From: Solitalea lacus
GTDB taxonomy: Bacteria > Bacteroidota > Bacteroidia > Sphingobacteriales > Sphingobacteriaceae
Assembly (NCBI RefSeq): GCF_022014595.1
Contig: NZ_CP091740.1
Coordinates: forward strand, 1,972,200-2,036,199
Direction of reading: 5' to 3'
Length of the DNA: 64,000 nucleotides
In this document: positions 1-64,000 of the stretch, piece by piece
Numbering within the stretch: position 1 is the first letter of the stretch
Layout: every line of letters begins with the position of its first letter
Made by a program: the position numbers and the translations under genes
The notes under the pieces: generated by a model
The model's database searches: none
Seen by the model: the letters and a program-made list of their open reading frames with translations, nothing else
Told to the model about the DNA's origin: nothing

Positions 1-486
1 GGTAATTTGTATTATGCTTATGACTTTGATTTTATTACACGGGTCGGGTGGGCATTTCGTATTGTGAATTCTGCGGATTGGGTTCCGGAAACACCGTTAA
101 CTGTTCAAACATTAAATGATATGAATCAGGCTAATCCTTTAGTTAATTACAAGGAGTCAATAAAGGATATGCCTTGGTTGGTAAGGTCTTATTTGAATTC
201 GGCTTATAGAAAAATGAATAACACCGCAGAAAAGGGAGTAAACTATTATCACAAATACTTAGGGCATTTAGTATATGATCAAGTGAAAAAAACAATGCCT
301 CAGTTGAAGGAGCCACAATATGCACCTTCCAATGCTTATGTGCCTGCAGGCAATCAAATTGTGCTTCTTACGGATTCAGAATATAATGCCAGGTTTAAGT
401 TTACCGGTAAGAATATATTTGTACATCATTTGTTTAATCCCTACCTATTTCTCCTTAAAAAATATTATTTCCAGCCGAATCAATAA
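1..486 (+). CDS. Class 3 lipase family protein, C-terminal part
   Basis: The frame is open at the window edge, so the N-terminus, including the nucleophile elbow, lies upstream. About 160 residues are visible. They carry an NSADWVPETP segment that fits the aspartate region of class 3 (Lipase_3) alpha/beta hydrolases, and a late VHHLFNPYLF segment that fits the catalytic-histidine end. Bacteroidota have a conserved lipase of this type. The likely role is ester or acylglycerol hydrolysis; substrate and location cannot be judged without the N-terminus. The family assignment rests on motif resemblance. Confidence 0.7.
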   Translation, partial: GNLYYAYDFDFITRVGWAFRIVNSADWVPETPLTVQTLNDMNQANPLVNYKESIKDMPWLVRSYLNSAYRKMNNTAEKGVNYYHKYLGHLVYDQVKKTMPQLKEPQYAPSNAYVPAGNQIVLLTDSEYNARFKFTGKNIFVHHLFNPYLFLLKKYYFQPNQ

Positions 487-556
487 TAGTTATGCATGCA
501 TTTGTATTTTAAAAAAATATAGTATTTTTCGAGCTCAGATAGTAAGCCTATAAGAA

Positions 557-1480
557 ATGAAGAATTTGATAGTAATGGCAATTCCTGGTTTTATCATTTT
601 ATTGATAACAGAGCTGGTAGTTGCCTATTTTCAAAAAAAGCACGATGACTACTTTGATGCTAAAGATACTGCAAGCAGTCTTTCCATGGGTATCGGTAAT
701 GTGTTGATTGGTTTTGTTAGTAAAGCTATAATTCCCGTTGCGTTGGGTTTTGTTTACCAATATCGTTTTTTTACATTGCCTGAAAACACATGGTGGCCAT
801 GGGTGCTGTGTTTCTTTGCCGATGATTTTTCATATTATTGGTTTCATCGTACCAGTCACAGTGTTCGCTATTTTTGGGCTTCACATGTGGTTCATCATTC
901 TTCTCAAAAATATAACCTGGGAACAGCGCTTCGTCAAACCTGGACAGGCAATTTAACAGGATCATGGTTGTTTTGGATGTGGATGCCACTAGTTGGATTC
1001 ACCCCAACAATGATTGCTACCATGATGTCTATTAGTCTATTGTATCAGTTCTGGATTCATACTGAAATGATTAAACAAATGCCGCGACTTATTGAGTTTA
1101 TCTTTAATACTCCAGCTCATCATCGTGTCCATCATGCTTCAGATGTAAAGTATTTAGATAGAAATCATGCCGGAATATTAATTATTTGGGATCGTATGTT
1201 CGGAACCTTTATAAAAGAAGATGTCCACCCAACTTATGGTTTAACTAAAAATATTGAAACCTATAATCCTTTCCGTATTGCATTTGACGAGTGGGGAACG
1301 GTATTTAAAGATGTTTGGAATGCTCCTACATGGAAAGCAAAGTTTGGGTATCTGTTTGGCCCTCCAGGTTGGAGCCATGATGGTAGCCGGAAAACATCAG
1401 CACAATTAAAAACTGAATTTGAATTAAACGATAAAACAAATTCGACGGCTCAACAACAGCCAGTGGAATTAATAAGTTAA
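557..1480 (+). CDS. Sterol desaturase / fatty acid hydroxylase family membrane protein
   Basis: 307 residues with several hydrophobic segments and the histidine clusters of the di-iron fatty acid hydroxylase superfamily: HRTSH near residue 97, HVVHH near 110, and HRVHHASD near 195. The family inserts oxygen or double bonds into lipids at the membrane. Bacterial members act on sterol-like, carotenoid or fatty-acyl substrates, and the substrate cannot be read from the sequence. It starts 70 bp after the lipase on the same strand, so the two could share a transcript. The His clusters make the family call firm, the reaction less so. Confidence 0.85.
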   Translation: MKNLIVMAIPGFIILLITELVVAYFQKKHDDYFDAKDTASSLSMGIGNVLIGFVSKAIIPVALGFVYQYRFFTLPENTWWPWVLCFFADDFSYYWFHRTSHSVRYFWASHVVHHSSQKYNLGTALRQTWTGNLTGSWLFWMWMPLVGFTPTMIATMMSISLLYQFWIHTEMIKQMPRLIEFIFNTPAHHRVHHASDVKYLDRNHAGILIIWDRMFGTFIKEDVHPTYGLTKNIETYNPFRIAFDEWGTVFKDVWNAPTWKAKFGYLFGPPGWSHDGSRKTSAQLKTEFELNDKTNSTAQQQPVELIS

Positions 1481-1572
1481 TAAAGGGAAAAGGAGGCTTT
1501 CGGGCCAAAGTCCATTGAGCACATGCTAACTTTATTAACAGCAGTTGAAGCAATGCGAATTTTTATTAGGTT

Positions 1573-2778
1573 TTATTTTTCGGCCCAAATCAGTTTTAAC
1601 TCATTATTTCGGTTCTTGGTGAAAAATAGATATTGATTTCCTCCATCAGAGAGATTTAATGTTTTTCTGATTTCTTCAACTGAATAAGGAAAATTCCGTT
1701 TGCTTACATTAGCTTTCTTAATACCCTTTTCTTTTAGAAGTTTTTTTATTGTTTTAGGCTGATAGTCCAGCTGCTTTATAATTCTAAAAAATCTACCTGG
1801 GAATGAAGATTCAACAGGTTCTTGCGAATAAAAGTAACCGTCTGCTTGGTCAAAAGTAATGTTCAGATTTGGATAATACTCATTGAAAAGCTCAATGCAC
1901 AAACGACTTTTGTAAAAGGCGACGTCAGGTTCAATTAAATAGTTAACTCCATCGTTGCTTGGTATAGCCGCAGGAGGGGCTTGTTCAGACTGAAACTTAA
2001 ACTGTTGTTCAATGCCTTTTTTGCTTATATGAATTTGATTGAGTTGAGTTTGGTTCGAATCTGTAAAATCAAATTCAAGCAAAAGCTCTTTACATTCATT
2101 ATCAACAGATACAACGGTAAGGCTCTTCATTGAAGGAAATCTTTTCCATGCCTCCGAATTATCAAAGAGGGGAGAGGCTTTAACTATCAGTTTCTTACAG
2201 ATGGGCTCCACCAGTGGAAGTATCGTGTACAAATCAGGTGAACAATCTTCAAATAAAAAAACGCGTCCTTGTGCGTCATCTCTTCTGGCTGGATCAACAA
2301 AAATTAAGTCAAACTTTTCGCCATTGTAATTGCTTATGAAATCTTCGGCAGTGGTATTAATTAACTCAATGTTTGTGGCGTTAAGTTTATTGAAGTTGAA
2401 ACGGGTTATGTTGGCTAATGTTTCATTCATCTCAAGGCTGACAACCCTTTCAAATTGTTTGGAGAAATATAAGCTGTCGACCCCTAAACCACATGTTAAA
2501 TCAAGACAATATTTACCAGAATATTTTTTTAGGGCTGCTGTGACTTCACTGCTTGATTGTTCATAAGATAAAGCAGGAATAATGCAACGTGCAGCAAAAT
2601 AAGAAGGTAGTTTTGCTTTTGCCTTCTGCAGATATTTTAATTGTGAGGAGATTAATCCTGTCGGAATTTGGGACGCTTTATGACTGAGAGCAAATTTTAA
2701 AGGATCAAAATCAATATACTGATCTATTAATTTCCGTGCTTCATCGGACTTTAAAAGTTCAAATTCCTGCTGATTCAT
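1573..2778 (-). CDS. Class I SAM-dependent methyltransferase with THUMP-like C-terminus (PG1098 type)
   Basis: 401 residues. The central Rossmann methyltransferase core shows the SAM-binding stretch LDLTCGLGVDSLYF near residue 93 and an acidic DLIFVDPARRD near 157, where the DPAR motif resembles NPPY/DPPR-type RNA or protein methyltransferases. The C-terminus (about 320-400) resembles the THUMP-like domain that accompanies this Bacteroidota family, suggesting an RNA substrate. The function of the family is not established to my knowledge. It is followed 30 bp upstream on the same strand by a Dph6-like ATPase, so the two may be co-transcribed. Confidence 0.75.
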   Translation of the reverse strand: MNQQEFELLKSDEARKLIDQYIDFDPLKFALSHKASQIPTGLISSQLKYLQKAKAKLPSYFAARCIIPALSYEQSSSEVTAALKKYSGKYCLDLTCGLGVDSLYFSKQFERVVSLEMNETLANITRFNFNKLNATNIELINTTAEDFISNYNGEKFDLIFVDPARRDDAQGRVFLFEDCSPDLYTILPLVEPICKKLIVKASPLFDNSEAWKRFPSMKSLTVVSVDNECKELLLEFDFTDSNQTQLNQIHISKKGIEQQFKFQSEQAPPAAIPSNDGVNYLIEPDVAFYKSRLCIELFNEYYPNLNITFDQADGYFYSQEPVESSFPGRFFRIIKQLDYQPKTIKKLLKEKGIKKANVSKRNFPYSVEEIRKTLNLSDGGNQYLFFTKNRNNELKLIWAEK

Positions 2779-2808
2779 TAGGACGAAACTTAAGACAAGC
2801 TTAAGGTT

Positions 2809-3486
2809 TTATTTATCTTTTAAGATTATTTCTTCAATTTTTAAATAACACATATCTTCTTTATTCTCGATATGGCTTTTTTTGATGACTAATGTTTTTT
2901 TGAAGAGAGGGGCATCTAGTACTAATGTATGATATTCTCCTTGTTCACCCGCTAAATCAATGCCTTTAAGTTCTTTAAACATAGATAATTGATCGATTTT
3001 TGAGGGCGAAATAAGGTCTCCAACCCAGCTTTGGGTAAACCAGGGGCGGCGCACCAGAGAAAAAATTACTTTGAAGCTGTTCTTTGTTAATTCTTCAAGT
3101 AGCTCTTTACGGTCGCGTTGCCATAAAGGTGTATAAACGTTCATTTTTGAAGCAGCACTTCGCTCTTTTATCCAGTTTGGGTAGCTGTTTACTTCATCAA
3201 TATCACCACTGATCAACAGATCAATTCCGTCAACTTCTTTTAAAAGTCTGATCGCTTTTTCGTACTCCTCTTTAAAGGGTTCATCAATTTGAATCACTTT
3301 GTGAGGAATACCCACTGCTTCAGATTGAAGTTGAAGTACAGAAATTGGATGGGCTAAAAAATCGGCATTGTGAGGAGCGAAAGTGATTAAATAATCAATT
3401 TTAATTTGTTCCTTATAAGCTTGATGTAAAGCTAGTACACAATCTTTACCACCGGTCCACAATACTGCAGCTGATTTTGAGGTCAT
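2809..3486 (-). CDS. Dph6-related ATP pyrophosphatase (diphthine-ammonia ligase family)
   Basis: 225 residues beginning with an N-type ATP pyrophosphatase signature, AVLWTGGKDCVLAL (PP-loop SGGKD variant), at about residues 7-20, and a conserved SGDIDEV region near 93. Eukaryotic relatives amidate diphthine on elongation factor 2. Bacteria lack diphthamide, so the bacterial relatives act on another, unknown substrate. It ends 30 bp before the methyltransferase start and is probably its operon partner. Family is clear; biological role is not. Confidence 0.8.
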   Translation of the reverse strand: MTSKSAAVLWTGGKDCVLALHQAYKEQIKIDYLITFAPHNADFLAHPISVLQLQSEAVGIPHKVIQIDEPFKEEYEKAIRLLKEVDGIDLLISGDIDEVNSYPNWIKERSAASKMNVYTPLWQRDRKELLEELTKNSFKVIFSLVRRPWFTQSWVGDLISPSKIDQLSMFKELKGIDLAGEQGEYHTLVLDAPLFKKTLVIKKSHIENKEDMCYLKIEEIILKDK

Positions 3487-3566
3487 ACAAAGAGAGTAAA
3501 TGGTAAATAAGTCTAGTTATGACTTTAGATGAATTAAAGGCTAAAACTACTAACCTTGTATCCATA

Positions 3567-3600
3567 AAAAAGCCTTTGGCAAAAATACCAAAGGCTTTTC
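3567..3600 (-). terminator. Rho-independent terminator after rpmA
   Basis: Inverted repeat AAAGCCTTTGG / CCAAAGGCTTT with an 8-nt loop, with A/T runs on both sides, 19 bp downstream of the rpmA stop on the minus strand. It could also stop transcription from the other side. Confidence 0.8.
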
Positions 3601-3618
3601 TATATTTTTAAAAGTTTC

Positions 3619-3900
3619 TTAGTTTTTTACTTCTGAAGCAGGAGCTTCGAAAGGAACAACTGAAACGTATGACTTGTCATCTTTTTTCTTTTTGAAAACA
3701 ACAGTACCATCAATTAATGCAAACAAAGTATGGTCTTTACCAATACCTACGTTTTTATCAGGATTGTGTTTGGTACCACGTTGACGAACGATGATATTAC
3801 CAGCGATAGCAGATTGGCCACCGAAAATTTTAATACCTAAACGTTTACTATGTGACTCACGGCCGTTCTTCGAACTACCCGCACCTTTTTTATGTGCCAT
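3619..3900 (-). CDS. rpmA: 50S ribosomal protein L27
   Basis: 93 residues starting [16 protein letters not shown], the standard start of bacterial L27 (its N-terminal tail reaches the peptidyl-transferase centre), followed by [23 protein letters not shown] and [12 protein letters not shown]. Length is normal for the family. It lies 24 bp downstream of rplU in the usual rplU-rpmA operon and ends before a strong hairpin terminator. No N-terminal cleavage extension is seen. Confidence 0.98.
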
Positions 3901-3924
3901 TTCTTAAAATTCCTTTCTTAATGA

Positions 3925-4236
3925 TTAGAATACAATGTTTTCGATTTGAATTTTGGTAAACGACTGACGGTGACCGTTTTTACGTTTATACCCTTTACGA
4001 CGTTTTTTCTTGAAAACGATAACTTTATCGCCTTTTAAGTGAGAAACGATTTTAGCGGTTACTTTTGAACCTGCAACGTTTGGAGCACCAACCGAAATTT
4101 TGTCGCCGTTAGCTACCAATAAAACATCGCCAAATTCAATACTAGCGCCCTCTTCTCCTTGTAAACGGTGTACAAAGATCTGCTGGTCTTTTGCAACTTT
4201 AAACTGTTGCCCGGCTATATTTACTATTGCGTACAT
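3925..4236 (-). CDS. rplU: 50S ribosomal protein L21
   Basis: 103 residues, full length, starting MYAIVNIAGQQFKV. The C-terminal KVIVFKKKRRKGYKRKNGHRQ stretch is the hallmark rRNA-binding region of L21. First gene of the rplU-rpmA operon. A TAnnTTTG-type -7 element lies about 35 bp upstream on the same strand. Confidence 0.98.
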   Translation of the reverse strand: MYAIVNIAGQQFKVAKDQQIFVHRLQGEEGASIEFGDVLLVANGDKISVGAPNVAGSKVTAKIVSHLKGDKVIVFKKKRRKGYKRKNGHRQSFTKIQIENIVF

Positions 4237-4269
4237 GATGAATTAAATAAAATATTTTTTAATGAGGTG

Positions 4270-4277
4270 CAAAAATA
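4270..4277 (-). promoter_or_regulatory. Bacteroidota -7 promoter element for rplU-rpmA
   Basis: On the minus strand this reads TATTTTTG, which fits the Bacteroidota -7 consensus TAnnTTTG, 34 bp ahead of the rplU start. No convincing -33 TTTG was found at the expected spacing, so the call rests on one element. Confidence 0.5.
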
Positions 4278-4418
4278 GAAATTTGGTTTGATAAAACGAA
4301 GTCTTTTAAAAATAATGTTGATTAACAAAAATGACCTCGACTTCGGATTTTTGTACTTAAATTTCAGATAAGATTTCATTCATATTGCTCACCCAAAAGC
4401 CTCTTTCTCTCATTTTTA

Positions 4419-5990
4419 TTACTTCTTATTGTTGGTGTATTTAACAATCAGTTGATTTCTAATATTTACATATAATGCAGGAACCTGACTCATTAATCCT
4501 TTACAGAAACCGGTTATTTCTTCTTGGAGATTTTCACAGTCAGGATTAATGGCAATCTTTTGTTCTAATAGTTGCATTTCATCAGCAATCTTTTTTTCGA
4601 AAATTTCGATTGCAGCCTTTACATCTTTAATTGCATCTTGGTACTGCATTTGAACCATATTATCAACAAAATCTATTGTCCATCGTGCTGATTCATCACT
4701 ATATACTTCAGGGTTATAAATCTGATATGCCGGATGAATAGATTTAACACCTAAATATAAAGGCAGGTAAGCACTTATCTGAGGGTTGTCAAGATAGATC
4801 CAGTAAATGCATGCAATATCATCAGGTAGCTTTTCTCTCAGTTGACAAATCATCCCGTAGTAACCGAAGTGACGGGCTACTGTACGGCGATGAGAAAGTT
4901 TTAACAATCTGCGTAAATCATTAGAAGGAAAAGGTGTAGCTAAGGGACTTTTAACAGTATTTCCTTCGTTATCCAGCACGTACCATTGAGGTTGTTCAGT
5001 TATATCGTAAATGGTGTTTTCAAATACTGAACGTTGGAACGATTTGATGAACTCAACAGTTAGTGGAATTTCTGGTTTGACAGAAAACGGATACAGGGAT
5101 AAAGGTTCAACATATTGACCATATTGATCAAGCGTTTTAAACTTATCTTTTTCCAATTTTCGGTCAGGCCATTGAGTATATGAAGGTGCAATGGAAGAAT
5201 AGAACAACCATAGACGTTCAGTAGCCCATTCCCGTGGTACAGGACAATAAATTTCTTGCCATATAAATGGTTTAGCCATACAGTCGTCATACCAACCCCT
5301 ATTTAGAGCTTCACTTTTATAATGTTTTGAAACAATGAAGTTTTCGGTGTCCTGGTCATCAATTTCTCTAATAATACTCCAATTAGCAATAATCAGCGCT
5401 TCGTCGTTTTGAAGTTTCCTGGCTACCCAAATTGCGCCCGGCTTTCCGGAATTGGGTTGCCAATTCGGACCCACCCCAACAACTTCCATTACCCAAATTT
5501 CATCAGGATCAGCGATGCAAAAAGCTTCGGCTCCATTAACACAGGAAGGTAAAAAACCATAAGTTTCCATCAGCCCGGCAATGCAATAAATTGCTTGCTG
5601 TGCAGTTTTACAACGCTGAAGTGCAAAAATCATAGCCTGCTCTGCAGTAATAATGGCTCCACTATTATCACGGCTACAAACAAGTTCTTCCTTTTGGGAA
5701 ATCGTGCTTTCTGCAATTACCAGCTGGTGCTCATTTATGTGCGAGTAAGCTGAGTGAAAATATCGAAAGGTCTCTTTGACCTGAGGAATTTGTCCAAGTA
5801 CTTCACCGAAATCATTTAGGTCGTCATTTCTGATTTCCTGTAAGCCCCAGTAAACATTTGCTTGGGAACCCTCTGGGTAGCTTGCTCTTTCAATAATTCT
5901 AACTCGGGAGTCTTTACCCGCATCTGAATGACTGACCAGGATTGAACCATCGGCAGTAGCTTTTTTACCTGCAGCTATAATTGTGCACAT
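4419..5990 (-). CDS. C69 family dipeptidase (peptidase U34 / PepD-like)
   Basis: 523 residues starting MCTIIAAGKKATADGS. Cys2 directly after the initiator Met is the expected N-terminal nucleophile of the Ntn-hydrolase C69 family; no propeptide or signal peptide is present, so it is probably cytoplasmic. The family hydrolyses dipeptides. It is the last gene of a tight group with a T3LHyp dehydratase (6 bp apart) and an ornithine cyclodeaminase-like reductase. I infer that it releases hydroxyproline or proline from small peptides for the other two enzymes. Confidence 0.85.
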   Translation of the reverse strand: MCTIIAAGKKATADGSILVSHSDAGKDSRVRIIERASYPEGSQANVYWGLQEIRNDDLNDFGEVLGQIPQVKETFRYFHSAYSHINEHQLVIAESTISQKEELVCSRDNSGAIITAEQAMIFALQRCKTAQQAIYCIAGLMETYGFLPSCVNGAEAFCIADPDEIWVMEVVGVGPNWQPNSGKPGAIWVARKLQNDEALIIANWSIIREIDDQDTENFIVSKHYKSEALNRGWYDDCMAKPFIWQEIYCPVPREWATERLWLFYSSIAPSYTQWPDRKLEKDKFKTLDQYGQYVEPLSLYPFSVKPEIPLTVEFIKSFQRSVFENTIYDITEQPQWYVLDNEGNTVKSPLATPFPSNDLRRLLKLSHRRTVARHFGYYGMICQLREKLPDDIACIYWIYLDNPQISAYLPLYLGVKSIHPAYQIYNPEVYSDESARWTIDFVDNMVQMQYQDAIKDVKAAIEIFEKKIADEMQLLEQKIAINPDCENLQEEITGFCKGLMSQVPALYVNIRNQLIVKYTNNKK

Positions 5991-5996
5991 AGGTTT

Positions 5997-7034
5997 CTAC
6001 CTGAAAATAAAGCCTTCTTTAAATGGATCTTCCGGATCAAAATAAAACTCATTTTGACCAGTGATGAAAGCAGTGCCTCCAACTTGGGGAATGATGGCAT
6101 CGTAAGCCCCAAATGAGGTTAATTCTGCAACTTTTACAGTCATTGTACTGCCTAAAATACTTTCGATGGTTATTTCTTGATTTTCAGTTAATTCACCTTT
6201 TGCATGATGCAGTGCTGCGCGGGCGCTAACGCCTGATCCGGTTGCAGAACGATCAACTTCACCATCGGCGAAAATGCAAACATTGCGGCTATGGTGTTTA
6301 GGGTTTTCTGGCTTACCTGTAAAAATGGTTCCGTATAAAAAGCTTAAATCTTTCTCAAAAGGATGATCAATTTCAAAATTGTCCATTACCGCAAGCTTAA
6401 TACGACGGCCATAATCTATTAATTTATTGAAATTATCAGGTTTCATGCTTAATCCCAATGCATCAGCATCTACGAAGGCATAAAAGGCTCCTCCATAAGC
6501 AATATCAAATTTAATAGTTCCAATTCCAGCAACTTCAACCTGTTGATCTCTCATGTATAAGAAAGAAGGGACATTTCTGAAACTCACTTCTATCACTTTG
6601 CCATTTTCAATAATTGCTTTTGCCCGCACCTTCCCGGCAGGTACATTTATAGTTAGTTCTGGTGTATTACTGTTTTTATCGATCAGGCCGGTTTCAAATA
6701 CAAGTTTGGTTAATGCTATAATTGCATGCCCACACATAGTACTGTATCCTTCGTTATGCAGGAAGAAGACATCAAAGTCTGCATCTAAGGATGTTGTAAG
6801 TACGGCTCCGTACATATCAGCATGTCCACGTGGCTCCCACATTATGCCTGTACGAATAAAATCAAGGTTTTCTTTAAAATATCTTCTTTTATCAAGAACA
6901 GTATTGCCTTTAATTTCAGGTAAGCCAGAGGTGAAAACACGCAAAGGTTCTCCTCCTGTATGCATGTCAATCGTTGTGATTCTGGTCCAGTGTTGAGGAG
7001 CTTTCCAATTCCAGTTATTGAATAAGTTATGCAT
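5997..7034 (-). CDS. Proline racemase family, probable trans-3-hydroxy-L-proline dehydratase
   Basis: 345 residues with the proline racemase fold signatures: DMHTGGEPLR near 23 and MCGH with Cys101. At the second catalytic position the racemase/epimerase motif DRSPCGTG reads DRSATGSG, placing Thr265 where the second Cys should be. Loss of the second Cys to Thr is the known mark of trans-3-hydroxy-L-proline dehydratases (as in human L3HYPDH), which eliminate water to give pyrroline-2-carboxylate. The next gene upstream (13 bp) encodes a ketimine-reductase-like OCD protein able in principle to reduce that product to proline, which supports the call. A 4-hydroxyproline epimerase would need both Cys. 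Confidence 0.85.
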   Translation of the reverse strand: MHNLFNNWNWKAPQHWTRITTIDMHTGGEPLRVFTSGLPEIKGNTVLDKRRYFKENLDFIRTGIMWEPRGHADMYGAVLTTSLDADFDVFFLHNEGYSTMCGHAIIALTKLVFETGLIDKNSNTPELTINVPAGKVRAKAIIENGKVIEVSFRNVPSFLYMRDQQVEVAGIGTIKFDIAYGGAFYAFVDADALGLSMKPDNFNKLIDYGRRIKLAVMDNFEIDHPFEKDLSFLYGTIFTGKPENPKHHSRNVCIFADGEVDRSATGSGVSARAALHHAKGELTENQEITIESILGSTMTVKVAELTSFGAYDAIIPQVGGTAFITGQNEFYFDPEDPFKEGFIFR

Positions 7035-7047
7035 CTGAATTTTTGGT

Positions 7048-8010
7048 TTATAATTGAATTAACTGGCCGGCTTTTTTGGCTACTGCAGCTTTATACATTT
7101 CTTGTGCAACAAACAAATCAAATAGGGCCATACCAGCCGATTTATATACAGTGGTTTGGTTTACATTGATTTGCTGCTCATTAGTTAGTACTTTCCCAAG
7201 GGTAAAGACATTTTCTTCAGTGATTAATCCTTTTTTTATAGGATTTATAATGTCTCCAACTTCCTTGCGAGCACCATCGGAATCAATTGCCAGCTTTCCG
7301 GCCAAACGAAATACACTGTCAGGTAACTCCTGCATATCAGGTTTATAAGAGCCTATGCTAATAAAATGTTTTCCTTGTAGCATATCGGGGTTGTCAGGTA
7401 AAACAGGCTCCGCCGATCTGCTGGCGGCTACTATAACATCAGTTAACGATAGAATTTCTTCTGCCGTCTTGCAGGGAACAATTGTTACGTTGGGAAAGAA
7501 GTGGTTTATTTCAAATGCAAGCTTCTGTACACTTTCAGGAGTACGTTCAAGACAATAAATTATTTCAATTTGACGTACAGAACAGGCAAACAATGCTTGG
7601 TGAATACCCTGGACTCCGCAACCGATTAATCCGATAGAGCTAACGTTTGGAGGAGTCATGTATTTAATTCCGATTGCACCTAAAGCGCCAGTGCGTAAGG
7701 CTGTTAATTTAGCCGCATTGAAAATTGCCAAAGGCATTCCGGTTTTGGCATCGTTCAAAATCATTACTCCGTTTGTTACAGGTAATTGTTTTGTACTATT
7801 ATCAGGAACTACCGAAACCAGTTTGGTTCCAAAATGACTTTCAGAGAAGGAAGGCATTACCAGAAAAGTGTTCTCCTCCCGATCAAAATGTAACCGCTGT
7901 GGAGCAAAACATTTCTTTTTCTCATTATCAATCAAGGCCGTTTCAACAGCTTCAATAACTTCTTGAAATGAAAGTAATTGTGCAATGTCAGTGTTGTTTA
8001 ATACAAGCAT
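7048..8010 (-). CDS. Ornithine cyclodeaminase/mu-crystallin family protein, probable pyrroline-2-carboxylate reductase
   Basis: 320 residues. The NAD(P)-binding Rossmann part shows IGLIGCGVQGIHQ around residues 127-139, and the N-terminal half has FGTKLVSVVPDN and TALRTGALGAIG, typical of the OCD/mu-crystallin family. Members include true ornithine cyclodeaminases, alanine dehydrogenases and Lhp-type pyrroline-2-carboxylate reductases. Being first in a three-gene run with the T3LHyp dehydratase favours the last: product reduced to L-proline. The activity is inferred from context. Confidence 0.8.
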   Translation of the reverse strand: MLVLNNTDIAQLLSFQEVIEAVETALIDNEKKKCFAPQRLHFDREENTFLVMPSFSESHFGTKLVSVVPDNSTKQLPVTNGVMILNDAKTGMPLAIFNAAKLTALRTGALGAIGIKYMTPPNVSSIGLIGCGVQGIHQALFACSVRQIEIIYCLERTPESVQKLAFEINHFFPNVTIVPCKTAEEILSLTDVIVAASRSAEPVLPDNPDMLQGKHFISIGSYKPDMQELPDSVFRLAGKLAIDSDGARKEVGDIINPIKKGLITEENVFTLGKVLTNEQQINVNQTTVYKSAGMALFDLFVAQEMYKAAVAKKAGQLIQL

Positions 8011-8145
8011 GTTTAGTTTACGTAAAATGAAGAATTTCTTTCAGGGAATTTTCTTAACCCATTAATATATGCTTGGGTTTTCAGGCAATTCTAATAAAGT
8101 TTTACTGTTTATTTATTTAAGTGATTCTAATCGGTTAATATTTAT

Positions 8146-8544
8146 TCAATACTTGTTAATAACATTAAAATGTTGTGGGATGATAAAATTGAGTAGAAGC
8201 CAAAGACCGCCCATTATGAAAATGGCAATGGAGACAACAGCAATTATTTTCTTATATATGTTGCTTGGCTTGATTCTAGCTTGGTGGCGATTAATAGAAC
8301 GAGAGTTGATTTTATGAATTTCTCTTTGCAGCTTTTGGAATTCCTTTCGTTTTTCATCCTCGCTAAGCTGAATGGCAATAGATGAGAATAATGCTTTAGC
8401 TTCGTTAAATTCATTTTGTTTTTCGGGGTGATTTTCTATCCATTCATTCCAAAAAGTAATATCACTTTCGTTGGTCTTAAAGCAATAATTGATGAACGAA
8501 TCATCGGTTAAAAAATCTTTAACTGTATAATGTTCATGAACCAT
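8146..8544 (-). CDS. Short FecR-like anti-sigma protein, N-terminal and TM part only
   Basis: 132 residues: an N-terminal cytoplasmic region with the WNEWIENHPEKQNEFNEAKAL pattern of FecR-type anti-sigma factors, a basic stretch, then a single transmembrane helix (about 100-120) and stop. The periplasmic FecR domain (some 200 further residues in normal family members) is missing, and no continuation is visible in the 100 bp after the stop. It sits downstream of the ECF sigma gene but is separated from it by a toxin-antitoxin cassette. It may still bind sigma or be a decayed gene. Confidence 0.65.
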   Translation of the reverse strand: MVHEHYTVKDFLTDDSFINYCFKTNESDITFWNEWIENHPEKQNEFNEAKALFSSIAIQLSEDEKRKEFQKLQREIHKINSRSINRHQARIKPSNIYKKIIAVVSIAIFIMGGLWLLLNFIIPQHFNVINKY

Positions 8545-8660
8545 AATTTTTGTTTTTTATTAAAGAGTATGGCTTTAGGAATTTTTACCAAGAAAAAATG
8601 AACTTTTTTAATTTTTTATTCCAAAACGATTAGTACTTGGAATTAGAGGTCAGGTACTCC

Positions 8661-8840
8661 ACAAAAAGAAAGTAATGATCAGAATAGGAACCAGTAACAA
8701 ATAATCGGGAATAGTACATTCTGGCGCAATAGGTTTATTGCTGCATGAATAGTGTTGTAAATGGTACGGATTGAAATGGAGGTTCTGCCAGCTATTTCCT
8801 CGTAACTCAATTGCTCAAAGAAACGGAGCTTTATGAGTTC
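8661..8840 (-). pseudogene. Duplicated 3' end of the ECF sigma gene
   Basis: These roughly 180 bp repeat 9921-10101 almost base for base (a few substitutions plus one indel at the stop). They encode the last ~57 codons of the sigma factor without start or upstream domains. The copy lies just ahead of the fecR-like gene, where the original sigma 3' end would be expected. The TA cassette lies between the two copies. Confidence 0.85.
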
Positions 8841-8890
8841 TTGCCCATCTGACAAGACGAGAATTGTCTACTGTAATAAGGAGCCTCGAT

Positions 8891-8936
8891 AAAAGTAACA
8901 AATAGTTTCTATATATGGAAACTATTTGTTACTTTT
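8891..8936. promoter_or_regulatory. Palindromic operator/promoter of the TA module
   Basis: A perfect inverted repeat with 19-bp arms (8891-8909 and 8918-8936, arm core GTAACAAATAGTTTC) and an 8-bp spacer, 38 bp upstream of the toxin ATG. A TACTTTTG element at 8930-8937 fits the -7 box TAnnTTTG and overlaps the right arm. Such a site is what an autorepressing HigBA-type complex would bind. Confidence 0.75.
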
Positions 8937-8973
8937 GTATTTATTAAAGAAAATAGTGAGGGTGTTATTTACC

Positions 8974-9318
8974 ATGAAAAAATGTTTTGAAATTGAAGTA
9001 TCAGAGGATGCCGAGGAATTCCTCGAGGGAATGGAAGAAAAAGCTAAATTAAAGTTTGCCAAAGTCTTTTTAAAAGTCAAAGAAGGACTTAGCAAAGAAG
9101 AAGACTTTAAAAAGCTTAAAGATTCAGATGGAATTTTTGAATTTAGAGTAAGGGATAATAAGGTGTTTTACAGAATCCTGGCTTTCATGGCAAAATATGA
9201 GGGTGATGATTTTACTACTATTATTTGCACTCATGGATTCTTAAAAACAACCGACAACACCCCAAAGTCGGAAATTCAAAAAGCAAAAAAGATAAAGAAA
9301 ACTTATCTTGAAGATTAA
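8974..9318 (+). CDS. RelE/HigB-like toxin of a type II TA module
   Basis: 114 residues from the ATG at 8974. A longer frame begins with TTG at 8926 inside the operator, so the ATG is preferred. The sequence has a RelE/ParE-fold layout: helix with EDAEEFLEGMEEKAKLKFAK, then KLKDSDGIFEFRVRDNKVFYRIL, and a C-terminal strand IICTHGFLKTT ahead of a lysine-rich tail, typical of HigB/phage Gp49-like mRNA-cleaving toxins. It is followed 85 bp later by an XRE antitoxin: toxin-first order, as in higBA. Preceded by a 46-bp palindrome. Confidence 0.85.
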   Translation: MKKCFEIEVSEDAEEFLEGMEEKAKLKFAKVFLKVKEGLSKEEDFKKLKDSDGIFEFRVRDNKVFYRILAFMAKYEGDDFTTIICTHGFLKTTDNTPKSEIQKAKKIKKTYLED

Positions 9319-9403
9319 TTTAAACACTTCAAGCCTAAATGAATTAGGCTTGAAGTTATTCTTCAAGCAATTAAAACTTACGTTATAAATATTTATTTAA
9401 AAG

Positions 9404-9790
9404 ATGATTAAAACAAAATCGACTGTACAAGATCAAGGATCTGACTACGGTGCGATTGTGTCACTTCCCCGCAATCGAAAAAAGGGAAAAAGCATCGACT
9501 ATTTCATTGAAAAAACAGTTGGGAAGGAAGGATCAGAAGAACGAAAAACTTTTGAAATTGAATTCAAATTAGAATTATTACAAGAAGCTATTAAAGAAGC
9601 GAGAAAGATTCGACATCTTTCTCAAGAACAATTAGGAGAAAAGATTGGTGTGAAAAAAGCTCAAATAAGTAAACTTGAAAAAGGATACAATAATACTACA
9701 ATAGGAATACTCACTAAAGTGCTAGATGCTTTAGATGCAAAAGTTAAAATAACAATTGAGTTAGAAAATCAACATTTAGAATTTGTTTAA
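9404..9790 (+). CDS. HigA-like XRE-family antitoxin
   Basis: 128 residues. The C-terminal half is a helix-turn-helix domain, LSQEQLGEKIGVKKAQISKLEKG at about 72-94, followed by a short KVKITIELEN tail. The N-terminal ~60 residues are the likely toxin-binding part. It should neutralise the upstream RelE-like toxin and repress the shared promoter at the 46-bp palindrome. A hairpin terminator follows the stop within 5 bp. Confidence 0.85.
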   Translation: MIKTKSTVQDQGSDYGAIVSLPRNRKKGKSIDYFIEKTVGKEGSEERKTFEIEFKLELLQEAIKEARKIRHLSQEQLGEKIGVKKAQISKLEKGYNNTTIGILTKVLDALDAKVKITIELENQHLEFV

Positions 9791-9794
9791 AATT

Positions 9795-9826
9795 AAAAAA
9801 GCTATCCGAATGGATAGCTTTTTTGG
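9795..9826 (+). terminator. Terminator of the TA operon
   Basis: AAAAAAGCTATCC / GGATAGCTTTTTT with a GAAT loop immediately after the antitoxin stop; classical stem plus T-run. Confidence 0.9.
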
Positions 9827-9939
9827 ATATATCCCGCGACAAAAAAATACCGAATCATATTATTTACACCAGGAGAAAGCCCACCAGTCCCAGAGCTGCT
9901 CCGAATAAACATAATGCCCTACAAAAAGGAAGTAATGAT

Positions 9940-10512
9940 TTAGAATAGGAACCAGTAACAAATAATCGGGAATAGTACATTCTGGCGCAATAGGTTTATT
10001 GCTGCATGAATAGTGTTGTAAATGGTACGGATTGAAATGGAGGTTCTGCCAGCTATTTCCTCATAACTCAATTGCTCAAAGAAACGGAGCTTTATGAGTT
10101 CTTTTTGTCTGGTAGTGAGATTGTTAATAGCGGCATGTATTCTTGTTTTGCGTTCAGAGTCAATTTCCTGATCAATCAATAATTGTTCATATGAAGCGAT
10201 TTCAGGTTCTATAGGGAATACATCATAATTCAGTTCTTTTTGTTTACAGATTGCTTTTGTAAGTCGACGTTTGTAGCAAATTAAAATATAATGCTGTATT
10301 TGACGAATTGAATCTAATCGCTCCCTTTTAGTCCAAAGATCGATAAAAACCCCATTGATTTGATCTTTTACGATTTCACGGTCTCGGCTAATTCTTAAAC
10401 CAAAACGGAACAAATTATCATAGGAAACCTCATACAATCTGTATAAAGCTCGTTCATTACCAAGCCTTATTTCACTCCATAGCCAATTATATTCTTCGTT
10501 GCAATAAAACAT
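9940..10512 (-). CDS. ECF RNA polymerase sigma factor (FecI-like, Bacteroidota type)
   Basis: 190 residues: region 2 in the first ~90 (RLYEVSYDNLFRFGLRISRD...IDLWTKRERLDSI) and region 4 near 125-175, with LTTRQKELIKLRFFEQLSYEEIAGRTSISIRTIYNTIHAAI. It directs polymerase to target promoters, normally held by a FecR-type anti-sigma factor encoded next door. That partner is present only as a short form 1.4 kb downstream. The gene's last 180 bp are duplicated beyond the TA cassette, so its present 3' end may have arrived with that cassette. Confidence 0.9.
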   Translation of the reverse strand: MFYCNEEYNWLWSEIRLGNERALYRLYEVSYDNLFRFGLRISRDREIVKDQINGVFIDLWTKRERLDSIRQIQHYILICYKRRLTKAICKQKELNYDVFPIEPEIASYEQLLIDQEIDSERKTRIHAAINNLTTRQKELIKLRFFEQLSYEEIAGRTSISIRTIYNTIHAAINLLRQNVLFPIICYWFLF

Positions 10513-10739
10513 GATTAATTGGGGTTAAATCATACTGTTAATTAAATTGAAGCAAATTGATTATTCCAATTTAGCTGAAATGATAAAGCTTGATCGGTAA
10601 TATATTGACCTTTTGTATGTAGATATTGATTTGTTTGTGTTAATAAAATATGAGCGGTTTTTGTTTGCTAATGGTTATAAAAATAGAAAACCGGTTAATA
10701 TGTTAACCGGCTTTCAAATAAGATTTTTGTAGAATTTGA

Positions 10740-11228
10740 TTATTTTTTTTCGCTTTCTTCAATTTTGGATTCAATGAAATTCTTCAGTTCGCGTACCCGT
10801 TCCATGTATTGAGGTTTTTCCGCTGCTTGTTCATCCCATGTTATGCTTTTACATTTTTGTGTGTAACACATGTTTATGAAAAAGCGTGGGGTTGTTGCTT
10901 GTGATCCTCCAATCATTTGATCAGGCATATCAAAATACATTAAATCCCACATTTTTTGGTGGATCTCTTTTATAGCCTCTGGAGTCAGCGTTACTTTTTC
11001 AATAATTAACGAATCCTGGTTATTTCTGTACCTCAACTCCTGAGTTTTTGAATTGTATTCATAACCAACTTCATTACCTTTTGTAAACTTCACTTCTAAA
11101 TGGTCAAACTCTACCATTTTATAATGCATCTTTTTAAAATATGCAGTGTAATAATAATAACCCATGTAGATTAAAAAAGAACCTATAATCATGGTTAGCA
11201 GGTAGATTTTTTTTGCCTTTTCGTTCAT
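10740..11228 (-). CDS. Hypothetical single-pass membrane protein
   Basis: 162 residues not recognised. One N-terminal transmembrane helix (about 8-30, rich in I/L/Y), then an extracytoplasmic, charged region of about 130 residues with a short WDLMYFDMPDQMIGG stretch and two Cys (MCYTQKC) that could pair. Lysine/glutamate-rich C-terminus. It lies 32 bp downstream of the DAACS symporter gene on the same strand and may share its transcript. No function can be given. Confidence 0.6.
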   Translation of the reverse strand: MNEKAKKIYLLTMIIGSFLIYMGYYYYTAYFKKMHYKMVEFDHLEVKFTKGNEVGYEYNSKTQELRYRNNQDSLIIEKVTLTPEAIKEIHQKMWDLMYFDMPDQMIGGSQATTPRFFINMCYTQKCKSITWDEQAAEKPQYMERVRELKNFIESKIEESEKK

Positions 11229-11260
11229 CTAAACTTTTTTACTTTAAAATCTATTAAAAA

Positions 11261-12676
11261 TTAAATTGCAACGCGTTCAATTTCCACAGAATCATCAATT
11301 GGTTCGCCTAACTCACCTTCCCATTTGCTTACTACAGCGGTAGCAATACTGTTTCCAACAACATTAGTAGCTGAACGGCCCATGTCCAACAAAGGATCTA
11401 TACCTAATAACAATGCTAAACCTGCCTCAGGTATATTGAATGTTGCCAAAGTACCTGCAATTACAACTAATGAAGCTCTGGGAACCCCAGCAATACCCTT
11501 ACTAGTTAGCATCAGGACTAATAACATGGTTACTTGTTGTCCTATAGAAAGGTGAATGTCATATGACTGAGCGATGAATAATGATGCAAAGGTCATGTAC
11601 ATCATTGAACCATCAAGATTGAAGGAATACCCCAGTGGTAATACGAAACTTACGATTTTGTTTTTGCAACCAAAGCGCTCTAATTGCTCCATGGTTTTAG
11701 GGTAAGCAGCTTCGCTACTTGATGTGCTGAAGGCAAGCAGGATAGGTTCTTTTATTCTTCCAATTAAGTCAAAAGCTCGTTTCTTTAAAATGGTTGAGCC
11801 GATTAACGTAAGCAGTAACCAAAGGAAAAGTAAGCCTCCATAGAACTCTATAATGAATAGGGCATAGGTTGAAAGAATACCCAAACCTTGCTTTGCTATT
11901 ATGGCGGTCATTGCACCAAAAACAGCAAAAGGGGCAAATTTCATAACATAGCCGGTAACTTTTAATATAACGTGTGCTACCGCATCAAATAATTTAATTA
12001 CAATTTTACCTTGTTCGCCAATTGCAGCTGTCGCTACACCAAAGAACAATGCAAAAACAACTATTTGTAAAATTTCATTGCTTGCCATTGCTTCAATAAC
12101 ACTTTTAGGGAATATGTGTGCAATGAAATCTTTGAAACTTAGGGCTGCTTTTTGAATTCCGGTACTTGCATGGGTATCTGGTAAAGGCAAATTCATAGCT
12201 TCTCCCGGACGGAAGATGTTTACCAAAATCATTCCCAACAGTAATGAAAGTAGACTGGCGCTTAAAAACCAAAGTAAAGTTTTACCTCCAATACGTCCTA
12301 CCGATTTTATATCCCCAAGTTTAGCCACTCCAACAACCAAGGTAGTTAGTACCAATGGCGCAACAATCATTTTAATTAAGCGAAGGAAAATATCACTCAA
12401 TACGGTGAAAAGCTCCAGTTTTTTTTCGCGCAACTTATCGTTTTCTGATTTGCTTTTTTGAGCTTCCGAAATTTCAGTTGTTAGCTGTTTGTATGCAGTA
12501 GAAGCACTATCTAGTGTAGGTAATTTTTTTTCGGCAACCGCTATTTTTTGGGTAGCTGCGGATATTCCATCATTATAGGTGTTGATATAGGAAACGTTAA
12601 GAATGTACCCTAAAATTACACCCAATATTAAGGCGATAAAGATGTATAGGGTTAACCTGTTTTTTTTCTCCAACAT
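11261..12676 (-). CDS. Dicarboxylate/amino acid:cation symporter (DAACS, GltP/DctA-like)
   Basis: About 470 residues from the ATG at 12676 (MLEKKNRLTLYIF); a TTG 30 bp upstream is less likely. The SLC1-type fold is shown by the serine-rich STSSSEAAYP motif (hairpin 1), the NLDGSMMYM motif (family NMDGT), and many hydrophobic helices. The family imports glutamate, aspartate or C4-dicarboxylates with Na+ or H+. An unusual insert of about 60 charged residues (about 30-95) lies between the first two helices, longer than in GltP. Substrate not decidable. Confidence 0.9.
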   Translation of the reverse strand: MLEKKNRLTLYIFIALILGVILGYILNVSYINTYNDGISAATQKIAVAEKKLPTLDSASTAYKQLTTEISEAQKSKSENDKLREKKLELFTVLSDIFLRLIKMIVAPLVLTTLVVGVAKLGDIKSVGRIGGKTLLWFLSASLLSLLLGMILVNIFRPGEAMNLPLPDTHASTGIQKAALSFKDFIAHIFPKSVIEAMASNEILQIVVFALFFGVATAAIGEQGKIVIKLFDAVAHVILKVTGYVMKFAPFAVFGAMTAIIAKQGLGILSTYALFIIEFYGGLLFLWLLLTLIGSTILKKRAFDLIGRIKEPILLAFSTSSSEAAYPKTMEQLERFGCKNKIVSFVLPLGYSFNLDGSMMYMTFASLFIAQSYDIHLSIGQQVTMLLVLMLTSKGIAGVPRASLVVIAGTLATFNIPEAGLALLLGIDPLLDMGRSATNVVGNSIATAVVSKWEGELGEPIDDSVEIERVAI

Positions 12677-12765
12677 AGAAATGATTTGTTTTTTGATAAT
12701 CCGCAAATCTATAAAAAACTATGGGCTTGTAAGCTTCTTATATTGCTTAATTAATAGTTTAATAC

Positions 12766-12798
12766 ACAAAAAAAACGCCAGTACATGGTACCGGCGTT
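12766..12798 (-). terminator. Terminator after trxB
   Basis: On the minus strand AACGCCGGTAC / GTACTGGCGTT with a CAT loop and one mismatch, followed by a run of eight T, 20 bp after the trxB stop. Confidence 0.8.
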
Positions 12799-12817
12799 AG
12801 ATTATTGCTTTTATAAC

Positions 12818-13792
12818 TTAGTTAGTTAAGTCTTCTGCATAAATAGAGCTATGCTCTTTAGCCGCCAAATAGCGTTCAGCATCAAGTGCTGCCATACAAC
12901 CTGAACCGGCTGCAGTTACCGCTTGACGGTAAATATGGTCTTGTACGTCACCTGCAGCAAATACTCCTTCAATATTGGTTTTTGTGCTACCTGATTTAGT
13001 AATGATGTAACCATTTTCATCCATATCCAACCAGTCTTTAAACACGTCGGTATTTGGTTTGTGACCTATGGCTACAAAGAAACCTGTAACGTCAATAGTC
13101 GTCTCTTTACCAGTTTCATTATTAATTAATAATGCTCCGGTTACATTTTGGCCGTCACCTAAAATTTCTTTGGTTTCTTGGTTGAACAATACCTCAATAT
13201 TAGGAGTGTTCATTACACGGTGCTGCATAGCTTTAGAAGCACGCATTTCACCTTTACGAATAATCATATAAACTTTATTGCAAAGTTTTGACAGGTAAGT
13301 AGCTTCTTCAGCTGCTGTATCTCCTGCACCAACAATGGCAACATCTTGCTTACGGAAAAAGAATCCGTCGCAAACAGCGCAAGCAGAAACTCCAAAACCG
13401 TTATATTTTTCTTCAGAAGGTAATCCCAACCATTTAGCAGAAGCTCCGGTTGAAATAATTACTGAGTCAGCTGTTATTACTTTTCCATCATCTAAAGTTA
13501 CCCTGTGAGGAAGTGAAGAGAAATCAACAGCCGTAACAATACCAAAACGTACTTCAGCTCCAAAGCGTTCAGCCTGTTTTTTGAAATCTTCCATCATTTC
13601 TGGTCCTTGAGTACCTTCAGGATAACCAGGGAAGTTTTCAACTTCAGTTGTAGTTGTAAGCTGTCCGCCTGGTTGCAAACCTGTGTACATAACTGGTTTC
13701 AAATCAGCGCGCGCAGCATAAATAGCCGCAGTGTAACCTGCGGGTCCTGATCCGATGATCAGGCAATGAATGTGTTCTAATTCGCTTGACAT
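12818..13792 (-). CDS. trxB: Thioredoxin-disulfide reductase
   Basis: 324 residues, normal length. FAD-binding GSGPAGYTAAIYAARA near 14, redox-active CAVCDG near 138, NADPH-binding GAGDTAAEEA near 155, and the late FAD motif GVFAAGDVQD near 283. It transfers electrons from NADPH to thioredoxin in the cytoplasm. A separate hairpin terminator follows. It is 68 bp downstream of mnmA on the same strand. Confidence 0.97.
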   Translation of the reverse strand: MSSELEHIHCLIIGSGPAGYTAAIYAARADLKPVMYTGLQPGGQLTTTTEVENFPGYPEGTQGPEMMEDFKKQAERFGAEVRFGIVTAVDFSSLPHRVTLDDGKVITADSVIISTGASAKWLGLPSEEKYNGFGVSACAVCDGFFFRKQDVAIVGAGDTAAEEATYLSKLCNKVYMIIRKGEMRASKAMQHRVMNTPNIEVLFNQETKEILGDGQNVTGALLINNETGKETTIDVTGFFVAIGHKPNTDVFKDWLDMDENGYIITKSGSTKTNIEGVFAAGDVQDHIYRQAVTAAGSGCMAALDAERYLAAKEHSSIYAEDLTN

Positions 13793-13860
13793 ACTTTTGC
13801 AGTGTTCTAAGTTTAGGTTAAAAACTTGGTTAAATGGTTATATTGAAAGGAAATTTTTAA

Positions 13861-14946
13861 TTAACACAGAAATCCTCCACCTATTAAATCATCACCTTCA
13901 TAAAATACAGCTGATTGTCCGGGAGCAATTGCTGAAACTGAGTGGTCAAATTCAACCTTCATCAGATCTCCATCCTGCACAATAGTACTCATTGTGCCGG
14001 CATCTTTATATCTAATTTTTGTAACAGCTTCGATAGGATTGGTAATCGAATCATACTTTACAAGGTTATAATTACGAACAAATGCTTGTGATTTTTGTAG
14101 ATCTTCCTCTCTGCCCAAAACAACAGTATTGGTTTCAGGGATAATTCGGGTTACAAATACTGGTTCTCCCAAAGCAATGCCCAAGCCTTTACGTTGTCCA
14201 ATGGTATAAAAAGGATAGCCTTTATGCTTACCAACTTTTCGCCCGTCAGTTAATACAAAGTCACCTCCGTCAACGCGTTCTTCCAGATCAGGTACGCGAT
14301 GCTTTAAGAACGAACGATAATCATTATCGGGTACAAAGCAAATTTCATAGCTCTCACTTTTGTTAGCCAGGTCAATTTGTCCCATTTCCATGGCCATTTG
14401 CCGGATTTCAGTTTTTCTGAAACCGCCTAATGGTAACATTGTTCTACTTAAATTATATTGAGATACACCCCAGAGTACGTAAGATTGGTCTTTGTTGTTA
14501 TCCAAGCCTTTTGAAACCACATAACGATCGTTCTCCTGGCGAATTTGGGCATAATGACCGGTCGCAATAAATTCACAATCCAGTTTATCCGCACGTTTCA
14601 TTAATGCTTCCCATTTGATGTGGGTGTTGCATAATACACATGGGTTAGGTGTACGTCCGGCAAGGTATTCTTCAACAAAATTATCGATAACAAAATTGCC
14701 GAACTCCTCGCGAATGTCTAAAATATAATGAGGAAAGCCGTATTGAACGGCTAAAGAACGTGCATCGTTTATTGAGTCAAGACTGCAGCAACCGGTTTCC
14801 TTAGAAGAACTACCCGAAGATGCATAATCCCAGGTTTTCATGGTAAGGCCAATTACTTCATAGCCTTGCTCATGCAACATAATTGAAGCTACCGAACTGT
14901 CGATACCTCCACTCATTGCCACTAAAATTCTTCCGTGCTTACTCAT
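13861..14946 (-). CDS. mnmA: tRNA-specific 2-thiouridylase MnmA
   Basis: 361 residues. PP-loop MSGGIDSSVA near 9, catalytic NPCVLCN (Cys near 102) and the second Cys in YEICFVPDND near 200, plus FYTIGQRKGLG. The enzyme adenylates U34 and adds sulfur in tRNA-Lys, -Glu and -Gln. The pair of catalytic Cys makes an active enzyme likely. Upstream of trxB on the same strand. Confidence 0.97.
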   Translation of the reverse strand: MSKHGRILVAMSGGIDSSVASIMLHEQGYEVIGLTMKTWDYASSGSSSKETGCCSLDSINDARSLAVQYGFPHYILDIREEFGNFVIDNFVEEYLAGRTPNPCVLCNTHIKWEALMKRADKLDCEFIATGHYAQIRQENDRYVVSKGLDNNKDQSYVLWGVSQYNLSRTMLPLGGFRKTEIRQMAMEMGQIDLANKSESYEICFVPDNDYRSFLKHRVPDLEERVDGGDFVLTDGRKVGKHKGYPFYTIGQRKGLGIALGEPVFVTRIIPETNTVVLGREEDLQKSQAFVRNYNLVKYDSITNPIEAVTKIRYKDAGTMSTIVQDGDLMKVEFDHSVSAIAPGQSAVFYEGDDLIGGGFLC

Positions 14947-15127
14947 AATTTTTCAAACCGCAAAGATAGACATTTGGTTTTGTAATGAAGTGATTTCTGC
15001 GTCATTACAAGGTAAAATGCTAGTTGGATTTGGTTGAATAAACCATTTTTGATAATAGTAACCGGCTGATTATGTGCTTTTTTTCCATGAAAGCCTGTTA
15101 ACTCCTCAAAATGATACCAATTTGTGT

Positions 15128-15886
15128 TTATTTGAAAAACACATCATAAGCATAACGGGCAATTAACAAGCAAATTACAATTAAGAAGAATTTGCGTATA
15201 AACTCATTGCCTTTAGTTAAGGCCAATTTGCTGCCAATTATACCGCCAGCAAGATTGCATACCGCCATTGGCAAGGCTATGTGATACAACACTTGTTTGT
15301 TAAAGATGAATGCCGTTAATGCTGAAAGGTTGGTAACACAGTTAATGATTTTAGCATAAGCAGAGGCGTTTAGGAAATCAAATCCTAAAAACATGATAAA
15401 TGCCAAAATGAAAAAGCTTCCTGTTCCTGGGCCAAAAAAACCGTCATAAAAACCGATTATCAATCCAATCAAGCTCCCCATGATCAGCATTTTGCTTTCA
15501 GGGATTTCTCGGGCCTGCGTGCTGCCTAAATCTTTTTTAAAGAAGGTATATACGGCAATAAGTACAAGGATGATCAGAATAAGAGGTTTCAAAAGGGAGC
15601 TGTCAAGCAAATTGATTGTTTGGGCTCCTAAATAAGCTGCAACAAGTGCACAAGCGGCAACAGTTGCTAATATTTTGAAGTTAAAATTAACTTTTTTACT
15701 GTATTGCCAAGCGGCTGCTGTAGTACCGGTAATAGCTGGTATTTTACCTGTACCGAAAAGTACCGGCAATGCCGTTTGGGGCAATGTGAATAATAGTGCA
15801 GGCATTTGAATCAGGCCGCCTCCGCCCACAATAGAGTCGACAAATCCAGCAAGAAAAGCAAAACAACACAATAAAATTATTTCCAT
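15128..15886 (-). CDS. TSUP family transporter (TauE/SafE-like)
   Basis: About 252 residues from the ATG at 15886 (MEIILLCCFAFLAGFVDSIVGGGG); the longer frame to 15931 adds polar residues before the first helix and is less likely. Eight or so hydrophobic helices with the two family repeats: FVDSIVGGGGLIQMP at the start and GFYDGFFGPGTGSFF in the middle. The family moves sulfonates, sulfite or other organic anions across the inner membrane; substrate unknown. No sulfur-metabolism genes are adjacent. Confidence 0.88.
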   Translation of the reverse strand: MEIILLCCFAFLAGFVDSIVGGGGLIQMPALLFTLPQTALPVLFGTGKIPAITGTTAAAWQYSKKVNFNFKILATVAACALVAAYLGAQTINLLDSSLLKPLILIILVLIAVYTFFKKDLGSTQAREIPESKMLIMGSLIGLIIGFYDGFFGPGTGSFFILAFIMFLGFDFLNASAYAKIINCVTNLSALTAFIFNKQVLYHIALPMAVCNLAGGIIGSKLALTKGNEFIRKFFLIVICLLIARYAYDVFFK

Positions 15887-16038
15887 TTGAAGTCGAATAG
15901 TTGGGCGACAAATTTGCAGAGATTTTTTCACCCATACTCATTGTTAATAAATTTATTACGCTTGTAAAATAGGAGGGATAGTGGATAAAAGAATTGCTGT
16001 TTCCCTTTTTAATGGAAAACAGCAAAAAAAATTATCAC

Positions 16039-16908
16039 TTAAATTGAACCAAATTTTCCTGAGTTAAAATCATTTATAGCTTGAATGATTTCTTCCTGTG
16101 TATTCATAACAAAAGGGCCATAACTAACAATGGGTTCATTAATAGGTTCACCACTAAAAACCATTGCATAGCTGTCTTCTTCAGCTTTTAATGTAATGGT
16201 TTCTCCATCATGATTAAACAACACAAAGTCTTTATGCTTGGCTTGTTGTTCGTTGTTTATGATGAAACTTCCTTTTGTAATCAGTATCATAGTGTTAAAC
16301 AAAGCAGGAAGATCAAAGCTTACTTCCGCTCCAGTTACCATTCTGATGTCATACATTTCAATTGGAGTAAAAGTACTTGCAGCTCCATTTACCCCTTTAA
16401 AATTTCCGGCAATAATGCGGTTCACACTGCCTTTGTCATCAATCTTAACCGTGCTAATGCTATCATTAGTAATAGCCTGGTATTTAGGTGGGCTCATTTT
16501 ATCCTTGGCCGGTAAATTAACCCAAACCTGAATGAAGTGCTGCAAACCTCCTGTTTCTGCAAATTCTTGTGATTGAAATTCATCATGCATCAGACCTGCA
16601 GCCGCTGTCATCCATTGCACATCGCCTGCACTGATAACTCCCCCACCACCGGAAGAGTCACGGTGCTCAATTTGTCCTTCGTATGCAATACTTACCGTTT
16701 CAAAACCACGGTGAGGATGTTCTCCAACACCTCTTCGGTATGCTGAAGGCTCAAAATAGTGGGGCATGTTATAGTCCAGCATTATGAATGGATTGGTTTC
16801 ACGTGTGATGCCGTATGGGCCTGGTACATAGTTTGACACTCGGAAACCGTCGCCTACCATGTGTGGAGATGCTCCTGTTAATACCTGTTTTATTGATTTA
16901 GTTGCCAT
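16039..16908 (-). CDS. Pirin family protein
   Basis: 289 residues, bicupin. N-terminal cupin carries the metal-binding set HPHRGFET near 63-70 and the later HDEF. Such proteins act as quercetinases or redox-linked regulators; substrate here unknown. 36 bp downstream of yceI-like gene, same strand, and behind a marR gene: a grouping often linked with stress by electrophiles or oxidants. Confidence 0.9.
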   Translation of the reverse strand: MATKSIKQVLTGASPHMVGDGFRVSNYVPGPYGITRETNPFIMLDYNMPHYFEPSAYRRGVGEHPHRGFETVSIAYEGQIEHRDSSGGGGVISAGDVQWMTAAAGLMHDEFQSQEFAETGGLQHFIQVWVNLPAKDKMSPPKYQAITNDSISTVKIDDKGSVNRIIAGNFKGVNGAASTFTPIEMYDIRMVTGAEVSFDLPALFNTMILITKGSFIINNEQQAKHKDFVLFNHDGETITLKAEEDSYAMVFSGEPINEPIVSYGPFVMNTQEEIIQAINDFNSGKFGSI

Positions 16909-16944
16909 TACAACAACTCCTTTCTTAAATTAATTTAGCATTTA

Positions 16945-17484
16945 TTAAGCAATTACAACTTCTGCCAATTGAACTTCAGCAAGCAATTTCACTTCATCGC
17001 TTACCAAAACTCCACCGGTTTCCAAAGCTGAATTCCAGTTTAGTCCAAAATCTTTTCTGTTAATTTTTCCTGCAATGCTAAAGCCTGCTTTTTTGTTTCC
17101 CCATGGGTCAAGGCCTGATCCACCAAATTCAACATTAAGCTTAATAGGCTTGGTAATATCTTTTATGGTTAAATTACCTTTCAACTCAAATTCGCTGTCA
17201 TCAACCTTATTAAATTCTGATGATTCGAAAGTGATTTTAGGGAAACTTTCTGCATCAAAAAAATCTGCAGATTTAAGGTGTGAATCTCTCTGTTCATTTC
17301 CCGTTGAAATAGAGTCTATATCAGCATTGAAACTGATCTTTGCATTTTCAAAATTATCATTATCAGTTTCAACATTAACATCAAATTGGTTAAAGTTACC
17401 AGTTACATTGCTAACCATCATGTGTTTAATTTTAAATTGAATTTCGCTGTGCGAAGGGTCAATTCCCCATTTTGTATTTGCCAT
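16945..17484 (-). CDS. YceI family protein (lipocalin-like isoprenoid-binding)
   Basis: 179 residues starting MANTKWGIDPSHSEIQFKIKHMM, the typical WxxDxxHSxxxFxxxH opening of YceI. Later GNLTIKDITKPIKLNVEFGG is also characteristic. The fold is a beta barrel that binds polyisoprenoids. Unlike E. coli YceI there is no signal peptide, so it should be cytoplasmic. A TTTGTT-GT-AACAAA dyad lies 42 bp upstream of its start and may be a MarR site. Confidence 0.92.
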   Translation of the reverse strand: MANTKWGIDPSHSEIQFKIKHMMVSNVTGNFNQFDVNVETDNDNFENAKISFNADIDSISTGNEQRDSHLKSADFFDAESFPKITFESSEFNKVDDSEFELKGNLTIKDITKPIKLNVEFGGSGLDPWGNKKAGFSIAGKINRKDFGLNWNSALETGGVLVSDEVKLLAEVQLAEVVIA

Positions 17485-17525
17485 AGTTTTATAATTTAAA
17501 TTTTAAATATTTTGTTTTAACTAAT

Positions 17526-17539
17526 TTTGTTGTAACAAA
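17526..17539. promoter_or_regulatory. Candidate MarR operator upstream of the yceI-like gene
   Basis: Perfect dyad TTTGTT-GT-AACAAA between marR and the yceI-like gene. A related dyad lies in the marR promoter. Spacing and AT-rich symmetry fit MarR-family sites; the match is inference. Confidence 0.45.
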
Positions 17540-17555
17540 TATTTGGTCAAAAAAA

Positions 17556-18008
17556 TTAATCCCGCAATTTGTCTAATAAATCACTTAATAATTCAGCATC
17601 ATTTTCATTTAAACGTCCTTTCATTGCTTGATAAAATTCGTCGAAAAACGGACTTAATTCATCAAGAAGCTTTAAACCTGCTTCGGTAATAGTAATATCC
17701 ATTTTTCTACGGTTTTCTTCACAAAGACATCGTTTAACAAAACCTTTGGTCACTAGTTTATCCAAAAGGCGAGTTACGTCGTTGCCTTTGTCTATCATCA
17801 CATCTTTAATTTGTCCAGGTGAAACTGGTTGAGGGTGTTTACCCTTTAATATTCTTAGTACATTATAGTGCTGAGGTAAAATATCATATGTTTTAAAAAT
17901 ACCACTCAGCTTATCACGTACCCAGTTGTGGGTAAACATTAAATTGATTACCGCTTTCTGATGACTGTTGCCAAAATCTTCCTGAAGTATTTCTTTTTCA
18001 ATTTTCAC
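17556..18008 (-). CDS. MarR family transcriptional regulator
   Basis: 150 residues with a winged helix in the middle: LRILKGKHPQPVSPGQIKDVM ... DVTRLLDKLVTKGFVKR...NRRKMDITITEAG, the recognition helix and wing of MarR/SarA-type repressors. Cysteines CLCE sit at the base of the wing, at about residues 108-110, which could allow redox sensing. It is the first gene of marR-yceI-pirin, and dyads in both promoter regions suggest it controls itself and the two downstream genes. Confidence 0.92.
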   Translation of the reverse strand: MKIEKEILQEDFGNSHQKAVINLMFTHNWVRDKLSGIFKTYDILPQHYNVLRILKGKHPQPVSPGQIKDVMIDKGNDVTRLLDKLVTKGFVKRCLCEENRRKMDITITEAGLKLLDELSPFFDEFYQAMKGRLNENDAELLSDLLDKLRD

Positions 18009-18012
18009 AATA

Positions 18013-18043
18013 CAAATATAGTAAAAACAATTGTTGTTGCAAC
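18013..18043 (-). promoter_or_regulatory. marR promoter with overlapping palindromes
   Basis: On the minus strand TTG-N19-TATATTTG, a good Bacteroidota promoter. Between the boxes lie AACAATTGTT (18026-18035) and GTTGCAAC (18036-18043), both perfect palindromes, well placed for autorepression. Confidence 0.65.
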
Positions 18044-18202
18044 ATATATTTTTAAAAAAATGTTTTTAAAGCTTTAATATTTAAAGGGATTGCTTTTTTA
18101 AAGAGTTGTAAAATACTTCAATGTTTGTCAGAATTAAGGTTCATTATTATTCAGTAAAAGTCTTTTTTATTTTTACGTGCTTAAAATATTTGCCGATTAC
18201 AA

Positions 18203-18973
18203 ATGAAAATTATCGATCTATCCAAAACAATTCAGTACAGCAAGAAGGATCCGTGGTTTATGCGGATTAAAGTAAAAAACTACCCACACAATCGAAGTAA
18301 ATTGCTAATCCGTTTTTTTCTGGGTTTGCCTCAAAAATTATTTCCCAAAAACTTTTCCGGTTGGGCTGACGACAAAATACTCAGCATGGGAGTACATGCC
18401 TCAACGCACATAGATGCTCCTTGGCATTATAGTCCGACCTCTAATGGAAAGCGCGCTAAAACTATTGATGAAGTTCCACTTGAATGGTGTTATGGAAATG
18501 GTATTGTTATTGATATGTGCCATAAAGTCGACTTTTCTGTGATTACAGTTGATGACATTCAAATGGATTTACAAAAAAGTGGGGCAAAGATTAATCCCCA
18601 AACTATTGTGCTCATTAAAACTGGTAGAGACAAACTGAGTGGAACCCCTGAATATATTACAACCGGAACCGGTATGAGTAGGGAAGCAACAGAATGGTTG
18701 GTTGACCAGGGTGTAAAAGTAATTGGTATCGATCAATGGGGGTTCGATCTTCCGTTAAAATATATGGCAAAAAAAACGAAGGAAAGTGGCAATCCTGAAT
18801 TTTTCTGGCAAGCACATTTAGTTGGACAGGAAAAGGAGTACTGCCATATTGAGCAGCTTGTAAACTTGAATGCGTTACCAGCTTCAGGTTTTAAAGTGGC
18901 TGTTTTTCCTTTGAAAATAAAGGGAGCTTCTGCTGCACCTGCAAGGGTTGTTGCCATATTGGATGAACAATAA
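18203..18973 (+). CDS. Cyclase family protein (kynurenine formamidase-like, Zn hydrolase)
   Basis: 256 residues. The metal-binding motif HASTHIDAPWHY near 68-79 corresponds to HxGTHxDxPxH of the cyclase/KynB family, followed by VIDMCHK and GIDQWGFD. Members hydrolyse formamides or cyclic esters, such as N-formylkynurenine and isatin. No kynurenine genes are nearby, so the substrate is open. Followed by an FMN reductase and an aldo/keto reductase on the same strand, with gaps of 72 and 33 bp. Confidence 0.85.
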   Translation: MKIIDLSKTIQYSKKDPWFMRIKVKNYPHNRSKLLIRFFLGLPQKLFPKNFSGWADDKILSMGVHASTHIDAPWHYSPTSNGKRAKTIDEVPLEWCYGNGIVIDMCHKVDFSVITVDDIQMDLQKSGAKINPQTIVLIKTGRDKLSGTPEYITTGTGMSREATEWLVDQGVKVIGIDQWGFDLPLKYMAKKTKESGNPEFFWQAHLVGQEKEYCHIEQLVNLNALPASGFKVAVFPLKIKGASAAPARVVAILDEQ

Positions 18974-19045
18974 TTTTTTCAAAAGGCTGGGCATGTTAAA
19001 CTTCCAAGAGAAACGTTAACTTAAGTACTGTTAATTATAGAGTAT

Positions 19046-19588
19046 ATGCAAGTTGCAGTAATATCGGGCAGCGCACGTCCCGAACGTCAATCGCATAAGG
19101 TTGCTTTAGAGGTTCAAAGAAGACTTGATAAACGGTCAAGTATCAATACCATTTTATTGGATGTAAAGGAGTATCAATTGCCATTGCTTGATTATACATT
19201 TCGTACACATCCATCTCCAACAGATAAAATGAAAGAGTTTCAGCAATATTTAGCTCAGTCACAAGCTGTGGTGGTGGTTTCTCCAGAGCACAATAGCAGT
19301 TTTTCTGGTGCCTTGAAAAACACGATGGATTTCTTTTATGAAGAGTATTTTCGTAAACCCTTTGGAATTGTAACCGTTTCGGCTGGTATGCTAGGCGGTA
19401 TAAATGCGGCCCGTGATCTACAACATTACGGATTACGTCTAAATGGAATAGTTTCTCCGTCTTTTTTAATCACTCCTAAAGTGCAAACATTATTTGATGT
19501 AGAGAATGCGTTGATTGATGCTGGGTATGGTGAGCGTATTGAAAAGTTTATTGATGAATTTTTGTGGTTGTGTGATAAGATAGGGTAG
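19046..19588 (+). CDS. NADPH-dependent FMN reductase family protein
   Basis: 180 residues, flavodoxin-like. Start VAVISGSARPERQSHKVA is the FMN phosphate loop; SPEHNSSFSGALKNTMDFF near 79-97 is the family signature, with GGINAARDLQ later. It reduces FMN or quinones/azo compounds with NAD(P)H. It precedes an aldo/keto reductase, 33 bp away. Confidence 0.9.
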   Translation: MQVAVISGSARPERQSHKVALEVQRRLDKRSSINTILLDVKEYQLPLLDYTFRTHPSPTDKMKEFQQYLAQSQAVVVVSPEHNSSFSGALKNTMDFFYEEYFRKPFGIVTVSAGMLGGINAARDLQHYGLRLNGIVSPSFLITPKVQTLFDVENALIDAGYGERIEKFIDEFLWLCDKIG

Positions 19589-19621
19589 AGGTGCTTTATT
19601 AGATATCCAATTAAATTTTGC

Positions 19622-20575
19622 ATGGAAAAAAGAAAAATAGGAAATACAGCTCTTGAATTTTTACCATTGGTGTTTGGAGGAAATGTTTTTGGCTGGACCG
19701 TTGATCAAGCAACTTCTTTTCAATTGTTGGATGAATTTTATGCCAACGGATTTACTTTTATTGACACGGCTGATGTTTACTCAAATTGGGTGCCTGGAAA
19801 TGAAGGGGGTGAATCTGAACGGATAATTGGTAATTGGCAAAAAGCACGAGGCAATCGCGATAAACTAATTATAGCAACCAAAGTGGGTTCAACAATGGTC
19901 CGTTCTCCACAGAAAACCCTGAAAAAAGACTATATTTTAAAGGCAGTAGAAGGTTCCTTAAAGCGATTGCAAACTGATTATATTGATTTATATCAATCAC
20001 ATTATGACGATTTAAGCACACCGGTAGAAGAACCTCTTGAAGCTTATGCTCAATTGATAAAAGAAGGAAAAGTACGTTACATCGGCGCTTCGAATTTTAG
20101 TGCCAGCAGGTTGCAAGCCGCTTTATCAGCCAGTAAAACCAATGGATTACCACGCTACGAAAGTTTGCAGCCATTTTACAACTTATACGATCGTGCGGAA
20201 TATGAAGAACAGTTGGAACAATTGGCTTTAAAAGAAAAGCTGGGAGTTATTCCCTATTATTCGCTTGCCAGCGGTTTTTTAACGGGCAAATACCGGTCGG
20301 AGGTCGACCTGGGACAAAGTGCCCGTGGTGCAGGAGTGAAAAACTATCTTAATAAACGAGGCTTTTCAATTTTAAAAGCCCTAGATGAATTGGCTGAAAA
20401 CTATAAGGCAACGCCTGCTCAAATTTCGTTAGCCTGGTTACTGGCTAAGAAAAGTATAGCTGCTCCTATCGCAAGTGCAACAAAAAGCCATCAGTTAACT
20501 GAACTTTTAGGGGCCTTAAGGATAAAACTTGATGAAAATTCGATGCTGAAGTTGGATAAAGCAAGTGTATTTTGA
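19622..20575 (+). CDS. Aldo/keto reductase
   Basis: 317 residues, TIM-barrel AKR. FIDTADVYSNW near 50 holds the catalytic Asp and Tyr, IIATKVG the Lys, YQSHYDD the His, and VRYIGASNFSA is the conserved strand 6 motif. It reduces carbonyls with NADPH; it resembles the YajO/Tas-like oxidoreductase branch. Substrate unknown. Confidence 0.92.
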   Translation: MEKRKIGNTALEFLPLVFGGNVFGWTVDQATSFQLLDEFYANGFTFIDTADVYSNWVPGNEGGESERIIGNWQKARGNRDKLIIATKVGSTMVRSPQKTLKKDYILKAVEGSLKRLQTDYIDLYQSHYDDLSTPVEEPLEAYAQLIKEGKVRYIGASNFSASRLQAALSASKTNGLPRYESLQPFYNLYDRAEYEEQLEQLALKEKLGVIPYYSLASGFLTGKYRSEVDLGQSARGAGVKNYLNKRGFSILKALDELAENYKATPAQISLAWLLAKKSIAAPIASATKSHQLTELLGALRIKLDENSMLKLDKASVF

Positions 20576-20668
20576 TAGAAATTACCCTTGTTTTAATAAA
20601 AAGTAAAAAATTATTTAACTGAATGTGAACAGAGTATGTCTTTATGGGTCACTAAACACTAAAAAAGA

Positions 20669-20699
20669 TTTGCCAGTATGACCTGAATTTGTACTTTTG
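20669..20699 (+). promoter_or_regulatory. tRNA-Ser promoter
   Basis: TTTG (20669-20672), 19 bp, then TACTTTTG (20692-20699): an exact Bacteroidota -33/-7 pair ending 5 bp before the tRNA. Confidence 0.85.
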
Positions 20700-20704
20700 C
20701 CTCC

Positions 20705-20789
20705 GGAAAGTTGGCAGAGTGGTCGAATGCGGCGGTCTTGAAAACCGTTGACTGTAACAGGTCCGGGGGTTCGAATCCCTCACTTTCCG
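20705..20789 (+). tRNA. tRNA-Ser (anticodon UGA)
   Basis: Seven-bp acceptor stem GGAAAGT/ACTTTCC with discriminator G, anticodon loop CTTGAAA with TGA at 20739-20741, long class II variable arm as expected for Ser, and T arm GGGGGTTCGAATCCCTC. CCA is not encoded. Its 3' end (from GGTTCGAAT) recurs at 41728, marking it as the integration site of the island to the right. Confidence 0.97.
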
Positions 20790-20925
20790 CTCCCTACTTA
20801 ATCAAAAAGTAACAAACGCTGTAAATTGAATGATTTACAGCGTTTTTGTTGTGTGCCGTGCATATCTATAAACTAGGAGGTGCAAGTCCTCTATGGGGGT
20901 CGGTAGTTACCAACCATTAGCCAAG
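20768..20925. repeat. Left 158-bp direct repeat (tRNA 3' end, terminator, intron 5' end)
   Basis: Matches 41728-41885 with about three differences. It covers 22 bp of the tRNA 3' end, the terminator and the first 75 bp of the intron. The tRNA part is the likely attachment core; the repeat is far longer than a normal att core. Confidence 0.9.
20814..20850 (+). terminator. tRNA-Ser terminator, target of the group II intron
   Basis: Twelve-bp stem AAACGCTGTAAA / TTTACAGCGTTT with an 8-nt loop, then TTTTGTT. The intron begins at the next base. The same terminator is present in the right copy (41774-41810). Confidence 0.92.
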
Positions 20926-22763
20926 AGCAAGGGTGTCCGTTGCGAAGCGGAATCTGAAGGAAGCTTGAGGCAAATCCCTGAACCGAGGCACACGAACCCT
21001 ATCAGGCATATCCAGCAGGATGAGATTGCAACACAAATCGAAGTCCAATAACTACCCGGATACTGGAGTGTAAATAAGGCGGTTACATGGGGAGAAAGTG
21101 TATAGGTTTACCACGGGAGGTCTGACAGACGTGCGGAAACAAGCAGTATGAAACACGGCTAACAATTGCTGTCAGAAGTCAGCAGAGACCAAAGTACGCT
21201 GCTACGAGCTAGCAGGGGAAGGGTCGAATCTTAAGAGGTGAGCATCAACTGAAAGTTACTGTATGAATGGTAGAAAGCAGAAAACGGAGCAAGACACCTG
21301 GCAGAGCGGAACTAGGTCGGCAACCGAATCAAGCTCTGGAGGGCAGACATATCTATGGATGACTGAAAAAGGAAACACCAACACAACGCAAGGGCAACAA
21401 GCCCAACTTCTGGAGTACATACTCTCGCCGTCGAACCTTAATGCGGCCTACAAACAAGTTAAGCGTAATGATGGAACAGGTGGGGTTGACGGGATGAGCG
21501 TAGAATTGCTTTTACCCTACTTACACTCCCACCGAGAAGTATTGCTTCATTCACTACAAAATGGGAGGTACAAGCCTCAAGCTGTTCGCCGGGTTGAAAT
21601 ACCCAAAGAGAACGGCAAAAAGCGAGCCTTAGGCATCCCCACGGTAGTGGATAGGGTCATTCAGCAGGCAATCACCCAACAATTAACACCTATTTACGAA
21701 CGACAGTTCTCGTCCAACAGTTACGGTTTTCGTCCAAAACGCAGTGCTCATCAGGCAATAAAACAATGCCAGGTCAACGCAAATGAGGGTTATCGTTACG
21801 TTGTGGATATGGATTTGGAAAAATTCTTCGATACTGTTAACCAAAGCAAGCTGATAGAGATTTTATCCCGAACCATCCCTGATGGCAGGGTGGTGTCATT
21901 GATACATAAATACCTAAAGGCAGGGGTAATGACGCATGGAGTTTTTCAAGCGACATCGATGGGGGTTCCGCAGGGAGGGAATTTAAGTCCATTATTGAGT
22001 AATGTAATGCTTAACGAATTGGACAAGGAGCTAACGGAAAGAGGACATCGTTTTGTCAGATACGCTGATGATTGTATGGTATTCTGTAAAAGCCGCCGAG
22101 CCGCCCAGAGGGTGCTTGTCGGCATTACAACCTACATTGAACAAAAGCTTTATCTGAAAGTCAATAGGGAGAAAACCAAGGTTGCACACATCAAGGACGT
22201 TAAGTTCTTGGGGTATGGATTTTACTTCAACAAAAATGGTTGCAAAATGCGCGCCCATAAGAAAAGTGTTGAAAAGATGAAAGAGAAAATCCGAGAACTG
22301 ACCTCACGGAGCAACGGATGGGGCAATGAACGCCGAAAGGAAGCAATAAGACAGTACATCACAGGCTGGCTTAACTATTTTCAGCTGGCAGACATGAAAG
22401 GATTGTTGGAACGCATAGATGAATGGTATCGAAGAAGAATCAGGTCATTGATATGGAAACAATGGAAAAGTATCAAAACCCGAATTAGGAATCTGATAAA
22501 ACTGGATATCCCGAAAAACAAGGCAAAGGAATACGGCAACACAAGGAAAAGCTACTGGCATACAGCTAATAGTCCAATCCTTAGCAGAAGTATCACCAAT
22601 GAACGCCTTAAGCAGTCGGGTTACCTGTTCTTTACTGACTACTATCAAAAATTGCGTTGTGTAAATTAAGAAACCGCCGTATACCGAACGGTACGTACGG
22701 TGGTGTGAGAGGTCGGAAAATGAAATAGGAGGAAAACCTATTTTATTTTTCCTCCTACTCGAT
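20851..22763 (+). mobile_element. Group II intron (probable IIC) with maturase
   Basis: Starts with GTGTG directly after a terminator T-run. It ends near 22763 after a domain V-like hairpin (ACCGCCGTA / TACGGTGGT lower stem, 2-nt bulge, GAAC loop, about 22671-22705) and a domain VI-like hairpin rich in CCTCC/GGAGG. The domain V triad reads CGC, as I recall for IIC introns. Insertion behind a hairpin terminator, length about 1.9 kb and a maturase without endonuclease domain all fit class C. The 3' border is uncertain by a few bases. Confidence 0.85.
21263..22669 (+). CDS. ltrA: Group II intron reverse transcriptase/maturase
   Basis: 468 residues (or 436 from a second ATG at 21359, which fits the usual start better). 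RT motifs in order: GGVDGM near 73, KRALGIPTVVDRVIQQ, SYGFRPKRSAHQA near 153, YVVDMDLEKFFDTV, MGVPQGGNLSPLL near 233, and active-site YADD at 267. The maturase X domain with GIIM features (WLNYFQLADM ... LIWKQWK) follows. No HNH endonuclease domain is present. It splices the intron and copies it into new sites. Confidence 0.95.
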   Translation: MNGRKQKTEQDTWQSGTRSATESSSGGQTYLWMTEKGNTNTTQGQQAQLLEYILSPSNLNAAYKQVKRNDGTGGVDGMSVELLLPYLHSHREVLLHSLQNGRYKPQAVRRVEIPKENGKKRALGIPTVVDRVIQQAITQQLTPIYERQFSSNSYGFRPKRSAHQAIKQCQVNANEGYRYVVDMDLEKFFDTVNQSKLIEILSRTIPDGRVVSLIHKYLKAGVMTHGVFQATSMGVPQGGNLSPLLSNVMLNELDKELTERGHRFVRYADDCMVFCKSRRAAQRVLVGITTYIEQKLYLKVNREKTKVAHIKDVKFLGYGFYFNKNGCKMRAHKKSVEKMKEKIRELTSRSNGWGNERRKEAIRQYITGWLNYFQLADMKGLLERIDEWYRRRIRSLIWKQWKSIKTRIRNLIKLDIPKNKAKEYGNTRKSYWHTANSPILSRSITNERLKQSGYLFFTDYYQKLRCVN

Positions 22764-22804
22764 TTGGTACCTGTCTCAAAAAGTTCATTAATTCTTATTC
22801 TGTA

Positions 22805-22851
22805 AGTGACCTATTCAGTGACCTGTTTAAAAATTTCCAAACAGGTCACTG
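22805..22851. repeat. Putative integrase/excisionase arm sites, left end
   Basis: AGTGACCT occurs twice in direct order (22805, 22817) and once inverted (22843-22850). The second forms a 13-bp perfect inverted repeat CAGTGACCTGTTT / AAACAGGTCACTG. An 18-bp piece, CCTATTCAGTGACCTGTT (22810-22827), recurs exactly at the right end (41663-41680). It lies 100 bp ahead of the integrase. Confidence 0.55.
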
Positions 22852-22953
22852 AAAAATCCTTACAAGGCTTTAATATCAGCTGTACATCAGCCATACATCT
22901 TGATTAAAGCCCGATTGAAGCTTAATTTAATTAACTTTTAAGGTTACCGGCTT

Positions 22954-24177
22954 ATGAACAAAACATTTAACCTGCTCTTTTACGTAAAGAGAAACAAACT
23001 CCTTGCAAACGGCACAGTTCCCATTTACTTGCGCATCACCATTGACGGCAAGCAAACTGAAATTGCCTCCAAACGATACATCGAACCCAAAAAATGGAAT
23101 CGCATGGCTCAAAAAGTAAATGGTAATTCAGAAGAAGTCAAATCCCTGAACGCTTATCTTAAAACCTTAGAACAGCAGGCTTATGAAGCCTATCATGCTT
23201 TGCTTAAAAAAGGTTCGACAGTAACAACCGTCAGCTTAAAAAACAAATTACTTGGATCGGATGAAACAGCACGGACCTTGATTCCCATTTTTGAAGAGCA
23301 CAACCAAAGAATGGAGGCCCTGCTGGGCCAGGAATATTCTGCGGGAACATTGGAACGCTACAAGACCTCTCTTAAGCACACCACCGACTTTTTAAACTGG
23401 AAGTTTAACCTAAGAGATATTGATATTCGAAAGATTGATCATCACTTTATTACTGAATATGAATTTTACTTACGCAGCATTCGTAAATGCAGTAATAATA
23501 CAGCCGTGAAGTATATCAAGAACTTTGGCAAGATCATCCGTATTTGCCTGGCCAACGGCTGGTTGGACAAGAACCCGTTTATAAACTATAAAGCTAAAAT
23601 AAAAGAAGTGGTACGTGAATATTTAACCGCTGAAGAAATTCAAAGCATTACTAACAAAGAATTCTCCATTGAACGATTAAGTATTGTTCGCGATATCTTC
23701 CTGTTCAGCTGCTTTACCGGACTCGCCTACGCTGACGTAAAGAAACTCAAACGCTCAGAAATCCAGAAAGGAATTGATGATGAATTGTGGATTTACACCT
23801 CTCGTAAGAAAACCGATACTACATCACGTATTCCCTTGCTACCTTCTGCTATTGCCATTCTAAATCGTTACCAGGATAACATTGAATGTGAATACAAAGA
23901 CTTGCTACTACCCGTTTTAAGCAATCAAAAAATGAATGCTTATTTAAAAGAAATTGCTGATTTATGCGGCATCAAAAAGCAGCTCACCTATCATATTGCC
24001 AGGCATACTTTTGCCACTACTGTTACCTTATCCAATGGGGTTCCGATTGAAAGTGTAAGTAAGATGCTGGGGCATATTAATATTAAAACCACCCAGCATT
24101 ATGCTAAGATCTTGGATATTAAGGTAAGTGAGGACATGAAGCGACTTAAGCTGAAGCTTAAAGTGGCTATCAAATGA
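22954..24177 (+). CDS. Site-specific tyrosine integrase of the island
   Basis: 407 residues in the Bacteroidota mobile-element layout: an arm-binding-like N-terminal beta region (LFYVKRNKLLANGTVPIYLRITIDG), a SAM-like core-binding domain (about 105-215), and the catalytic domain with H347, R350 (HIARHTFAT), H374 (LGHINIKTT) and the nucleophile Tyr383. The first catalytic Arg is replaced: the segment reads FTGLAYADVKKL. This is also known for IntDOT-type enzymes. It should insert the island at tRNA-Ser. Confidence 0.93.
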   Translation: MNKTFNLLFYVKRNKLLANGTVPIYLRITIDGKQTEIASKRYIEPKKWNRMAQKVNGNSEEVKSLNAYLKTLEQQAYEAYHALLKKGSTVTTVSLKNKLLGSDETARTLIPIFEEHNQRMEALLGQEYSAGTLERYKTSLKHTTDFLNWKFNLRDIDIRKIDHHFITEYEFYLRSIRKCSNNTAVKYIKNFGKIIRICLANGWLDKNPFINYKAKIKEVVREYLTAEEIQSITNKEFSIERLSIVRDIFLFSCFTGLAYADVKKLKRSEIQKGIDDELWIYTSRKKTDTTSRIPLLPSAIAILNRYQDNIECEYKDLLLPVLSNQKMNAYLKEIADLCGIKKQLTYHIARHTFATTVTLSNGVPIESVSKMLGHINIKTTQHYAKILDIKVSEDMKRLKLKLKVAIK

Positions 24178-24215
24178 CCATTATTTTAACTATATTTGTT
24201 ATATTAATAGCTAAT

Positions 24216-24644
24216 ATGACTAATCAAATCGTTAAACGCGTGGTAGTTGTGCACTGGAAAAACAAAGCGAAATGCCAATGGGAAGTTTTTTCCAATCTTA
24301 AAAATTTCTGCCTGAGTTATCCGGAATATAATTACAATACGCTGAATAATTATCTCAGTAAGGCTAAAACTGCCTACGAAAATGATACTGTTCGCATTGA
24401 ACGAAAGCCGATTATTAGTCAACCTAAAATGAAAGAAGAAGTTATGGTTACCCGTCAGATTATGCCGGTTGTAAACAGAGTGGCAATGAGCCAGGCAAAG
24501 GAAAGCACCAAGGATTTGGACTATTGGCTTTCCCAACCAACTGAAAAAAGAATTGAAGCCGTGACGTTTATTATTTCGCAATCGCTTAAAAAAGGTGAAA
24601 GCATGAATAAAGCCATCATTAACAAACAACTAATGAAGCCATGA
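24216..24644 (+). CDS. Small protein paired with a nucleotidyltransferase, putative antitoxin
   Basis: About 142 residues from the ATG at 24216; a frame from 24174 overlaps the integrase stop by ATGA but would add a hydrophobic leader and lies over a TATATTTG (-7-like) element at 24191-24198, so the later start is preferred. The C-terminal DLDYWLSQPTEKRIEAVTFI is like the short YW..R..ERI.A..FLR proteins found ahead of DUF6036/AbiEii-like nucleotidyltransferases. Overlaps the next gene by 4 bp (ATGA). The N-terminal part is unrecognised. Confidence 0.55.
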   Translation: MTNQIVKRVVVVHWKNKAKCQWEVFSNLKNFCLSYPEYNYNTLNNYLSKAKTAYENDTVRIERKPIISQPKMKEEVMVTRQIMPVVNRVAMSQAKESTKDLDYWLSQPTEKRIEAVTFIISQSLKKGESMNKAIINKQLMKP

Positions 24645-25132
24645 TATTAGCAAGGGATTTTGAGGATTTTATACAACTGCTCAACAAGTATGCTGTTGAA
24701 TACATGGTGGTAGGTGGGTATGCACTTGCTTTTCATGGCAAGCCACGTCATACGGGTGATTTGGATATTTGGATTAATATTTCTGAAGTTAACGCTGAGA
24801 AGCTGCTTAAGGTATTAAATGAATTTGGCTTGTCGGCTTTAGGTTTTGAAAAAGAAGATTTTTTAAAACCGGGTTATATTACCCAGATTGGTTACCCGCC
24901 GCTACGTATTGATATTCTCAATAACATTGATGGTCTTGAATTTAACCAGGCAATAAAAAACGTGCAGCAGTTAAAAGCCGATAATCTGACGATTAACTAC
25001 ATAGGCTTGCAAGATTTTATTACGAACAAGCAATCTTCCGGCCGAAGCCAGGATTTGACCGATATTAAAGAGATTAAAAATAAAATGGATGAAAAAGTAG
25101 TAAAGAAAAAAAGGCTACGACCAAAGAAATAA
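24641..25132 (+). CDS. Nucleotidyltransferase-fold protein (DUF6036/AbiEii-like), putative toxin
   Basis: 163 residues. MVVGGYALAFHGKPRHTGDLDIWI (about 22-45) holds the GG...DxD metal-binding motif of the nucleotidyltransferase superfamily; a lysine-rich tail follows. Such two-gene units on mobile elements behave as type IV-like or tRNA-modifying toxin-antitoxin modules in some cases (AbiE, MenT). Translational coupling with the upstream gene supports a pair. The target cannot be told from sequence. Confidence 0.65.
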   Translation: MILARDFEDFIQLLNKYAVEYMVVGGYALAFHGKPRHTGDLDIWINISEVNAEKLLKVLNEFGLSALGFEKEDFLKPGYITQIGYPPLRIDILNNIDGLEFNQAIKNVQQLKADNLTINYIGLQDFITNKQSSGRSQDLTDIKEIKNKMDEKVVKKKRLRPKK

Positions 25133-25275
25133 GATTAATAAAACGTCAGAAAACTACTACCTAAATCTTGCATTATAAAGAAAATAGGCATTCCTCATTC
25201 GTCGCCGGCAACTTATACTAAACTATTAATAACTATTCATAAAGTTTTATATTCGGCCTTTTAACTATTTAAACC

Positions 25276-26583
25276 ATGCGACAACAACTATCTAAAATCT
25301 TTTTAATTGCTCTATTAATTATTGAAACCTTTGGTTTGGTACAAACGGCTTATGCACAAACTAAATCAAAAGGAAAGATCTCGAGTCAATCAAAAAAAGA
25401 AAAAAGTTGCCGAATTACCGGAACTGTTTTCAACTCAAATACCCAATCAATTTTATTGGAAAAAATAAACCAGGATCCACGTCATGATGACGTAATAGAA
25501 ATTCCTGTTGAAAATGGAAAGTTTCATTTTGAAACTAAGCTTTTACATCCTGAGGCAGTACGATTATTACTTGGTAAAGCTAAAAATGAGGGCGGAAAAT
25601 ATATGTTTTTATTCTTAGAAAATGAGGATATAAACTTGGTAATACATTCAGAAGAGGAATTTGATAAAAATAGGGTTCAAGGCGGCAAACTGAATGAGGA
25701 ATACAAAAAATATAAAAACGGCCTGGACCTTAAATTCAATGAAAGGTTGAAGCCACTTTATGAGAGTCAGGATGAAATGATTGCAAAAGGTCAATACAGT
25801 AGTGATGAAATGAAAGCCATTGATTTAAAATTACAAGAAGCATCATCACAGGATGAAAAAAAAGATCTATTTAAAAAAATGGACGATTTAATAAAACAAG
25901 GATTGGACAAATCCCCGAAAGCAAAAATTATAGAGGAAAAAACTCTTAAAATTTTTGCCGAACAAAAAGAATATTTACATAAATACATTGCACAAAATCC
26001 TACTATCGTCTCTTATGGGCTCTTTTTAAATGAACTCGACTGGAAACGAGACATTGACATCGATTTAGCTAAAAGATTTAATAAAATACTTTCTAAAGCC
26101 AATCCCAATCATCCTTACAATGAACTTGCTATAAATCTTATAAGCGCAATGGAAAATATAAAAATCGGGAAAAGATACGTCGATTTTTCTGCTCCTGATT
26201 TAAGCGGAAACCTGGTGAAACTATCTGAAAAAATTGAAGGAAAAGTTGCTTTATTAGATTTATGGGCTACCTGGTGCGGGCCGTGTATTGCAAACAGCAA
26301 AAGGATGCTTCCTATTTATGCTGAATATAAAGACAAAGGTTTCACCATAGTTGGTGTTGCTGGAGAATATAAAACCTTAAATACAGTAGTTCGTTTCCTG
26401 GAAAAAGAAAAATGGCCTTGGCTAAACTTGGTAGAACTGGACAAAAAAAATAAGATCTGGCAAAAATACGGGAAAGACCATAGTGGTGGAGGCATATTCC
26501 TCATTGACAAAGAAGGCAAAATTATAGCCATTGATCCCACAGCCGAGGAAGTAAAACAAACCTTAGCCAAGCTGTTAGGTTAA
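25276..26583 (+). CDS. TlpA-like thioredoxin-fold protein with DUF4369-like N-terminus
   Basis: 435 residues. Signal peptide up to about 28 (ALLIIETFGLVQTAYAQ), then a DUF4369-like beta domain (about 47-135), a charged helical linker, and a C-terminal TlpA/AhpC-type thioredoxin domain with the redox motif WCGPC near 335. Exported disulfide reductases of this type are common in Bacteroidota. It is cargo of the island; no partner is evident nearby. Confidence 0.88.
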   Translation: MRQQLSKIFLIALLIIETFGLVQTAYAQTKSKGKISSQSKKEKSCRITGTVFNSNTQSILLEKINQDPRHDDVIEIPVENGKFHFETKLLHPEAVRLLLGKAKNEGGKYMFLFLENEDINLVIHSEEEFDKNRVQGGKLNEEYKKYKNGLDLKFNERLKPLYESQDEMIAKGQYSSDEMKAIDLKLQEASSQDEKKDLFKKMDDLIKQGLDKSPKAKIIEEKTLKIFAEQKEYLHKYIAQNPTIVSYGLFLNELDWKRDIDIDLAKRFNKILSKANPNHPYNELAINLISAMENIKIGKRYVDFSAPDLSGNLVKLSEKIEGKVALLDLWATWCGPCIANSKRMLPIYAEYKDKGFTIVGVAGEYKTLNTVVRFLEKEKWPWLNLVELDKKNKIWQKYGKDHSGGGIFLIDKEGKIIAIDPTAEEVKQTLAKLLG

Positions 26584-26749
26584 ACCGATTTTCTTGGCAT
26601 AAAATTGAATACACATGGTAAGCCAAAATACCCAAGGCACACCCCATCATTTTGCCTTCCCATAATTGTTTTTCCCACATGGTAACAATTCTTTTCGTGC
26701 AGTAAATCTGCCAACTCTCTCATATGTACGGTTATAATATTATTATTAT

Positions 26750-27157
26750 TTATTTTTCAACTATCCTCTTTAATAATTCTACTTTCTCTCTTTCACTTTC
26801 AAGTAGTCGTTCATAAAGCTTTCGGTTTTCATCAATTACCTCCATTAGCTTGTCTATTGGATTAAATGTGCACTGAAAGTTTAAGGAAGCTGAATGATCA
26901 TGATAATTGTTACCAATAATATTAAATATAGCATCTTCATTAAATCCTTTTATGGCTTCAGGAGAAACGCCTAATACTTTAGCCACTTTCTCCAATACAG
27001 TATCTTCAACGATTTCACTTTGCTCGATTTTCGAAATACTTTGCTGACTAACTCCCAATTCGAACGCTAGTGTATCCTGCTTCATACCACGTAATTCACG
27101 AATTCGGCTGATCTTACGGCCAATGTGGGATTTATATGTAGGTGTTGATGTTTCCAT
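26750..27157 (-). CDS. XRE family transcriptional regulator
   Basis: 135 residues: N-terminal helix-turn-helix (IGRKISRIRELRGMKQDTLAFELGVSQQSISKIEQ) at about 12-46, then a helical C-terminus with heptad-like LMEVIDENRKLYERLLESEREKVELL suggesting dimerisation. It faces a divergent gene at 27288; the spacer holds overlapping dyads. It probably controls itself and the MNT/HEPN-led cassette. Confidence 0.88.
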   Translation of the reverse strand: METSTPTYKSHIGRKISRIRELRGMKQDTLAFELGVSQQSISKIEQSEIVEDTVLEKVAKVLGVSPEAIKGFNEDAIFNIIGNNYHDHSASLNFQCTFNPIDKLMEVIDENRKLYERLLESEREKVELLKRIVEK

Positions 27158-27194
27158 ACTTTCAAATATATCAACTTTTGACTAAAGTACGAAA

Positions 27195-27219
27195 CAACCA
27201 ATCGGTTGTAAAATACAAC
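27195..27219. promoter_or_regulatory. Overlapping dyads between XRE gene and the divergent cassette
   Basis: CAACCAATCGGTTG (27195-27208) and GTTGTAAAATACAAC (27205-27219) share GTTG and form two perfect inverted repeats 69-93 bp ahead of the 27288 start. Likely XRE operator. Confidence 0.55.
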
Positions 27220-27287
27220 TGCCTGTGGTTCGCTACAGCATTCTCCCTCAGGAACTTTGATCATATCACCCTTGAATCTTTTGTGTT

Positions 27288-28202
27288 ATGGAAAACAAAC
27301 TTACTTCGTTTTGTACTGGTCAGGAGGAGGCCTTACAGAAACTCATTAAAGACCTGGTTGAAAAGTATCAGCCAGAGCAAATCATTTGCTTTGGCAGGAT
27401 TCAGCATAGCAATCATTCTTCAAGCTGCTTTTTTGAACCAGCCGAAAGCACATCCTATCACTACTTTCTATTAATGATTACTGCAGAAAGCAAGCGAATT
27501 GAATTCAATGTACAAGACTTTGTCAACTTTCGCTTTGCTGATGGCAAGGTCACCATTCTTTCCCATGGGAAGAAAACCGTTGAAGAGGCTATTTTAAAAG
27601 GTAGTAGGTTCTTCACTACGGTTTTGTCGCAAGGTTGTATACTCTATTCTAAGGATGGATTTATTCAGACTTATGCTATTTCAGAAGTTGATATTGTACA
27701 AACGCTTGAAAAGGCCCGCAGGCAATTCGAACGCCGTTTCCCACTGGCTAAAGGCTTTTTAAATGCAGCACAGGAAACATTGGCTACAGGTCATTATTCC
27801 GTGGCCGTGTTCATACTGCATCAAGTCCTGGAACAATCACTGGCCACCCTAATTCAGGTTTACATTGCTTACCGGACAGACATGCATCATTTGGGTCGGA
27901 TGCTGGATTTGTGTGGTTGTTTCTTATCTCAAACCGATACGCTATTTCCACGAAACACCAAAGAAGAACAGCGCCTATTTACACTTTTGAACAACAGTTA
28001 CTCCGGTGCCCGTTATAAAGACAACTTTACAGTAAGTGCTGGTGATGTTACCTTGATCTGCGAAAAAGTGAAGGAGTGTATTCTCGCAATCGAAAACCTT
28101 TGCATGCATCAGCTTGTCGTTTTTGAAGCTGCTGTAAAAGCCCGAGTAGGAAGGAATATACTTGCAACTGATCCTGTGGAAACGGAGGTGCATCATGGCT
28201 AA
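27288..28202 (+). CDS. MNT/HEPN-like protein (degenerate nucleotidyltransferase plus HEPN)
   Basis: 304 residues. The N-terminal half resembles an MNT nucleotidyltransferase fold (YQPEQIICFGRI, then KRIEFNVQDFVNF and a GSRFFTTVLSQGCILY strand) but lacks a clear GSxxxGxxxxxSDxD motif. The C-terminal half (about 145-280) is HEPN-like: FLNAAQETLATGHYSVAVFILHQVLEQSLATLI is the typical first helices, and NNSYSGARYKDNF the late helix. The Rx4H RNase motif is not evident. Its stop overlaps the next start (ATGGCTAA), so translation is coupled. Confidence 0.65.
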   Translation: MENKLTSFCTGQEEALQKLIKDLVEKYQPEQIICFGRIQHSNHSSSCFFEPAESTSYHYFLLMITAESKRIEFNVQDFVNFRFADGKVTILSHGKKTVEEAILKGSRFFTTVLSQGCILYSKDGFIQTYAISEVDIVQTLEKARRQFERRFPLAKGFLNAAQETLATGHYSVAVFILHQVLEQSLATLIQVYIAYRTDMHHLGRMLDLCGCFLSQTDTLFPRNTKEEQRLFTLLNNSYSGARYKDNFTVSAGDVTLICEKVKECILAIENLCMHQLVVFEAAVKARVGRNILATDPVETEVHHG

Positions 28203-29874
28203 ACGCAACAAACACGCCGCTTGGGATTTCGATTTAACTGAACTCGCCGAGCCTTACATTCTTCCTTTTGAAAACGATGATTTTACGTTGACACTGGAAG
28301 TATTAAACAAACACTCTCAGTTTCGGCAGGATAATCGCCGCTATGTTTCGTTCTCGACCCAGGAGCTAGCCTATACCAGTGGCATATTAAAGCTGCTGGT
28401 CAGTATTCGTGGTGATACGGAAGAGCTCCTTTGTTTAAAAGTGACTCCATCGGCTTTGATGGTTTGGTGCAGCAAGATAGGTGATGGCTCAAGCTTAAGT
28501 CGCCATGCGTACTTTGGCTTGTATAGGTTTGTCTTCTTAGGTGGCTATAAGAGTTTTCAAGGATATTATTGGCCGGATTTCTTTAAGGATAAGAACAAAT
28601 TCCTGCAGATTTCGGTGGAACATTCCTCTTTTTCAATTCAGGCTAAGCCGCAATATGGAACGTTTTTCCGTCCGGGAGTACCCTTGTTATCCTGTGATCT
28701 AGAAACTTATTGTGAGCCACTTGTTTCTCCCTTAACAGTTCAATCCCAACTATCTGGTGAAATCGTCATTGGTTACGTACTGGCCCATACCAGCCTTCAT
28801 TCTTATCACTGGCAGCACTTTCCCTTTCTGGTGCCCTTTTGTGGAAAGGCGACAAAGAACGGTGCGTCGGTTATAAGCTTTGAGTCCTACCTGAATGACC
28901 CTGCTCGGGAGCCTGTTTTACATTTTTCGAATGAAGAACTGGTTTTAAATGCCTATGCCGACAAAATGCAAAAGATTGCCTTGCTTAACCCCTGCAATGC
29001 CAGTGGAGAAGAAATAAAGGAGTCGAAAGCAGCGTTTATTACCCGAAAACAAACCTTATTTAATTATTGGAAGGCTGTTTTTCCGCTACTTGTTCAGCAG
29101 CAATTTACCTTTCAGCAATACTCTTATGGCATGCGCAACATCAAGGGGAAACCACGCAAACAGGAAATGCATGCATGTCGTTTTTCACTGGATACACCGC
29201 AACTGCATTTTTACTTGCAGGATAAAGGTGATTACTATCTGCTTCGGTTGGTTTTAAAAGTAAGGGGTAAACAGGTCCAGTTCAGCAATAATCGCATTCC
29301 TTTCTTTTTAATGGACAGGGATAACAACATCTACTTATTAACCTCTTTAATGGATGATGAACTGCTGGATTTATTTCATCAGTCAGGTAATAAGCTCTCC
29401 GTACTAAAATCACATCTTAAAGAGTTCTTCCAGACGTTTTTGGTGCATTTAAGTCATCAGTATCCATTGACTGTTATCGGGACCGGGCAAGATCCGGATT
29501 CAAGCCTATTAAATCATCGTTCACTTTGCCAACAGCCGGTGCTGAACATTTCACAGAAGGATAATATGTTGGTACTGGAACCCTGCATGCGTTACGAGGA
29601 TGGTACAGAATGCAATGTTTTGCAATCAGGAACTTGTTATCTCAAGTTGGAGGATGAACGGCTTTTTGTCGTTCAACGCGACCGTGAGATTGAAGAGGCA
29701 TATAAAAAACTGGTACTTTCCCTGCATCCTGATTTTCCCGGGCAGCAATGTGAATCGTATCTTATGTTGCCATTTACGTTTATTGAAAAGAATATAAAAT
29801 GGGTAGATCAATTGAAAGAAATGCTTTCAAAACACAACGTGGCAGTCACTGGAATGCAGGTGTTTCCACGTTAA
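28195..29874 (+). CDS. Large unknown protein, C-terminus like the region ahead of SNF2 helicase cores
   Basis: 559 residues from the ATG at 28195 (MAKRNKHAAWDFD), which overlaps the preceding stop; a frame from 28162 is longer but less likely. No signal peptide or membrane helix. The last 100 residues (LVLEPCMRYEDG ... EIEEAYKKLVLSLHPDF ... LMLPFTFIEKNIKW ... VTGMQVF) resemble the segment just before the helicase core in Bacteroidota SNF2 proteins as I remember them. No Walker A, DEAH or other helicase motif occurs. It may be a stand-alone or cut-down version. Function unknown. Confidence 0.5.
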   Translation: MAKRNKHAAWDFDLTELAEPYILPFENDDFTLTLEVLNKHSQFRQDNRRYVSFSTQELAYTSGILKLLVSIRGDTEELLCLKVTPSALMVWCSKIGDGSSLSRHAYFGLYRFVFLGGYKSFQGYYWPDFFKDKNKFLQISVEHSSFSIQAKPQYGTFFRPGVPLLSCDLETYCEPLVSPLTVQSQLSGEIVIGYVLAHTSLHSYHWQHFPFLVPFCGKATKNGASVISFESYLNDPAREPVLHFSNEELVLNAYADKMQKIALLNPCNASGEEIKESKAAFITRKQTLFNYWKAVFPLLVQQQFTFQQYSYGMRNIKGKPRKQEMHACRFSLDTPQLHFYLQDKGDYYLLRLVLKVRGKQVQFSNNRIPFFLMDRDNNIYLLTSLMDDELLDLFHQSGNKLSVLKSHLKEFFQTFLVHLSHQYPLTVIGTGQDPDSSLLNHRSLCQQPVLNISQKDNMLVLEPCMRYEDGTECNVLQSGTCYLKLEDERLFVVQRDREIEEAYKKLVLSLHPDFPGQQCESYLMLPFTFIEKNIKWVDQLKEMLSKHNVAVTGMQVFPR

Positions 29875-29880
29875 CCAGAC

Positions 29881-29936
29881 CCATTTTCCACCTTACCCTC
29901 TCAGGGTTGCTTACAGAGAGATAAGGTGGAAAATGG
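29881..29936. repeat. 15-bp perfect inverted repeat between cassette genes
   Basis: CCATTTTCCACCTTA (29881-29895) and TAAGGTGGAAAATGG (29922-29936), with additional CTCT/AGAG pairing inside. It begins 6 bp after the 28195 gene's stop. No T-run; could be a terminator-like hairpin, a processing site or a protein site. Confidence 0.7.
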
Positions 29937-30002
29937 TCTTCCGGCCTTCTCATTTTTGGCATGCATATTTCTATCTTGAATTTTCTTTTAAGATGCTGCC
30001 AT

Positions 30003-30764
30003 ATGAAAACAACTTATTTCGCTCATCGCAAACCATTCTCTTTTTCTTTTCATCCCTACCAAATCGGTAGTCCCATCGGCCTTTCTAAGGGTTATGAAGA
30101 CAATCATTTCCTGCTGAAAATCTATCAGCTTAAAGAAGAGCACTACGGGGATTATTATCAATTTCACCTGGCATATTTCCTGGAAAAACACCCTCATTCG
30201 GATGCTAAACATCTATTCTTCGAACATGTTTGGAGCATAGTGGTGAACCGCATCAGTTATTATAGAAACTCAGACCCTTTCTCTTCAAAACATACACAAC
30301 ATATTCATCATATTGAAAAACTGACCTGTTTTAAGCAACACCTCATTAGTATTGATGAATGGAATAAAACACTTAATTTTTCTTCCCTACTTGCGGAATG
30401 GGAACGGCAACTGACTGCGTCGAAGGAGCGGATCAAGCAGCTTGAATCCGAGATCCAGCAGCTCCGCCAGCATGAAAGCGCTGAGAAGATCAGCATTGCC
30501 GAAGACAAACTGCCTACCTTCATTGACCTCTTGCAACAGCTGCAGGAACTGACACTTCCCAACAACAAATCGCTCTTAAAATCCCAAACTCAAAGCCCCT
30601 GGTACAAGCTGCTCAGCAGGTATTTCTTGCATGGCGAAAAGGAAATTCCCATCAATACCGCCCGTAATTATTTCCCGGCTCAAAAAAGTGTGAAGCTGAT
30701 CAAAGGCTCCGAGGTTCCTCAGAAGGACAAACACTTTCAGATCATCCCGCTTAAATGCAACTAG
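30003..30764 (+). CDS. Unknown coiled-coil protein of the island cassette
   Basis: About 253 residues from the ATG at 30003; a longer frame to 29961 is less likely. Residues about 120-175 hold a predicted coiled coil (LLAEWERQLTASKERIKQLESEIQQLRQ). The N-terminus is aromatic-rich, the C-terminus basic. GC rises visibly in the coiled-coil part. Not recognised. It is third in the 27288-30764 run, all on the plus strand, and separated by a strong hairpin from the second gene. Confidence 0.55.
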   Translation: MKTTYFAHRKPFSFSFHPYQIGSPIGLSKGYEDNHFLLKIYQLKEEHYGDYYQFHLAYFLEKHPHSDAKHLFFEHVWSIVVNRISYYRNSDPFSSKHTQHIHHIEKLTCFKQHLISIDEWNKTLNFSSLLAEWERQLTASKERIKQLESEIQQLRQHESAEKISIAEDKLPTFIDLLQQLQELTLPNNKSLLKSQTQSPWYKLLSRYFLHGEKEIPINTARNYFPAQKSVKLIKGSEVPQKDKHFQIIPLKCN

Positions 30765-30868
30765 CAAGCCTGTTTAGCGCCTGAACATGACCAAACGGCT
30801 TCAATGGTCATTTAAATCCTTCATTCAGCCTTCAATTTTGTCTTTATCAAACAAAACAAGGAGGGATT

Positions 30869-31135
30869 ATGCGTGTGGAATTAGTGACCAGAGAGGACCT
30901 CGACCGGTTCAAATCGGAATTGTTTACGGAATTAAAACAACTGCTCAGGCCCGAAGACCAACCTGAACGAAAATGGCTCAGAAGCGCGGAGGTTCGAAAG
31001 CTACTAAAGATTTCGTACGGCACTCTTCAGCATCTGCGGATTAAAGGGGTGTTACCGTTTCGCAAAGTGGGCAGCATTCATTACTACCCTTATGGTGAAC
31101 TGTTAAACCTATTAGAAGGAGGGAAGGAGTTATGA
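30869..31135 (+). CDS. Helix-turn-helix DNA-binding protein (excisionase/MerR-like)
   Basis: 88 residues. RKWLRSAEVRKLLKISYGTLQHLRIKGVLPFRKVGSIHYYPYGEL (about 36-80) is the Bacteroidota HTH_17-type winged fold used by excisionases and replication initiators of mobile elements. An AAGGAGGG stretch lies 6 bp before the ATG. It overlaps the next gene by 4 bp. Probably regulates excision or mobilization. Confidence 0.8.
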   Translation: MRVELVTREDLDRFKSELFTELKQLLRPEDQPERKWLRSAEVRKLLKISYGTLQHLRIKGVLPFRKVGSIHYYPYGELLNLLEGGKEL

Positions 31136-31419
31136 AAACAGGAGCGCAGTTAAGTTATTTTCTAAAGCAGTTACCCAGGTATAACAAACTGGGGACATTT
31201 CATATCAGCCTATATGCTGCTTTACTGGAAGTTTGGAAACAGCAGCAGTATGATGCTTCCTTCAGGGTATCCCGAAGGAAGCTGATGCAACTGTCTTCCA
31301 TTAAATCCATTGCTACCTATCACAAATGTTTAAAGGAATTGATCGCACTCGGCTTTATTGATTACCAGCCTTCTTATCATCCTAAAAAGGCCAGCCGGAT
31401 AAGTCTTTTACAGGCTTAA
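31132..31419 (+). CDS. Small putative wHTH protein of mobilization region
   Basis: 95 residues. SRRKLMQLSSIKSIATYHKCLKELIALGFIDYQPSYHP reads as a winged helix (recognition helix SIATYHKCLKEL, wing PSYHPKKASR), the layout of replication- or conjugation-linked HTH proteins of Bacteroidota elements. Starts at the ATGA overlap with the excisionase-like gene, so translation is coupled. Exact role unknown. Confidence 0.65.
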   Translation: MKTGAQLSYFLKQLPRYNKLGTFHISLYAALLEVWKQQQYDASFRVSRRKLMQLSSIKSIATYHKCLKELIALGFIDYQPSYHPKKASRISLLQA

Positions 31420-31495
31420 GAATTCCTAAAAGTGCAGGATGAAAAAAGTTGAAGTAAGCGGAGAGTATTAAATGTGCCTTTAAGGAGCAAGTTAA

Positions 31496-31537
31496 TGTTT
31501 TTGCTATACAAAAACACTTCGGGGGATGACCCCGAAG
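31496..31537 (+). other. Candidate origin of transfer (oriT) ahead of mobC
   Basis: Two adjacent perfect hairpins: TGTTTTTG-ctata-CAAAAACA (31496-31516), then CTTCGGGG-gatga-CCCCGAAG (31517-31537), 50 bp before mobC in a non-coding gap. Inverted repeats beside mobC/relaxase genes are where oriT is normally found; the nick site is not identified. Confidence 0.5.
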
Positions 31538-31586
31538 CTTGCTCCCGATGGTCACTGGGGTTGGATGATATTAGAGAAAAGGAAAG

Positions 31587-31949
31587 ATGGGCTTCAAAAA
31601 CAGTCAGCAAAATGAAACTAAAAGGCGATTACCGGGCAGGCCGAAAAAAGGAATCAAGCGGAGTGAGGTAATTATGGTGCGGCTGACACCTACCGAGCGG
31701 CTCCTGATTGAAAACAAGGCGAAAAAGGCCGGGCTGAAAATAAGTGAATGGTTCCGTAAGGCAGCCAAACAGGCGGAGGTTGTGGCTAGAATTTCTGTGC
31801 AGGAGGCTAATTGGTTTCGCATCCTGGCAGGCATGGCCAATAATTTGAACCAGCTGACCCGTCAAAGTCATGTGTACGGGCTTGCGCTCATCGAAAAGGA
31901 CTTAAAACAGATGCTTGACAAAATAGAGAACCTGCTAAATCGCTCCTAG
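31587..31949 (+). CDS. mobC: MobC-like relaxosome protein
   Basis: 120 residues. Basic N-terminus, then MVRLTPTERLLIENKAKKAGLKISEWFRKAA (ribbon-helix-helix-like) and NWFRILAGMANNLNQLTRQSH, the typical MobC/BfmB-type signature. It helps the relaxase bind and open oriT. It ends 2 bp before the relaxase gene. A candidate oriT lies just upstream. Confidence 0.88.
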   Translation: MGFKNSQQNETKRRLPGRPKKGIKRSEVIMVRLTPTERLLIENKAKKAGLKISEWFRKAAKQAEVVARISVQEANWFRILAGMANNLNQLTRQSHVYGLALIEKDLKQMLDKIENLLNRS

Positions 31950-31951
31950 CA

Positions 31952-32896
31952 ATGATCGGCAAACAATTATCCGGCAGAAGCTTTAAAGGCTGCCTTCGGT
32001 ATTTAGTGCTGAAACCCGAAGCGGTGATTCTGGAAAGTCAGGGCGTGAGCGCTTTAAACGTCAACACTTTGATTCGTGACTTTGACCGTCAGCGGAAACT
32101 GAACCCAAACTTGGGCAAAGCGGTCGGCCACTTGATTCTCAGCTGGAGTAAAGAAGATAAAGCTAAGCTCAGTGCTACCATCATGAAAGAGCGGGCAAAG
32201 GAATACTTGAACTGCATGAATATTCGGGATACCCAGTTTGTCATTATTCAACACAAGGATCGCGAGCACGCACACCTGCACATCGTTTATAACCGTGTAG
32301 CCAATAACGGTAAAACCATTTCGGATGCTAACAACTGGAGGCGAAACGTAAATGTCTGCAAGGAATTGACATTAAAATACGGGTATTATTTGGGAAGAGG
32401 AAAAGGACTGGTAAACAGAAAATCGCTTAGGGGCAAGGATGGCCTGCGTTATGAACTATATGATTCCATTCATACTGTTTTACGAACCTCCAGCAATTGG
32501 GAACAGTTGGAAGCAGCTCTGCTTGAAAAGGGCATAATGATCCAGTATAAGTACCAACGTGGAACGAATACCATTCAGGGCATTTCCTTTGGCAAGGATG
32601 GAATAGTTTTAAAAGGTTCTGCTATTGACCGGTCACTCAGTTATGCATGCTTAAATAAACAATTGTTGCAGAACCGAATTCGGCTGAACGCTTACCCTCA
32701 TTCAAAACAAGCTTCTTTAAGGTTAAAGAATGAACCTGCAATGAGTGATAATTCACATCAGTGGAAATCCCCCCAAAGTGAAAACCTACTGGAAGTACTG
32801 CTAAAACCCGAACATTCCAGTTATAATGCTGTATCTGATTTTGAATGGCAGTTTAAACGAAAAAAGAAGAAAAAGAAGAAACGGCAAAGCTTATAA
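31952..32896 (+). CDS. Relaxase/mobilization nuclease (MobA-like, MOBP group)
   Basis: 314 residues. Near the N-terminus FKGCLRYLVLKP includes a candidate nucleophile Tyr (about 15); DREHAHLHIVYNRV (about 103-116) is the HxH metal motif. A long basic, lysine-run C-terminus ends the protein. It should nick oriT and lead the single strand through a helper pore. Shorter than many relaxases, with no primase or helicase extension. Confidence 0.9.
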   Translation: MIGKQLSGRSFKGCLRYLVLKPEAVILESQGVSALNVNTLIRDFDRQRKLNPNLGKAVGHLILSWSKEDKAKLSATIMKERAKEYLNCMNIRDTQFVIIQHKDREHAHLHIVYNRVANNGKTISDANNWRRNVNVCKELTLKYGYYLGRGKGLVNRKSLRGKDGLRYELYDSIHTVLRTSSNWEQLEAALLEKGIMIQYKYQRGTNTIQGISFGKDGIVLKGSAIDRSLSYACLNKQLLQNRIRLNAYPHSKQASLRLKNEPAMSDNSHQWKSPQSENLLEVLLKPEHSSYNAVSDFEWQFKRKKKKKKKRQSL

Positions 32897-32941
32897 TAAT
32901 TTTACACCTACCAATGTTGTCAAAATCCATATAGTAAATAA

Positions 32942-33169
32942 TCCATACCGCTTCGTTGGGCGATACAAACCTGGATCTACGCCTGTTCATCGGCCAAGCA
33001 ATCATTATTCGATATTCTCAGCGAAGAATACGATTGCAAGCCCAGAACGCTTGAAAATCGTATCAAACAAATCATGCAAATTCCAATTACCATTATCGAT
33101 GCAAACAGGGTGCTTTTACCGACTTTGCAAAGACCACGGAAAAGGCGGAATAAAACACTTTCTAAGTAG
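32942..33169 (+). pseudogene. Open-frame gene remnant without start
   Basis: A stretch of 75 codons between two stops that reads like protein: LFDILSEEYDCKPRTLENRIKQIMQ then PITIIDANRVLLPTLQRPRKRRN. No proper start codon at its head. Origin unknown; perhaps the end of a gene cut by a rearrangement behind the relaxase gene. Confidence 0.3.
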
Positions 33170-33411
33170 TTAAAAATTAACTATTTAAACGCTTGAAACT
33201 TTGCAACAGCATATATAGGGTTTTGCAAACTTGCAAACTCGCTCAATTTTGTGTTGCCCAATTTACACCTTATCTCCCTATTCTGCTTTTTACCAAAAAA
33301 TGAAAAAAATAAGATTATTTTAACCAATAGTTAATTAGTATATTTTTACATTTGCAGCGCAACAAACAACAGACACCAATACCAAGAATTATAAAAAAAG
33401 ATATTTAAGAA
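33170..33411. other. Non-coding spacer with TTGCAA repeats
   Basis: AT-rich; TTGCAA occurs three times (33201, 33223, 33231), the last two as a TTGCAAAC direct repeat. No gene seen. Probably holds the promoter for the tRNA-like element and HEPN gene. Confidence 0.35.
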
Positions 33412-33486
33412 ACAGCTGTAGTGTAATTTGGAATAACACGCCTTACTGTTAGTTTGGTAATCCTGGTTCGATTCCAGGCAGTTGAG
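33412..33486 (+). tRNA. tRNA-Asn(GUU)-like sequence, possibly degenerate
   Basis: Folds as a 75-nt tRNA: acceptor ACAGCTG/CAGTTGA (6 of 7 pairs), U8-A9, D stem GTGT/ACAC with GG in the loop, G26, 7-nt anticodon loop CTGTTAG (GTT at 33447-33449 region), 4-nt variable loop, and a perfect T arm CCTGG-TTCGATT-CCAGG. Flaws: A-A at 1:72 and two U-U mismatches in the anticodon stem. The acceptor 3' strand can also pair with CTCAACTGCC at 33508-33517. It could be an island-borne tRNA, a decoy, or a remnant of an integration site. Confidence 0.5.
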
Positions 33487-33534
33487 GGCGAAATAAATAA
33501 GTTCTCTCTCAACTGCCTTTACCGCATTTATTTT

Positions 33535-34242
33535 ATGGTACTAACACCAACAAATGAACAACAATTTCATCGTGATTTCAGTAAAAATGTAGCTTCTATG
33601 GAAGCGACACGAAGAAAAGTGAATTCTCAAATCAACGATTCATTAAGACGAGACGATGAATTTTCTTTGAAAATATACACAAACCTTTATTTATTGGTTT
33701 ATAGTGCGTGGACAGAGGCTTCATTAATTAAATTAGTGCATACCCCATTCGGCTTTACAATAGAAGAAAAGAAAAAAATACTTAAAGACAAGGATATAAT
33801 TAATAAGTGGAAAAAATGCGTTAATACTGCTTTTAGTAAATTCCGTAATAACGGTTCAGAAATACCCAATAAGAAAAAGAAAATACACAAGTTAATTGAT
33901 GACTATCTAAAAACTCAAGCTCAAATTAGAAACAAAATAGCTCATGGTCAATGGGAATTTCCCTTACACAAAAACAATATTACACACGACAATGAAGCAC
34001 AAACATTGATGAATTTAATTGATGTAATGCAAATAGACATTTGGTTTGAAGTGTTTAAGGAAATAATTGAAATTGTAAGAGGGCTTATTGATGCAAGACC
34101 CAAAAACAATCATATCGCCCATTATAATTATTACTTTACACGTCTTACTAATATTCAGGCAATAATTGATGAAAGAAAAACCTGGACACTTGCTGACAAA
34201 AAGAAACGGCTAAAACTAAAACCAAGAAGAATTGGTAACTAA
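33535..34242 (+). CDS. HEPN-like protein with Rx4H motif
   Basis: 235 residues from the ATG at 33535; the frame is open to 33454 but that part overlaps the tRNA-like sequence. All-helical. IRNKIAHGQWEF places R132 and H137 in the Rx4-6H active site shared by HEPN RNases. An earlier helix YLLVYSAWTEASLIKLV is also typical of large HEPN proteins. Followed by its own terminator. Location just ahead of an RM operon suggests a defence role by RNA cleavage; inferred. Confidence 0.65.
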   Translation: MVLTPTNEQQFHRDFSKNVASMEATRRKVNSQINDSLRRDDEFSLKIYTNLYLLVYSAWTEASLIKLVHTPFGFTIEEKKKILKDKDIINKWKKCVNTAFSKFRNNGSEIPNKKKKIHKLIDDYLKTQAQIRNKIAHGQWEFPLHKNNITHDNEAQTLMNLIDVMQIDIWFEVFKEIIEIVRGLIDARPKNNHIAHYNYYFTRLTNIQAIIDERKTWTLADKKKRLKLKPRRIGN

Positions 34243-34263
34243 TACTAAACTTCATCTCTTATA

Positions 34264-34306
34264 ACCCCCCGGAGAATTTTCAACCAATTCTCTGGGGATT
34301 TTTGTT
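34264..34306 (+). terminator. Terminator after the HEPN-like gene
   Basis: CCCCGGAGAATT / AATTCTCTGGGG with a short loop, then ATTTTTG. Confidence 0.85.
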
Positions 34307-34537
34307 AAATAAGAGTAAGAGGGCGATAAATGCTCCATGACTTACTATAACTTTTCCTCCAGCTTAAAGAATTCAAGTAGTTGATGCTGTGTGAATTCCA
34401 TTTTTGCAATTATCAACTATGAAATAAGCTATAAATACCAGTACAGTTTCTACATTTTTGTTATTTTGCGACTTGGAAAAAAATAAAAACGCTGCCATTT
34501 TAACCATTTTACCTGATAAGCTGCAATTGTTTTGAAA

Positions 34538-37510
34538 ATGACAACAATAGTCAATGAATCCCAAATAGAATATGGCTTCGTCGGAAAACTAACCGATCTT
34601 AAATATACCCACCGGCCGGATATACGAGATCGTCACTCGCTGGAGCTAAACTTCCGAAACAAATTCGAAGCACTGAATCGAGTCCGTCTTTCAGACACCG
34701 AATTTGCCCGCCTCCGGGATGATATCATTACAGCCGACGTGTTTCAAGCGTCAAAAACCCTGCGCCAGCGCAACACTTTTATTCGTGAAGATGGAACGCC
34801 TTTACATTATTCGTTGGTAAATATTACCGACTGGTGCAAAAACGAGTTTGAGGTGATCAACCAGTTGCGGATGAATACTGAAAACAGTAGTCATCGATAC
34901 GACGCTATATTGTTGATAAATGGCGTTCCTGTGGTGCAGATTGAATTGAAGACCTTACAGATCAGTCCGCGCCGTGCCATGCAGCAGATTGTGGATTATA
35001 AAAATGATCCGGGCAATGGCTATACCAATTCATTACTTTGTTTCATGCAGTTGTTTATTGTGAGCAACCGAAGCAACACTTATTACTTTGCCAACAACCG
35101 CAACCAACATTTTAATTTCAATGCCGACGAACAATTCCTGCCGGTGTACAAATGGGCAAAGGAAGACAATAAGAAAGTAGACAACCTATATGATTTTGCC
35201 GAGAAATTTCTGGCCAAATGCACACTGGGAGAAATGATCAGCCGCTATATGGTGCTGGTGGAAAGTGAGCAAAAACTATTAGTGATGCGGCCCTACCAGA
35301 TCTATGCGGTAAAAGCCATCGTGGAGTGTATCCATCAAAACAGGGGCAATGGTTATATCTGGCATACAACGGGTAGTGGTAAAACATTGACCTCATTCAA
35401 AGCATCTACATTATTAAAAGACAACCCGGATATTGAAAAATGTTTGTTTGTAGTGGATCGTAAAGACCTTGACAGGCAAACCCGTGAGGAGTTCAACAAG
35501 TTCCAGGATGGATGTGTGGAAGAGAACACCAATACCGAAACGCTGGTTCGTCGTATGCTGTCGGAAGATTATGCCGATAAGGTAATCGTTACTACCATTC
35601 AAAAATTAGGGCTGGCACTGGACCCCAATCATAAGCAGAAGTTTAAGGAGCGCTTGCAACCGCTGAGTGATAAAAGACTGGTCATTATTTTCGACGAATG
35701 CCATCGCTCACAGTTTGGCGAAAACCACCAGACCATCAAGGAATTTTTTCCAAAGGCACAGCTCTTTGGCTTTACAGGTACTCCCATTTTTGAAGCCAAT
35801 GCATCATACCAGCAGATACAGGACACAATCGGTTCTTACAAAACCACCGAAGATATTTTTCAAAAACTGCTGCACGCTTACACCATCACCCACGCTATTG
35901 AAGACCGCAATGTATTGCAGTTTCATATCGATTACTTTAAAGGTGAAGGCGAATATAAGGCAAAGTCCGGCGAGGCCATTGCACAGCAAGCCGTAGCAGA
36001 AGCCATACTGACCAAACACGGTGCGGCTACCAATGAACGCCGCTTCAATGCTATACTGGCGACAGCTTCCATCAATGAGGCCATTGCGTATTATAACTTG
36101 TTTAAAGATATTCAGGCAAAAAATAAGGCGATAGATGAAAACTTCCATCCGCTGAATATTGCCTGCGTGTTCTCACCTCCTGCCGATGGCAATAAAGACG
36201 TGCAACAACTGCAAGAAGATCTACAACAGGAAAAGGCCGACAATAAAGTGGCGCCGGAGGAAAAGAAGATTGCTTTAAAAGCCATCATCAGCGATTATAA
36301 CAAACAATTTGGAACCAATCATACTATTGGCGAGTTCGACCAGTATTACCAGGATGTACAGCAACGCATTAAAGACCATAAGTACAGCAATGCCGATTAC
36401 GCGGCAAAAAATAAAATTGACATGGTGATTGTGGTGGATATGCTGCTTACTGGTTTTGACAGCAAATACCTGAACACATTGTATGTAGATAAAAACCTGA
36501 AGTATCACGGATTGATACAGGCATTTAGCCGTACCAACCGTATTTTGAACGACAGCAAACCTTATGGCAACGTGCTGGACTTTCGCCAACAGCAGGCAGA
36601 TGTAGATGAAGCCATCGGCCTATTCTCCGGCGAACAGAAAGAACATGCACGGGAAATATGGCTGGTAGAACCTGCACCGGTGGTGATTGGCAAATATGAA
36701 AAAGCTGTGGAGGCATTGGAACAATTCATGCAATTGCAGGGATTGGAAAATAAGCCCGAAGAGGTAAATAATCTTAAAGGTGATATAGCCCGTACCGAAT
36801 TCATCAATCATTTTAAGGAAGTGCAGCGGCTGAAAACGCAGCTCGACCAGTACACCGACCTGGCGCCTGAACAGATATCGCAGATAGATGCCCTATTGCC
36901 GCCTGAAGAACTGCGTTCGTTTAAAGGGGCTTACCTGGAAACGGCCAAACGCCTGAAAGATATTCAGGAAAAAAGCGAGGATGCTGACCCGGTGGTGCAG
37001 CAACTGGATTTCGAATTTGTGCTCTTTGCTTCTGCCACTATCGACTACGATTACATTATGGGCCTTATAGCCCGCTACACGCAGCGACCGCCAAACAAAC
37101 AAAAAATGACCAAGGAGCAGCTTATTAACCTGCTCAACTCCAGCGCCAACCTGATGGACGAGCGGGACGATATTGTGGGCTACATCAACAGCCTGGAAGT
37201 GGGCAAAGGGTTGAGTGAAACAGAAATACGGGATGGCTATGAAAATTTTAAAGAGGAAAAAAGTGCAGCGGAACTGGCAGCCATTGCACAAAAGCATGGG
37301 CTGGACATAAAATCCTTAAAAACATTTGTAAACAACATCATCAGCCGGATGATTTTTGACGGGGAACAACTAAACGACCTCCTGGCACCACTGGAGCTGG
37401 GCTGGAAGGACCGCAGCAAAAAAGAACTGGCCTTGATGGAAGACTTAATACCACAATTAAAAAAATTAGCCCAAGGGCATGAAATATCCGGATTGAATGC
37501 TTATGAGTAA
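34538..37510 (+). CDS. hsdR: Type I restriction enzyme R subunit
   Basis: 990 residues from the ATG at 34538 (a TTG 6 bp ahead is less likely). N-terminal PD-(D/E)xK nuclease: RYDAILLINGVPVVQIELKT near 122-141. SF2 translocase: Walker A TTGSGKT near 277, DECH box near 386, TGTPIF, and later GFDSKYLNTLY and QAFSRTNR. It cuts DNA far from the site after translocation. Overlaps hsdS by 14 bp; first gene of hsdR-hsdS-prrC-like-hsdM. Confidence 0.96.
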   Translation: MTTIVNESQIEYGFVGKLTDLKYTHRPDIRDRHSLELNFRNKFEALNRVRLSDTEFARLRDDIITADVFQASKTLRQRNTFIREDGTPLHYSLVNITDWCKNEFEVINQLRMNTENSSHRYDAILLINGVPVVQIELKTLQISPRRAMQQIVDYKNDPGNGYTNSLLCFMQLFIVSNRSNTYYFANNRNQHFNFNADEQFLPVYKWAKEDNKKVDNLYDFAEKFLAKCTLGEMISRYMVLVESEQKLLVMRPYQIYAVKAIVECIHQNRGNGYIWHTTGSGKTLTSFKASTLLKDNPDIEKCLFVVDRKDLDRQTREEFNKFQDGCVEENTNTETLVRRMLSEDYADKVIVTTIQKLGLALDPNHKQKFKERLQPLSDKRLVIIFDECHRSQFGENHQTIKEFFPKAQLFGFTGTPIFEANASYQQIQDTIGSYKTTEDIFQKLLHAYTITHAIEDRNVLQFHIDYFKGEGEYKAKSGEAIAQQAVAEAILTKHGAATNERRFNAILATASINEAIAYYNLFKDIQAKNKAIDENFHPLNIACVFSPPADGNKDVQQLQEDLQQEKADNKVAPEEKKIALKAIISDYNKQFGTNHTIGEFDQYYQDVQQRIKDHKYSNADYAAKNKIDMVIVVDMLLTGFDSKYLNTLYVDKNLKYHGLIQAFSRTNRILNDSKPYGNVLDFRQQQADVDEAIGLFSGEQKEHAREIWLVEPAPVVIGKYEKAVEALEQFMQLQGLENKPEEVNNLKGDIARTEFINHFKEVQRLKTQLDQYTDLAPEQISQIDALLPPEELRSFKGAYLETAKRLKDIQEKSEDADPVVQQLDFEFVLFASATIDYDYIMGLIARYTQRPPNKQKMTKEQLINLLNSSANLMDERDDIVGYINSLEVGKGLSETEIRDGYENFKEEKSAAELAAIAQKHGLDIKSLKTFVNNIISRMIFDGEQLNDLLAPLELGWKDRSKKELALMEDLIPQLKKLAQGHEISGLNAYE

Positions 37511-38804
37511 AGAAACAATAAACGCAATGGTGCCGAAGTTGAGGTTTCCGGAATTTAAAGAAGAAGGCTGTAATATCGAGTCTTTTGGAGAACTGTATAC
37601 ATTTAAGGTTACAAACTCATTTTCGAGAGATAACCTAAACTATGAATCGGGCAAAGTTAAAAACATTCACTATGGTGATATTCACACGAAGTTCTCAACA
37701 CTATTTGATATAACGAAAGAAAAAGTTCCGTTTATCAATCCTTCTATATCAATTGAAAAAATCCAAGAAGAGAACTACTGTATTGAAGGTGATATAATTT
37801 TTGCAGATGCATCAGAAGATTTACAAGATGTCGGAAAAAGCATTGAAATAGTAAACCTAAACAATGAAAAATTATTGTCTGGTTTACATACTTTGTTAGC
37901 AAGACAGAAGGAGCCAAAGTTAATAGTTGGTTTTGGCGGGCATCTGTTCAGGTCTGGTGCTGTACGAGCACAAATTCAAAGAGAAGCACAAGGAGCAAAA
38001 GTTTTAGGTATATCTGGAACAAGGTTATCCAATATTAAAATTGGTTATCCTAACAACAAGCTTGAACAACAAAAAATCCGCGATTGCCTTTCTTCTTTAG
38101 ATCAATTATTATCTGCCGAAAGCCAAAAACTGGATGTACTCAAAGCCCATAAAAAAGGGCTGATGCAACAGCTATTCCCAGCCGAAGGCGAAACTGTACC
38201 CAAGTTTCGATTTCCTGAGTTTAAAGATAATGGGGATTGGGAGGAGACGACACTAAGCCAGGTTGCAAACTATGAAAATGGGAAAGCTCACGAGCAAGAT
38301 ATCGTAGAAACAGGCGATTATGTTGTTGTAAACTCTAAGTTCATTTCATCCGATGGTGAGGAAAGAAAATTTACAAATACAGCTTTTTGCCTGGCACGAA
38401 AAGGCGATATTTTAATGGTGCTCAGTGATGTTCCCAATGGCAAGGCGATAGCAAAATGTTTTCTTTTAGATGCTGATGAACTTTATACAGTTAATCAAAG
38501 AATTTGTCGAATAATACCATTTAATGTCAACAATGTCCTCTTGTATTACATATTAAACAGAAATCCTCATTTTTTGGCATTTGATGATGGTGTTAAGCAA
38601 ACTAATCTTCGAAAAGAAGATGTTTTAAACTGCCCAATGTTAATACCTAAAGACCCAATCGAACAACAAAAAATCGCCGAATGCCTTGCCGCCCTGGATG
38701 CGCTCATCACGGCACAGGCAGAACAAATAGGGCAGCTTAAGCAGCATAAAAAAGGGCTGATGCAGCAACTTTTCCCAAACCTTAATGATATTAATAATGG
38801 CTAA
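37497..38804 (+). CDS. hsdS: Type I restriction enzyme S (specificity) subunit
   Basis: 435 residues with the typical two-halves build. VPKLRFPEFK opens the first target-recognition domain and VPKFRFPEFKDNGDW the second; each half ends with a helical spacer, EQQKIRDCLSSLDQLLSAE..KKGLMQQLFP and EQQKIAECLAALDALITAQ..KKGLMQQLFP. The two domains define a split DNA target; the target cannot be told from sequence. The start may be 37497 or 37503. Overlaps hsdR by 14 bp and the next gene by 8 bp. Confidence 0.96.
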   Translation: MLMSKETINAMVPKLRFPEFKEEGCNIESFGELYTFKVTNSFSRDNLNYESGKVKNIHYGDIHTKFSTLFDITKEKVPFINPSISIEKIQEENYCIEGDIIFADASEDLQDVGKSIEIVNLNNEKLLSGLHTLLARQKEPKLIVGFGGHLFRSGAVRAQIQREAQGAKVLGISGTRLSNIKIGYPNNKLEQQKIRDCLSSLDQLLSAESQKLDVLKAHKKGLMQQLFPAEGETVPKFRFPEFKDNGDWEETTLSQVANYENGKAHEQDIVETGDYVVVNSKFISSDGEERKFTNTAFCLARKGDILMVLSDVPNGKAIAKCFLLDADELYTVNQRICRIIPFNVNNVLLYYILNRNPHFLAFDDGVKQTNLRKEDVLNCPMLIPKDPIEQQKIAECLAALDALITAQAEQIGQLKQHKKGLMQQLFPNLNDINNG

Positions 38805-39897
38805 TCAATTACCACCTTTTGCTGATATGTCAGCAGTTGTTGCCCACCTTCGTTCTATAAACAAAAAGAATACTTTGCTATACGCTTATAATGGTATTGG
38901 AAAAACTCGCTTGTCAATGGCGTTTCAGGATGCCGGTAAAAACGGTACAGAACGAGACACATTATACTTTAATGCCTTTACTGAAGACTTATTCTCGTGG
39001 GACAACGACTTGGAGAATGATTCTCAGCGGGTTTTACGCATGAATAGAAATTCAAGTTTTTTTTCTGGTATTCAGGAACAAGACATGGAGAACAAAATTC
39101 GTCCATTGTTACATCGTTACGCCGATTTCAACTTTCTGATAGATTATCAGAATTGGACTGTTAATTTCATGCGTGAAGTATTAGTAGATAGGACTGTACA
39201 AAATGTAGAGTATATAAAAATTTCAAGAGGAGAAGAGAATATTTTTATTTGGTGCTTCTTTTTGGCAGTCGCTCAATTAGCTATCGATAAGCAACCTGGT
39301 TATACCTGGGTGAAATATTTGTACATAGACGATCCAATTTCTTCACTTGATGATCATAATGCAATTGCAGTTGCCAGTCATTTGGCACAAATGTTAAAAA
39401 AAGAGGGCAATGAAGTAAAAACGATTATATCATCCCATCATACTCTGTTCTTTAATGTTATGTTTAATGAGTTGAAGAACGGTGTAAAATATTTTTTAAG
39501 CAAGGGGCCCAACCATGGAAGCTACATTTTAACTGATACAAGCGACACGCCCTATTTTTACCATGTTTCTTTATTGCAAGATTTGCGAAGAGCAGCCGAA
39601 TCTGGAAACCTATATACCTACCATTTTAATATTCTACGAAATGTTCTTGAGAAAACTGCAAATTTTCACGGATTTAAGAATTTTTCTTCATGTATTAAAC
39701 AGCTAGATGATGATCCAGAAGGTGTAGTATATGCCCGTATAATAAACATTTTAAGTCATGGTAATTATTCACTTTTTGAACCTACTGAGATGCTACCTGA
39801 AAACAAGGAATATTTTAGAAGGATCTTGAATGATTTTATGAACAATTACCGATTTAACCCTGAACTATTTCCAGAGGCAGTTGCACAAACAGCATAA
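38797..39897 (+). CDS. PrrC/RloC-like anticodon nuclease (ABC ATPase plus HEPN)
   Basis: 366 residues from the ATG at 38797 that overlaps the hsdS stop; PrrC of E. coli is of similar size (396). ATPase part: Walker A AYNGIGKT (30-37), ABC signature ISRGEE (142-147), Walker B/D-loop IDDPISSLDD (from 177), H-switch SSHH near 213. C-terminal part: R281-NVL-E285 and H321 in NILSHGNYS match the R-x3-E ... H catalytic set of PrrC/RloC (E-H spacing 36 here, 32 in PrrC). Lying between hsdS and hsdM it is well placed to be held silent by the RM complex and to cut tRNA when that is disturbed. Confidence 0.82.
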   Translation: MANQLPPFADMSAVVAHLRSINKKNTLLYAYNGIGKTRLSMAFQDAGKNGTERDTLYFNAFTEDLFSWDNDLENDSQRVLRMNRNSSFFSGIQEQDMENKIRPLLHRYADFNFLIDYQNWTVNFMREVLVDRTVQNVEYIKISRGEENIFIWCFFLAVAQLAIDKQPGYTWVKYLYIDDPISSLDDHNAIAVASHLAQMLKKEGNEVKTIISSHHTLFFNVMFNELKNGVKYFLSKGPNHGSYILTDTSDTPYFYHVSLLQDLRRAAESGNLYTYHFNILRNVLEKTANFHGFKNFSSCIKQLDDDPEGVVYARIINILSHGNYSLFEPTEMLPENKEYFRRILNDFMNNYRFNPELFPEAVAQTA

Positions 39898-39900
39898 ATT

Positions 39901-41538
39901 ATGACCGCTATAGAACAACAACAATTAGGTAAAACACTTTGGGCCATAGCAGATGATTTGCGCGGCGCCATGAATGCCGATGATTTCAGGGATTATATGC
40001 TGTCCTTCCTCTTTTTACGCTACCTGAGTGATAACTACGAGGCAGCTGTTAAAAAAGAATTAGGCTCGGATTATCCTGATACTCCTTTGGATGTTTTAAA
40101 AAAATTAGGCTATTCTACACCTTTAGAAGTTTGGTATGCAGAAAATCCTGACGATATAGAAGCCTTTGAGAAGCAGATGCGCCGTAAAGTGCATTATGTA
40201 ATAGAACCGCAATATCTTTGGAGCCATTTAGCAGAACTGGCAAGGAAACAAGATGTCGAATTATTGCATACACTGGAGAACGGTTTCAAGTTCATCGAAA
40301 ACCAATCCTTCGAAAGTAATTTCCAGGGGCTGTTCTCAGAGATCAATCTATCGTCCGACAAGCTGGGTAAAAGCTATAAAGAAAGAAATGCCAGACTTTG
40401 CACCATCTTGCAAAAAATAGCCGAAGGCATTGCCAGGTTCTCCACCAATACTGATATACTCGGCGATGCGTATGAATATTTAATTGGCCAGTTTGCCGCA
40501 GGCTCAGGGAAAAAAGCCGGAGAGTTTTATACCCCTCAACAGATATCGACCATCCTCTCTGAAATTGTAACACTAGATAGCCAGGACCCTGCTTTAGGCA
40601 AAAAAACAAAGCTGAGCAAGGTGCTGGATCTTACCTGCGGTTCGGGCTCACTATTATTAAATGTACGCCGCCAAATGGGGGCACATGGTATCGGCAAAAT
40701 TTACGGACAAGAAAAGAACATCACTACTTACAACCTTGCCCGTATGAACATGCTACTGCATGGGGTAAAGGATACCGAATTTGAAATACATCATGGGGAT
40801 ACTTTAGTGAATGACTGGGATATACTTAATGAGATGAACCCGGCAAAAAAGATGGAGTTCGATGCAATTGTATCCAATCCGCCTTTCAGTTTACGTTGGG
40901 AGCCTACAGAAGTACTAGGTGAAGATTTTCGTTTTAAAAACTATGGTTTGGCCCCAAAATCAGCAGCAGATTTTGCTTTCTTGTTACATGGTTTTCATTT
41001 CCTAGACAATGAAGGTACGATGGCCATCATCCTGCCCCATGGCGTACTGTTCCGTGGCGGTGCAGAAGAGCGTATTCGCGCCAAGCTATTAAAAGATCAC
41101 AACATAGATACAGTCATCGGTTTGCCTGCTAACTTGTTTTTTTCAACAGGTATTCCTGTTTGCATTATCGTATTAAAGAAGTGCAAAAAGTTTGACGATG
41201 TATTGTTCATTAACGCAGCAGAACATTTTGAAAAAGGGAAACGTCAAAACCGTTTAAGGGATGGAGATGGCAATGAGCCAAACGATATACGCAAAATTGT
41301 AGAGACGTATAAAAACCGGAGCGAAGAAGATCGTTATTCCCGTAAAGTTTCAATGGCAGAAATTGAGCAAAACGGATACAACCTCAATATCTCCCGCTAT
41401 GTAAGTACTTCAGTAGAAGAAGAGAAAATTGATTTGCAGGCAGTAAACAAAAGCGTGGTTGATTTAGAAAAGAAAATAGCTGAAGCAAAAAACAAGCACA
41501 ACCAATTTTTACAGGAATTGGGATTGCCTCTGATTTAA
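39901..41538 (+). CDS. hsdM: Type I restriction-modification M subunit (N6-adenine methyltransferase)
   Basis: 545 residues. N-terminal helical HsdM_N domain (LGKTLWAIADDLRG ... FLFLRYLSDNYE), then the methyltransferase: LDLTCGSGSLLLNV near 242 for SAM and SNPPFSLRW near 325, the catalytic NPPF of N6-adenine enzymes. C-terminal coiled helix pairs with HsdS. Begins 3 bp after the PrrC-like gene; last gene of the operon and of the island. Confidence 0.96.
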   Translation: MTAIEQQQLGKTLWAIADDLRGAMNADDFRDYMLSFLFLRYLSDNYEAAVKKELGSDYPDTPLDVLKKLGYSTPLEVWYAENPDDIEAFEKQMRRKVHYVIEPQYLWSHLAELARKQDVELLHTLENGFKFIENQSFESNFQGLFSEINLSSDKLGKSYKERNARLCTILQKIAEGIARFSTNTDILGDAYEYLIGQFAAGSGKKAGEFYTPQQISTILSEIVTLDSQDPALGKKTKLSKVLDLTCGSGSLLLNVRRQMGAHGIGKIYGQEKNITTYNLARMNMLLHGVKDTEFEIHHGDTLVNDWDILNEMNPAKKMEFDAIVSNPPFSLRWEPTEVLGEDFRFKNYGLAPKSAADFAFLLHGFHFLDNEGTMAIILPHGVLFRGGAEERIRAKLLKDHNIDTVIGLPANLFFSTGIPVCIIVLKKCKKFDDVLFINAAEHFEKGKRQNRLRDGDGNEPNDIRKIVETYKNRSEEDRYSRKVSMAEIEQNGYNLNISRYVSTSVEEEKIDLQAVNKSVVDLEKKIAEAKNKHNQFLQELGLPLI

Positions 41539-41662
41539 AACTATCTAATTGATTTAGATTTTTATCATACTCAAAAGGTCAGTTCTAATCTAATCGGTAT
41601 TGTTATTATAATTTTAAACGGTTAATTTTAGGGATAATTAATGATGTTTTTTACGACAGTGT

Positions 41663-41680
41663 CCTATTCAGTGACCTGTT
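41663..41680. repeat. Putative integrase arm site, right end
   Basis: CCTATTCAGTGACCTGTT, identical to 22810-22827, 48 bp before the right tRNA 3' copy. Confidence 0.6.
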
Positions 41681-41727
41681 AAATCAAAATACAGCGAAAA
41701 ACGGTTACAAGTGACTAAATCGAACTT

Positions 41728-41885
41728 GGTTCGAATCCCTCACTTTCCGCTCCCTACTTCATCAAAAAGTAACAAACGCTGTAAATTGAATGATTTACAG
41801 CGTTTTTGTTGTGTGCCGTGCATATCTATAAACTAGGAGGTGCAAGTCCTCTATGGGGGTCCGTAGTTACCAACCATTAGCCGAG
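41728..41885. repeat. Right 158-bp direct repeat: tRNA-Ser 3' end, terminator and intron 5' fragment
   Basis: Copy of 20768-20925 with about three substitutions. The tRNA 3' fragment, the terminator (41774-41810) and the intron's first 75 bp (41811-41885) are present; then the sequence departs. Marks the right border of the island (attR side). Confidence 0.9.
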
Positions 41886-42003
41886 TACAACCTTTTTAGA
41901 CGTATCACCAAGAGAAATCCGCTCAGTTTAAGACCTTTTATGACTTCACCGACACTAAACAAAAAAGTAAGCACAGGAAGCCGAAAACTGATTAGAGTGG
42001 GCA

Positions 42004-42345
42004 ATGTTTAAATTCAAGCAGATGAAAAGAATGTTTTTCTTGACAGTAATGTTGACTTTAATAGCATTAGGTGTTAACGCACAGACCAAAAAGGACGATA
42101 TACCTGATATGCGTTACAAAGCCATCAAAGAAATGTATGGTAACAGTTACTCGGTACCAAGTTATTCAACTCCTTCCTATTCACAACCGAAACAGGAAAG
42201 AAATTACGCACAGACCAAAAAGGACGGTACTTCCGATATGCGTTATAAAGCCAACAAAGAAATGTATGGTAACAGTTACTCGACAACACCAAGCTATTCT
42301 AGACCGAGTTACTCAACACCAAGTTATTCAACTCCTTCCTATTAA
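42004..42345 (+). CDS. Small secreted repeat protein
   Basis: 113 residues (or 106 from a second Met). Signal peptide to about residue 26 (FFLTVMLTLIALGVNA-Q). Then two near-identical units, QTKKD...DMRYKA.KEMYGNSYS, each followed by Ser/Pro/Tyr-rich PSYSTPSY-type tails. The repeats are also visible in DNA (42079-42154 and 42208-42283). No known domain. Tail composition suggests a surface-exposed, disordered protein. Confidence 0.6.
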   Translation: MFKFKQMKRMFFLTVMLTLIALGVNAQTKKDDIPDMRYKAIKEMYGNSYSVPSYSTPSYSQPKQERNYAQTKKDGTSDMRYKANKEMYGNSYSTTPSYSRPSYSTPSYSTPSY

Positions 42346-42404
42346 CAACCGAAAAAGAAAGAAATTATGACAATGGTTAACTAGGGTTGACGAGACAATG
42401 CAAA

Positions 42405-42460
42405 AATATTCTTTTTCAAACCCTCCTTATATTTTGAGGAGGGATTCGAAAAAGAATATT
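42405..42460. repeat. 56-bp imperfect inverted repeat
   Basis: Outer arms AATATTCTTTTTC / GAAAAAGAATATT and inner arms CCCTCC / GGAGGG, with small mismatched parts between. Lies between the repeat-protein gene and the IS481 remnant and overlaps the remnant's 3' end. Could be a strong bidirectional terminator or an element end. Confidence 0.7.
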
Positions 42461-42670
42461 AATGCGGGATTAGTTTTTTTCTTAAGCTCTTCATAAGGTA
42501 TTTTACCACCTAAAGCTGCCTTTAGTTTTTCCATAATGTATACCCAGAACTTCACAATGCCAGTGGAATTTCGCCTGAAATTCATGACCATTTTCGGTTT
42601 GAATGGTTTGTATTCTAAATGGAAATCTTTCCATTGTATAATTTACAAAGTCAATGGCTGAAGATCCTTA
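42427..42670 (-). pseudogene. IS481-family transposase remnant
   Basis: On the minus strand SAIDFVNYTMERFPFRIQT followed by IQTENGHEFQAKFHWHCEVLGIHY is the DDE integrase core of IS481 transposases (second Asp region replaced by ENG). The frame then shifts, and the C-terminal KIPYEELKKK piece follows with the intervening region deleted. Inactive. Confidence 0.75.
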
Positions 42671-42759
42671 AAAGAGAGGATCTTTATGTTGTAAAATAAA
42701 CTGTGTCAATTACGATCAGGCAAGTCATTATATGGCAAAGACGGCGCTTTTACAATGCC

Positions 42760-43473
42760 TTAGTCTTCGTTTTCAAACTCTACATCAGCAACAGCATGTA
42801 AATTAGCCAGCATTTTAGCGTAAATAGCCTGATTTGAAGTGCTGCTGATTACAATTTTACCATTGGTTTTGACAGCGGCCTCTAACTCAGCTGCAGTAAT
42901 GCCGGTTGACAACAAATTAAGATTCAGGTGAACTAAGCCCAGGTAGTCCATCTCTTCATTTACTACAATATTTTCATATTCAGCTTCAAATTCAAGTTCA
43001 TCATTGATCACAACCTGAACAGGAATTGTACCGAAAGTACCCGATAAAGAAACTGCCGGCTCAGTAGCCGATTTTTTAAACTTAACGCTTAACTCAATTT
43101 CTTCATAAGCACCTGCCACAACCTTTACATCACCAAATGGCTGGCTGGTTCCAAACAGATCAATCTTTATAGGCCCTTCAAACTCAAAAGCCACTTCTGT
43201 ATTGTCTTCATTTTGTCCGGCTGCTTCATCTTTCTCTGCTTCAAAATCAACTTCAGATACTAACAATGAACCTGCAGTAAAATTAATCAGCGAGGTTGTT
43301 CCGACTGTAACGCCTACTGTGTTCGTTTCTTTTGAAGTAGATGCAGTTGAGTAAGTTGAACCATTGCTTGCTTTAACTTGATAGCTAAAGGATGAGCCTT
43401 TATCTTCATCTTTTTTACAAGCAACAAACGCCAAAGCCATTAAACCTATAGCTGTAAGAGTTATTTTTTTCAT
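42760..43473 (-). CDS. Lipoprotein of unknown function
   Basis: 237 residues. Lipobox ALAFVACKKD (Cys19) followed by an acidic/charged stretch, so it should be lipid-anchored in the periplasm or on the surface. The rest is beta-rich and acidic, with repeats of the type FEFEGPIKIDLFG and VKFKKSATEPAVSLSGTFG, reminiscent of DUF4382-like or similar Bacteroidota lipoproteins, but no family is certain. Confidence 0.75.
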   Translation of the reverse strand: MKKITLTAIGLMALAFVACKKDEDKGSSFSYQVKASNGSTYSTASTSKETNTVGVTVGTTSLINFTAGSLLVSEVDFEAEKDEAAGQNEDNTEVAFEFEGPIKIDLFGTSQPFGDVKVVAGAYEEIELSVKFKKSATEPAVSLSGTFGTIPVQVVINDELEFEAEYENIVVNEEMDYLGLVHLNLNLLSTGITAAELEAAVKTNGKIVISSTSNQAIYAKMLANLHAVADVEFENED

Positions 43474-43981
43474 TTGATTTTAGTTTTAGTTGTTAATACT
43501 AATAATTATTGCAAAAATGTTACCATCACTTTGTTGTGCAAACCTATTGGCAGAAGATGAAAATGAAATGAAATCTTAGGATTTTCTTTTAAATGAAATT
43601 AATTCGATTTACTTGTTCTTCAGGTGTGCGTATTATGTGGCTTTATGTAAGAAAGTACACACTTTTCTTGGCCAAAGAATGGAAATATAACCCCATGTTC
43701 GATTTAAGCTTATTGTTATGCAGTTGAACGTATTGTAATGCTGATTAGCATGAACAAGAGTATTTAAGTTGCTTTGATAATTTTAGCCTTTTTCACCTTG
43801 TTAGTGCATCAACTGAAGTTTCTACTTTCTGCTGTTGGCAACCTTTTTCTCTTGTTTAAGTTCAGTAGAAAGTTCTATTTCTCTGGTTTCAGCTTTTCGT
43901 TGTACACTTTCAGGTTCTTAAACTGACCATCCTCCAACAAAGTCGCCTGTTGCAGGTTTCCTGTGGTGAGCTACTTCATAA

Positions 43982-44245
43982 GCGTCTCCTTCTGTTCAGG
44001 AGTTTGCAGTTCTTTTAAAGCGAAGCGAGATAACGGTTGAACTCTTCAATCACCTAAAACAAACTGTTTTAAGAGCAGCATTCAATGCTATAGAACAGAG
44101 AACAAGGGAAAATATTTATCGGAAATTCCAAAAGGCTATCCCTTCATGGTTTGAGTTTATCGAAACGAGCTTTATTCCTGATGAAATGAAAGAACGGTAT
44201 AGACAACTGATAACAGAAAAAGCCCGACGATTGGAATTATTTTAA
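43982..44245 (+). pseudogene. Gene remnant, perhaps HipA C-terminus
   Basis: Open frame of 87 codons without a start, ending with a segment like the last helices of HipA-family kinases (FQKAIPSWFEFIETSFIPDEMKERYRQLI). In the 43474-43981 stretch before it I see no gene. The family call is weak. Confidence 0.35.
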
Positions 44246-44361
44246 ATAATGAATAAACCCTGTTCCATGAAGTGTAAGCACTTTACTCTTGACTGCTTTA
44301 GCCTCCATGAACCAATCGCTTGGCTGTTTGTTATTGAAACAAATAATTAAAACTACTACAA

Positions 44362-44868
44362 ATGACTGATACAAAAATAAATCCAAACAATGATAATGCT
44401 CCCAGCCTTTATGAATGGGCAGGAGGGATTCAAACCTTTGAAAATTTATTCCAGAATTTTTATGAAAAAGTCTTGAAAGACGACCTGTTAGGTGATGTAT
44501 TTAAAAACATGTCATCTGAGCATATCAAACATGTTTCACATTTTGTAGCAGAAGTTTTCGGAGGGCCTGAATTTTATACTACTGAAGATAATGGAAGCCA
44601 TGCTGCTATGATAGGTAAACATATTGGCAAGATGCTTACAGAAGATAAAAGAAAAAGGTGGATGCAGCTTTTATTGCAAACTGCTGACGAAATTGGACTA
44701 AAAAGTGATCCTGAGTTTCGTTCTGCCTTAGTAGGTTATTTAGAATGGGGAACTCGTATTGCAGTCATCAATTCTCAACTAACTCAAAATCCCATGGTCA
44801 ATAATGAACCCATGCCCAAGTGGGGTTGGGGAGAAACTGGCGGCCCCTATATTCCTAAAGAAAAATAG
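44362..44868 (+). CDS. Group II truncated haemoglobin
   Basis: 168 residues. SLYEWAGGIQTFENLFQNFYEKVLKDDLLGDVF is the truncated-globin A/B helix region; HVSHFVAEVFGGPEFYT and SHAAMIGKHIG carry the proximal-His region; LEWGTRIAVINSQ is the H helix. Such globins bind O2/NO and protect from nitrosative stress. Stands alone with its own upstream spacer. Confidence 0.9.
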   Translation: MTDTKINPNNDNAPSLYEWAGGIQTFENLFQNFYEKVLKDDLLGDVFKNMSSEHIKHVSHFVAEVFGGPEFYTTEDNGSHAAMIGKHIGKMLTEDKRKRWMQLLLQTADEIGLKSDPEFRSALVGYLEWGTRIAVINSQLTQNPMVNNEPMPKWGWGETGGPYIPKEK

Positions 44869-44966
44869 AAATCAATTTTGGGAAGTAATTTAATGGTAAT
44901 GGTTTGCGGCAGTGCTGGTCGTTGTTTCTACTAAATAATGCTTATCCCAATTTGGTTTACTTGTAT

Positions 44967-45329
44967 TTATCGGTCCGAAAGGATTTTTATTGCTTCTACC
45001 GTGGAAGTTACAAAGTTTATATGTCTTCCTTTATTACTTTCAAAAATGAAGTCATTTAAACTCTTGCTTTTGTATTTAGAAAAGTCTCCAACTATAGCCA
45101 GGCGAACACGATAAGTTGAAAACTTTTGTAGTATTTCTCCTGCCATTCCGTTTTTAAGATCAAAAAAATCAGTTGTGATGTCTTTTTCATGAATTACAAT
45201 CTTATCAAATCCTTGGTAATACAGGTTTCCTAACAAGTCTAATCCATCTTCGTTATTGCTAATAATAATGTCGTCCGAAGTCACTTCGGCAACTAATGTG
45301 TCTTTTATCTTATGAGTTTCAATTTTCAT
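44967..45329 (-). CDS. DUF4180 domain protein
   Basis: 120 residues, full length of DUF4180: GLDLLGNLYYQGFDKIVIHEKDITTDFFDLKNGMAGEILQKFSTYRVRLAIVGDF and RHINFVTSTVEAI match the family as I know it. Function unestablished. A Crp/Fnr gene lies 160 bp upstream on the same strand. Confidence 0.85.
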   Translation of the reverse strand: MKIETHKIKDTLVAEVTSDDIIISNNEDGLDLLGNLYYQGFDKIVIHEKDITTDFFDLKNGMAGEILQKFSTYRVRLAIVGDFSKYKSKSLNDFIFESNKGRHINFVTSTVEAIKILSDR

Positions 45330-45488
45330 TGTTTCTTTTCATTCTTCGACTATCTCGTTCCCTAATTTTCTTTTTTTAATTCAAACAAATCTGTCAAATA
45401 TAAGAGCAGATACCAAAGAATTAAAAGCAAAATTACTGTCAGGAGGTTGTTCAATTATTAAAACTGGTCGTTATCGAATAAGTAGTAT

Positions 45489-46130
45489 CTAAAGGAATTC
45501 AAATGCGGCTTCAAATTGATTTATGAATACAGAATTGGAAATCAAAAGAAAACTAATCTTCAGGTTCTGTTTTTTTGCCCTGTATCGGCTCAGGGTTTCT
45601 TTGGTAATTCCAAGGTATGAGGAAATATATTTTTGTGCTAATTTCTGGAAAAGGTCAGGGAAGGCCTTGGTTAATTTGAGGTATCGGTTTTCGCCTGTAA
45701 GCGTTAAGAAATCTTTTAGCCGGTCTTCATACATTTTGTGTTGTTCTGCTACCAGAAAACGCTCGATTGCTTTCGCCTCAGGAAACAAAGTGTTCAGCTC
45801 TGTTAAATGTTCAAATGGCAATGCCATCACAATACTATCTTCAACAAGTTCAATATAGATTGAAGATTTCTCGTTAATTGCAAAATCAAGGGCTGTGAAC
45901 AAGAATTGTCCGGTGCTCCAAAAGGAAGAGGTAACTCTTTTTTCCTCATCATAAAAATAACCAACAGCAAACCCTTTTCTGATAAAATATACATTTTCCA
46001 TCTTATCACCCTGGCCAATCAACAGCTGATGTTTAGCGTAATGTTTTTCAATAACAAATTGCTTTAACTGGTTTTTATAGGCAGTCGATAGAGGGGTAAT
46101 AGCCGATAACGATTGAAATAAAAATTCCAT
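45489..46130 (-). CDS. Crp/Fnr family transcriptional regulator
   Basis: 213 residues. Cyclic-nucleotide-binding-type N-terminal barrel (about 20-120, GQGDKMENVYFIRKGFAVGYF) and a short C-terminal HTH near 165-190 (YISSYLGITKETLSRYRAK). No Fe-S cysteines, so not an O2-sensing Fnr. The target is unknown; the DUF4180 gene downstream is a candidate. Confidence 0.9.
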   Translation of the reverse strand: MEFLFQSLSAITPLSTAYKNQLKQFVIEKHYAKHQLLIGQGDKMENVYFIRKGFAVGYFYDEEKRVTSSFWSTGQFLFTALDFAINEKSSIYIELVEDSIVMALPFEHLTELNTLFPEAKAIERFLVAEQHKMYEDRLKDFLTLTGENRYLKLTKAFPDLFQKLAQKYISSYLGITKETLSRYRAKKQNLKISFLLISNSVFINQFEAAFEFL

Positions 46131-46370
46131 AATAGTAGATTGTTTTAAGCTAAATGGCTTAATGATTTTTAGATAGATTTTTTAAAACTAAGACTCTGTA
46201 AAATGTAAATCAAGTACAAAGGAATTTGTTGATAAATATCAATTTCATTGAATTGTTTATTGGACTCTTTCATTCGTCAATTTTATTTGCACATAAGTAG
46301 CATTAAGAATATGGTTATAAGTGTTTTCCATATATTCGAAAGGAGATTGTTTTTCAATAGATTTAAAAAA

Positions 46371-48347
46371 CTACTTCTTTTTTATTATCAAATGCCCTAA
46401 CCCCGGATCATTCAGCAAGCGTTCCATCTCAGCCTGAATTAGATCCTGGATATCTTGGTTTATTTGCAAGTAATTTCGTTGTATCAATGAATCATTCTTT
46501 TGTCGGATAAGTGGAATTTCTTCAAGATTATGGTTGTTAAAGCTGGATTGGTCATTTCGAATTTCTGCATGAAATGCCTTTAGATCAATTTTACAATCAG
46601 GGTTATCCGCCACTGTACCTACAAATTCACCGGAAGAAAGCGTTGCAATTTTGGAAAGAGGAATAGCTGTTTCTAATTGTTTGGAACGGTTGATAGAGGT
46701 ATCCGAACGATTGATGGACAGGCTTTCCCGGTCCTGCATAATCTTCCCGATACGATCGGAAAGTTGTTTAGCTGTATCCCCAGAAACCTGACCGGAAATA
46801 ACATTTCCGATAATATTCATGAGCACCTCAGCCTGTTCTTTGCCGTAGTCTTTACGTAACTGAGAAAGATCCTGAGCACCCAAACAGGTAGCCACCTTAT
46901 TGCTTCGTGCAGTAGCAATCAAGCTATCCATATTGTTCAAATAAATCGTCGGAAATTCATCAAAAATGAGACTGCTTTTAAGCTTTCCTTTTTGATTGAC
47001 AAGTTTAACCAAACGATTGACATAGAGCGATAACACAGCACCATAAGTCTGCATTTTTAGCGAATTATTTCCCATGCAAACCAGTTTTGGCTTTAAAGGG
47101 TTATTAATATCCAACGTGAAATCATTACCCGAAAGCACATAATAAATAGAAGGGGAGGAGAGCCTTGCCATTGCAATTTTAGCAGAAGCTATTTGCCCTT
47201 CAAGTTGCTCCATTGCATCATTCAGGTATGCAGAAATGAAAGGGTTGATAAACACCTCAATCTCTTTTTCAGTACGCAATACAGAAAATAAATTATCATA
47301 ATCAACCTGCATGAGTTCAATTACATGGGGGAGCGTACAGAATTCACCATATCGGTATTTGCGAAGAAACCATATAATAGCCGTAAGAAAATTAATAGGA
47401 GATTCCACGAAAAAGTCCCCCTGCCTGCGAATCCAATCCCGGTTCAATCCCAATAAAATGGTACGGGCAGATTCTACCGCATCACTAATATCGTTCATCG
47501 TTGAGGGGTCCAACGGGTTACATCGATGACTACGAGAGAGGTCATCAAAGTTAATATGGTAGAACTCAGGAGTAACCTTGTAGATGTGCTTATATTTCAG
47601 GAATGTGTTGTAAACAATTGAGGAAAGATCGTCGTACTTGAAGTCATACACAAACAAGGAAAACCCTTTTTTAATGTGTTGGGTAATTACATGCCGGATT
47701 ACAAAATAGGTTTTTCCGGCACCGGGAGTTCCCAAAACCAAAACTGAACGGAATGGGTTAATGATATTGATCCAGCTTTTACGGACTTTGCCTTTTAAAT
47801 TGTACCGGGCAGGAAGATTAATTGAAAATTCATTTTCGAACAATCGCTCTTCTTGAGGAAATGTTTCATTAAGTGAGTTAAAAATGTCGTTTTGAAGCTT
47901 GTTTTTAATGATTCGAGATAAAATTGTGCCACCTGAAAGTATTAGCAGATAGCCCAAAATGGTTAGGCTTATGTAAAAGAAAGAAAGTATGGTTTCAGTA
48001 AGGTTAAGGAATATGCACAGGTAGCTAAGAAAGTAGATTAAAATACCTACAGAAAGATAAAGTAGTGCGGTTTGATAAGTAAGTTTTTCATTCTTTCTCC
48101 CTTTAACTCCAATAAGCGAAATGCCTAGAAAGCCCAGAGCAATTAATTTGGATTTATGAAAGCTGCTGAACAAATCGGTTTGTATGATGTTATTCAATAA
48201 CCTGTCAGTAAACGCACTGTAAATATTCCACTGATGAAACGCTGCATAGAATTGATAATAAAAATGTAGTCCTAAAATAACCAGACTAATCAATCGGGTC
48301 ATATCCAAAATCTTCCTTAAGGCCTGTTCGTTTTCTCCTGTCTGCAT
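46371..48347 (-). CDS. VirD4/TraG-like coupling protein of a mobilization region
   Basis: 658 residues. Four hydrophobic segments in the first 160, then a RecA-like ATPase: Walker A LGTPGAGKT near 205, Walker B SLIFDEFPTIY near 470, and later GAQDLSQLRKDYG with NVISGQVSGDTAKQLSDRIG typical of the TraD/TraG hexamers. It feeds relaxase-bound DNA to a secretion pore. 21 bp downstream of the relaxase gene. No pore genes are present. Confidence 0.9.
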   Translation of the reverse strand: MQTGENEQALRKILDMTRLISLVILGLHFYYQFYAAFHQWNIYSAFTDRLLNNIIQTDLFSSFHKSKLIALGFLGISLIGVKGRKNEKLTYQTALLYLSVGILIYFLSYLCIFLNLTETILSFFYISLTILGYLLILSGGTILSRIIKNKLQNDIFNSLNETFPQEERLFENEFSINLPARYNLKGKVRKSWINIINPFRSVLVLGTPGAGKTYFVIRHVITQHIKKGFSLFVYDFKYDDLSSIVYNTFLKYKHIYKVTPEFYHINFDDLSRSHRCNPLDPSTMNDISDAVESARTILLGLNRDWIRRQGDFFVESPINFLTAIIWFLRKYRYGEFCTLPHVIELMQVDYDNLFSVLRTEKEIEVFINPFISAYLNDAMEQLEGQIASAKIAMARLSSPSIYYVLSGNDFTLDINNPLKPKLVCMGNNSLKMQTYGAVLSLYVNRLVKLVNQKGKLKSSLIFDEFPTIYLNNMDSLIATARSNKVATCLGAQDLSQLRKDYGKEQAEVLMNIIGNVISGQVSGDTAKQLSDRIGKIMQDRESLSINRSDTSINRSKQLETAIPLSKIATLSSGEFVGTVADNPDCKIDLKAFHAEIRNDQSSFNNHNLEEIPLIRQKNDSLIQRNYLQINQDIQDLIQAEMERLLNDPGLGHLIIKKK

Positions 48348-48368
48348 GAGGTATAGACTTTAAATTAA

Positions 48369-49658
48369 TTAGTGGTTTGATAAGCTCTTTCTTCTCCTTT
48401 TTTTAATCCTTTTCAAGGAGTTGGGTAGATAGTTTCCTGAAGAATCTGTTTGAAATAAGACTTCTGAAAGTCTACGGCTTTCCCGGTTAATGATTGAATT
48501 ATTCCAATTGTCATTGGATGTAAATTCATTTCCGGTTTGCTGTTGCTTTCCAGCCTGGAAATTATCCGATGTATTAATCATTGATCGGGAAGGTTGAAGA
48601 AAATTCACTTCTTTCGCAGCAGTACGTTCAACAATCCCTGCGGCACTGTATTGTTTGCTTAAATCGTTGCCGTTAAAAACACATTTGGTTCGGTGATCTA
48701 CATAGGTGATTTCGTAAAGAATGCCCTCTTTATTTTGGCGTAGAGCTGTATGGATACCTTCTTTTTTGAGCATTTCAATTAGGTCATTTAATGAAAGGTC
48801 AGACTGTTTTAGAAAGGCTAAATCAATACAGTTCTTGATACGTGCAGCATATTTTTTTCGTTCATTTTCATTAAATGTAAACCTGTTTTCAAGGAAGGAA
48901 AGAGTCGGTTTACTGTTAATAAGGCTTGCCTTAAACGGTACGCCGACTTTATTTCCATGCTCATCCAGAATCCTGTACATCAGTCCATGATTCTGATACG
49001 TTCGGGAGTTTTCACTACCCCTGTCTGCCGCCACATTGTATTGATTTAAAATGGTATTTAGTTCAGCAAGAGATGTGTATTTATATTGAAGCAACACTGC
49101 GTCAAGCACACTAGCAATAGCCTTTATGGTTTCCGATTTGCCATAAACAGCTTTCTGAATATTCCCAAGCTGGAAAACCTGCCGTTTATGGTCTTCAGCT
49201 ATCACCAGTTTAAACTGTTTTTCAATTTCTTTACGGGCCGGTTCAGACAGGTTGCGGCAGAGATTATGCATGTCAATGCGAGAACCATTTGCCCGGACTT
49301 TAACTGTGACAATATGAATGTGATTGTGTGCGGCATCATGGTGCTGATAGACTAGGTAAGGCTGGTTTCCAAAGCCAATTCTTTCCATATAAATAAAAGC
49401 AACTTCACAAAGTCTCTCCTTTGAAAGTTGTTCTTCCGGAGTGAAATTGAGTGAGATATGCACACTGTTTCTCTTCACATTTTCATTCAAAGCAGCCAGC
49501 TTAAGGAGTCGATTCAAGCGCTGTTGTTCGTTTAAAACTTCCAGATCAATTGGGTAGTTTGCCGCCATTATACATTCAGCCATACCCGATTTTACTTTTA
49601 GTTCATTGTAATGAAATGTGCGCCTGATGGAGTTACTGGTCTTTAAGATTGCAACCAT
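48369..49658 (-). CDS. Relaxase/mobilization nuclease (second system)
   Basis: 429 residues. FHYNELKVKSGMAECI near the start includes a candidate Tyr, and LVYQHHDAAHNHIHIVTVKV (about 100-119) the histidine triad. C-terminal part unrecognised, ending in a basic tail (KRIKKRRRKS). The start overlaps the relaxosome gene by 16 bp. Different in sequence from the island relaxase at 31952, so a separate mobilization unit. Confidence 0.88.
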   Translation of the reverse strand: MVAILKTSNSIRRTFHYNELKVKSGMAECIMAANYPIDLEVLNEQQRLNRLLKLAALNENVKRNSVHISLNFTPEEQLSKERLCEVAFIYMERIGFGNQPYLVYQHHDAAHNHIHIVTVKVRANGSRIDMHNLCRNLSEPARKEIEKQFKLVIAEDHKRQVFQLGNIQKAVYGKSETIKAIASVLDAVLLQYKYTSLAELNTILNQYNVAADRGSENSRTYQNHGLMYRILDEHGNKVGVPFKASLINSKPTLSFLENRFTFNENERKKYAARIKNCIDLAFLKQSDLSLNDLIEMLKKEGIHTALRQNKEGILYEITYVDHRTKCVFNGNDLSKQYSAAGIVERTAAKEVNFLQPSRSMINTSDNFQAGKQQQTGNEFTSNDNWNNSIINRESRRLSEVLFQTDSSGNYLPNSLKRIKKRRRKSLSNH

Positions 49659-50035
49659 TGCGCGCCAATTTTATTGATCTGATCTTTGATGGCTTCCATT
49701 TTTTCAAGAAGTACTTGTCTGGAATTTTCATAGGTTTCAAGCCATTGCTGCAATTCCGGTAATTGATGTAAATTGTGTAGAATATTAACAGCCTGGTTAA
49801 AGTTATTGCCGATGTTATTAAGCTCTTTACGCAGCAAAATCGCTTCCTCCATCAGCTCATCCAATGACTGATTACGATAAGTAACCACAACGGGTTTGCC
49901 CAGTAAAACTTTACGCACATAGTTGCTCATTTTGGGGCAGGTAGTATTTGAAAATAAGCTATGCAAGCGTTTATATTCGACTTCCGTGAGGTTAAAATTC
50001 AGTCGTTTCGTGCGGTAGTTTTTCTCATCCTTCAT
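49643..50035 (-). CDS. MobA/MobC-type relaxosome accessory protein
   Basis: 130 residues. RLNFNLTEVEYKRLHSLFSNTTCPKMSNYVRKVLLGKPVV is the ribbon-helix-helix-like N-terminus; LRKELNNIGNNFNQAVNILH is the typical relaxosome signature. First gene of mobC-relaxase-coupling protein on the minus strand. oriT should lie just upstream (50036-50450). Confidence 0.88.
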   Translation of the reverse strand: MKDEKNYRTKRLNFNLTEVEYKRLHSLFSNTTCPKMSNYVRKVLLGKPVVVTYRNQSLDELMEEAILLRKELNNIGNNFNQAVNILHNLHQLPELQQWLETYENSRQVLLEKMEAIKDQINKIGAQWLQS

Positions 50036-50584
50036 CTCTTATTCTTTTTCACAATTAAAAAATACTAAAAATGCTTTCTTAAGGGTGTAAAATCTGGTGT
50101 GATACAAGCGGACATCTGGCCGATGCAATCCTAGTATCCTTACCAGAACCTTCTTTCTTTTTATTGGATTAAAGCATATTCCTTTATAAAAATAAGCACG
50201 CCGTGGAACAATCAGGCAAGCCCTTTAAATTCTAAAGAGGGTGTGGATACAGTCATTAGATTAATTTTAGAAAGTAGAAAAATCGAATATTTTAAAAAAT
50301 GATGATAAACAGAGATAACAGGGATGAGTGAGTAAGTAAAGATCGATCCCAGGTTCAATACCTTCATTAAGTATTTAGTTGTTTAAATAATAATTATTTT
50401 TTTGTCACCCTGCCCCACAATTTAATTGACATAATTATAGTAGACAAGATTAAAAATGATTAAACGTTCTAACCACTTGCACACCTATACATGCGATATT
50501 CCTGGTACGATTACGCACTGGTGTGGATGTAATGAACATAGACTAAAAAACATAAATGGGAAACTTTTAACTTTTATTAAAAAC
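50036..50584. other. Spacer between mobilization genes and secreted-protein gene
   Basis: No clear gene. A CCCTTTA / TAAAGAGGG imperfect hairpin lies near 50220-50242. An oriT is expected here by position, but I see no hairpin as clear as the one at 31496. Confidence 0.35.
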
Positions 50585-51037
50585 ATGAGAAAGGCAGTAT
50601 TGATTATGATTTTTTTCGCATTGGGTGTAGTGCAGGTTAAAGCGCAATCTGAAATTGCAAAAGATATTGAAATGGCCCGAATGCGTTCTGGAGGGCTAGG
50701 GTCTGCAAAAAGCAATAAAATCTTTAAGAAAGTTGTACAACTCTTGGATGCAAGCACCGATGCTCCTGTTGCAAACCATTATTTTAATGTTTATAAAAAT
50801 GGCACATCTGTTTATCCTAGTCAAACAGATAATAAAGGTTATGGAACTATCATTATGCGAAATGATAATTACTACAGTAAAGTTGAATTAGAACTTAATC
50901 CAAAAGCTTCAGATGATGGAACCTTGACCATGCGTAATACTCAAACTTACAAATTAGTAAAAGGAGGTGTCATTTCCTTTCCTTCCCGAAAAGAGGTGGT
51001 AGATACTGTAAAAGTTTATGTTAAAAAGATAAATTAA
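50585..51037 (+). CDS. Small secreted protein of unknown function
   Basis: 150 residues from the ATG at 50585, which begins a signal peptide (MRKAVLIMIFFALGVVQVKAQ); an upstream frame to 50456 would put a polar stretch in front. The mature part has KKVVQLLDASTDAPVANHYFNVYKNG, like a small beta-sandwich, and ends KVYVKKIN. 10 bp before the outer-membrane barrel gene, so probably its partner. Confidence 0.65.
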   Translation: MRKAVLIMIFFALGVVQVKAQSEIAKDIEMARMRSGGLGSAKSNKIFKKVVQLLDASTDAPVANHYFNVYKNGTSVYPSQTDNKGYGTIIMRNDNYYSKVELELNPKASDDGTLTMRNTQTYKLVKGGVISFPSRKEVVDTVKVYVKKIN

Positions 51038-51047
51038 TTTTTACACT

Positions 51048-53180
51048 TTGGATTACATACAAAAAGGATCTCTTGTACTTATTTCCTTTGTATTTATTAA
51101 TTTAAGTAGTTACGCTCAGGAAAAAAAGCCTAGAGAGCTTAAAGAGGTAACTATTATAGGGAACAATAAGCCCCTAAAAGAAACGGCAAAGGGGGTGATT
51201 TTGGACATCAGCAGAATACGTGATGTTAAATTGCTTACCCTTGCCGAAATCTTAAAAACTATACCGGGCATAGAAGTTGACAACAATGGAAAAGTTAGCT
51301 ATTTGGGCAAAGAACTCACGATATTACGCGATGGTGTAAACGTAGCAGGTTTTTCCAAGCAAATAACAAATAGCCTGAATAGTGGCATCACCAACAACAG
51401 TTACAAAAAAATTGAATTAAACCTTTATGACCTCAAAACCGAAGGGCCAACACTTAGCTTTATAGCCACTAAGTATGACGAAGGCTATTTTGGGAATGTA
51501 TCAGGAAATGCAGGAAGTAACTCGTCTATGGTAATGGGTAATATAACTTTGAGTCAAAAAAGGTATTTGCTGAACTTTAGTACATCGGGTAATTTGCAAT
51601 ATACTCCGTCATCGGAAAGCCATATTGAAACCTATTTTAATCAAACTCAATTTCATGAGAAGAGAAATTTGAAAATGAGCGGGGTTAATACCCAGAACTA
51701 TCAGTTTAGCATAGGCAATAGCTTTTTTATCAATCCCCAAAGCACCTTAAATACCTCTCTGGCCTATGGTTCATCGCGAACTAAATACAGCATAGCAAAT
51801 GAAGTGCAGCATTATCAGAATGATGTTTTGAACAACAACAGCAGTACATTTCTTGATAATCACAACCCGATGGCTAAAAACCCAAATCTTGGTTCTAAAA
51901 TAAGTTTCGTATATAAAACTAAAACCAATGAAACGGTAAACCAAAGGTTTGATATAGCCTTGGAGTATGACAATAATAATAGTTTAAGTGAAACCATTAC
52001 AAATACCCAATCGTTATTAAACGTCTTTTTACCTAATAGCAATTATAATAGCAATAATGGGACAAAATTGAAAAATGTATTTGGATTATTGGGTTATGAG
52101 TTTAACCATGACAGGCTAGGTGATTTTGAATTTGTAGCCCGTTATTTTAATCGAAAAAATTATCAGAGTTACGATTATACTTATCAAACCGATGGTGGTG
52201 GAAACCTTGCTAACTTATTTCAAGATAACAATATTACTTATAATTATGGGGCATTATTGGCTAGTTGGAGCAAGAGTTTTGAAGGGATTTCGTTTCAATC
52301 TGTATTTAAACAGGATTACAGCGATGATTATATTACTAATCTAAAAGGAAGAGACAAGTTTACATTTTCTACTTTTTCTCCCTATTTATCTATACAAAGA
52401 AGTTTAAAAAATGGCAGTATACGCATTGAAGCACAATACGGTGAATCTAGACCCAATTTGAGCAATCTTACCAATATAATAAACTATGGCGCGCAATATG
52501 ATACAGATAATCTGGTTACAATTGGCAACCCTTATTTAAAACCATCTAAATCATTATATTTTTCTGGGTTATACAATGCCAATATAAAAGGCATTAACCA
52601 CGTTCTCACAGGTAATTATAAATATATCACAGATGCGATTTCAACTTTTGATACAACAGATGTGAACAATGTACGCATCCGTACTTATCGCAATTTAGCC
52701 AGCCGAACCGAATATAATGGTAGTTTAACTTTAAACTTTTATGTTTTGCCTCGTTTTACCGTTCAGCTATTCAGTAACCATATTTTTGGCACATATAACG
52801 CCAGCGAAAATGAAACAACAAATGGTTATAGATGGTCAAATGGGTTTACCCTAGGCTATACACCTATACCCAATATCAGGTTAAGTGCAAATTCAAGTAT
52901 TGGCGGGGGGACAAATTTTCAATCCAAAACAAAAGCACAAATTAACACAGGTTTATCAGCTAGTTACAGTAAAAGCAAACTAAATTTTAACCTGTCAATT
53001 AACAACTTTCACCAACCTTATTTTAATACCCAAAATTGGATATATGGATATGGTTACCAAACATCCACCCAAAGCCGCAGCAGAAGAATAATGGGTAGTT
53101 TGAGTATCAGTTATAGCCTTGGCAATCCCGTTAAAACAGCTAATATTAATGGTAAAGAAATCATAAAAGATGATATATAA
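51048..53180 (+). CDS. Outer membrane beta-barrel protein (TonB-receptor-like)
   Basis: 710 residues with a TTG start 10 bp after the previous gene. Signal peptide to about 23 (ISFVFINLSSYAQ). A short plug-like part (LKEVTIIGNNKPLKETAKGVILDISRI ... LAEILKTIPGIEVDNNGKVSYLGKEL) resembles TonB-dependent receptors without a carboxypeptidase-like N-domain, followed by a long aromatic-rich barrel ending in SYSLGNPVK. Type OMP_b-brl_3. Ligand unknown. Confidence 0.8.
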   Translation: MDYIQKGSLVLISFVFINLSSYAQEKKPRELKEVTIIGNNKPLKETAKGVILDISRIRDVKLLTLAEILKTIPGIEVDNNGKVSYLGKELTILRDGVNVAGFSKQITNSLNSGITNNSYKKIELNLYDLKTEGPTLSFIATKYDEGYFGNVSGNAGSNSSMVMGNITLSQKRYLLNFSTSGNLQYTPSSESHIETYFNQTQFHEKRNLKMSGVNTQNYQFSIGNSFFINPQSTLNTSLAYGSSRTKYSIANEVQHYQNDVLNNNSSTFLDNHNPMAKNPNLGSKISFVYKTKTNETVNQRFDIALEYDNNNSLSETITNTQSLLNVFLPNSNYNSNNGTKLKNVFGLLGYEFNHDRLGDFEFVARYFNRKNYQSYDYTYQTDGGGNLANLFQDNNITYNYGALLASWSKSFEGISFQSVFKQDYSDDYITNLKGRDKFTFSTFSPYLSIQRSLKNGSIRIEAQYGESRPNLSNLTNIINYGAQYDTDNLVTIGNPYLKPSKSLYFSGLYNANIKGINHVLTGNYKYITDAISTFDTTDVNNVRIRTYRNLASRTEYNGSLTLNFYVLPRFTVQLFSNHIFGTYNASENETTNGYRWSNGFTLGYTPIPNIRLSANSSIGGGTNFQSKTKAQINTGLSASYSKSKLNFNLSINNFHQPYFNTQNWIYGYGYQTSTQSRSRRIMGSLSISYSLGNPVKTANINGKEIIKDDI

Positions 53181-53222
53181 TAGTAAACTGATATCCGAGG
53201 TAATAACAGAAAGTAAATGCAC

Positions 53223-53270
53223 GGTGTTGAAATATGGAAAACTCTTTCGAGTTTACCACATTCCAACACC
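53223..53270. repeat. Hairpin after the outer-membrane barrel gene
   Basis: GGTGTTG ... CAACACC outer and AAACTC / GAGTTT inner arms. No T-run; may end transcription between the barrel gene and the convergent cupin gene. Confidence 0.55.
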
Positions 53271-53332
53271 CCTACAATAACGGCAACAAAGGCAGTTGAC
53301 ACAGTTCATTTTACAGACCCCCAGGATATTTA

Positions 53333-53731
53333 CTAATAAGTTACATTATATTCTTCATCTGTTACAGGCAGTAACCAATTCACCTGCACATCGTCTTTAT
53401 AATTTGTTATAGCAATGTGCACCATTTTGCTATGAGCTGTTGCACCATGCCAATGCTCAATATTTTCAGGAATGTTAACAACGTCACCTCTTTTAATAGG
53501 TTGAGCAGACTTGCCTTTTTCCTGATACATACCTTCGCCTTCAATAACAATTGAAACTTGACCTTTGGGGTGGGTATGCCAATTCGTTCTTGCATTGGGT
53601 TCAAACGTTACAACACCAACTGAAAATTCGTTGTTTTTGTCTTTTGCAACCAATGTTGTTAAGAAAGCGTTTCCTACAAACCATTCTTTGGGTAATGGCT
53701 CACCTTTTTGAAATATTTCGTTTGTATTCAT
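53333..53731 (-). CDS. Cupin domain protein
   Basis: 132 residues, single cupin. WHTHPKGQVSIVIEGEG near 52-68 is the first metal motif and PENIEHWHGATAH near 88-100 the second. Similar small cupins act as decarboxylases or isomerases, or bind hydroxylated aromatics. Divergent neighbour, 365 bp away, is an AraC regulator. Confidence 0.85.
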   Translation of the reverse strand: MNTNEIFQKGEPLPKEWFVGNAFLTTLVAKDKNNEFSVGVVTFEPNARTNWHTHPKGQVSIVIEGEGMYQEKGKSAQPIKRGDVVNIPENIEHWHGATAHSKMVHIAITNYKDDVQVNWLLPVTDEEYNVTY

Positions 53732-54096
53732 TTTAAAATCTTGTATTAGTATTGATGCTCTACAAGAAGGGAATGCAAAAGCTGATTCTAATAAATCCGG
53801 ATAATTCCAGGTTGTACAACGCTAATCTAACGTAAGGAGGGAGGCGTGTTAAGGGTATTAGTTTTTATTCATCTTAAATCTAAGAAAAATTCAGTAATCA
53901 TTTGGTGTAGATTTTTCTAAAGACATATAGTTGTCTCGCTACTCTTTTAAGAGAGAATAATTTTCAGATGAGTTATGAGAAATTGAAAATTAATATTGCT
54001 TTTGCGCAAAGAGAACAGGTTGCAAAATTTCCCCAGGTCTTATTCAAATAGATTTATCCGTTTGGTCAGTTGTTAATTTTTTATCTTTAATACTCA
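53732..54096. other. Spacer between cupin and AraC genes
   Basis: No gene. It should hold divergent promoters for both genes. No strong dyad noticed. Confidence 0.4.
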
Positions 54097-54957
54097 ATGA
54101 AACAACTAGTCTCAGATAAGAAAACAGGCGGGGACCTTCTCCTCATAAATAAAGAACAAGACTTTGATCGTCTATTTTATTCGCGTGATCAGGAAAACAA
54201 ATATTTTACCATAGCCTGGAATCGGGGTGAAAAGCAGACTGTAACCATTGATGGGGTAGTGCATGAGTTTATGCCTAATACCATTCTGCCGCTCATGTTT
54301 AATCAATCGTTTTATTTTGAGAGAGCCACCGATGTTGTTGCCTGGCAATTTAACCGTGAATTTTATTGCATCATTGATCATGATGCCGAAGTGAGCTGCG
54401 TAGGTTTTTTATTTGGAATGGGTGAAGAACTGTTTATTAGTTTGGATGAACCAGCACAATATAAGCTGCAATTACTATTTAATATTTTTATAGAAGAGCT
54501 AAATACCCCGGATAATATTCAAAATGAGATGCTTTTGGTTTTGTTAAAACGGCTCATTATATTTATAACGCGGTTGGCAAGATCTAAATACATCCCGGAT
54601 CCAAAACTGCATGACGAACGTTTAGATGTCTTCCGTAAGTTTAATTTATTGGTTGAAGCTCATTTCCGTACTCAACACTCCGTTAATTACTATGCCCAAC
54701 TGTTAAATAAATCGCCAAAGACATTATCGAATTTATTTGCCTTATACAATCAAAAAACTCCAATACAAGTTATTCAAAGTCGAATAATTATTGAAGCGAA
54801 GAGACTTTTGTATTACACCAACAAATCGACCAAGCAAATTACTTACGAATTGGGTTTTGAAGATGCTGCTTACTTCTGCAATTTTTTCAAAAGACATACC
54901 TCTTTATCGCCGCTTGAATTCAGAAATGGTAAGGAGATTGTCTCGGTCGGGAAATAA
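54097..54957 (+). CDS. AraC family transcriptional regulator
   Basis: 286 residues. N-terminal cupin-like sensing domain (about 30-120) and C-terminal double HTH (about 185-280): VNYYAQLLNKSPKTLSNLF and KQITYELGFEDAAYFCNFFKRHTSLSPLEFR. Usual activator. The alpha/beta hydrolase 96 bp downstream and the cupin gene upstream are likely targets. Confidence 0.92.
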   Translation: MKQLVSDKKTGGDLLLINKEQDFDRLFYSRDQENKYFTIAWNRGEKQTVTIDGVVHEFMPNTILPLMFNQSFYFERATDVVAWQFNREFYCIIDHDAEVSCVGFLFGMGEELFISLDEPAQYKLQLLFNIFIEELNTPDNIQNEMLLVLLKRLIIFITRLARSKYIPDPKLHDERLDVFRKFNLLVEAHFRTQHSVNYYAQLLNKSPKTLSNLFALYNQKTPIQVIQSRIIIEAKRLLYYTNKSTKQITYELGFEDAAYFCNFFKRHTSLSPLEFRNGKEIVSVGK

Positions 54958-55053
54958 TTACAAACCTTCGGGAAATATTCCCATTTCCCACCCGCAGTTG
55001 CTGCCGCATCTTTGTACTGTTGATCAAGCATAAAAAAATCAACAGTTAAAAAG

Positions 55054-55851
55054 ATGAATACTTCAAGTTTATTAAACAAATCGAAAAGTGGATTATTATC
55101 CGCAGTAATTGTTTTATCACTAATTATAGGCTCAACTATGGCAACTAACGCTCAAACAAAAGAAGTTAAAAATGTAGTACTGGTACACGGTGCATTTGCA
55201 GACGGATCAGGATGGAAAGCTCTTTACAATGTATTAACCAAAAAAGGCTACAATGTAACAGTGGTTCAAAACCCCTTGACCTCGCTAGAGGATGATGTAG
55301 CTGCAACAAAAGTGGTATTGGACAATCAGGACGGGCCGGCCATCCTGGTAGGCCATTCATGGGGCGGTGCTGTCATCACTGAAGCAGGAAATCATCCAAA
55401 AGTGGCAGGACTTGTGTATGTAGCGGCATTCCAACCGGACAATGGTGAGTCAGCCTTACAATGGTTACAAACGGCTCCTCCAGCTCCGGAAAATGGCGTG
55501 TTGCCTCCGGACGATAAAGGAATCGTGTATTATGATAAAGCTAAGTATCACTCTGGTTTTTGTGCTGACATTAGTAAAGAAGAAGCAGAGTTCATGTATG
55601 CATCTCAAGGTGCTTTTTATGCAAAAGGTTTCGTAACACCTATTACGCATGCAGCTTGGAGAGATAAACCAACTTACGCTCTTGTAGCTACAGAGGATAA
55701 AAGTATCGCTCCTGAAATTCAACGCAACATGTACAAACGTTCCAATACTAAGGTGACAGAGGTAAAAGGCAGCCATGTGATCTTTATGTCACAACCCGAA
55801 GCAGTTGCTAACGTAATTGTAGAAGCGTCCCTAAATGGATCAGCCAAATAA
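55054..55851 (+). CDS. Secreted alpha/beta hydrolase
   Basis: 265 residues. Signal peptide to about 33 (AVIVLSLIIGSTMATNAQT). VVLVHGAFADGSGW near 42-55 gives the oxyanion region and VGHSWGGA near 96-103 the nucleophile Ser; GSHVIFMSQP near 245 gives the His. Fits small esterases/lactonases of the haloalkane/non-haem haloperoxidase-like group. Own terminator follows. Confidence 0.9.
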   Translation: MNTSSLLNKSKSGLLSAVIVLSLIIGSTMATNAQTKEVKNVVLVHGAFADGSGWKALYNVLTKKGYNVTVVQNPLTSLEDDVAATKVVLDNQDGPAILVGHSWGGAVITEAGNHPKVAGLVYVAAFQPDNGESALQWLQTAPPAPENGVLPPDDKGIVYYDKAKYHSGFCADISKEEAEFMYASQGAFYAKGFVTPITHAAWRDKPTYALVATEDKSIAPEIQRNMYKRSNTKVTEVKGSHVIFMSQPEAVANVIVEASLNGSAK

Positions 55852-55867
55852 GGTGCTATAAATAGTT

Positions 55868-55906
55868 TAAAAACCGAATGTCAATAGCTGGCATTCGGTT
55901 TTTTGT
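55868..55906 (+). terminator. Terminator after the alpha/beta hydrolase
   Basis: AAAACCGAATG / CATTCGGTTTT with a short loop and a T-run. Confidence 0.9.
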
Positions 55907-56057
55907 GTTTAATGATTTGATAAAACCAGTTTCTGTTTACAAAAATTAAGAAGTTGTGCTGAGCAGGAACAATTTGGTTGGAATCGTGTTTTTTGATTTT
56001 ATATAACAGGTCATTTTGACAAGTATCAATTTTGTACAGTATTCCCAAAAGTGAATT

Positions 56058-56981
56058 ATGGACGCTTATTCTTCAACCATTATCAATGCGGTAGCGAAAG
56101 TAAAAACAGCGGTGGTTAAAATTGAAACATACACCCAACAGGATAATAAACGAACAGGAGCAGGAACGGGCTCCGGATTTTTGTTTTCTTCGGATGGGTA
56201 TTTATTTACCAACAGCCATGTTGTTCATAGTGCGTCGCAGGTGCATGTAAAACTTCACGACGGCAGTCAATATCCGGCTCAATTAATAGGTCAGGATACC
56301 GATACTGATCTTGCCATTCTTAAAATTTCTGCAATGGAATTCATGTCGGCGGTATTGGGAGATTCCGGCGATTTGCAAATTGGTCAATTAGTTATTGCCA
56401 TAGGCAATCCGCTTGGTTTTCAGCACACAGTAACTACCGGTGTAGTAAGCGCATTGGGCCGTTCGCTTCCATCGCAGTCCGGTCGGATGATGGATGGAAT
56501 GATCCAGACCGATGCTGCACTCAATCCAGGTAATTCGGGCGGTCCGCTGATCAACGCTAATGGTGAAGTTGTTGGCGTCAATACCGCTACCATACGGGGT
56601 GCCCAGGGTCTTTGCTTTGCCATCAGTATCAATACTGCCAAGGAGGTTGCTAATGAATTGATCCATTTCGGAAAAGTAAAAAGAGCCTGGCTCGGACTCT
56701 CCATGCAACAAATAGACCTTGTCCCTAAGCTGCGTTCTATAAATAATTTATCCAGTAAGACAGCATTGTTTATTACCGATGTAGCTAAGGGTAGTCCGGC
56801 AGAGAAAGCTGGTATTATTAGCGGAGACATCCTGATTGCTTTTAATGATCACGCAATAGAAACGGTAGATCATTTATTTAAACAGCTTACAGCAGATAAG
56901 ATCGGGCAGCTCCAGTATTTGGTGATCCTGCGGCGTTTTGCTCGGACAGAATTACGTATTACACCCGCACAGAGAAATTGA
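56058..56981 (+). CDS. HtrA/DegP-like S1C serine protease
   Basis: 307 residues. Catalytic His in TNSHVVH near 54, Asp in TDTDLAIL near 83, Ser in NPGNSGGPL near 159, then one PDZ domain (about 215-300; SPAEKAGIISGDILIAFND). No signal peptide is seen, so it may act in the cytoplasm, unlike classical DegP. Quality control protease. Confidence 0.92.
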   Translation: MDAYSSTIINAVAKVKTAVVKIETYTQQDNKRTGAGTGSGFLFSSDGYLFTNSHVVHSASQVHVKLHDGSQYPAQLIGQDTDTDLAILKISAMEFMSAVLGDSGDLQIGQLVIAIGNPLGFQHTVTTGVVSALGRSLPSQSGRMMDGMIQTDAALNPGNSGGPLINANGEVVGVNTATIRGAQGLCFAISINTAKEVANELIHFGKVKRAWLGLSMQQIDLVPKLRSINNLSSKTALFITDVAKGSPAEKAGIISGDILIAFNDHAIETVDHLFKQLTADKIGQLQYLVILRRFARTELRITPAQRN

Positions 56982-57014
56982 GATTTCAGAAAAATTTACA
57001 AAAGCTTAAAATTG

Positions 57015-57039
57015 AAAAAGAGCAAGCATTGATTGCTCT
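57015..57039 (-). terminator. Terminator for the PAP2-like gene
   Basis: AGAGCAA / TTGCTCT stem between the two convergent genes, with a T-run on the minus-strand side. Confidence 0.65.
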
Positions 57040-57043
57040 CCTG

Positions 57044-57769
57044 TTAGTTTTGTTGATGTAGATTGCTTAGCCTTTTGCTAATTGTCCATGCCCATAGCGT
57101 AAAAATGATTGCTCCTAAGACATCAACCGTATAATGTACATGTTGCCATAACAGCATGATAGAAACGAACAATAATGAAACTAAGAAAAGTAGCTTAACC
57201 CATGTGTTTGATGCTGCTAAAAAAAGAATCAACAGGATAGCTGCATGACCGGAAAAGAATAAATCTTTAGTGATGACAATTCCATTGTAGGCGATTTTTT
57301 GCACAAACGGATCACTAAGGGGAATAATCCCTTTGGGAGGATCAAGTTTAATAAAATACAAGGTAATGATTCTTAATGAGTAAATAATAACGATCGTTTG
57401 CAGTACACGCAGCAGCAAGAAGGGGGTGTTGAAAAAGTAGAGCAATCCCACTAACAAAACACTGTAAATTACCCCAAAAATATATGTAGACAGATCAACC
57501 GGTTCTAATTGATTTAATATCCAGTCATTTAATAGAATGCCTTCCCTGTTTTCAATGTAACTGAAAAAGTGATTCATAAAAACAACTAATCCACCAAAAT
57601 AGATTAACGTAATGATCAGGCTTAACTGAAAGCCTTTCGTTCTAAAAGCCTGCAGCCATTTAAATTTAAGTTGATGAATAGATCTATCCTCTTTAACCTT
57701 TTGCAAAGCGATTATTATAGAATGTACCTTAATCTTTTCTTCTGTATAATGAAGCAGCAATCTGCTCAA
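57044..57769 (-). CDS. PAP2-like / sphingomyelin synthase-like membrane phosphatase
   Basis: About 241 residues, start uncertain (TTG at 57769; no good ATG). Six hydrophobic helices. FFSGHAAILL near 170 and HYTVDVLGA near 212 match the catalytic His-His-Asp of the PAP2_C (sphingomyelin synthase-like) group. Overlaps the end of the SDR gene by 41 bp. Bacteroidota make sphingolipids, so a role in phospho-sphingolipid or phospholipid head-group exchange is possible. Confidence 0.7.
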   Translation of the reverse strand: MSRLLLHYTEEKIKVHSIIIALQKVKEDRSIHQLKFKWLQAFRTKGFQLSLIITLIYFGGLVVFMNHFFSYIENREGILLNDWILNQLEPVDLSTYIFGVIYSVLLVGLLYFFNTPFLLLRVLQTIVIIYSLRIITLYFIKLDPPKGIIPLSDPFVQKIAYNGIVITKDLFFSGHAAILLILFLAASNTWVKLLFLVSLLFVSIMLLWQHVHYTVDVLGAIIFTLWAWTISKRLSNLHQQN

Positions 57770-58508
57770 TTACTGATTTTGGCAGTAATCTTACCATTAA
57801 AGCCGTAAACTGGTTGCTCAATCCCGGAATCAACTCTTTTCTGCCATTAAACATTCCTTTTACGGCAATTCGAGCTACCGTTTCTGCCGAAAGTGCCATT
57901 TTATCTGAAGTTCTTTTCAGATGAAGCATTCCGGCACGCTCAACAAAACCAGTTTTAACGCTGCCGGGGGCTAGTAGGCTAACAGAAATTGAGGTGTGCT
58001 TTAATTCATGTGCCAAGGCTCGGGTAAAGGTATTGACCAATGCTTTTGATGCCGAGTATAAACCGAATGTTGGTATCGATTGGAATCCGGCCATGCTCCC
58101 CGTATTTAATATATATGCCTGGGGTTGTTGCAGCAAAACAGGAATCATTAAATGCGTAAGATTAATCATCGTCCACACATTTACCTGCAACATGTTATTT
58201 TGATCGTTTAAGGTTAATTCATTAAAATTTCCCCATAAACCATAACCTGCATTATTTACTAAGATAGAAACCGGGAAATCGTTTTGCTGCACCCAATTTA
58301 AGACTTGTTGAGCGGCGCTTTGTTCTGCCAAATCCAGTGCCAGCCATTGTGCTTTTATCTTATATTTTTCACCCAATTCGGTGGCAACCTTTCTAAGTAG
58401 TTCTTCAGTTTGTGCTACCAATAATAAATCGTAGCTCCTTTGGGCTAAACATTCAGCTATGGCCTTACCTATCCCTTTACTAGCACCTGTTATTAATGCA
58501 TAACTCAT
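57729..58508 (-). CDS. Short-chain dehydrogenase/reductase (SDR)
   Basis: 259 residues, classical SDR. ALITGASKGIGKAIA near 3-17 binds NAD(P), NNAGYG near 87, and YSASKALVNTF carries the Tyr and Lys. Similar to ketoacyl-CoA or ceramide-type reductases (DltE/YqjQ-like). It overlaps the PAP2-like gene and may act in the same lipid path. Confidence 0.88.
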   Translation of the reverse strand: MSYALITGASKGIGKAIAECLAQRSYDLLLVAQTEELLRKVATELGEKYKIKAQWLALDLAEQSAAQQVLNWVQQNDFPVSILVNNAGYGLWGNFNELTLNDQNNMLQVNVWTMINLTHLMIPVLLQQPQAYILNTGSMAGFQSIPTFGLYSASKALVNTFTRALAHELKHTSISVSLLAPGSVKTGFVERAGMLHLKRTSDKMALSAETVARIAVKGMFNGRKELIPGLSNQFTALMVRLLPKSVIEQIAASLYRRKD

Positions 58509-58574
58509 TATAGCAATGTGTTTTATTCTGAGCTTAGGAACTGCTGTTAGCTCTGTTTAATTGATTTTATAGCT

Positions 58575-59396
58575 TTAGAAATGTTTTTTTACAAGATGCT
58601 GCACTTTGTGATAAAGCGGCGTCCAGCTATTTTCGGACCTTGGCTTATATTTACCCTGAACAATAGGAATATACATCACCCTTCTTCTGCTTGCTTCGCC
58701 AGATAAAGTGGAGAGTGCCACACGGTGCCAAATTCTGCCAGAGTGTACGGTTAAGTCACCGGCTTCAGCAATTATGCAAAACTCATCTTTATCAGGATCG
58801 TTATCCAGAAAATAACGTTTGCGAAAAAGCATCTGATATAAACTCTGCTTATGGCTACCCGGAATAATTCTTAATCCTCCTTTTTCAATCGGTGAATCAT
58901 CCAGGTAAATACCAACATTCAGCATTGGATTTAAAGTAAACTGAGTAAATAAATCACGTAGCCCATCGGTATGCCAGCCCATTTTTGTGTAATTACTTTT
59001 TCCTGTATTCACATAATGGCTTATCACCAAACCGTCTTTTTCATTCTCCGTCAAACGGGCATTATCCCCAATAAATTTTGTTAATAAACTTATGTGCGGA
59101 TCTTGTAATAAGTTATGTAAGAATTGACTGTGTAATGAAGAAAATGCGAAGCGTTGAACAATTTCTTTTCCATTCTCGTCTTCACCATATTTAATAGGAA
59201 TACCGTTAACTTTTTCAAGTCCCTGAGTAATCCATTTATTTTCAAGCTCACTTATTGCTTCCAATGTAGCTGCAACTTTTTCGGTAGATATAAATTTTTT
59301 AAAATGAATAAACCCGTATTTATCAAAAAAATCCAGTTGCTCTGCTGTTAACTCATCAGCAAGAAAAAATTTCTTGTTATAGTCATTTGTCGGCAT
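58575..59396 (-). CDS. Phytanoyl-CoA dioxygenase family protein (Fe/2OG oxygenase)
   Basis: 273 residues. MGWHTDGLRDLF near 140 gives the HxD of the iron triad, LTVHSGRIWHRVALS near 222-236 the distal His and the 2OG-binding Arg. Hydroxylates small or lipid-like substrates with oxygen and 2-oxoglutarate; substrate unknown. Same strand as the SDR and PAP2-like genes, 66 bp upstream of the SDR. Confidence 0.85.
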   Translation of the reverse strand: MPTNDYNKKFFLADELTAEQLDFFDKYGFIHFKKFISTEKVAATLEAISELENKWITQGLEKVNGIPIKYGEDENGKEIVQRFAFSSLHSQFLHNLLQDPHISLLTKFIGDNARLTENEKDGLVISHYVNTGKSNYTKMGWHTDGLRDLFTQFTLNPMLNVGIYLDDSPIEKGGLRIIPGSHKQSLYQMLFRKRYFLDNDPDKDEFCIIAEAGDLTVHSGRIWHRVALSTLSGEASRRRVMYIPIVQGKYKPRSENSWTPLYHKVQHLVKKHF

Positions 59397-59825
59397 CTTT
59401 TTTAATAAAAGGTAAACTAATTAATAATACGGAATTAATTGTTCATTTAATAGTACTTAGTTCATTTTAATTCTTCCTCTAAAGGAAAAGAATTTGGAGA
59501 CTTTCTTCTACAAATAAAGAGCCCTGTTTCTAGAGATCTATTGATTTAAACACAGATCGGCTTACTCTTCATCATGTTAAGAGCAATTTGCAGTCCAAAT
59601 TTTTTTCTCTGCATCAGTTCAATTTTTGCGGTCAGAGAGACTTTTGCTTATTTTGATCCGAGGTGACACTAACAAAATTTCACAATGAAGATTCGATACT
59701 AGTAGATGAAGTATACGATGTTAGTGTAAGGGAATAGTAATTCTGTTTTTCTTGGGCGAATTCCTATGTCAAAACAGCTTTAGAAAGTCCTTAAATCTAA
59801 AGCTAATATGTTTTAGGAACATCTT
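59397..59825. other. Gene-free spacer
   Basis: AT-rich. A minus-strand reading near 59548-59632 (IELMQRKKFGLQIALNMMKSK) has the look of a transposase tail, but no frame, start or repeat supports it. Nothing firm. Confidence 0.3.
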
Positions 59826-60077
59826 TTATTCTTTTAACTCCTCAAGTATTTCTTCTGGTATTTTGAAATCAAAAAAATCACTCAATGATATACCGAGCGC
59901 ATTAGTAATTTGTAAAAGTTGAAAAACGGATGGATTTATATTGCCCTGTTCTAATCTGTTTATGCTCTGTTTATCTTTATTACACAGGTGTCCAAGTTCA
60001 GGTTGCGAAAGCCCTTTTTTGTTTCTTAAATAGGCAATTCTTTTACCAATTAATATTTTGAACTTATCCTTAGGCAT
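59826..60077 (-). CDS. XRE family regulator
   Basis: 83 residues from the ATG at 60077 (MPKDKFKILIGKR); a TTG-initiated frame to 60098 is less likely. Helix-turn-helix KKGLSQPELGHLCNKDKQSINRLEQGNINPSV at about 20-51. Stands alone. A 7-bp-arm dyad lies upstream and may be its operator. Confidence 0.88.
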   Translation of the reverse strand: MPKDKFKILIGKRIAYLRNKKGLSQPELGHLCNKDKQSINRLEQGNINPSVFQLLQITNALGISLSDFFDFKIPEEILEELKE

Positions 60078-60122
60078 GTTAATAGCATTAGGATGCAAGC
60101 TCTTTAGATATATTTATTTTTG

Positions 60123-60142
60123 AGTAAACGTATTTGTTTACT
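60123..60142. promoter_or_regulatory. Dyad upstream of the XRE gene
   Basis: AGTAAAC-gtattt-GTTTACT, perfect inverted repeat 46 bp ahead of the XRE start; probable autoregulatory site. Confidence 0.55.
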
Positions 60143-60270
60143 TTTGAATTTTATTTTATATTTGTCTTAAGGTAATCATGATAGGTATTTATTTATTCAA
60201 TATTTAACCTTTCATGATTAAATTAATAATTTTGCGGCACTTCAAGAAAATAAGTTAGAGGTACCGCTTA

Positions 60271-60445
60271 CGAGCCTCGCCACGAAATCTGGTAAATTGA
60301 ACGCGAGAGTAAGTGAGAACCCATTCCCTATATTTTTATAGGGCTGGGACTCGCTTGTGTCTTTTGTGTTCACCTGTCTTTCATTTTATGATGGGCAGAA
60401 GGCTTACCAGGGCCTCGTGACAAAAGGCAGAGTCCCAGCCCTATT
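60271..60445 (+). ncRNA. Structured non-coding stretch with crossing complementary arms
   Basis: Four arms: CACGA...CTGGTAA (60281-60295) pairs with TTACCAG...TCGTG (60404-60419), and TAGGGCTGGGACTC (60339-60352) pairs perfectly with GAGTCCCAGCCCTA (60430-60443). Order makes the two helices cross. ATAGGG can also pair with a nearby CCCTAT (60326-60331). No coding frame fits. May be an RNA regulator or leader of the 60645 operon. Confidence 0.45.
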
Positions 60446-60644
60446 ATTTTCTATAATCTCTGGTATTCTCCCCTCTAGGCTCTTTTAATATGCAACCAAT
60501 TAAGAGAGAAATATGAAGTCTTATTTAACCATTCAATTCTTCGAAAAGCTACCACCTTGATCAGGGCAGATGCTGTAGGCATCCGGCTTATTTAGGCCGT
60601 AACATCTTAACAATCCAATCAATTTTCAATTAATCTTAAAAGCT

Positions 60645-61982
60645 ATGAAAGAAAAAACAGGCTTAATGGGATGGGTATGGCCTGTTCCTAAGCCTCAAAA
60701 AACGGTACCGCAGGAGCCCAAAGCTCCTTGCAGGCATAAAGCACGGTGCAGCCTAGTCATCGGAATGCTATGCTGCTGCATCTCGGTAGGCGCGCTAGCC
60801 CAGGGCGCGAGCTTAACGAAGGAAAGAGTTAGTGTGGGTACCAATCTTTCGGATGTGAGTTTAACTACCATTCTCAACTTTCCGTTAAGCTCCGCCCGCC
60901 TCTCAGACTTTAAAGGTAAAGCCGTGATCCTTGATTTCTGGGCGACCTGGTGCGGCTCCTGCGTTTCGGCGATGCCTAAACTGCAAGCCTTACAGGGGCA
61001 GTTTGCCAAAGACTTGCAGGTGCTGCTGGTCACTAATGAAGAACAAGCGAAAATTGCATCCTTCCTCTTAAAGGTCAAACAGGTGAGGGACTTTACCCTG
61101 CCGGTTGTGCTGGACAGGGATCACCGGCTCTGGGAGCTGTTTAACATCCGGCTTGTTCCGCAGTATGCGTGGATCGACCGCCATGGGATCTTTCGCGGCG
61201 TCACTACCTCTGAGCAACTCACCCCGGGCAATATTCAGGATTTTGTCAGCGGCAATTATCACTTTCTGCCTGAACAGGCCGGGGCAGGAAGTTCTGCTGC
61301 AGGTGGAGGGGAGCCGTCGTCGGGTTTGCTGTATAGCTCCACCCTCAGCGGCTACCAAGCGGGAAGTGGAAGCAACAGCTTTATCGGTACGGGGAAGGTA
61401 AAGGCGGTGAACTGTACGCCGGAAATGCTCTTTCGCATTACCTATGGCCAGGGGAAACACCTCTTGCCATATCCCATCTGGAAAACCCGGGTGATCCGGA
61501 AGGATTCCTTGTCCCGTGCCCCAAAGGGGAAGAACACGGCACCCACCTATGGGTACGAGCTGAATTTCCCTGGCGAGGCTACCGATAAACTGCTGGCGAT
61601 GATGCGCGCGGATCTGGAGCGTTACTTTCCGCTAACGGCAAGGCTGGAACAGCAAGCCATCAGCTGTTTGGCCTTACGGTGCAATGGAAAACCCATCCTT
61701 AATTCAACAGGCGGCCCGCCCCAGGCCGAGGAGAATTATTTCGGCGTGCGCCTGGTGAATCACCCCGTTCAGGCGCTCATCGAAACGCTGCAATCCTACT
61801 CAAACCTTGGCATACTGGATGAAACCGGCATCAGCTCGCCCATCGATATAGAGCTGAAGGCAGAGCTGGGCGACCTGGCTCAATTGCAAAAGGCTCTTGC
61901 CGCCTATCATTTGGAATTAACACCAGTCACCCGCCAGGTGGAGGTGCTGGTAATTAAAGATCGTACCACTCAACCTAACTGA
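60645..61982 (+). CDS. TlpA-like redoxin with a C-terminal DUF3738-like domain
   Basis: 445 residues. An unusually long, basic, proline-rich N-terminus precedes the hydrophobic export segment (SLVIGMLCCCISVGALAQ, to about 53). Thioredoxin domain about 65-210 with WCGSC near 106. A Gly/Ser-rich linker (about 223-260), then a C-terminal domain (about 265-445) like DUF3738/TIGR03435 (PGEATDKLLAMMRADLERYF, and VRLVNHPVQALIETL). Base composition is GC-rich unlike genes to the left. 1 bp ahead of the SusC gene, clearly co-transcribed. Confidence 0.85.
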   Translation: MKEKTGLMGWVWPVPKPQKTVPQEPKAPCRHKARCSLVIGMLCCCISVGALAQGASLTKERVSVGTNLSDVSLTTILNFPLSSARLSDFKGKAVILDFWATWCGSCVSAMPKLQALQGQFAKDLQVLLVTNEEQAKIASFLLKVKQVRDFTLPVVLDRDHRLWELFNIRLVPQYAWIDRHGIFRGVTTSEQLTPGNIQDFVSGNYHFLPEQAGAGSSAAGGGEPSSGLLYSSTLSGYQAGSGSNSFIGTGKVKAVNCTPEMLFRITYGQGKHLLPYPIWKTRVIRKDSLSRAPKGKNTAPTYGYELNFPGEATDKLLAMMRADLERYFPLTARLEQQAISCLALRCNGKPILNSTGGPPQAEENYFGVRLVNHPVQALIETLQSYSNLGILDETGISSPIDIELKAELGDLAQLQKALAAYHLELTPVTRQVEVLVIKDRTTQPN

Positions 61983-61983
61983 T

Positions 61984-64000
61984 ATGAAACAACTGTTGAA
62001 TTATATATGCGCACTCCTATTGTGTGTGCCGCAGCTGGCCAGCGGACAGACCAGCCCGCAAGGCTCGGTCACAGGACAGGTCCTTGCTGCCGATGGCCTT
62101 CCGCTGGCGGGAGCGAGCCTCTGGCTCAAGGGCAGCTCCGTTGGTACTTCTGCTGATATTGAGGGACAGTTCCGCTTAAGCCTTGCTCCAGGAGCCTATA
62201 CGCTCGTTATTTCTTTTATTGGCTACCAGACCAAGGAAGTGAACTTTAAAGTTCCGCTGAAAACGGCCCTTTCGATTACCTTAACTGAAAATACTGCACA
62301 GCTGAAAGAGGTGGTGGTCTCCACGGGGTATCAACACCTGCCCCAGGCGCGGGCCACGGGCTCCTTTGCTAAAGTAGACCAGGTGCAGCTGGATAGGGTG
62401 GTGGCCACCGGTGTGCTGGCCAAGCTGGAGAACACGGTCAGCGGCCTGGTGGTGAACCGCTCGGCCTTCGGGGAACCAACGCTCACCATTCGCGGGCAGA
62501 GCACCATCTACGGCAATGCCCAGCCCCTGATCGTCGTGGATAACTTCCCCTATGACGGGGACATCGATAACATCAATCCGAGCGACGTGGCCAGTGTGAC
62601 CGTGCTGAAGGATGCCGCTGCCGCCTCGATCTGGGGCGTCAGGGCTGGAAACGGGGTGATTGTGATCACCACCAAAAAAGGCAAAACGGAAGAGCCCTTG
62701 AAAATGCAGCTGACGAGCAACGTCACCGTTGGGCAAAAGCCGGATCTCGCTTACCTGCCCACGATTTCTTCGGCCGGCTTTCTGGATTTTGAGCGGCACA
62801 TGTTCAATGCAGGCTATTACCAACCCCTGGAGCAGGACGAGACCCAGCCTGCCTTGAGCCCGGCAGTGGAACTGATGATCAAGGAGCGGGACGGGCTGAT
62901 CACGCCAGCTGAGGCGGCAAGTCAGCTTGAGGCGCTGAGCAAACTGGACGTGCGTAAGGACTTGGCTCGCCATTTCTTTCGCCCGAGCGTCAACCAGCAG
63001 TACGCCCTGAGCTTCAAGGGAGGCAGCAAGAACGTGCGCTATTATGTTTCGGGCGGTTGGGACAATAACCTGCCCAGCGAAGTCGCCAATCACTACAAGC
63101 GCATGACGCTGAATTCCTCGCTCTCCTTTCAGCCACTCAAGCAACTGGAGCTGGGTGCAGGGCTAAATTATACCCAAAGTACCAGCCGCCAGAATAACCC
63201 GGGGATTAATTTACTCTCGAGTGCCTCGGCCTATGCCAGTAAGCGCCTGTACCCGTATGCCCAGCTGGCGGACGCAGCGGGCAATCCCCTTGCGGTAGTC
63301 AGCCAGTACCGGGCCGGTTTTGTGGAAAGTGCCCCGGCCAGCGGCTATTTGGACTGGAACTACCGCCCGCTTGAAGACCTCAGGCTGGCCCAAAACCGTG
63401 CCGACCAAAACGACATGAGGGCCAGCGTCCAACTGAAGTACTCCCTGACGGACTATGTGAACGCGGAAGCCAGCTACCAATACGAACGTGCTTTTACCAA
63501 CACGACCAACCTGCAAAATAGCGCCTCGTTTGCCACGCGCGATCTGATCAACCAGTTTAGTGAAGGCAGCGGAGCGAGCCTGGTTCGGAACATTCCCCTG
63601 GGCGACATTCTGGACCGGCAGGACGGGCAACTGAATGCCCAGACCGTTCGCGGCCAGCTGAACTTTGTAAAAGACTGGAACCAGACGCACTCGGTGGCAG
63701 CGCTCCTGGGCGCAGAGGCCAAGGAGTTATCCACCCTGGCCAGCGCCAGCAGGCTGTATGGCTATGATCCGCAAACCTTGAGCAGCGAAGTACTCGACCT
63801 CACTAGAAGCTACCTAGTTCGCCCCTTGGGCTATTATAACTACATTCCCACCTTGCGCGGGCAAAGCGAAAAGCTGGACCGCTTCCGTTCCTTTTATGCC
63901 AACGCCTCCTATACCTTAAAAGACCGCTACATGCTGAGCGGAAGTGGCCGCCTGGATCAGAGTAATTACTTTGGCGTGGCCACCAATGGTCGATCCGTTC
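61984..64000 (+). CDS. SusC/RagA family TonB-linked outer membrane receptor, 3' end beyond the window
   Basis: Starts at the ATG at 61984 and runs open to the window end (over 670 residues). Signal peptide (LLCVPQLASGQ), carboxypeptidase-D-like domain (about 30-110: VTGQVLAADGLPLAGASLWLKGSS), then the plug with RGQSTIYGNAQPLIVVDN and the SusC signature VTVLKDAAAASIWGVRAGNGVI near 220, then barrel strands. It imports large substrates (glycans, peptides, metal chelates) with a SusD partner that should follow. GC-rich codon use. Confidence 0.93.
   Translation, partial: MKQLLNYICALLLCVPQLASGQTSPQGSVTGQVLAADGLPLAGASLWLKGSSVGTSADIEGQFRLSLAPGAYTLVISFIGYQTKEVNFKVPLKTALSITLTENTAQLKEVVVSTGYQHLPQARATGSFAKVDQVQLDRVVATGVLAKLENTVSGLVVNRSAFGEPTLTIRGQSTIYGNAQPLIVVDNFPYDGDIDNINPSDVASVTVLKDAAAASIWGVRAGNGVIVITTKKGKTEEPLKMQLTSNVTVGQKPDLAYLPTISSAGFLDFERHMFNAGYYQPLEQDETQPALSPAVELMIKERDGLITPAEAASQLEALSKLDVRKDLARHFFRPSVNQQYALSFKGGSKNVRYYVSGGWDNNLPSEVANHYKRMTLNSSLSFQPLKQLELGAGLNYTQSTSRQNNPGINLLSSASAYASKRLYPYAQLADAAGNPLAVVSQYRAGFVESAPASGYLDWNYRPLEDLRLAQNRADQNDMRASVQLKYSLTDYVNAEASYQYERAFTNTTNLQNSASFATRDLINQFSEGSGASLVRNIPLGDILDRQDGQLNAQTVRGQLNFVKDWNQTHSVAALLGAEAKELSTLASASRLYGYDPQTLSSEVLDLTRSYLVRPLGYYNYIPTLRGQSEKLDRFRSFYANASYTLKDRYMLSGSGRLDQSNYFGVATNGRSV

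Follow-up and report, generated by a model that had tools for sequence, protein, structure and literature searches.

A predicted PrrC-type anticodon nuclease gene in a type I restriction-modification operon on a mobile island of Solitalea lacus

Introduction

PrrC is described as a guardian that senses the inhibition of restriction (PMC12707154). In the prr locus of Escherichia coli, PrrC, which combines an ABC-ATPase with a nuclease triad (R320, E324, and H356 in the numbering of PMC2610378), is encoded in the operon of the restriction-modification (R-M) system EcoprrI, directly after hsdS, in the gene order hsdM-hsdS-prrC-hsdR. According to the same article, linkage to type IC R-M is reportedly invariable for PrrC orthologues. 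More recently, Azam et al. (2024; PMC11555353) described the PrrC170 system, in which HsdR, HsdS, PrrC, and HsdM were cloned from Klebsiella quasipneumoniae isolate 170 together with the 300 nucleotides preceding HsdR; we take this gene list as the physical order too. In their account, the system is active against phages T1 and T7, its PrrC is 35% identical to E. coli PrrC, and induction of this PrrC stops growth, with tRNA sequencing identifying tRNA-Lys as the target.

Here we analyzed a 64,000-nucleotide stretch of the Solitalea lacus genome (NZ_CP091740.1, positions 1,972,200 to 2,036,199 of the forward strand; hereafter the window, whose own positions are used throughout). The window holds the same four genes as the PrrC170 system as described, and its PrrC shows the same 35% identity to E. 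coli PrrC, in a host of a different phylum (Bacteroidota, as opposed to Klebsiella quasipneumoniae). From the gene content and the 35% figure we infer that PrrC170 belongs to the clade of the window protein. The Klebsiella protein used for comparison below is a K. quasipneumoniae plasmid copy (L146) and not PrrC170's own sequence, and its operon, unlike that of the window, additionally has genes for a TrlF ATPase and an RNA-binding protein. With the E. coli prr locus, the window shares the ABC-ATPase with nuclease triad, the R-M operon, and the position directly after hsdS, but it differs in gene order, in sequence (35% identity), and in belonging to another deep clade. RloC also has an ABC-ATPase and an R-x3-E...H nuclease set, but is described as roughly twice the length of the window protein, with a zinc-hook coiled coil, and as rarely present at an R-M locus (PMC2610378). 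Both the family and the operon type of the window gene are thus already known, the gene is well preserved, and a function has been shown for a relative; the PrrC family gains a Bacteroidota member borne on a mobile element, which is useful for annotation and settles no open question.

Results

The third gene of the operon encodes a predicted PrrC

The initial annotation had placed a PrrC-like anticodon nuclease gene between hsdS and hsdM, sharing 8 bp with the former and separated by 3 bp from the latter, and the ORF coordinates confirm this placement. The ORF spans 38785-39897 (+ strand; 370 aa) and contains an additional ATG at 38797; when read from this ATG, prrC (38797-39897), as delineated by ORF, profile, alignment, and structural model, specifies a 366-aa protein in which R281, E285, and H321 are present. 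The ABC-ATPase motifs that had been claimed were all found, namely Walker A (YNGIGKT), a signature-like SRGEEN, IDDPISSLDD, and a switch stretch SHH. With the motif list for PrrC taken from PMC2610378, the Walker A, signature, Walker B/D-loop, and switch histidine of the window protein align by eye with those of the E. coli protein.

Profile searches agreed with this assignment. The PADLOC PrrC model (PDLC02360) matched residues 13-360 of the 370-aa ORF with 461.4 bits (E 5e-139), in comparison to 491 bits for the E. coli anticodon nuclease and 473 bits for the Klebsiella relative, and Pfam AAA_13 scored 47.6 bits, above its cut-off of 36. No NCBIfam family exceeded its cut-off on the protein, and a search of the host genome at E 0.001 gave no other AAA_13 protein. 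There were also weaker matches to PDC-S06 (up to 64 bits) and LmuB (28 bits), which might be taken to favor RloC or another ABC-HEPN family instead of PrrC. However, the PrrC model beats the next model by 397 bits, RloC proteins are given as 658-897 aa in length (PMC2610378) against 366 aa here, and the window protein lacks a long insert separating its Walker A and signature motifs. An RloC identity was rejected on the basis of length and the missing insert, and we consider membership in any of these other families extremely improbable.

As the E. coli yardstick we used a 396-aa protein (L145) whose gene is annotated as "anticodon nuclease" in an hsdM-hsdS-X-hsdR locus; this is a strain B1 sequence with the published residue numbers, rather than the record of the original isolate. 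The window PrrC is 35.0% identical to this protein and 62.2% identical to the K. quasipneumoniae plasmid protein. The proposed catalytic residues R281, E285, and H321 align exactly to E. coli R320, E324, and H356, and homologs keep them as well, the triad being the same in each of the 114 aligned rows (112 different sequences; both the window protein and its copy, L120, are among the rows; L023, in which the PrrC reading frame is broken, was left out before alignment, and L143 likewise remained unaligned). Family membership, triad, and linkage to a type I R-M operon therefore all uphold the annotation, and judged by its sequence the third gene of the operon is a PrrC gene.

The surrounding operon looks intact and points to type IC

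prrC sits within a type IC R-M operon, with hsdS and hsdM adjoining it. The restriction subunit gene hsdR (34538-37510, +; profile and motifs), for which the ORF list gives a TTG start at 34532, encodes Walker A TGSGKT, DECH, and a nuclease-type IELK, as well as an EcoR124_C domain (Pfam, 234.5 bits) that points to type IC R-M. It is followed by the specificity subunit gene hsdS (37497-38804, +; profile and repeat search), which contains the internal direct repeats D4 and D5, and, after prrC, by hsdM (39901-41538, +; profile and motifs), for the N6-adenine methylase subunit with motifs SNPPF and GSG. By these features the operon looks intact and functional. A terminator-like hairpin (34267-34297, +; hairpin search) lies between an upstream HEPN-type gene and hsdR, although it is weak since the region holds 7 such sites compared with a mean of 7.8 in shuffles.

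Predicted structure of the window PrrC

An AlphaFold2 model of PrrC, built on a 48-row alignment for which 47 of 83 usable PrrC loci were used, had a mean pLDDT of 81.1 and a pTM of 0.67. Residues 6-257 of the model resemble the heads of Rad50 and SMC proteins (best Z 12.7, rmsd 3.2, 197 residues aligned), and the remainder is mainly helical (helices 255-269, 275-290, 310-319, and 334-350), with R281 and E285 on helix 275-290 and H321 just behind helix 310-319. Among the structure matches listed, the titles were ABC-type ATPases or complexes with one, and these matches hardly extend past residue 257; since ABC-type ATPases filled the match list, the missing HEPN row is no evidence against a HEPN fold. 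Following PMC3710099, in which PrrC is assigned to HEPN, we treat the C-terminal part as a putative HEPN domain. By sequence, no PDB chain was similar to the window PrrC up to E 10, and a profile comparison returned no clear solved relative (the best, a dynein chain, had E 0.11, and Rad50 chains had 0.53 and 0.75).

The order hsdR-hsdS-prrC-hsdM is widespread

The gene order of the operon had been put forward as unlike that of the E. coli prr locus. We examined 108 loci with 109 PrrC places, composed of 81 loci (L002-L082), 23 Bacteroidota loci (one of them L120, the copy from the window itself), and 4 viral-contig loci (the PrrC of one of which, L138, is the same as that of genome locus L057). 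One relative set consisted of the best 80 of 224 relatives, so the window's own clade is over-represented in it; the Bacteroidota sample is fairer, though cut at E 1e-40. Judged by detected hsd neighbors, the order hsdS-prrC-hsdM occurs at 98 of the 109 places. Downstream of prrC, the next detected hsd gene was hsdM at 100 places and hsdR at 7, the sequence being cut after prrC at the remaining 2; two places had hsdM after prrC and no hsd gene detected before it. hsdS was the detected upstream neighbor at 101 of 109 places, which fits the idea that PrrC may need to be synthesized beside the specificity subunit. Across 395 Bacteroidota genomes, 23 carried PrrC at E 1e-40 or better, with hsdM then following in 16 and hsdR in 7. 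A single nucleotide query found relatives in 83 of 5,426 E. coli genomes, and the four that were read have the hsdS-prrC-hsdM order. The earlier statement thus holds in that the window's order differs from the prr type, hsdM-hsdS-prrC-hsdR, but not in the sense of an unusual order: the window's order is the commoner one in both samples, is found in E. coli itself, and belongs to a system already published and tested. The hsdR-hsdS-prrC-hsdM arrangement is already known and widespread.

In a quick PrrC tree of the 114 rows, built with long-branch warnings, a branch with full support splits the nine rows followed by hsdR from all the others, so gene order, in its two forms hsdR-hsdS-prrC-hsdM and hsdM-hsdS-prrC-hsdR, tracks deep clades. 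The window's clade comprises 94 rows from Pseudomonadota, Bacillota, Bacteroidota, Chloroflexota, Spirochaetota, one archaeal MAG, and others.

Of the 98 places with the window's order, 85 have both the hsdS and the hsdM match no more than 300 bases from prrC. At the other 13, the hsdS or the hsdM match lies more than 300 bases away, leaving space for other genes or undetected ends, so packing is not always as tight as in the window. At 87 of 109 places the next long ORF starts no farther than 10 nt from the stop codon of prrC, a 4-nt overlap being the commonest case (61 of 109); these counts favor small distances because the nearest possible start was chosen.

At every one of the 109 places an hsd gene is the next detected neighbor on at least one side of prrC. 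Such constancy, like the Rad50-like ATPase head, would also suit an ABC-ATPase accessory that regulates restriction or DNA translocation and is no toxin. Nuclease residues that are invariant in all 114 rows are difficult to account for in a regulator, however, and the PrrC of the PrrC170 system is reported to stop growth upon induction (PMC11555353); we regard the accessory explanation as very unlikely and retain that of an anticodon nuclease.

At E 1e-5, none of the 50,697 phage records searched matched PrrC; viral contigs gave four loci. In 8 of the 108 PrrC loci (L018, L021, L025, L026, L027, L028, L032, and L082), and in L146 too, genes for a TrlF-family ATPase and an RNA-binding-domain protein lie between hsdR and hsdS. 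A Rhodocyclaceae MAG carries a tandem pair of PrrC restriction operons (L077:349-9876).

Proposed action and tRNA target

By analogy with EcoprrI, the window PrrC would be produced together with the type IC R-M subunits and would be bound and kept silent by the R-M enzyme; a phage that disables restriction would then release PrrC, which would cut tRNA-Lys. Although silencing, trigger, target, and a role in phage defense are each carried over from relatives, no result obtained here spoke against this overall scheme, and we hold it to be highly likely; prrC would be a suicide gene within the operon, its product probably cutting a lysine tRNA once a phage has disabled restriction. The presumed target exists in the host, as the 30 of 68 genome tRNA matches that were read include at least three genes for tRNA-Lys(UUU) and one for tRNA-Lys(CUU).

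The E. coli protein L145 has an aspartate at position 287, which we take to be the residue that recognizes tRNA-Lys. D250 of the window protein aligns there, in a part of the alignment that has gaps. The column is variable, 69 of the 114 rows having an aspartate, which suggests that tRNA specificity may differ among members of the family. This variation, and the mere 35% identity of the window PrrC to the E. coli protein, would be compatible with a PrrC-type anticodon nuclease that is under the same control and cuts a tRNA other than tRNA-Lys. We find this unlikely, given that the window protein has an aspartate aligned in this column and shares a large clade with the K. quasipneumoniae plasmid protein, and that PrrC170, with four genes alike, targets tRNA-Lys according to PMC11555353. 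A lysine tRNA remains our favored candidate target.

A tRNA-Asn gene and a stand-alone HEPN-type gene lie upstream of the operon

Upstream of hsdR, the island carries a divergent tRNA-Asn(GUU) gene (33412-33486, +) with imperfect acceptor and anticodon stems and no encoded CCA, which at 41.2 bits has the lowest score of the 68 listed tRNA matches of the genome. In a search of 295 genomes of the class, with at most three candidate places scored per genome, the matches listed comprised its own copy and one 29-base partial match in another genome (E 7e-4); a search with a longer stretch, two places scored per genome, gave none among the matches listed. A search of phage records up to E 1 did not retrieve the tRNA, and viral contigs had no exact 24-base match to it. 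A TAnnTTTG element, presumably a Bacteroidota promoter motif, is located upstream at 33347, which is weak evidence because the window holds 45 such sites on both strands. We also observed a possible hairpin with a 13-bp outer stem (33476-33518, +) ahead of the HEPN-type gene, in which the tRNA-Asn 3' half would pair with sequence downstream of it; a 109-nt fold over this hairpin had a z of -3.1, and the hairpin would compete with the tRNA-Asn fold. ARAGORN detected tRNA genes of mixed kinds in 10 of 85 PrrC loci; this raw count gives no sign of a conserved tRNA partner, and a general link between the island tRNA-Asn and PrrC loci was rejected. The three upstream of the hsdR match were tRNA-Asn in L024 (~1.15 kb), tRNA-Leu in L047 (~0.4 kb), and tRNA-Lys in L069 (~0.3 kb).

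Directly after the tRNA-Asn lies a stand-alone gene for a putative HEPN-type RNase (33535-34242, +), recognized by motif and predicted fold. Its product has the R-N-x3-H motif of HEPN toxins, as RNKIAHGQW, which all 6 aligned sequences share unchanged (the alignment omits L165). HEPN proteins head the list of matches to its predicted fold, with a best Z of 8.2 that is modest for a helical bundle; Foldseek gave no match to the model at E 0.001, and no Pfam family exceeded its cut-off on the protein. Among 395 Bacteroidota genomes the gene was found in one, the window's own, and its relatives were two distant plasmid genes (one on Raoultella plasmid L169) and six viral-contig genes (L163-L168). 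No type I genes were seen around L163, L164, or L169 in the ORFs or annotations read, and a profile comparison of PrrC with the upstream HEPN family found nothing. The tRNA-Asn and HEPN-type genes are tied to PrrC by position alone. One could picture the island as a layered module attacking translation, in which both act with the PrrC operon and the tRNA serves, for example, as a decoy, for self-protection, or as an RNA sensed by one of the nucleases; we give this reading very little credence.

The operon is carried by a mobile island at tRNA-Ser

The initial annotation had also put the operon on a mobile island, and its boundaries could be located. A 163-nt direct repeat delimits an island of ~21 kb at tRNA-Ser (20768-41890), with integrase and mobilization genes inside. 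The left repeat copy (20768-20930, +) starts in the 3' end of the tRNA-Ser gene (20705-20790), and the right copy (41728-41890, +) is 97% identical to it. The island encodes a tyrosine integrase (22954-24177, +; domain match), followed farther on by a NikA/MobC-like mobilization gene (31587-31949, +) and a relaxase gene (31952-32896, +), both assigned by ORF and Pfam. Directly behind the tRNA-Ser is a group II intron (20936-22763, +) with a reverse transcriptase gene at 21263-22669. The right repeat duplicates the stretch just ahead of the first matched intron domain and is presumably a truncated 5' end of the group II intron. In a genome of the same genus (L182), the DNA behind the same tRNA-Ser neighborhood aligns to the integrase gene with 69% identity over 906 columns; in the 16 kb read there, the rest of the island had no match. 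This sequence pattern fits tRNA-Ser as a re-used integration site. The island further carries a gene with a nucleotidyltransferase-like domain (DUF2204; 24641-25132, +) and a HEPN-domain gene (PF05168; 27288-28202, +).
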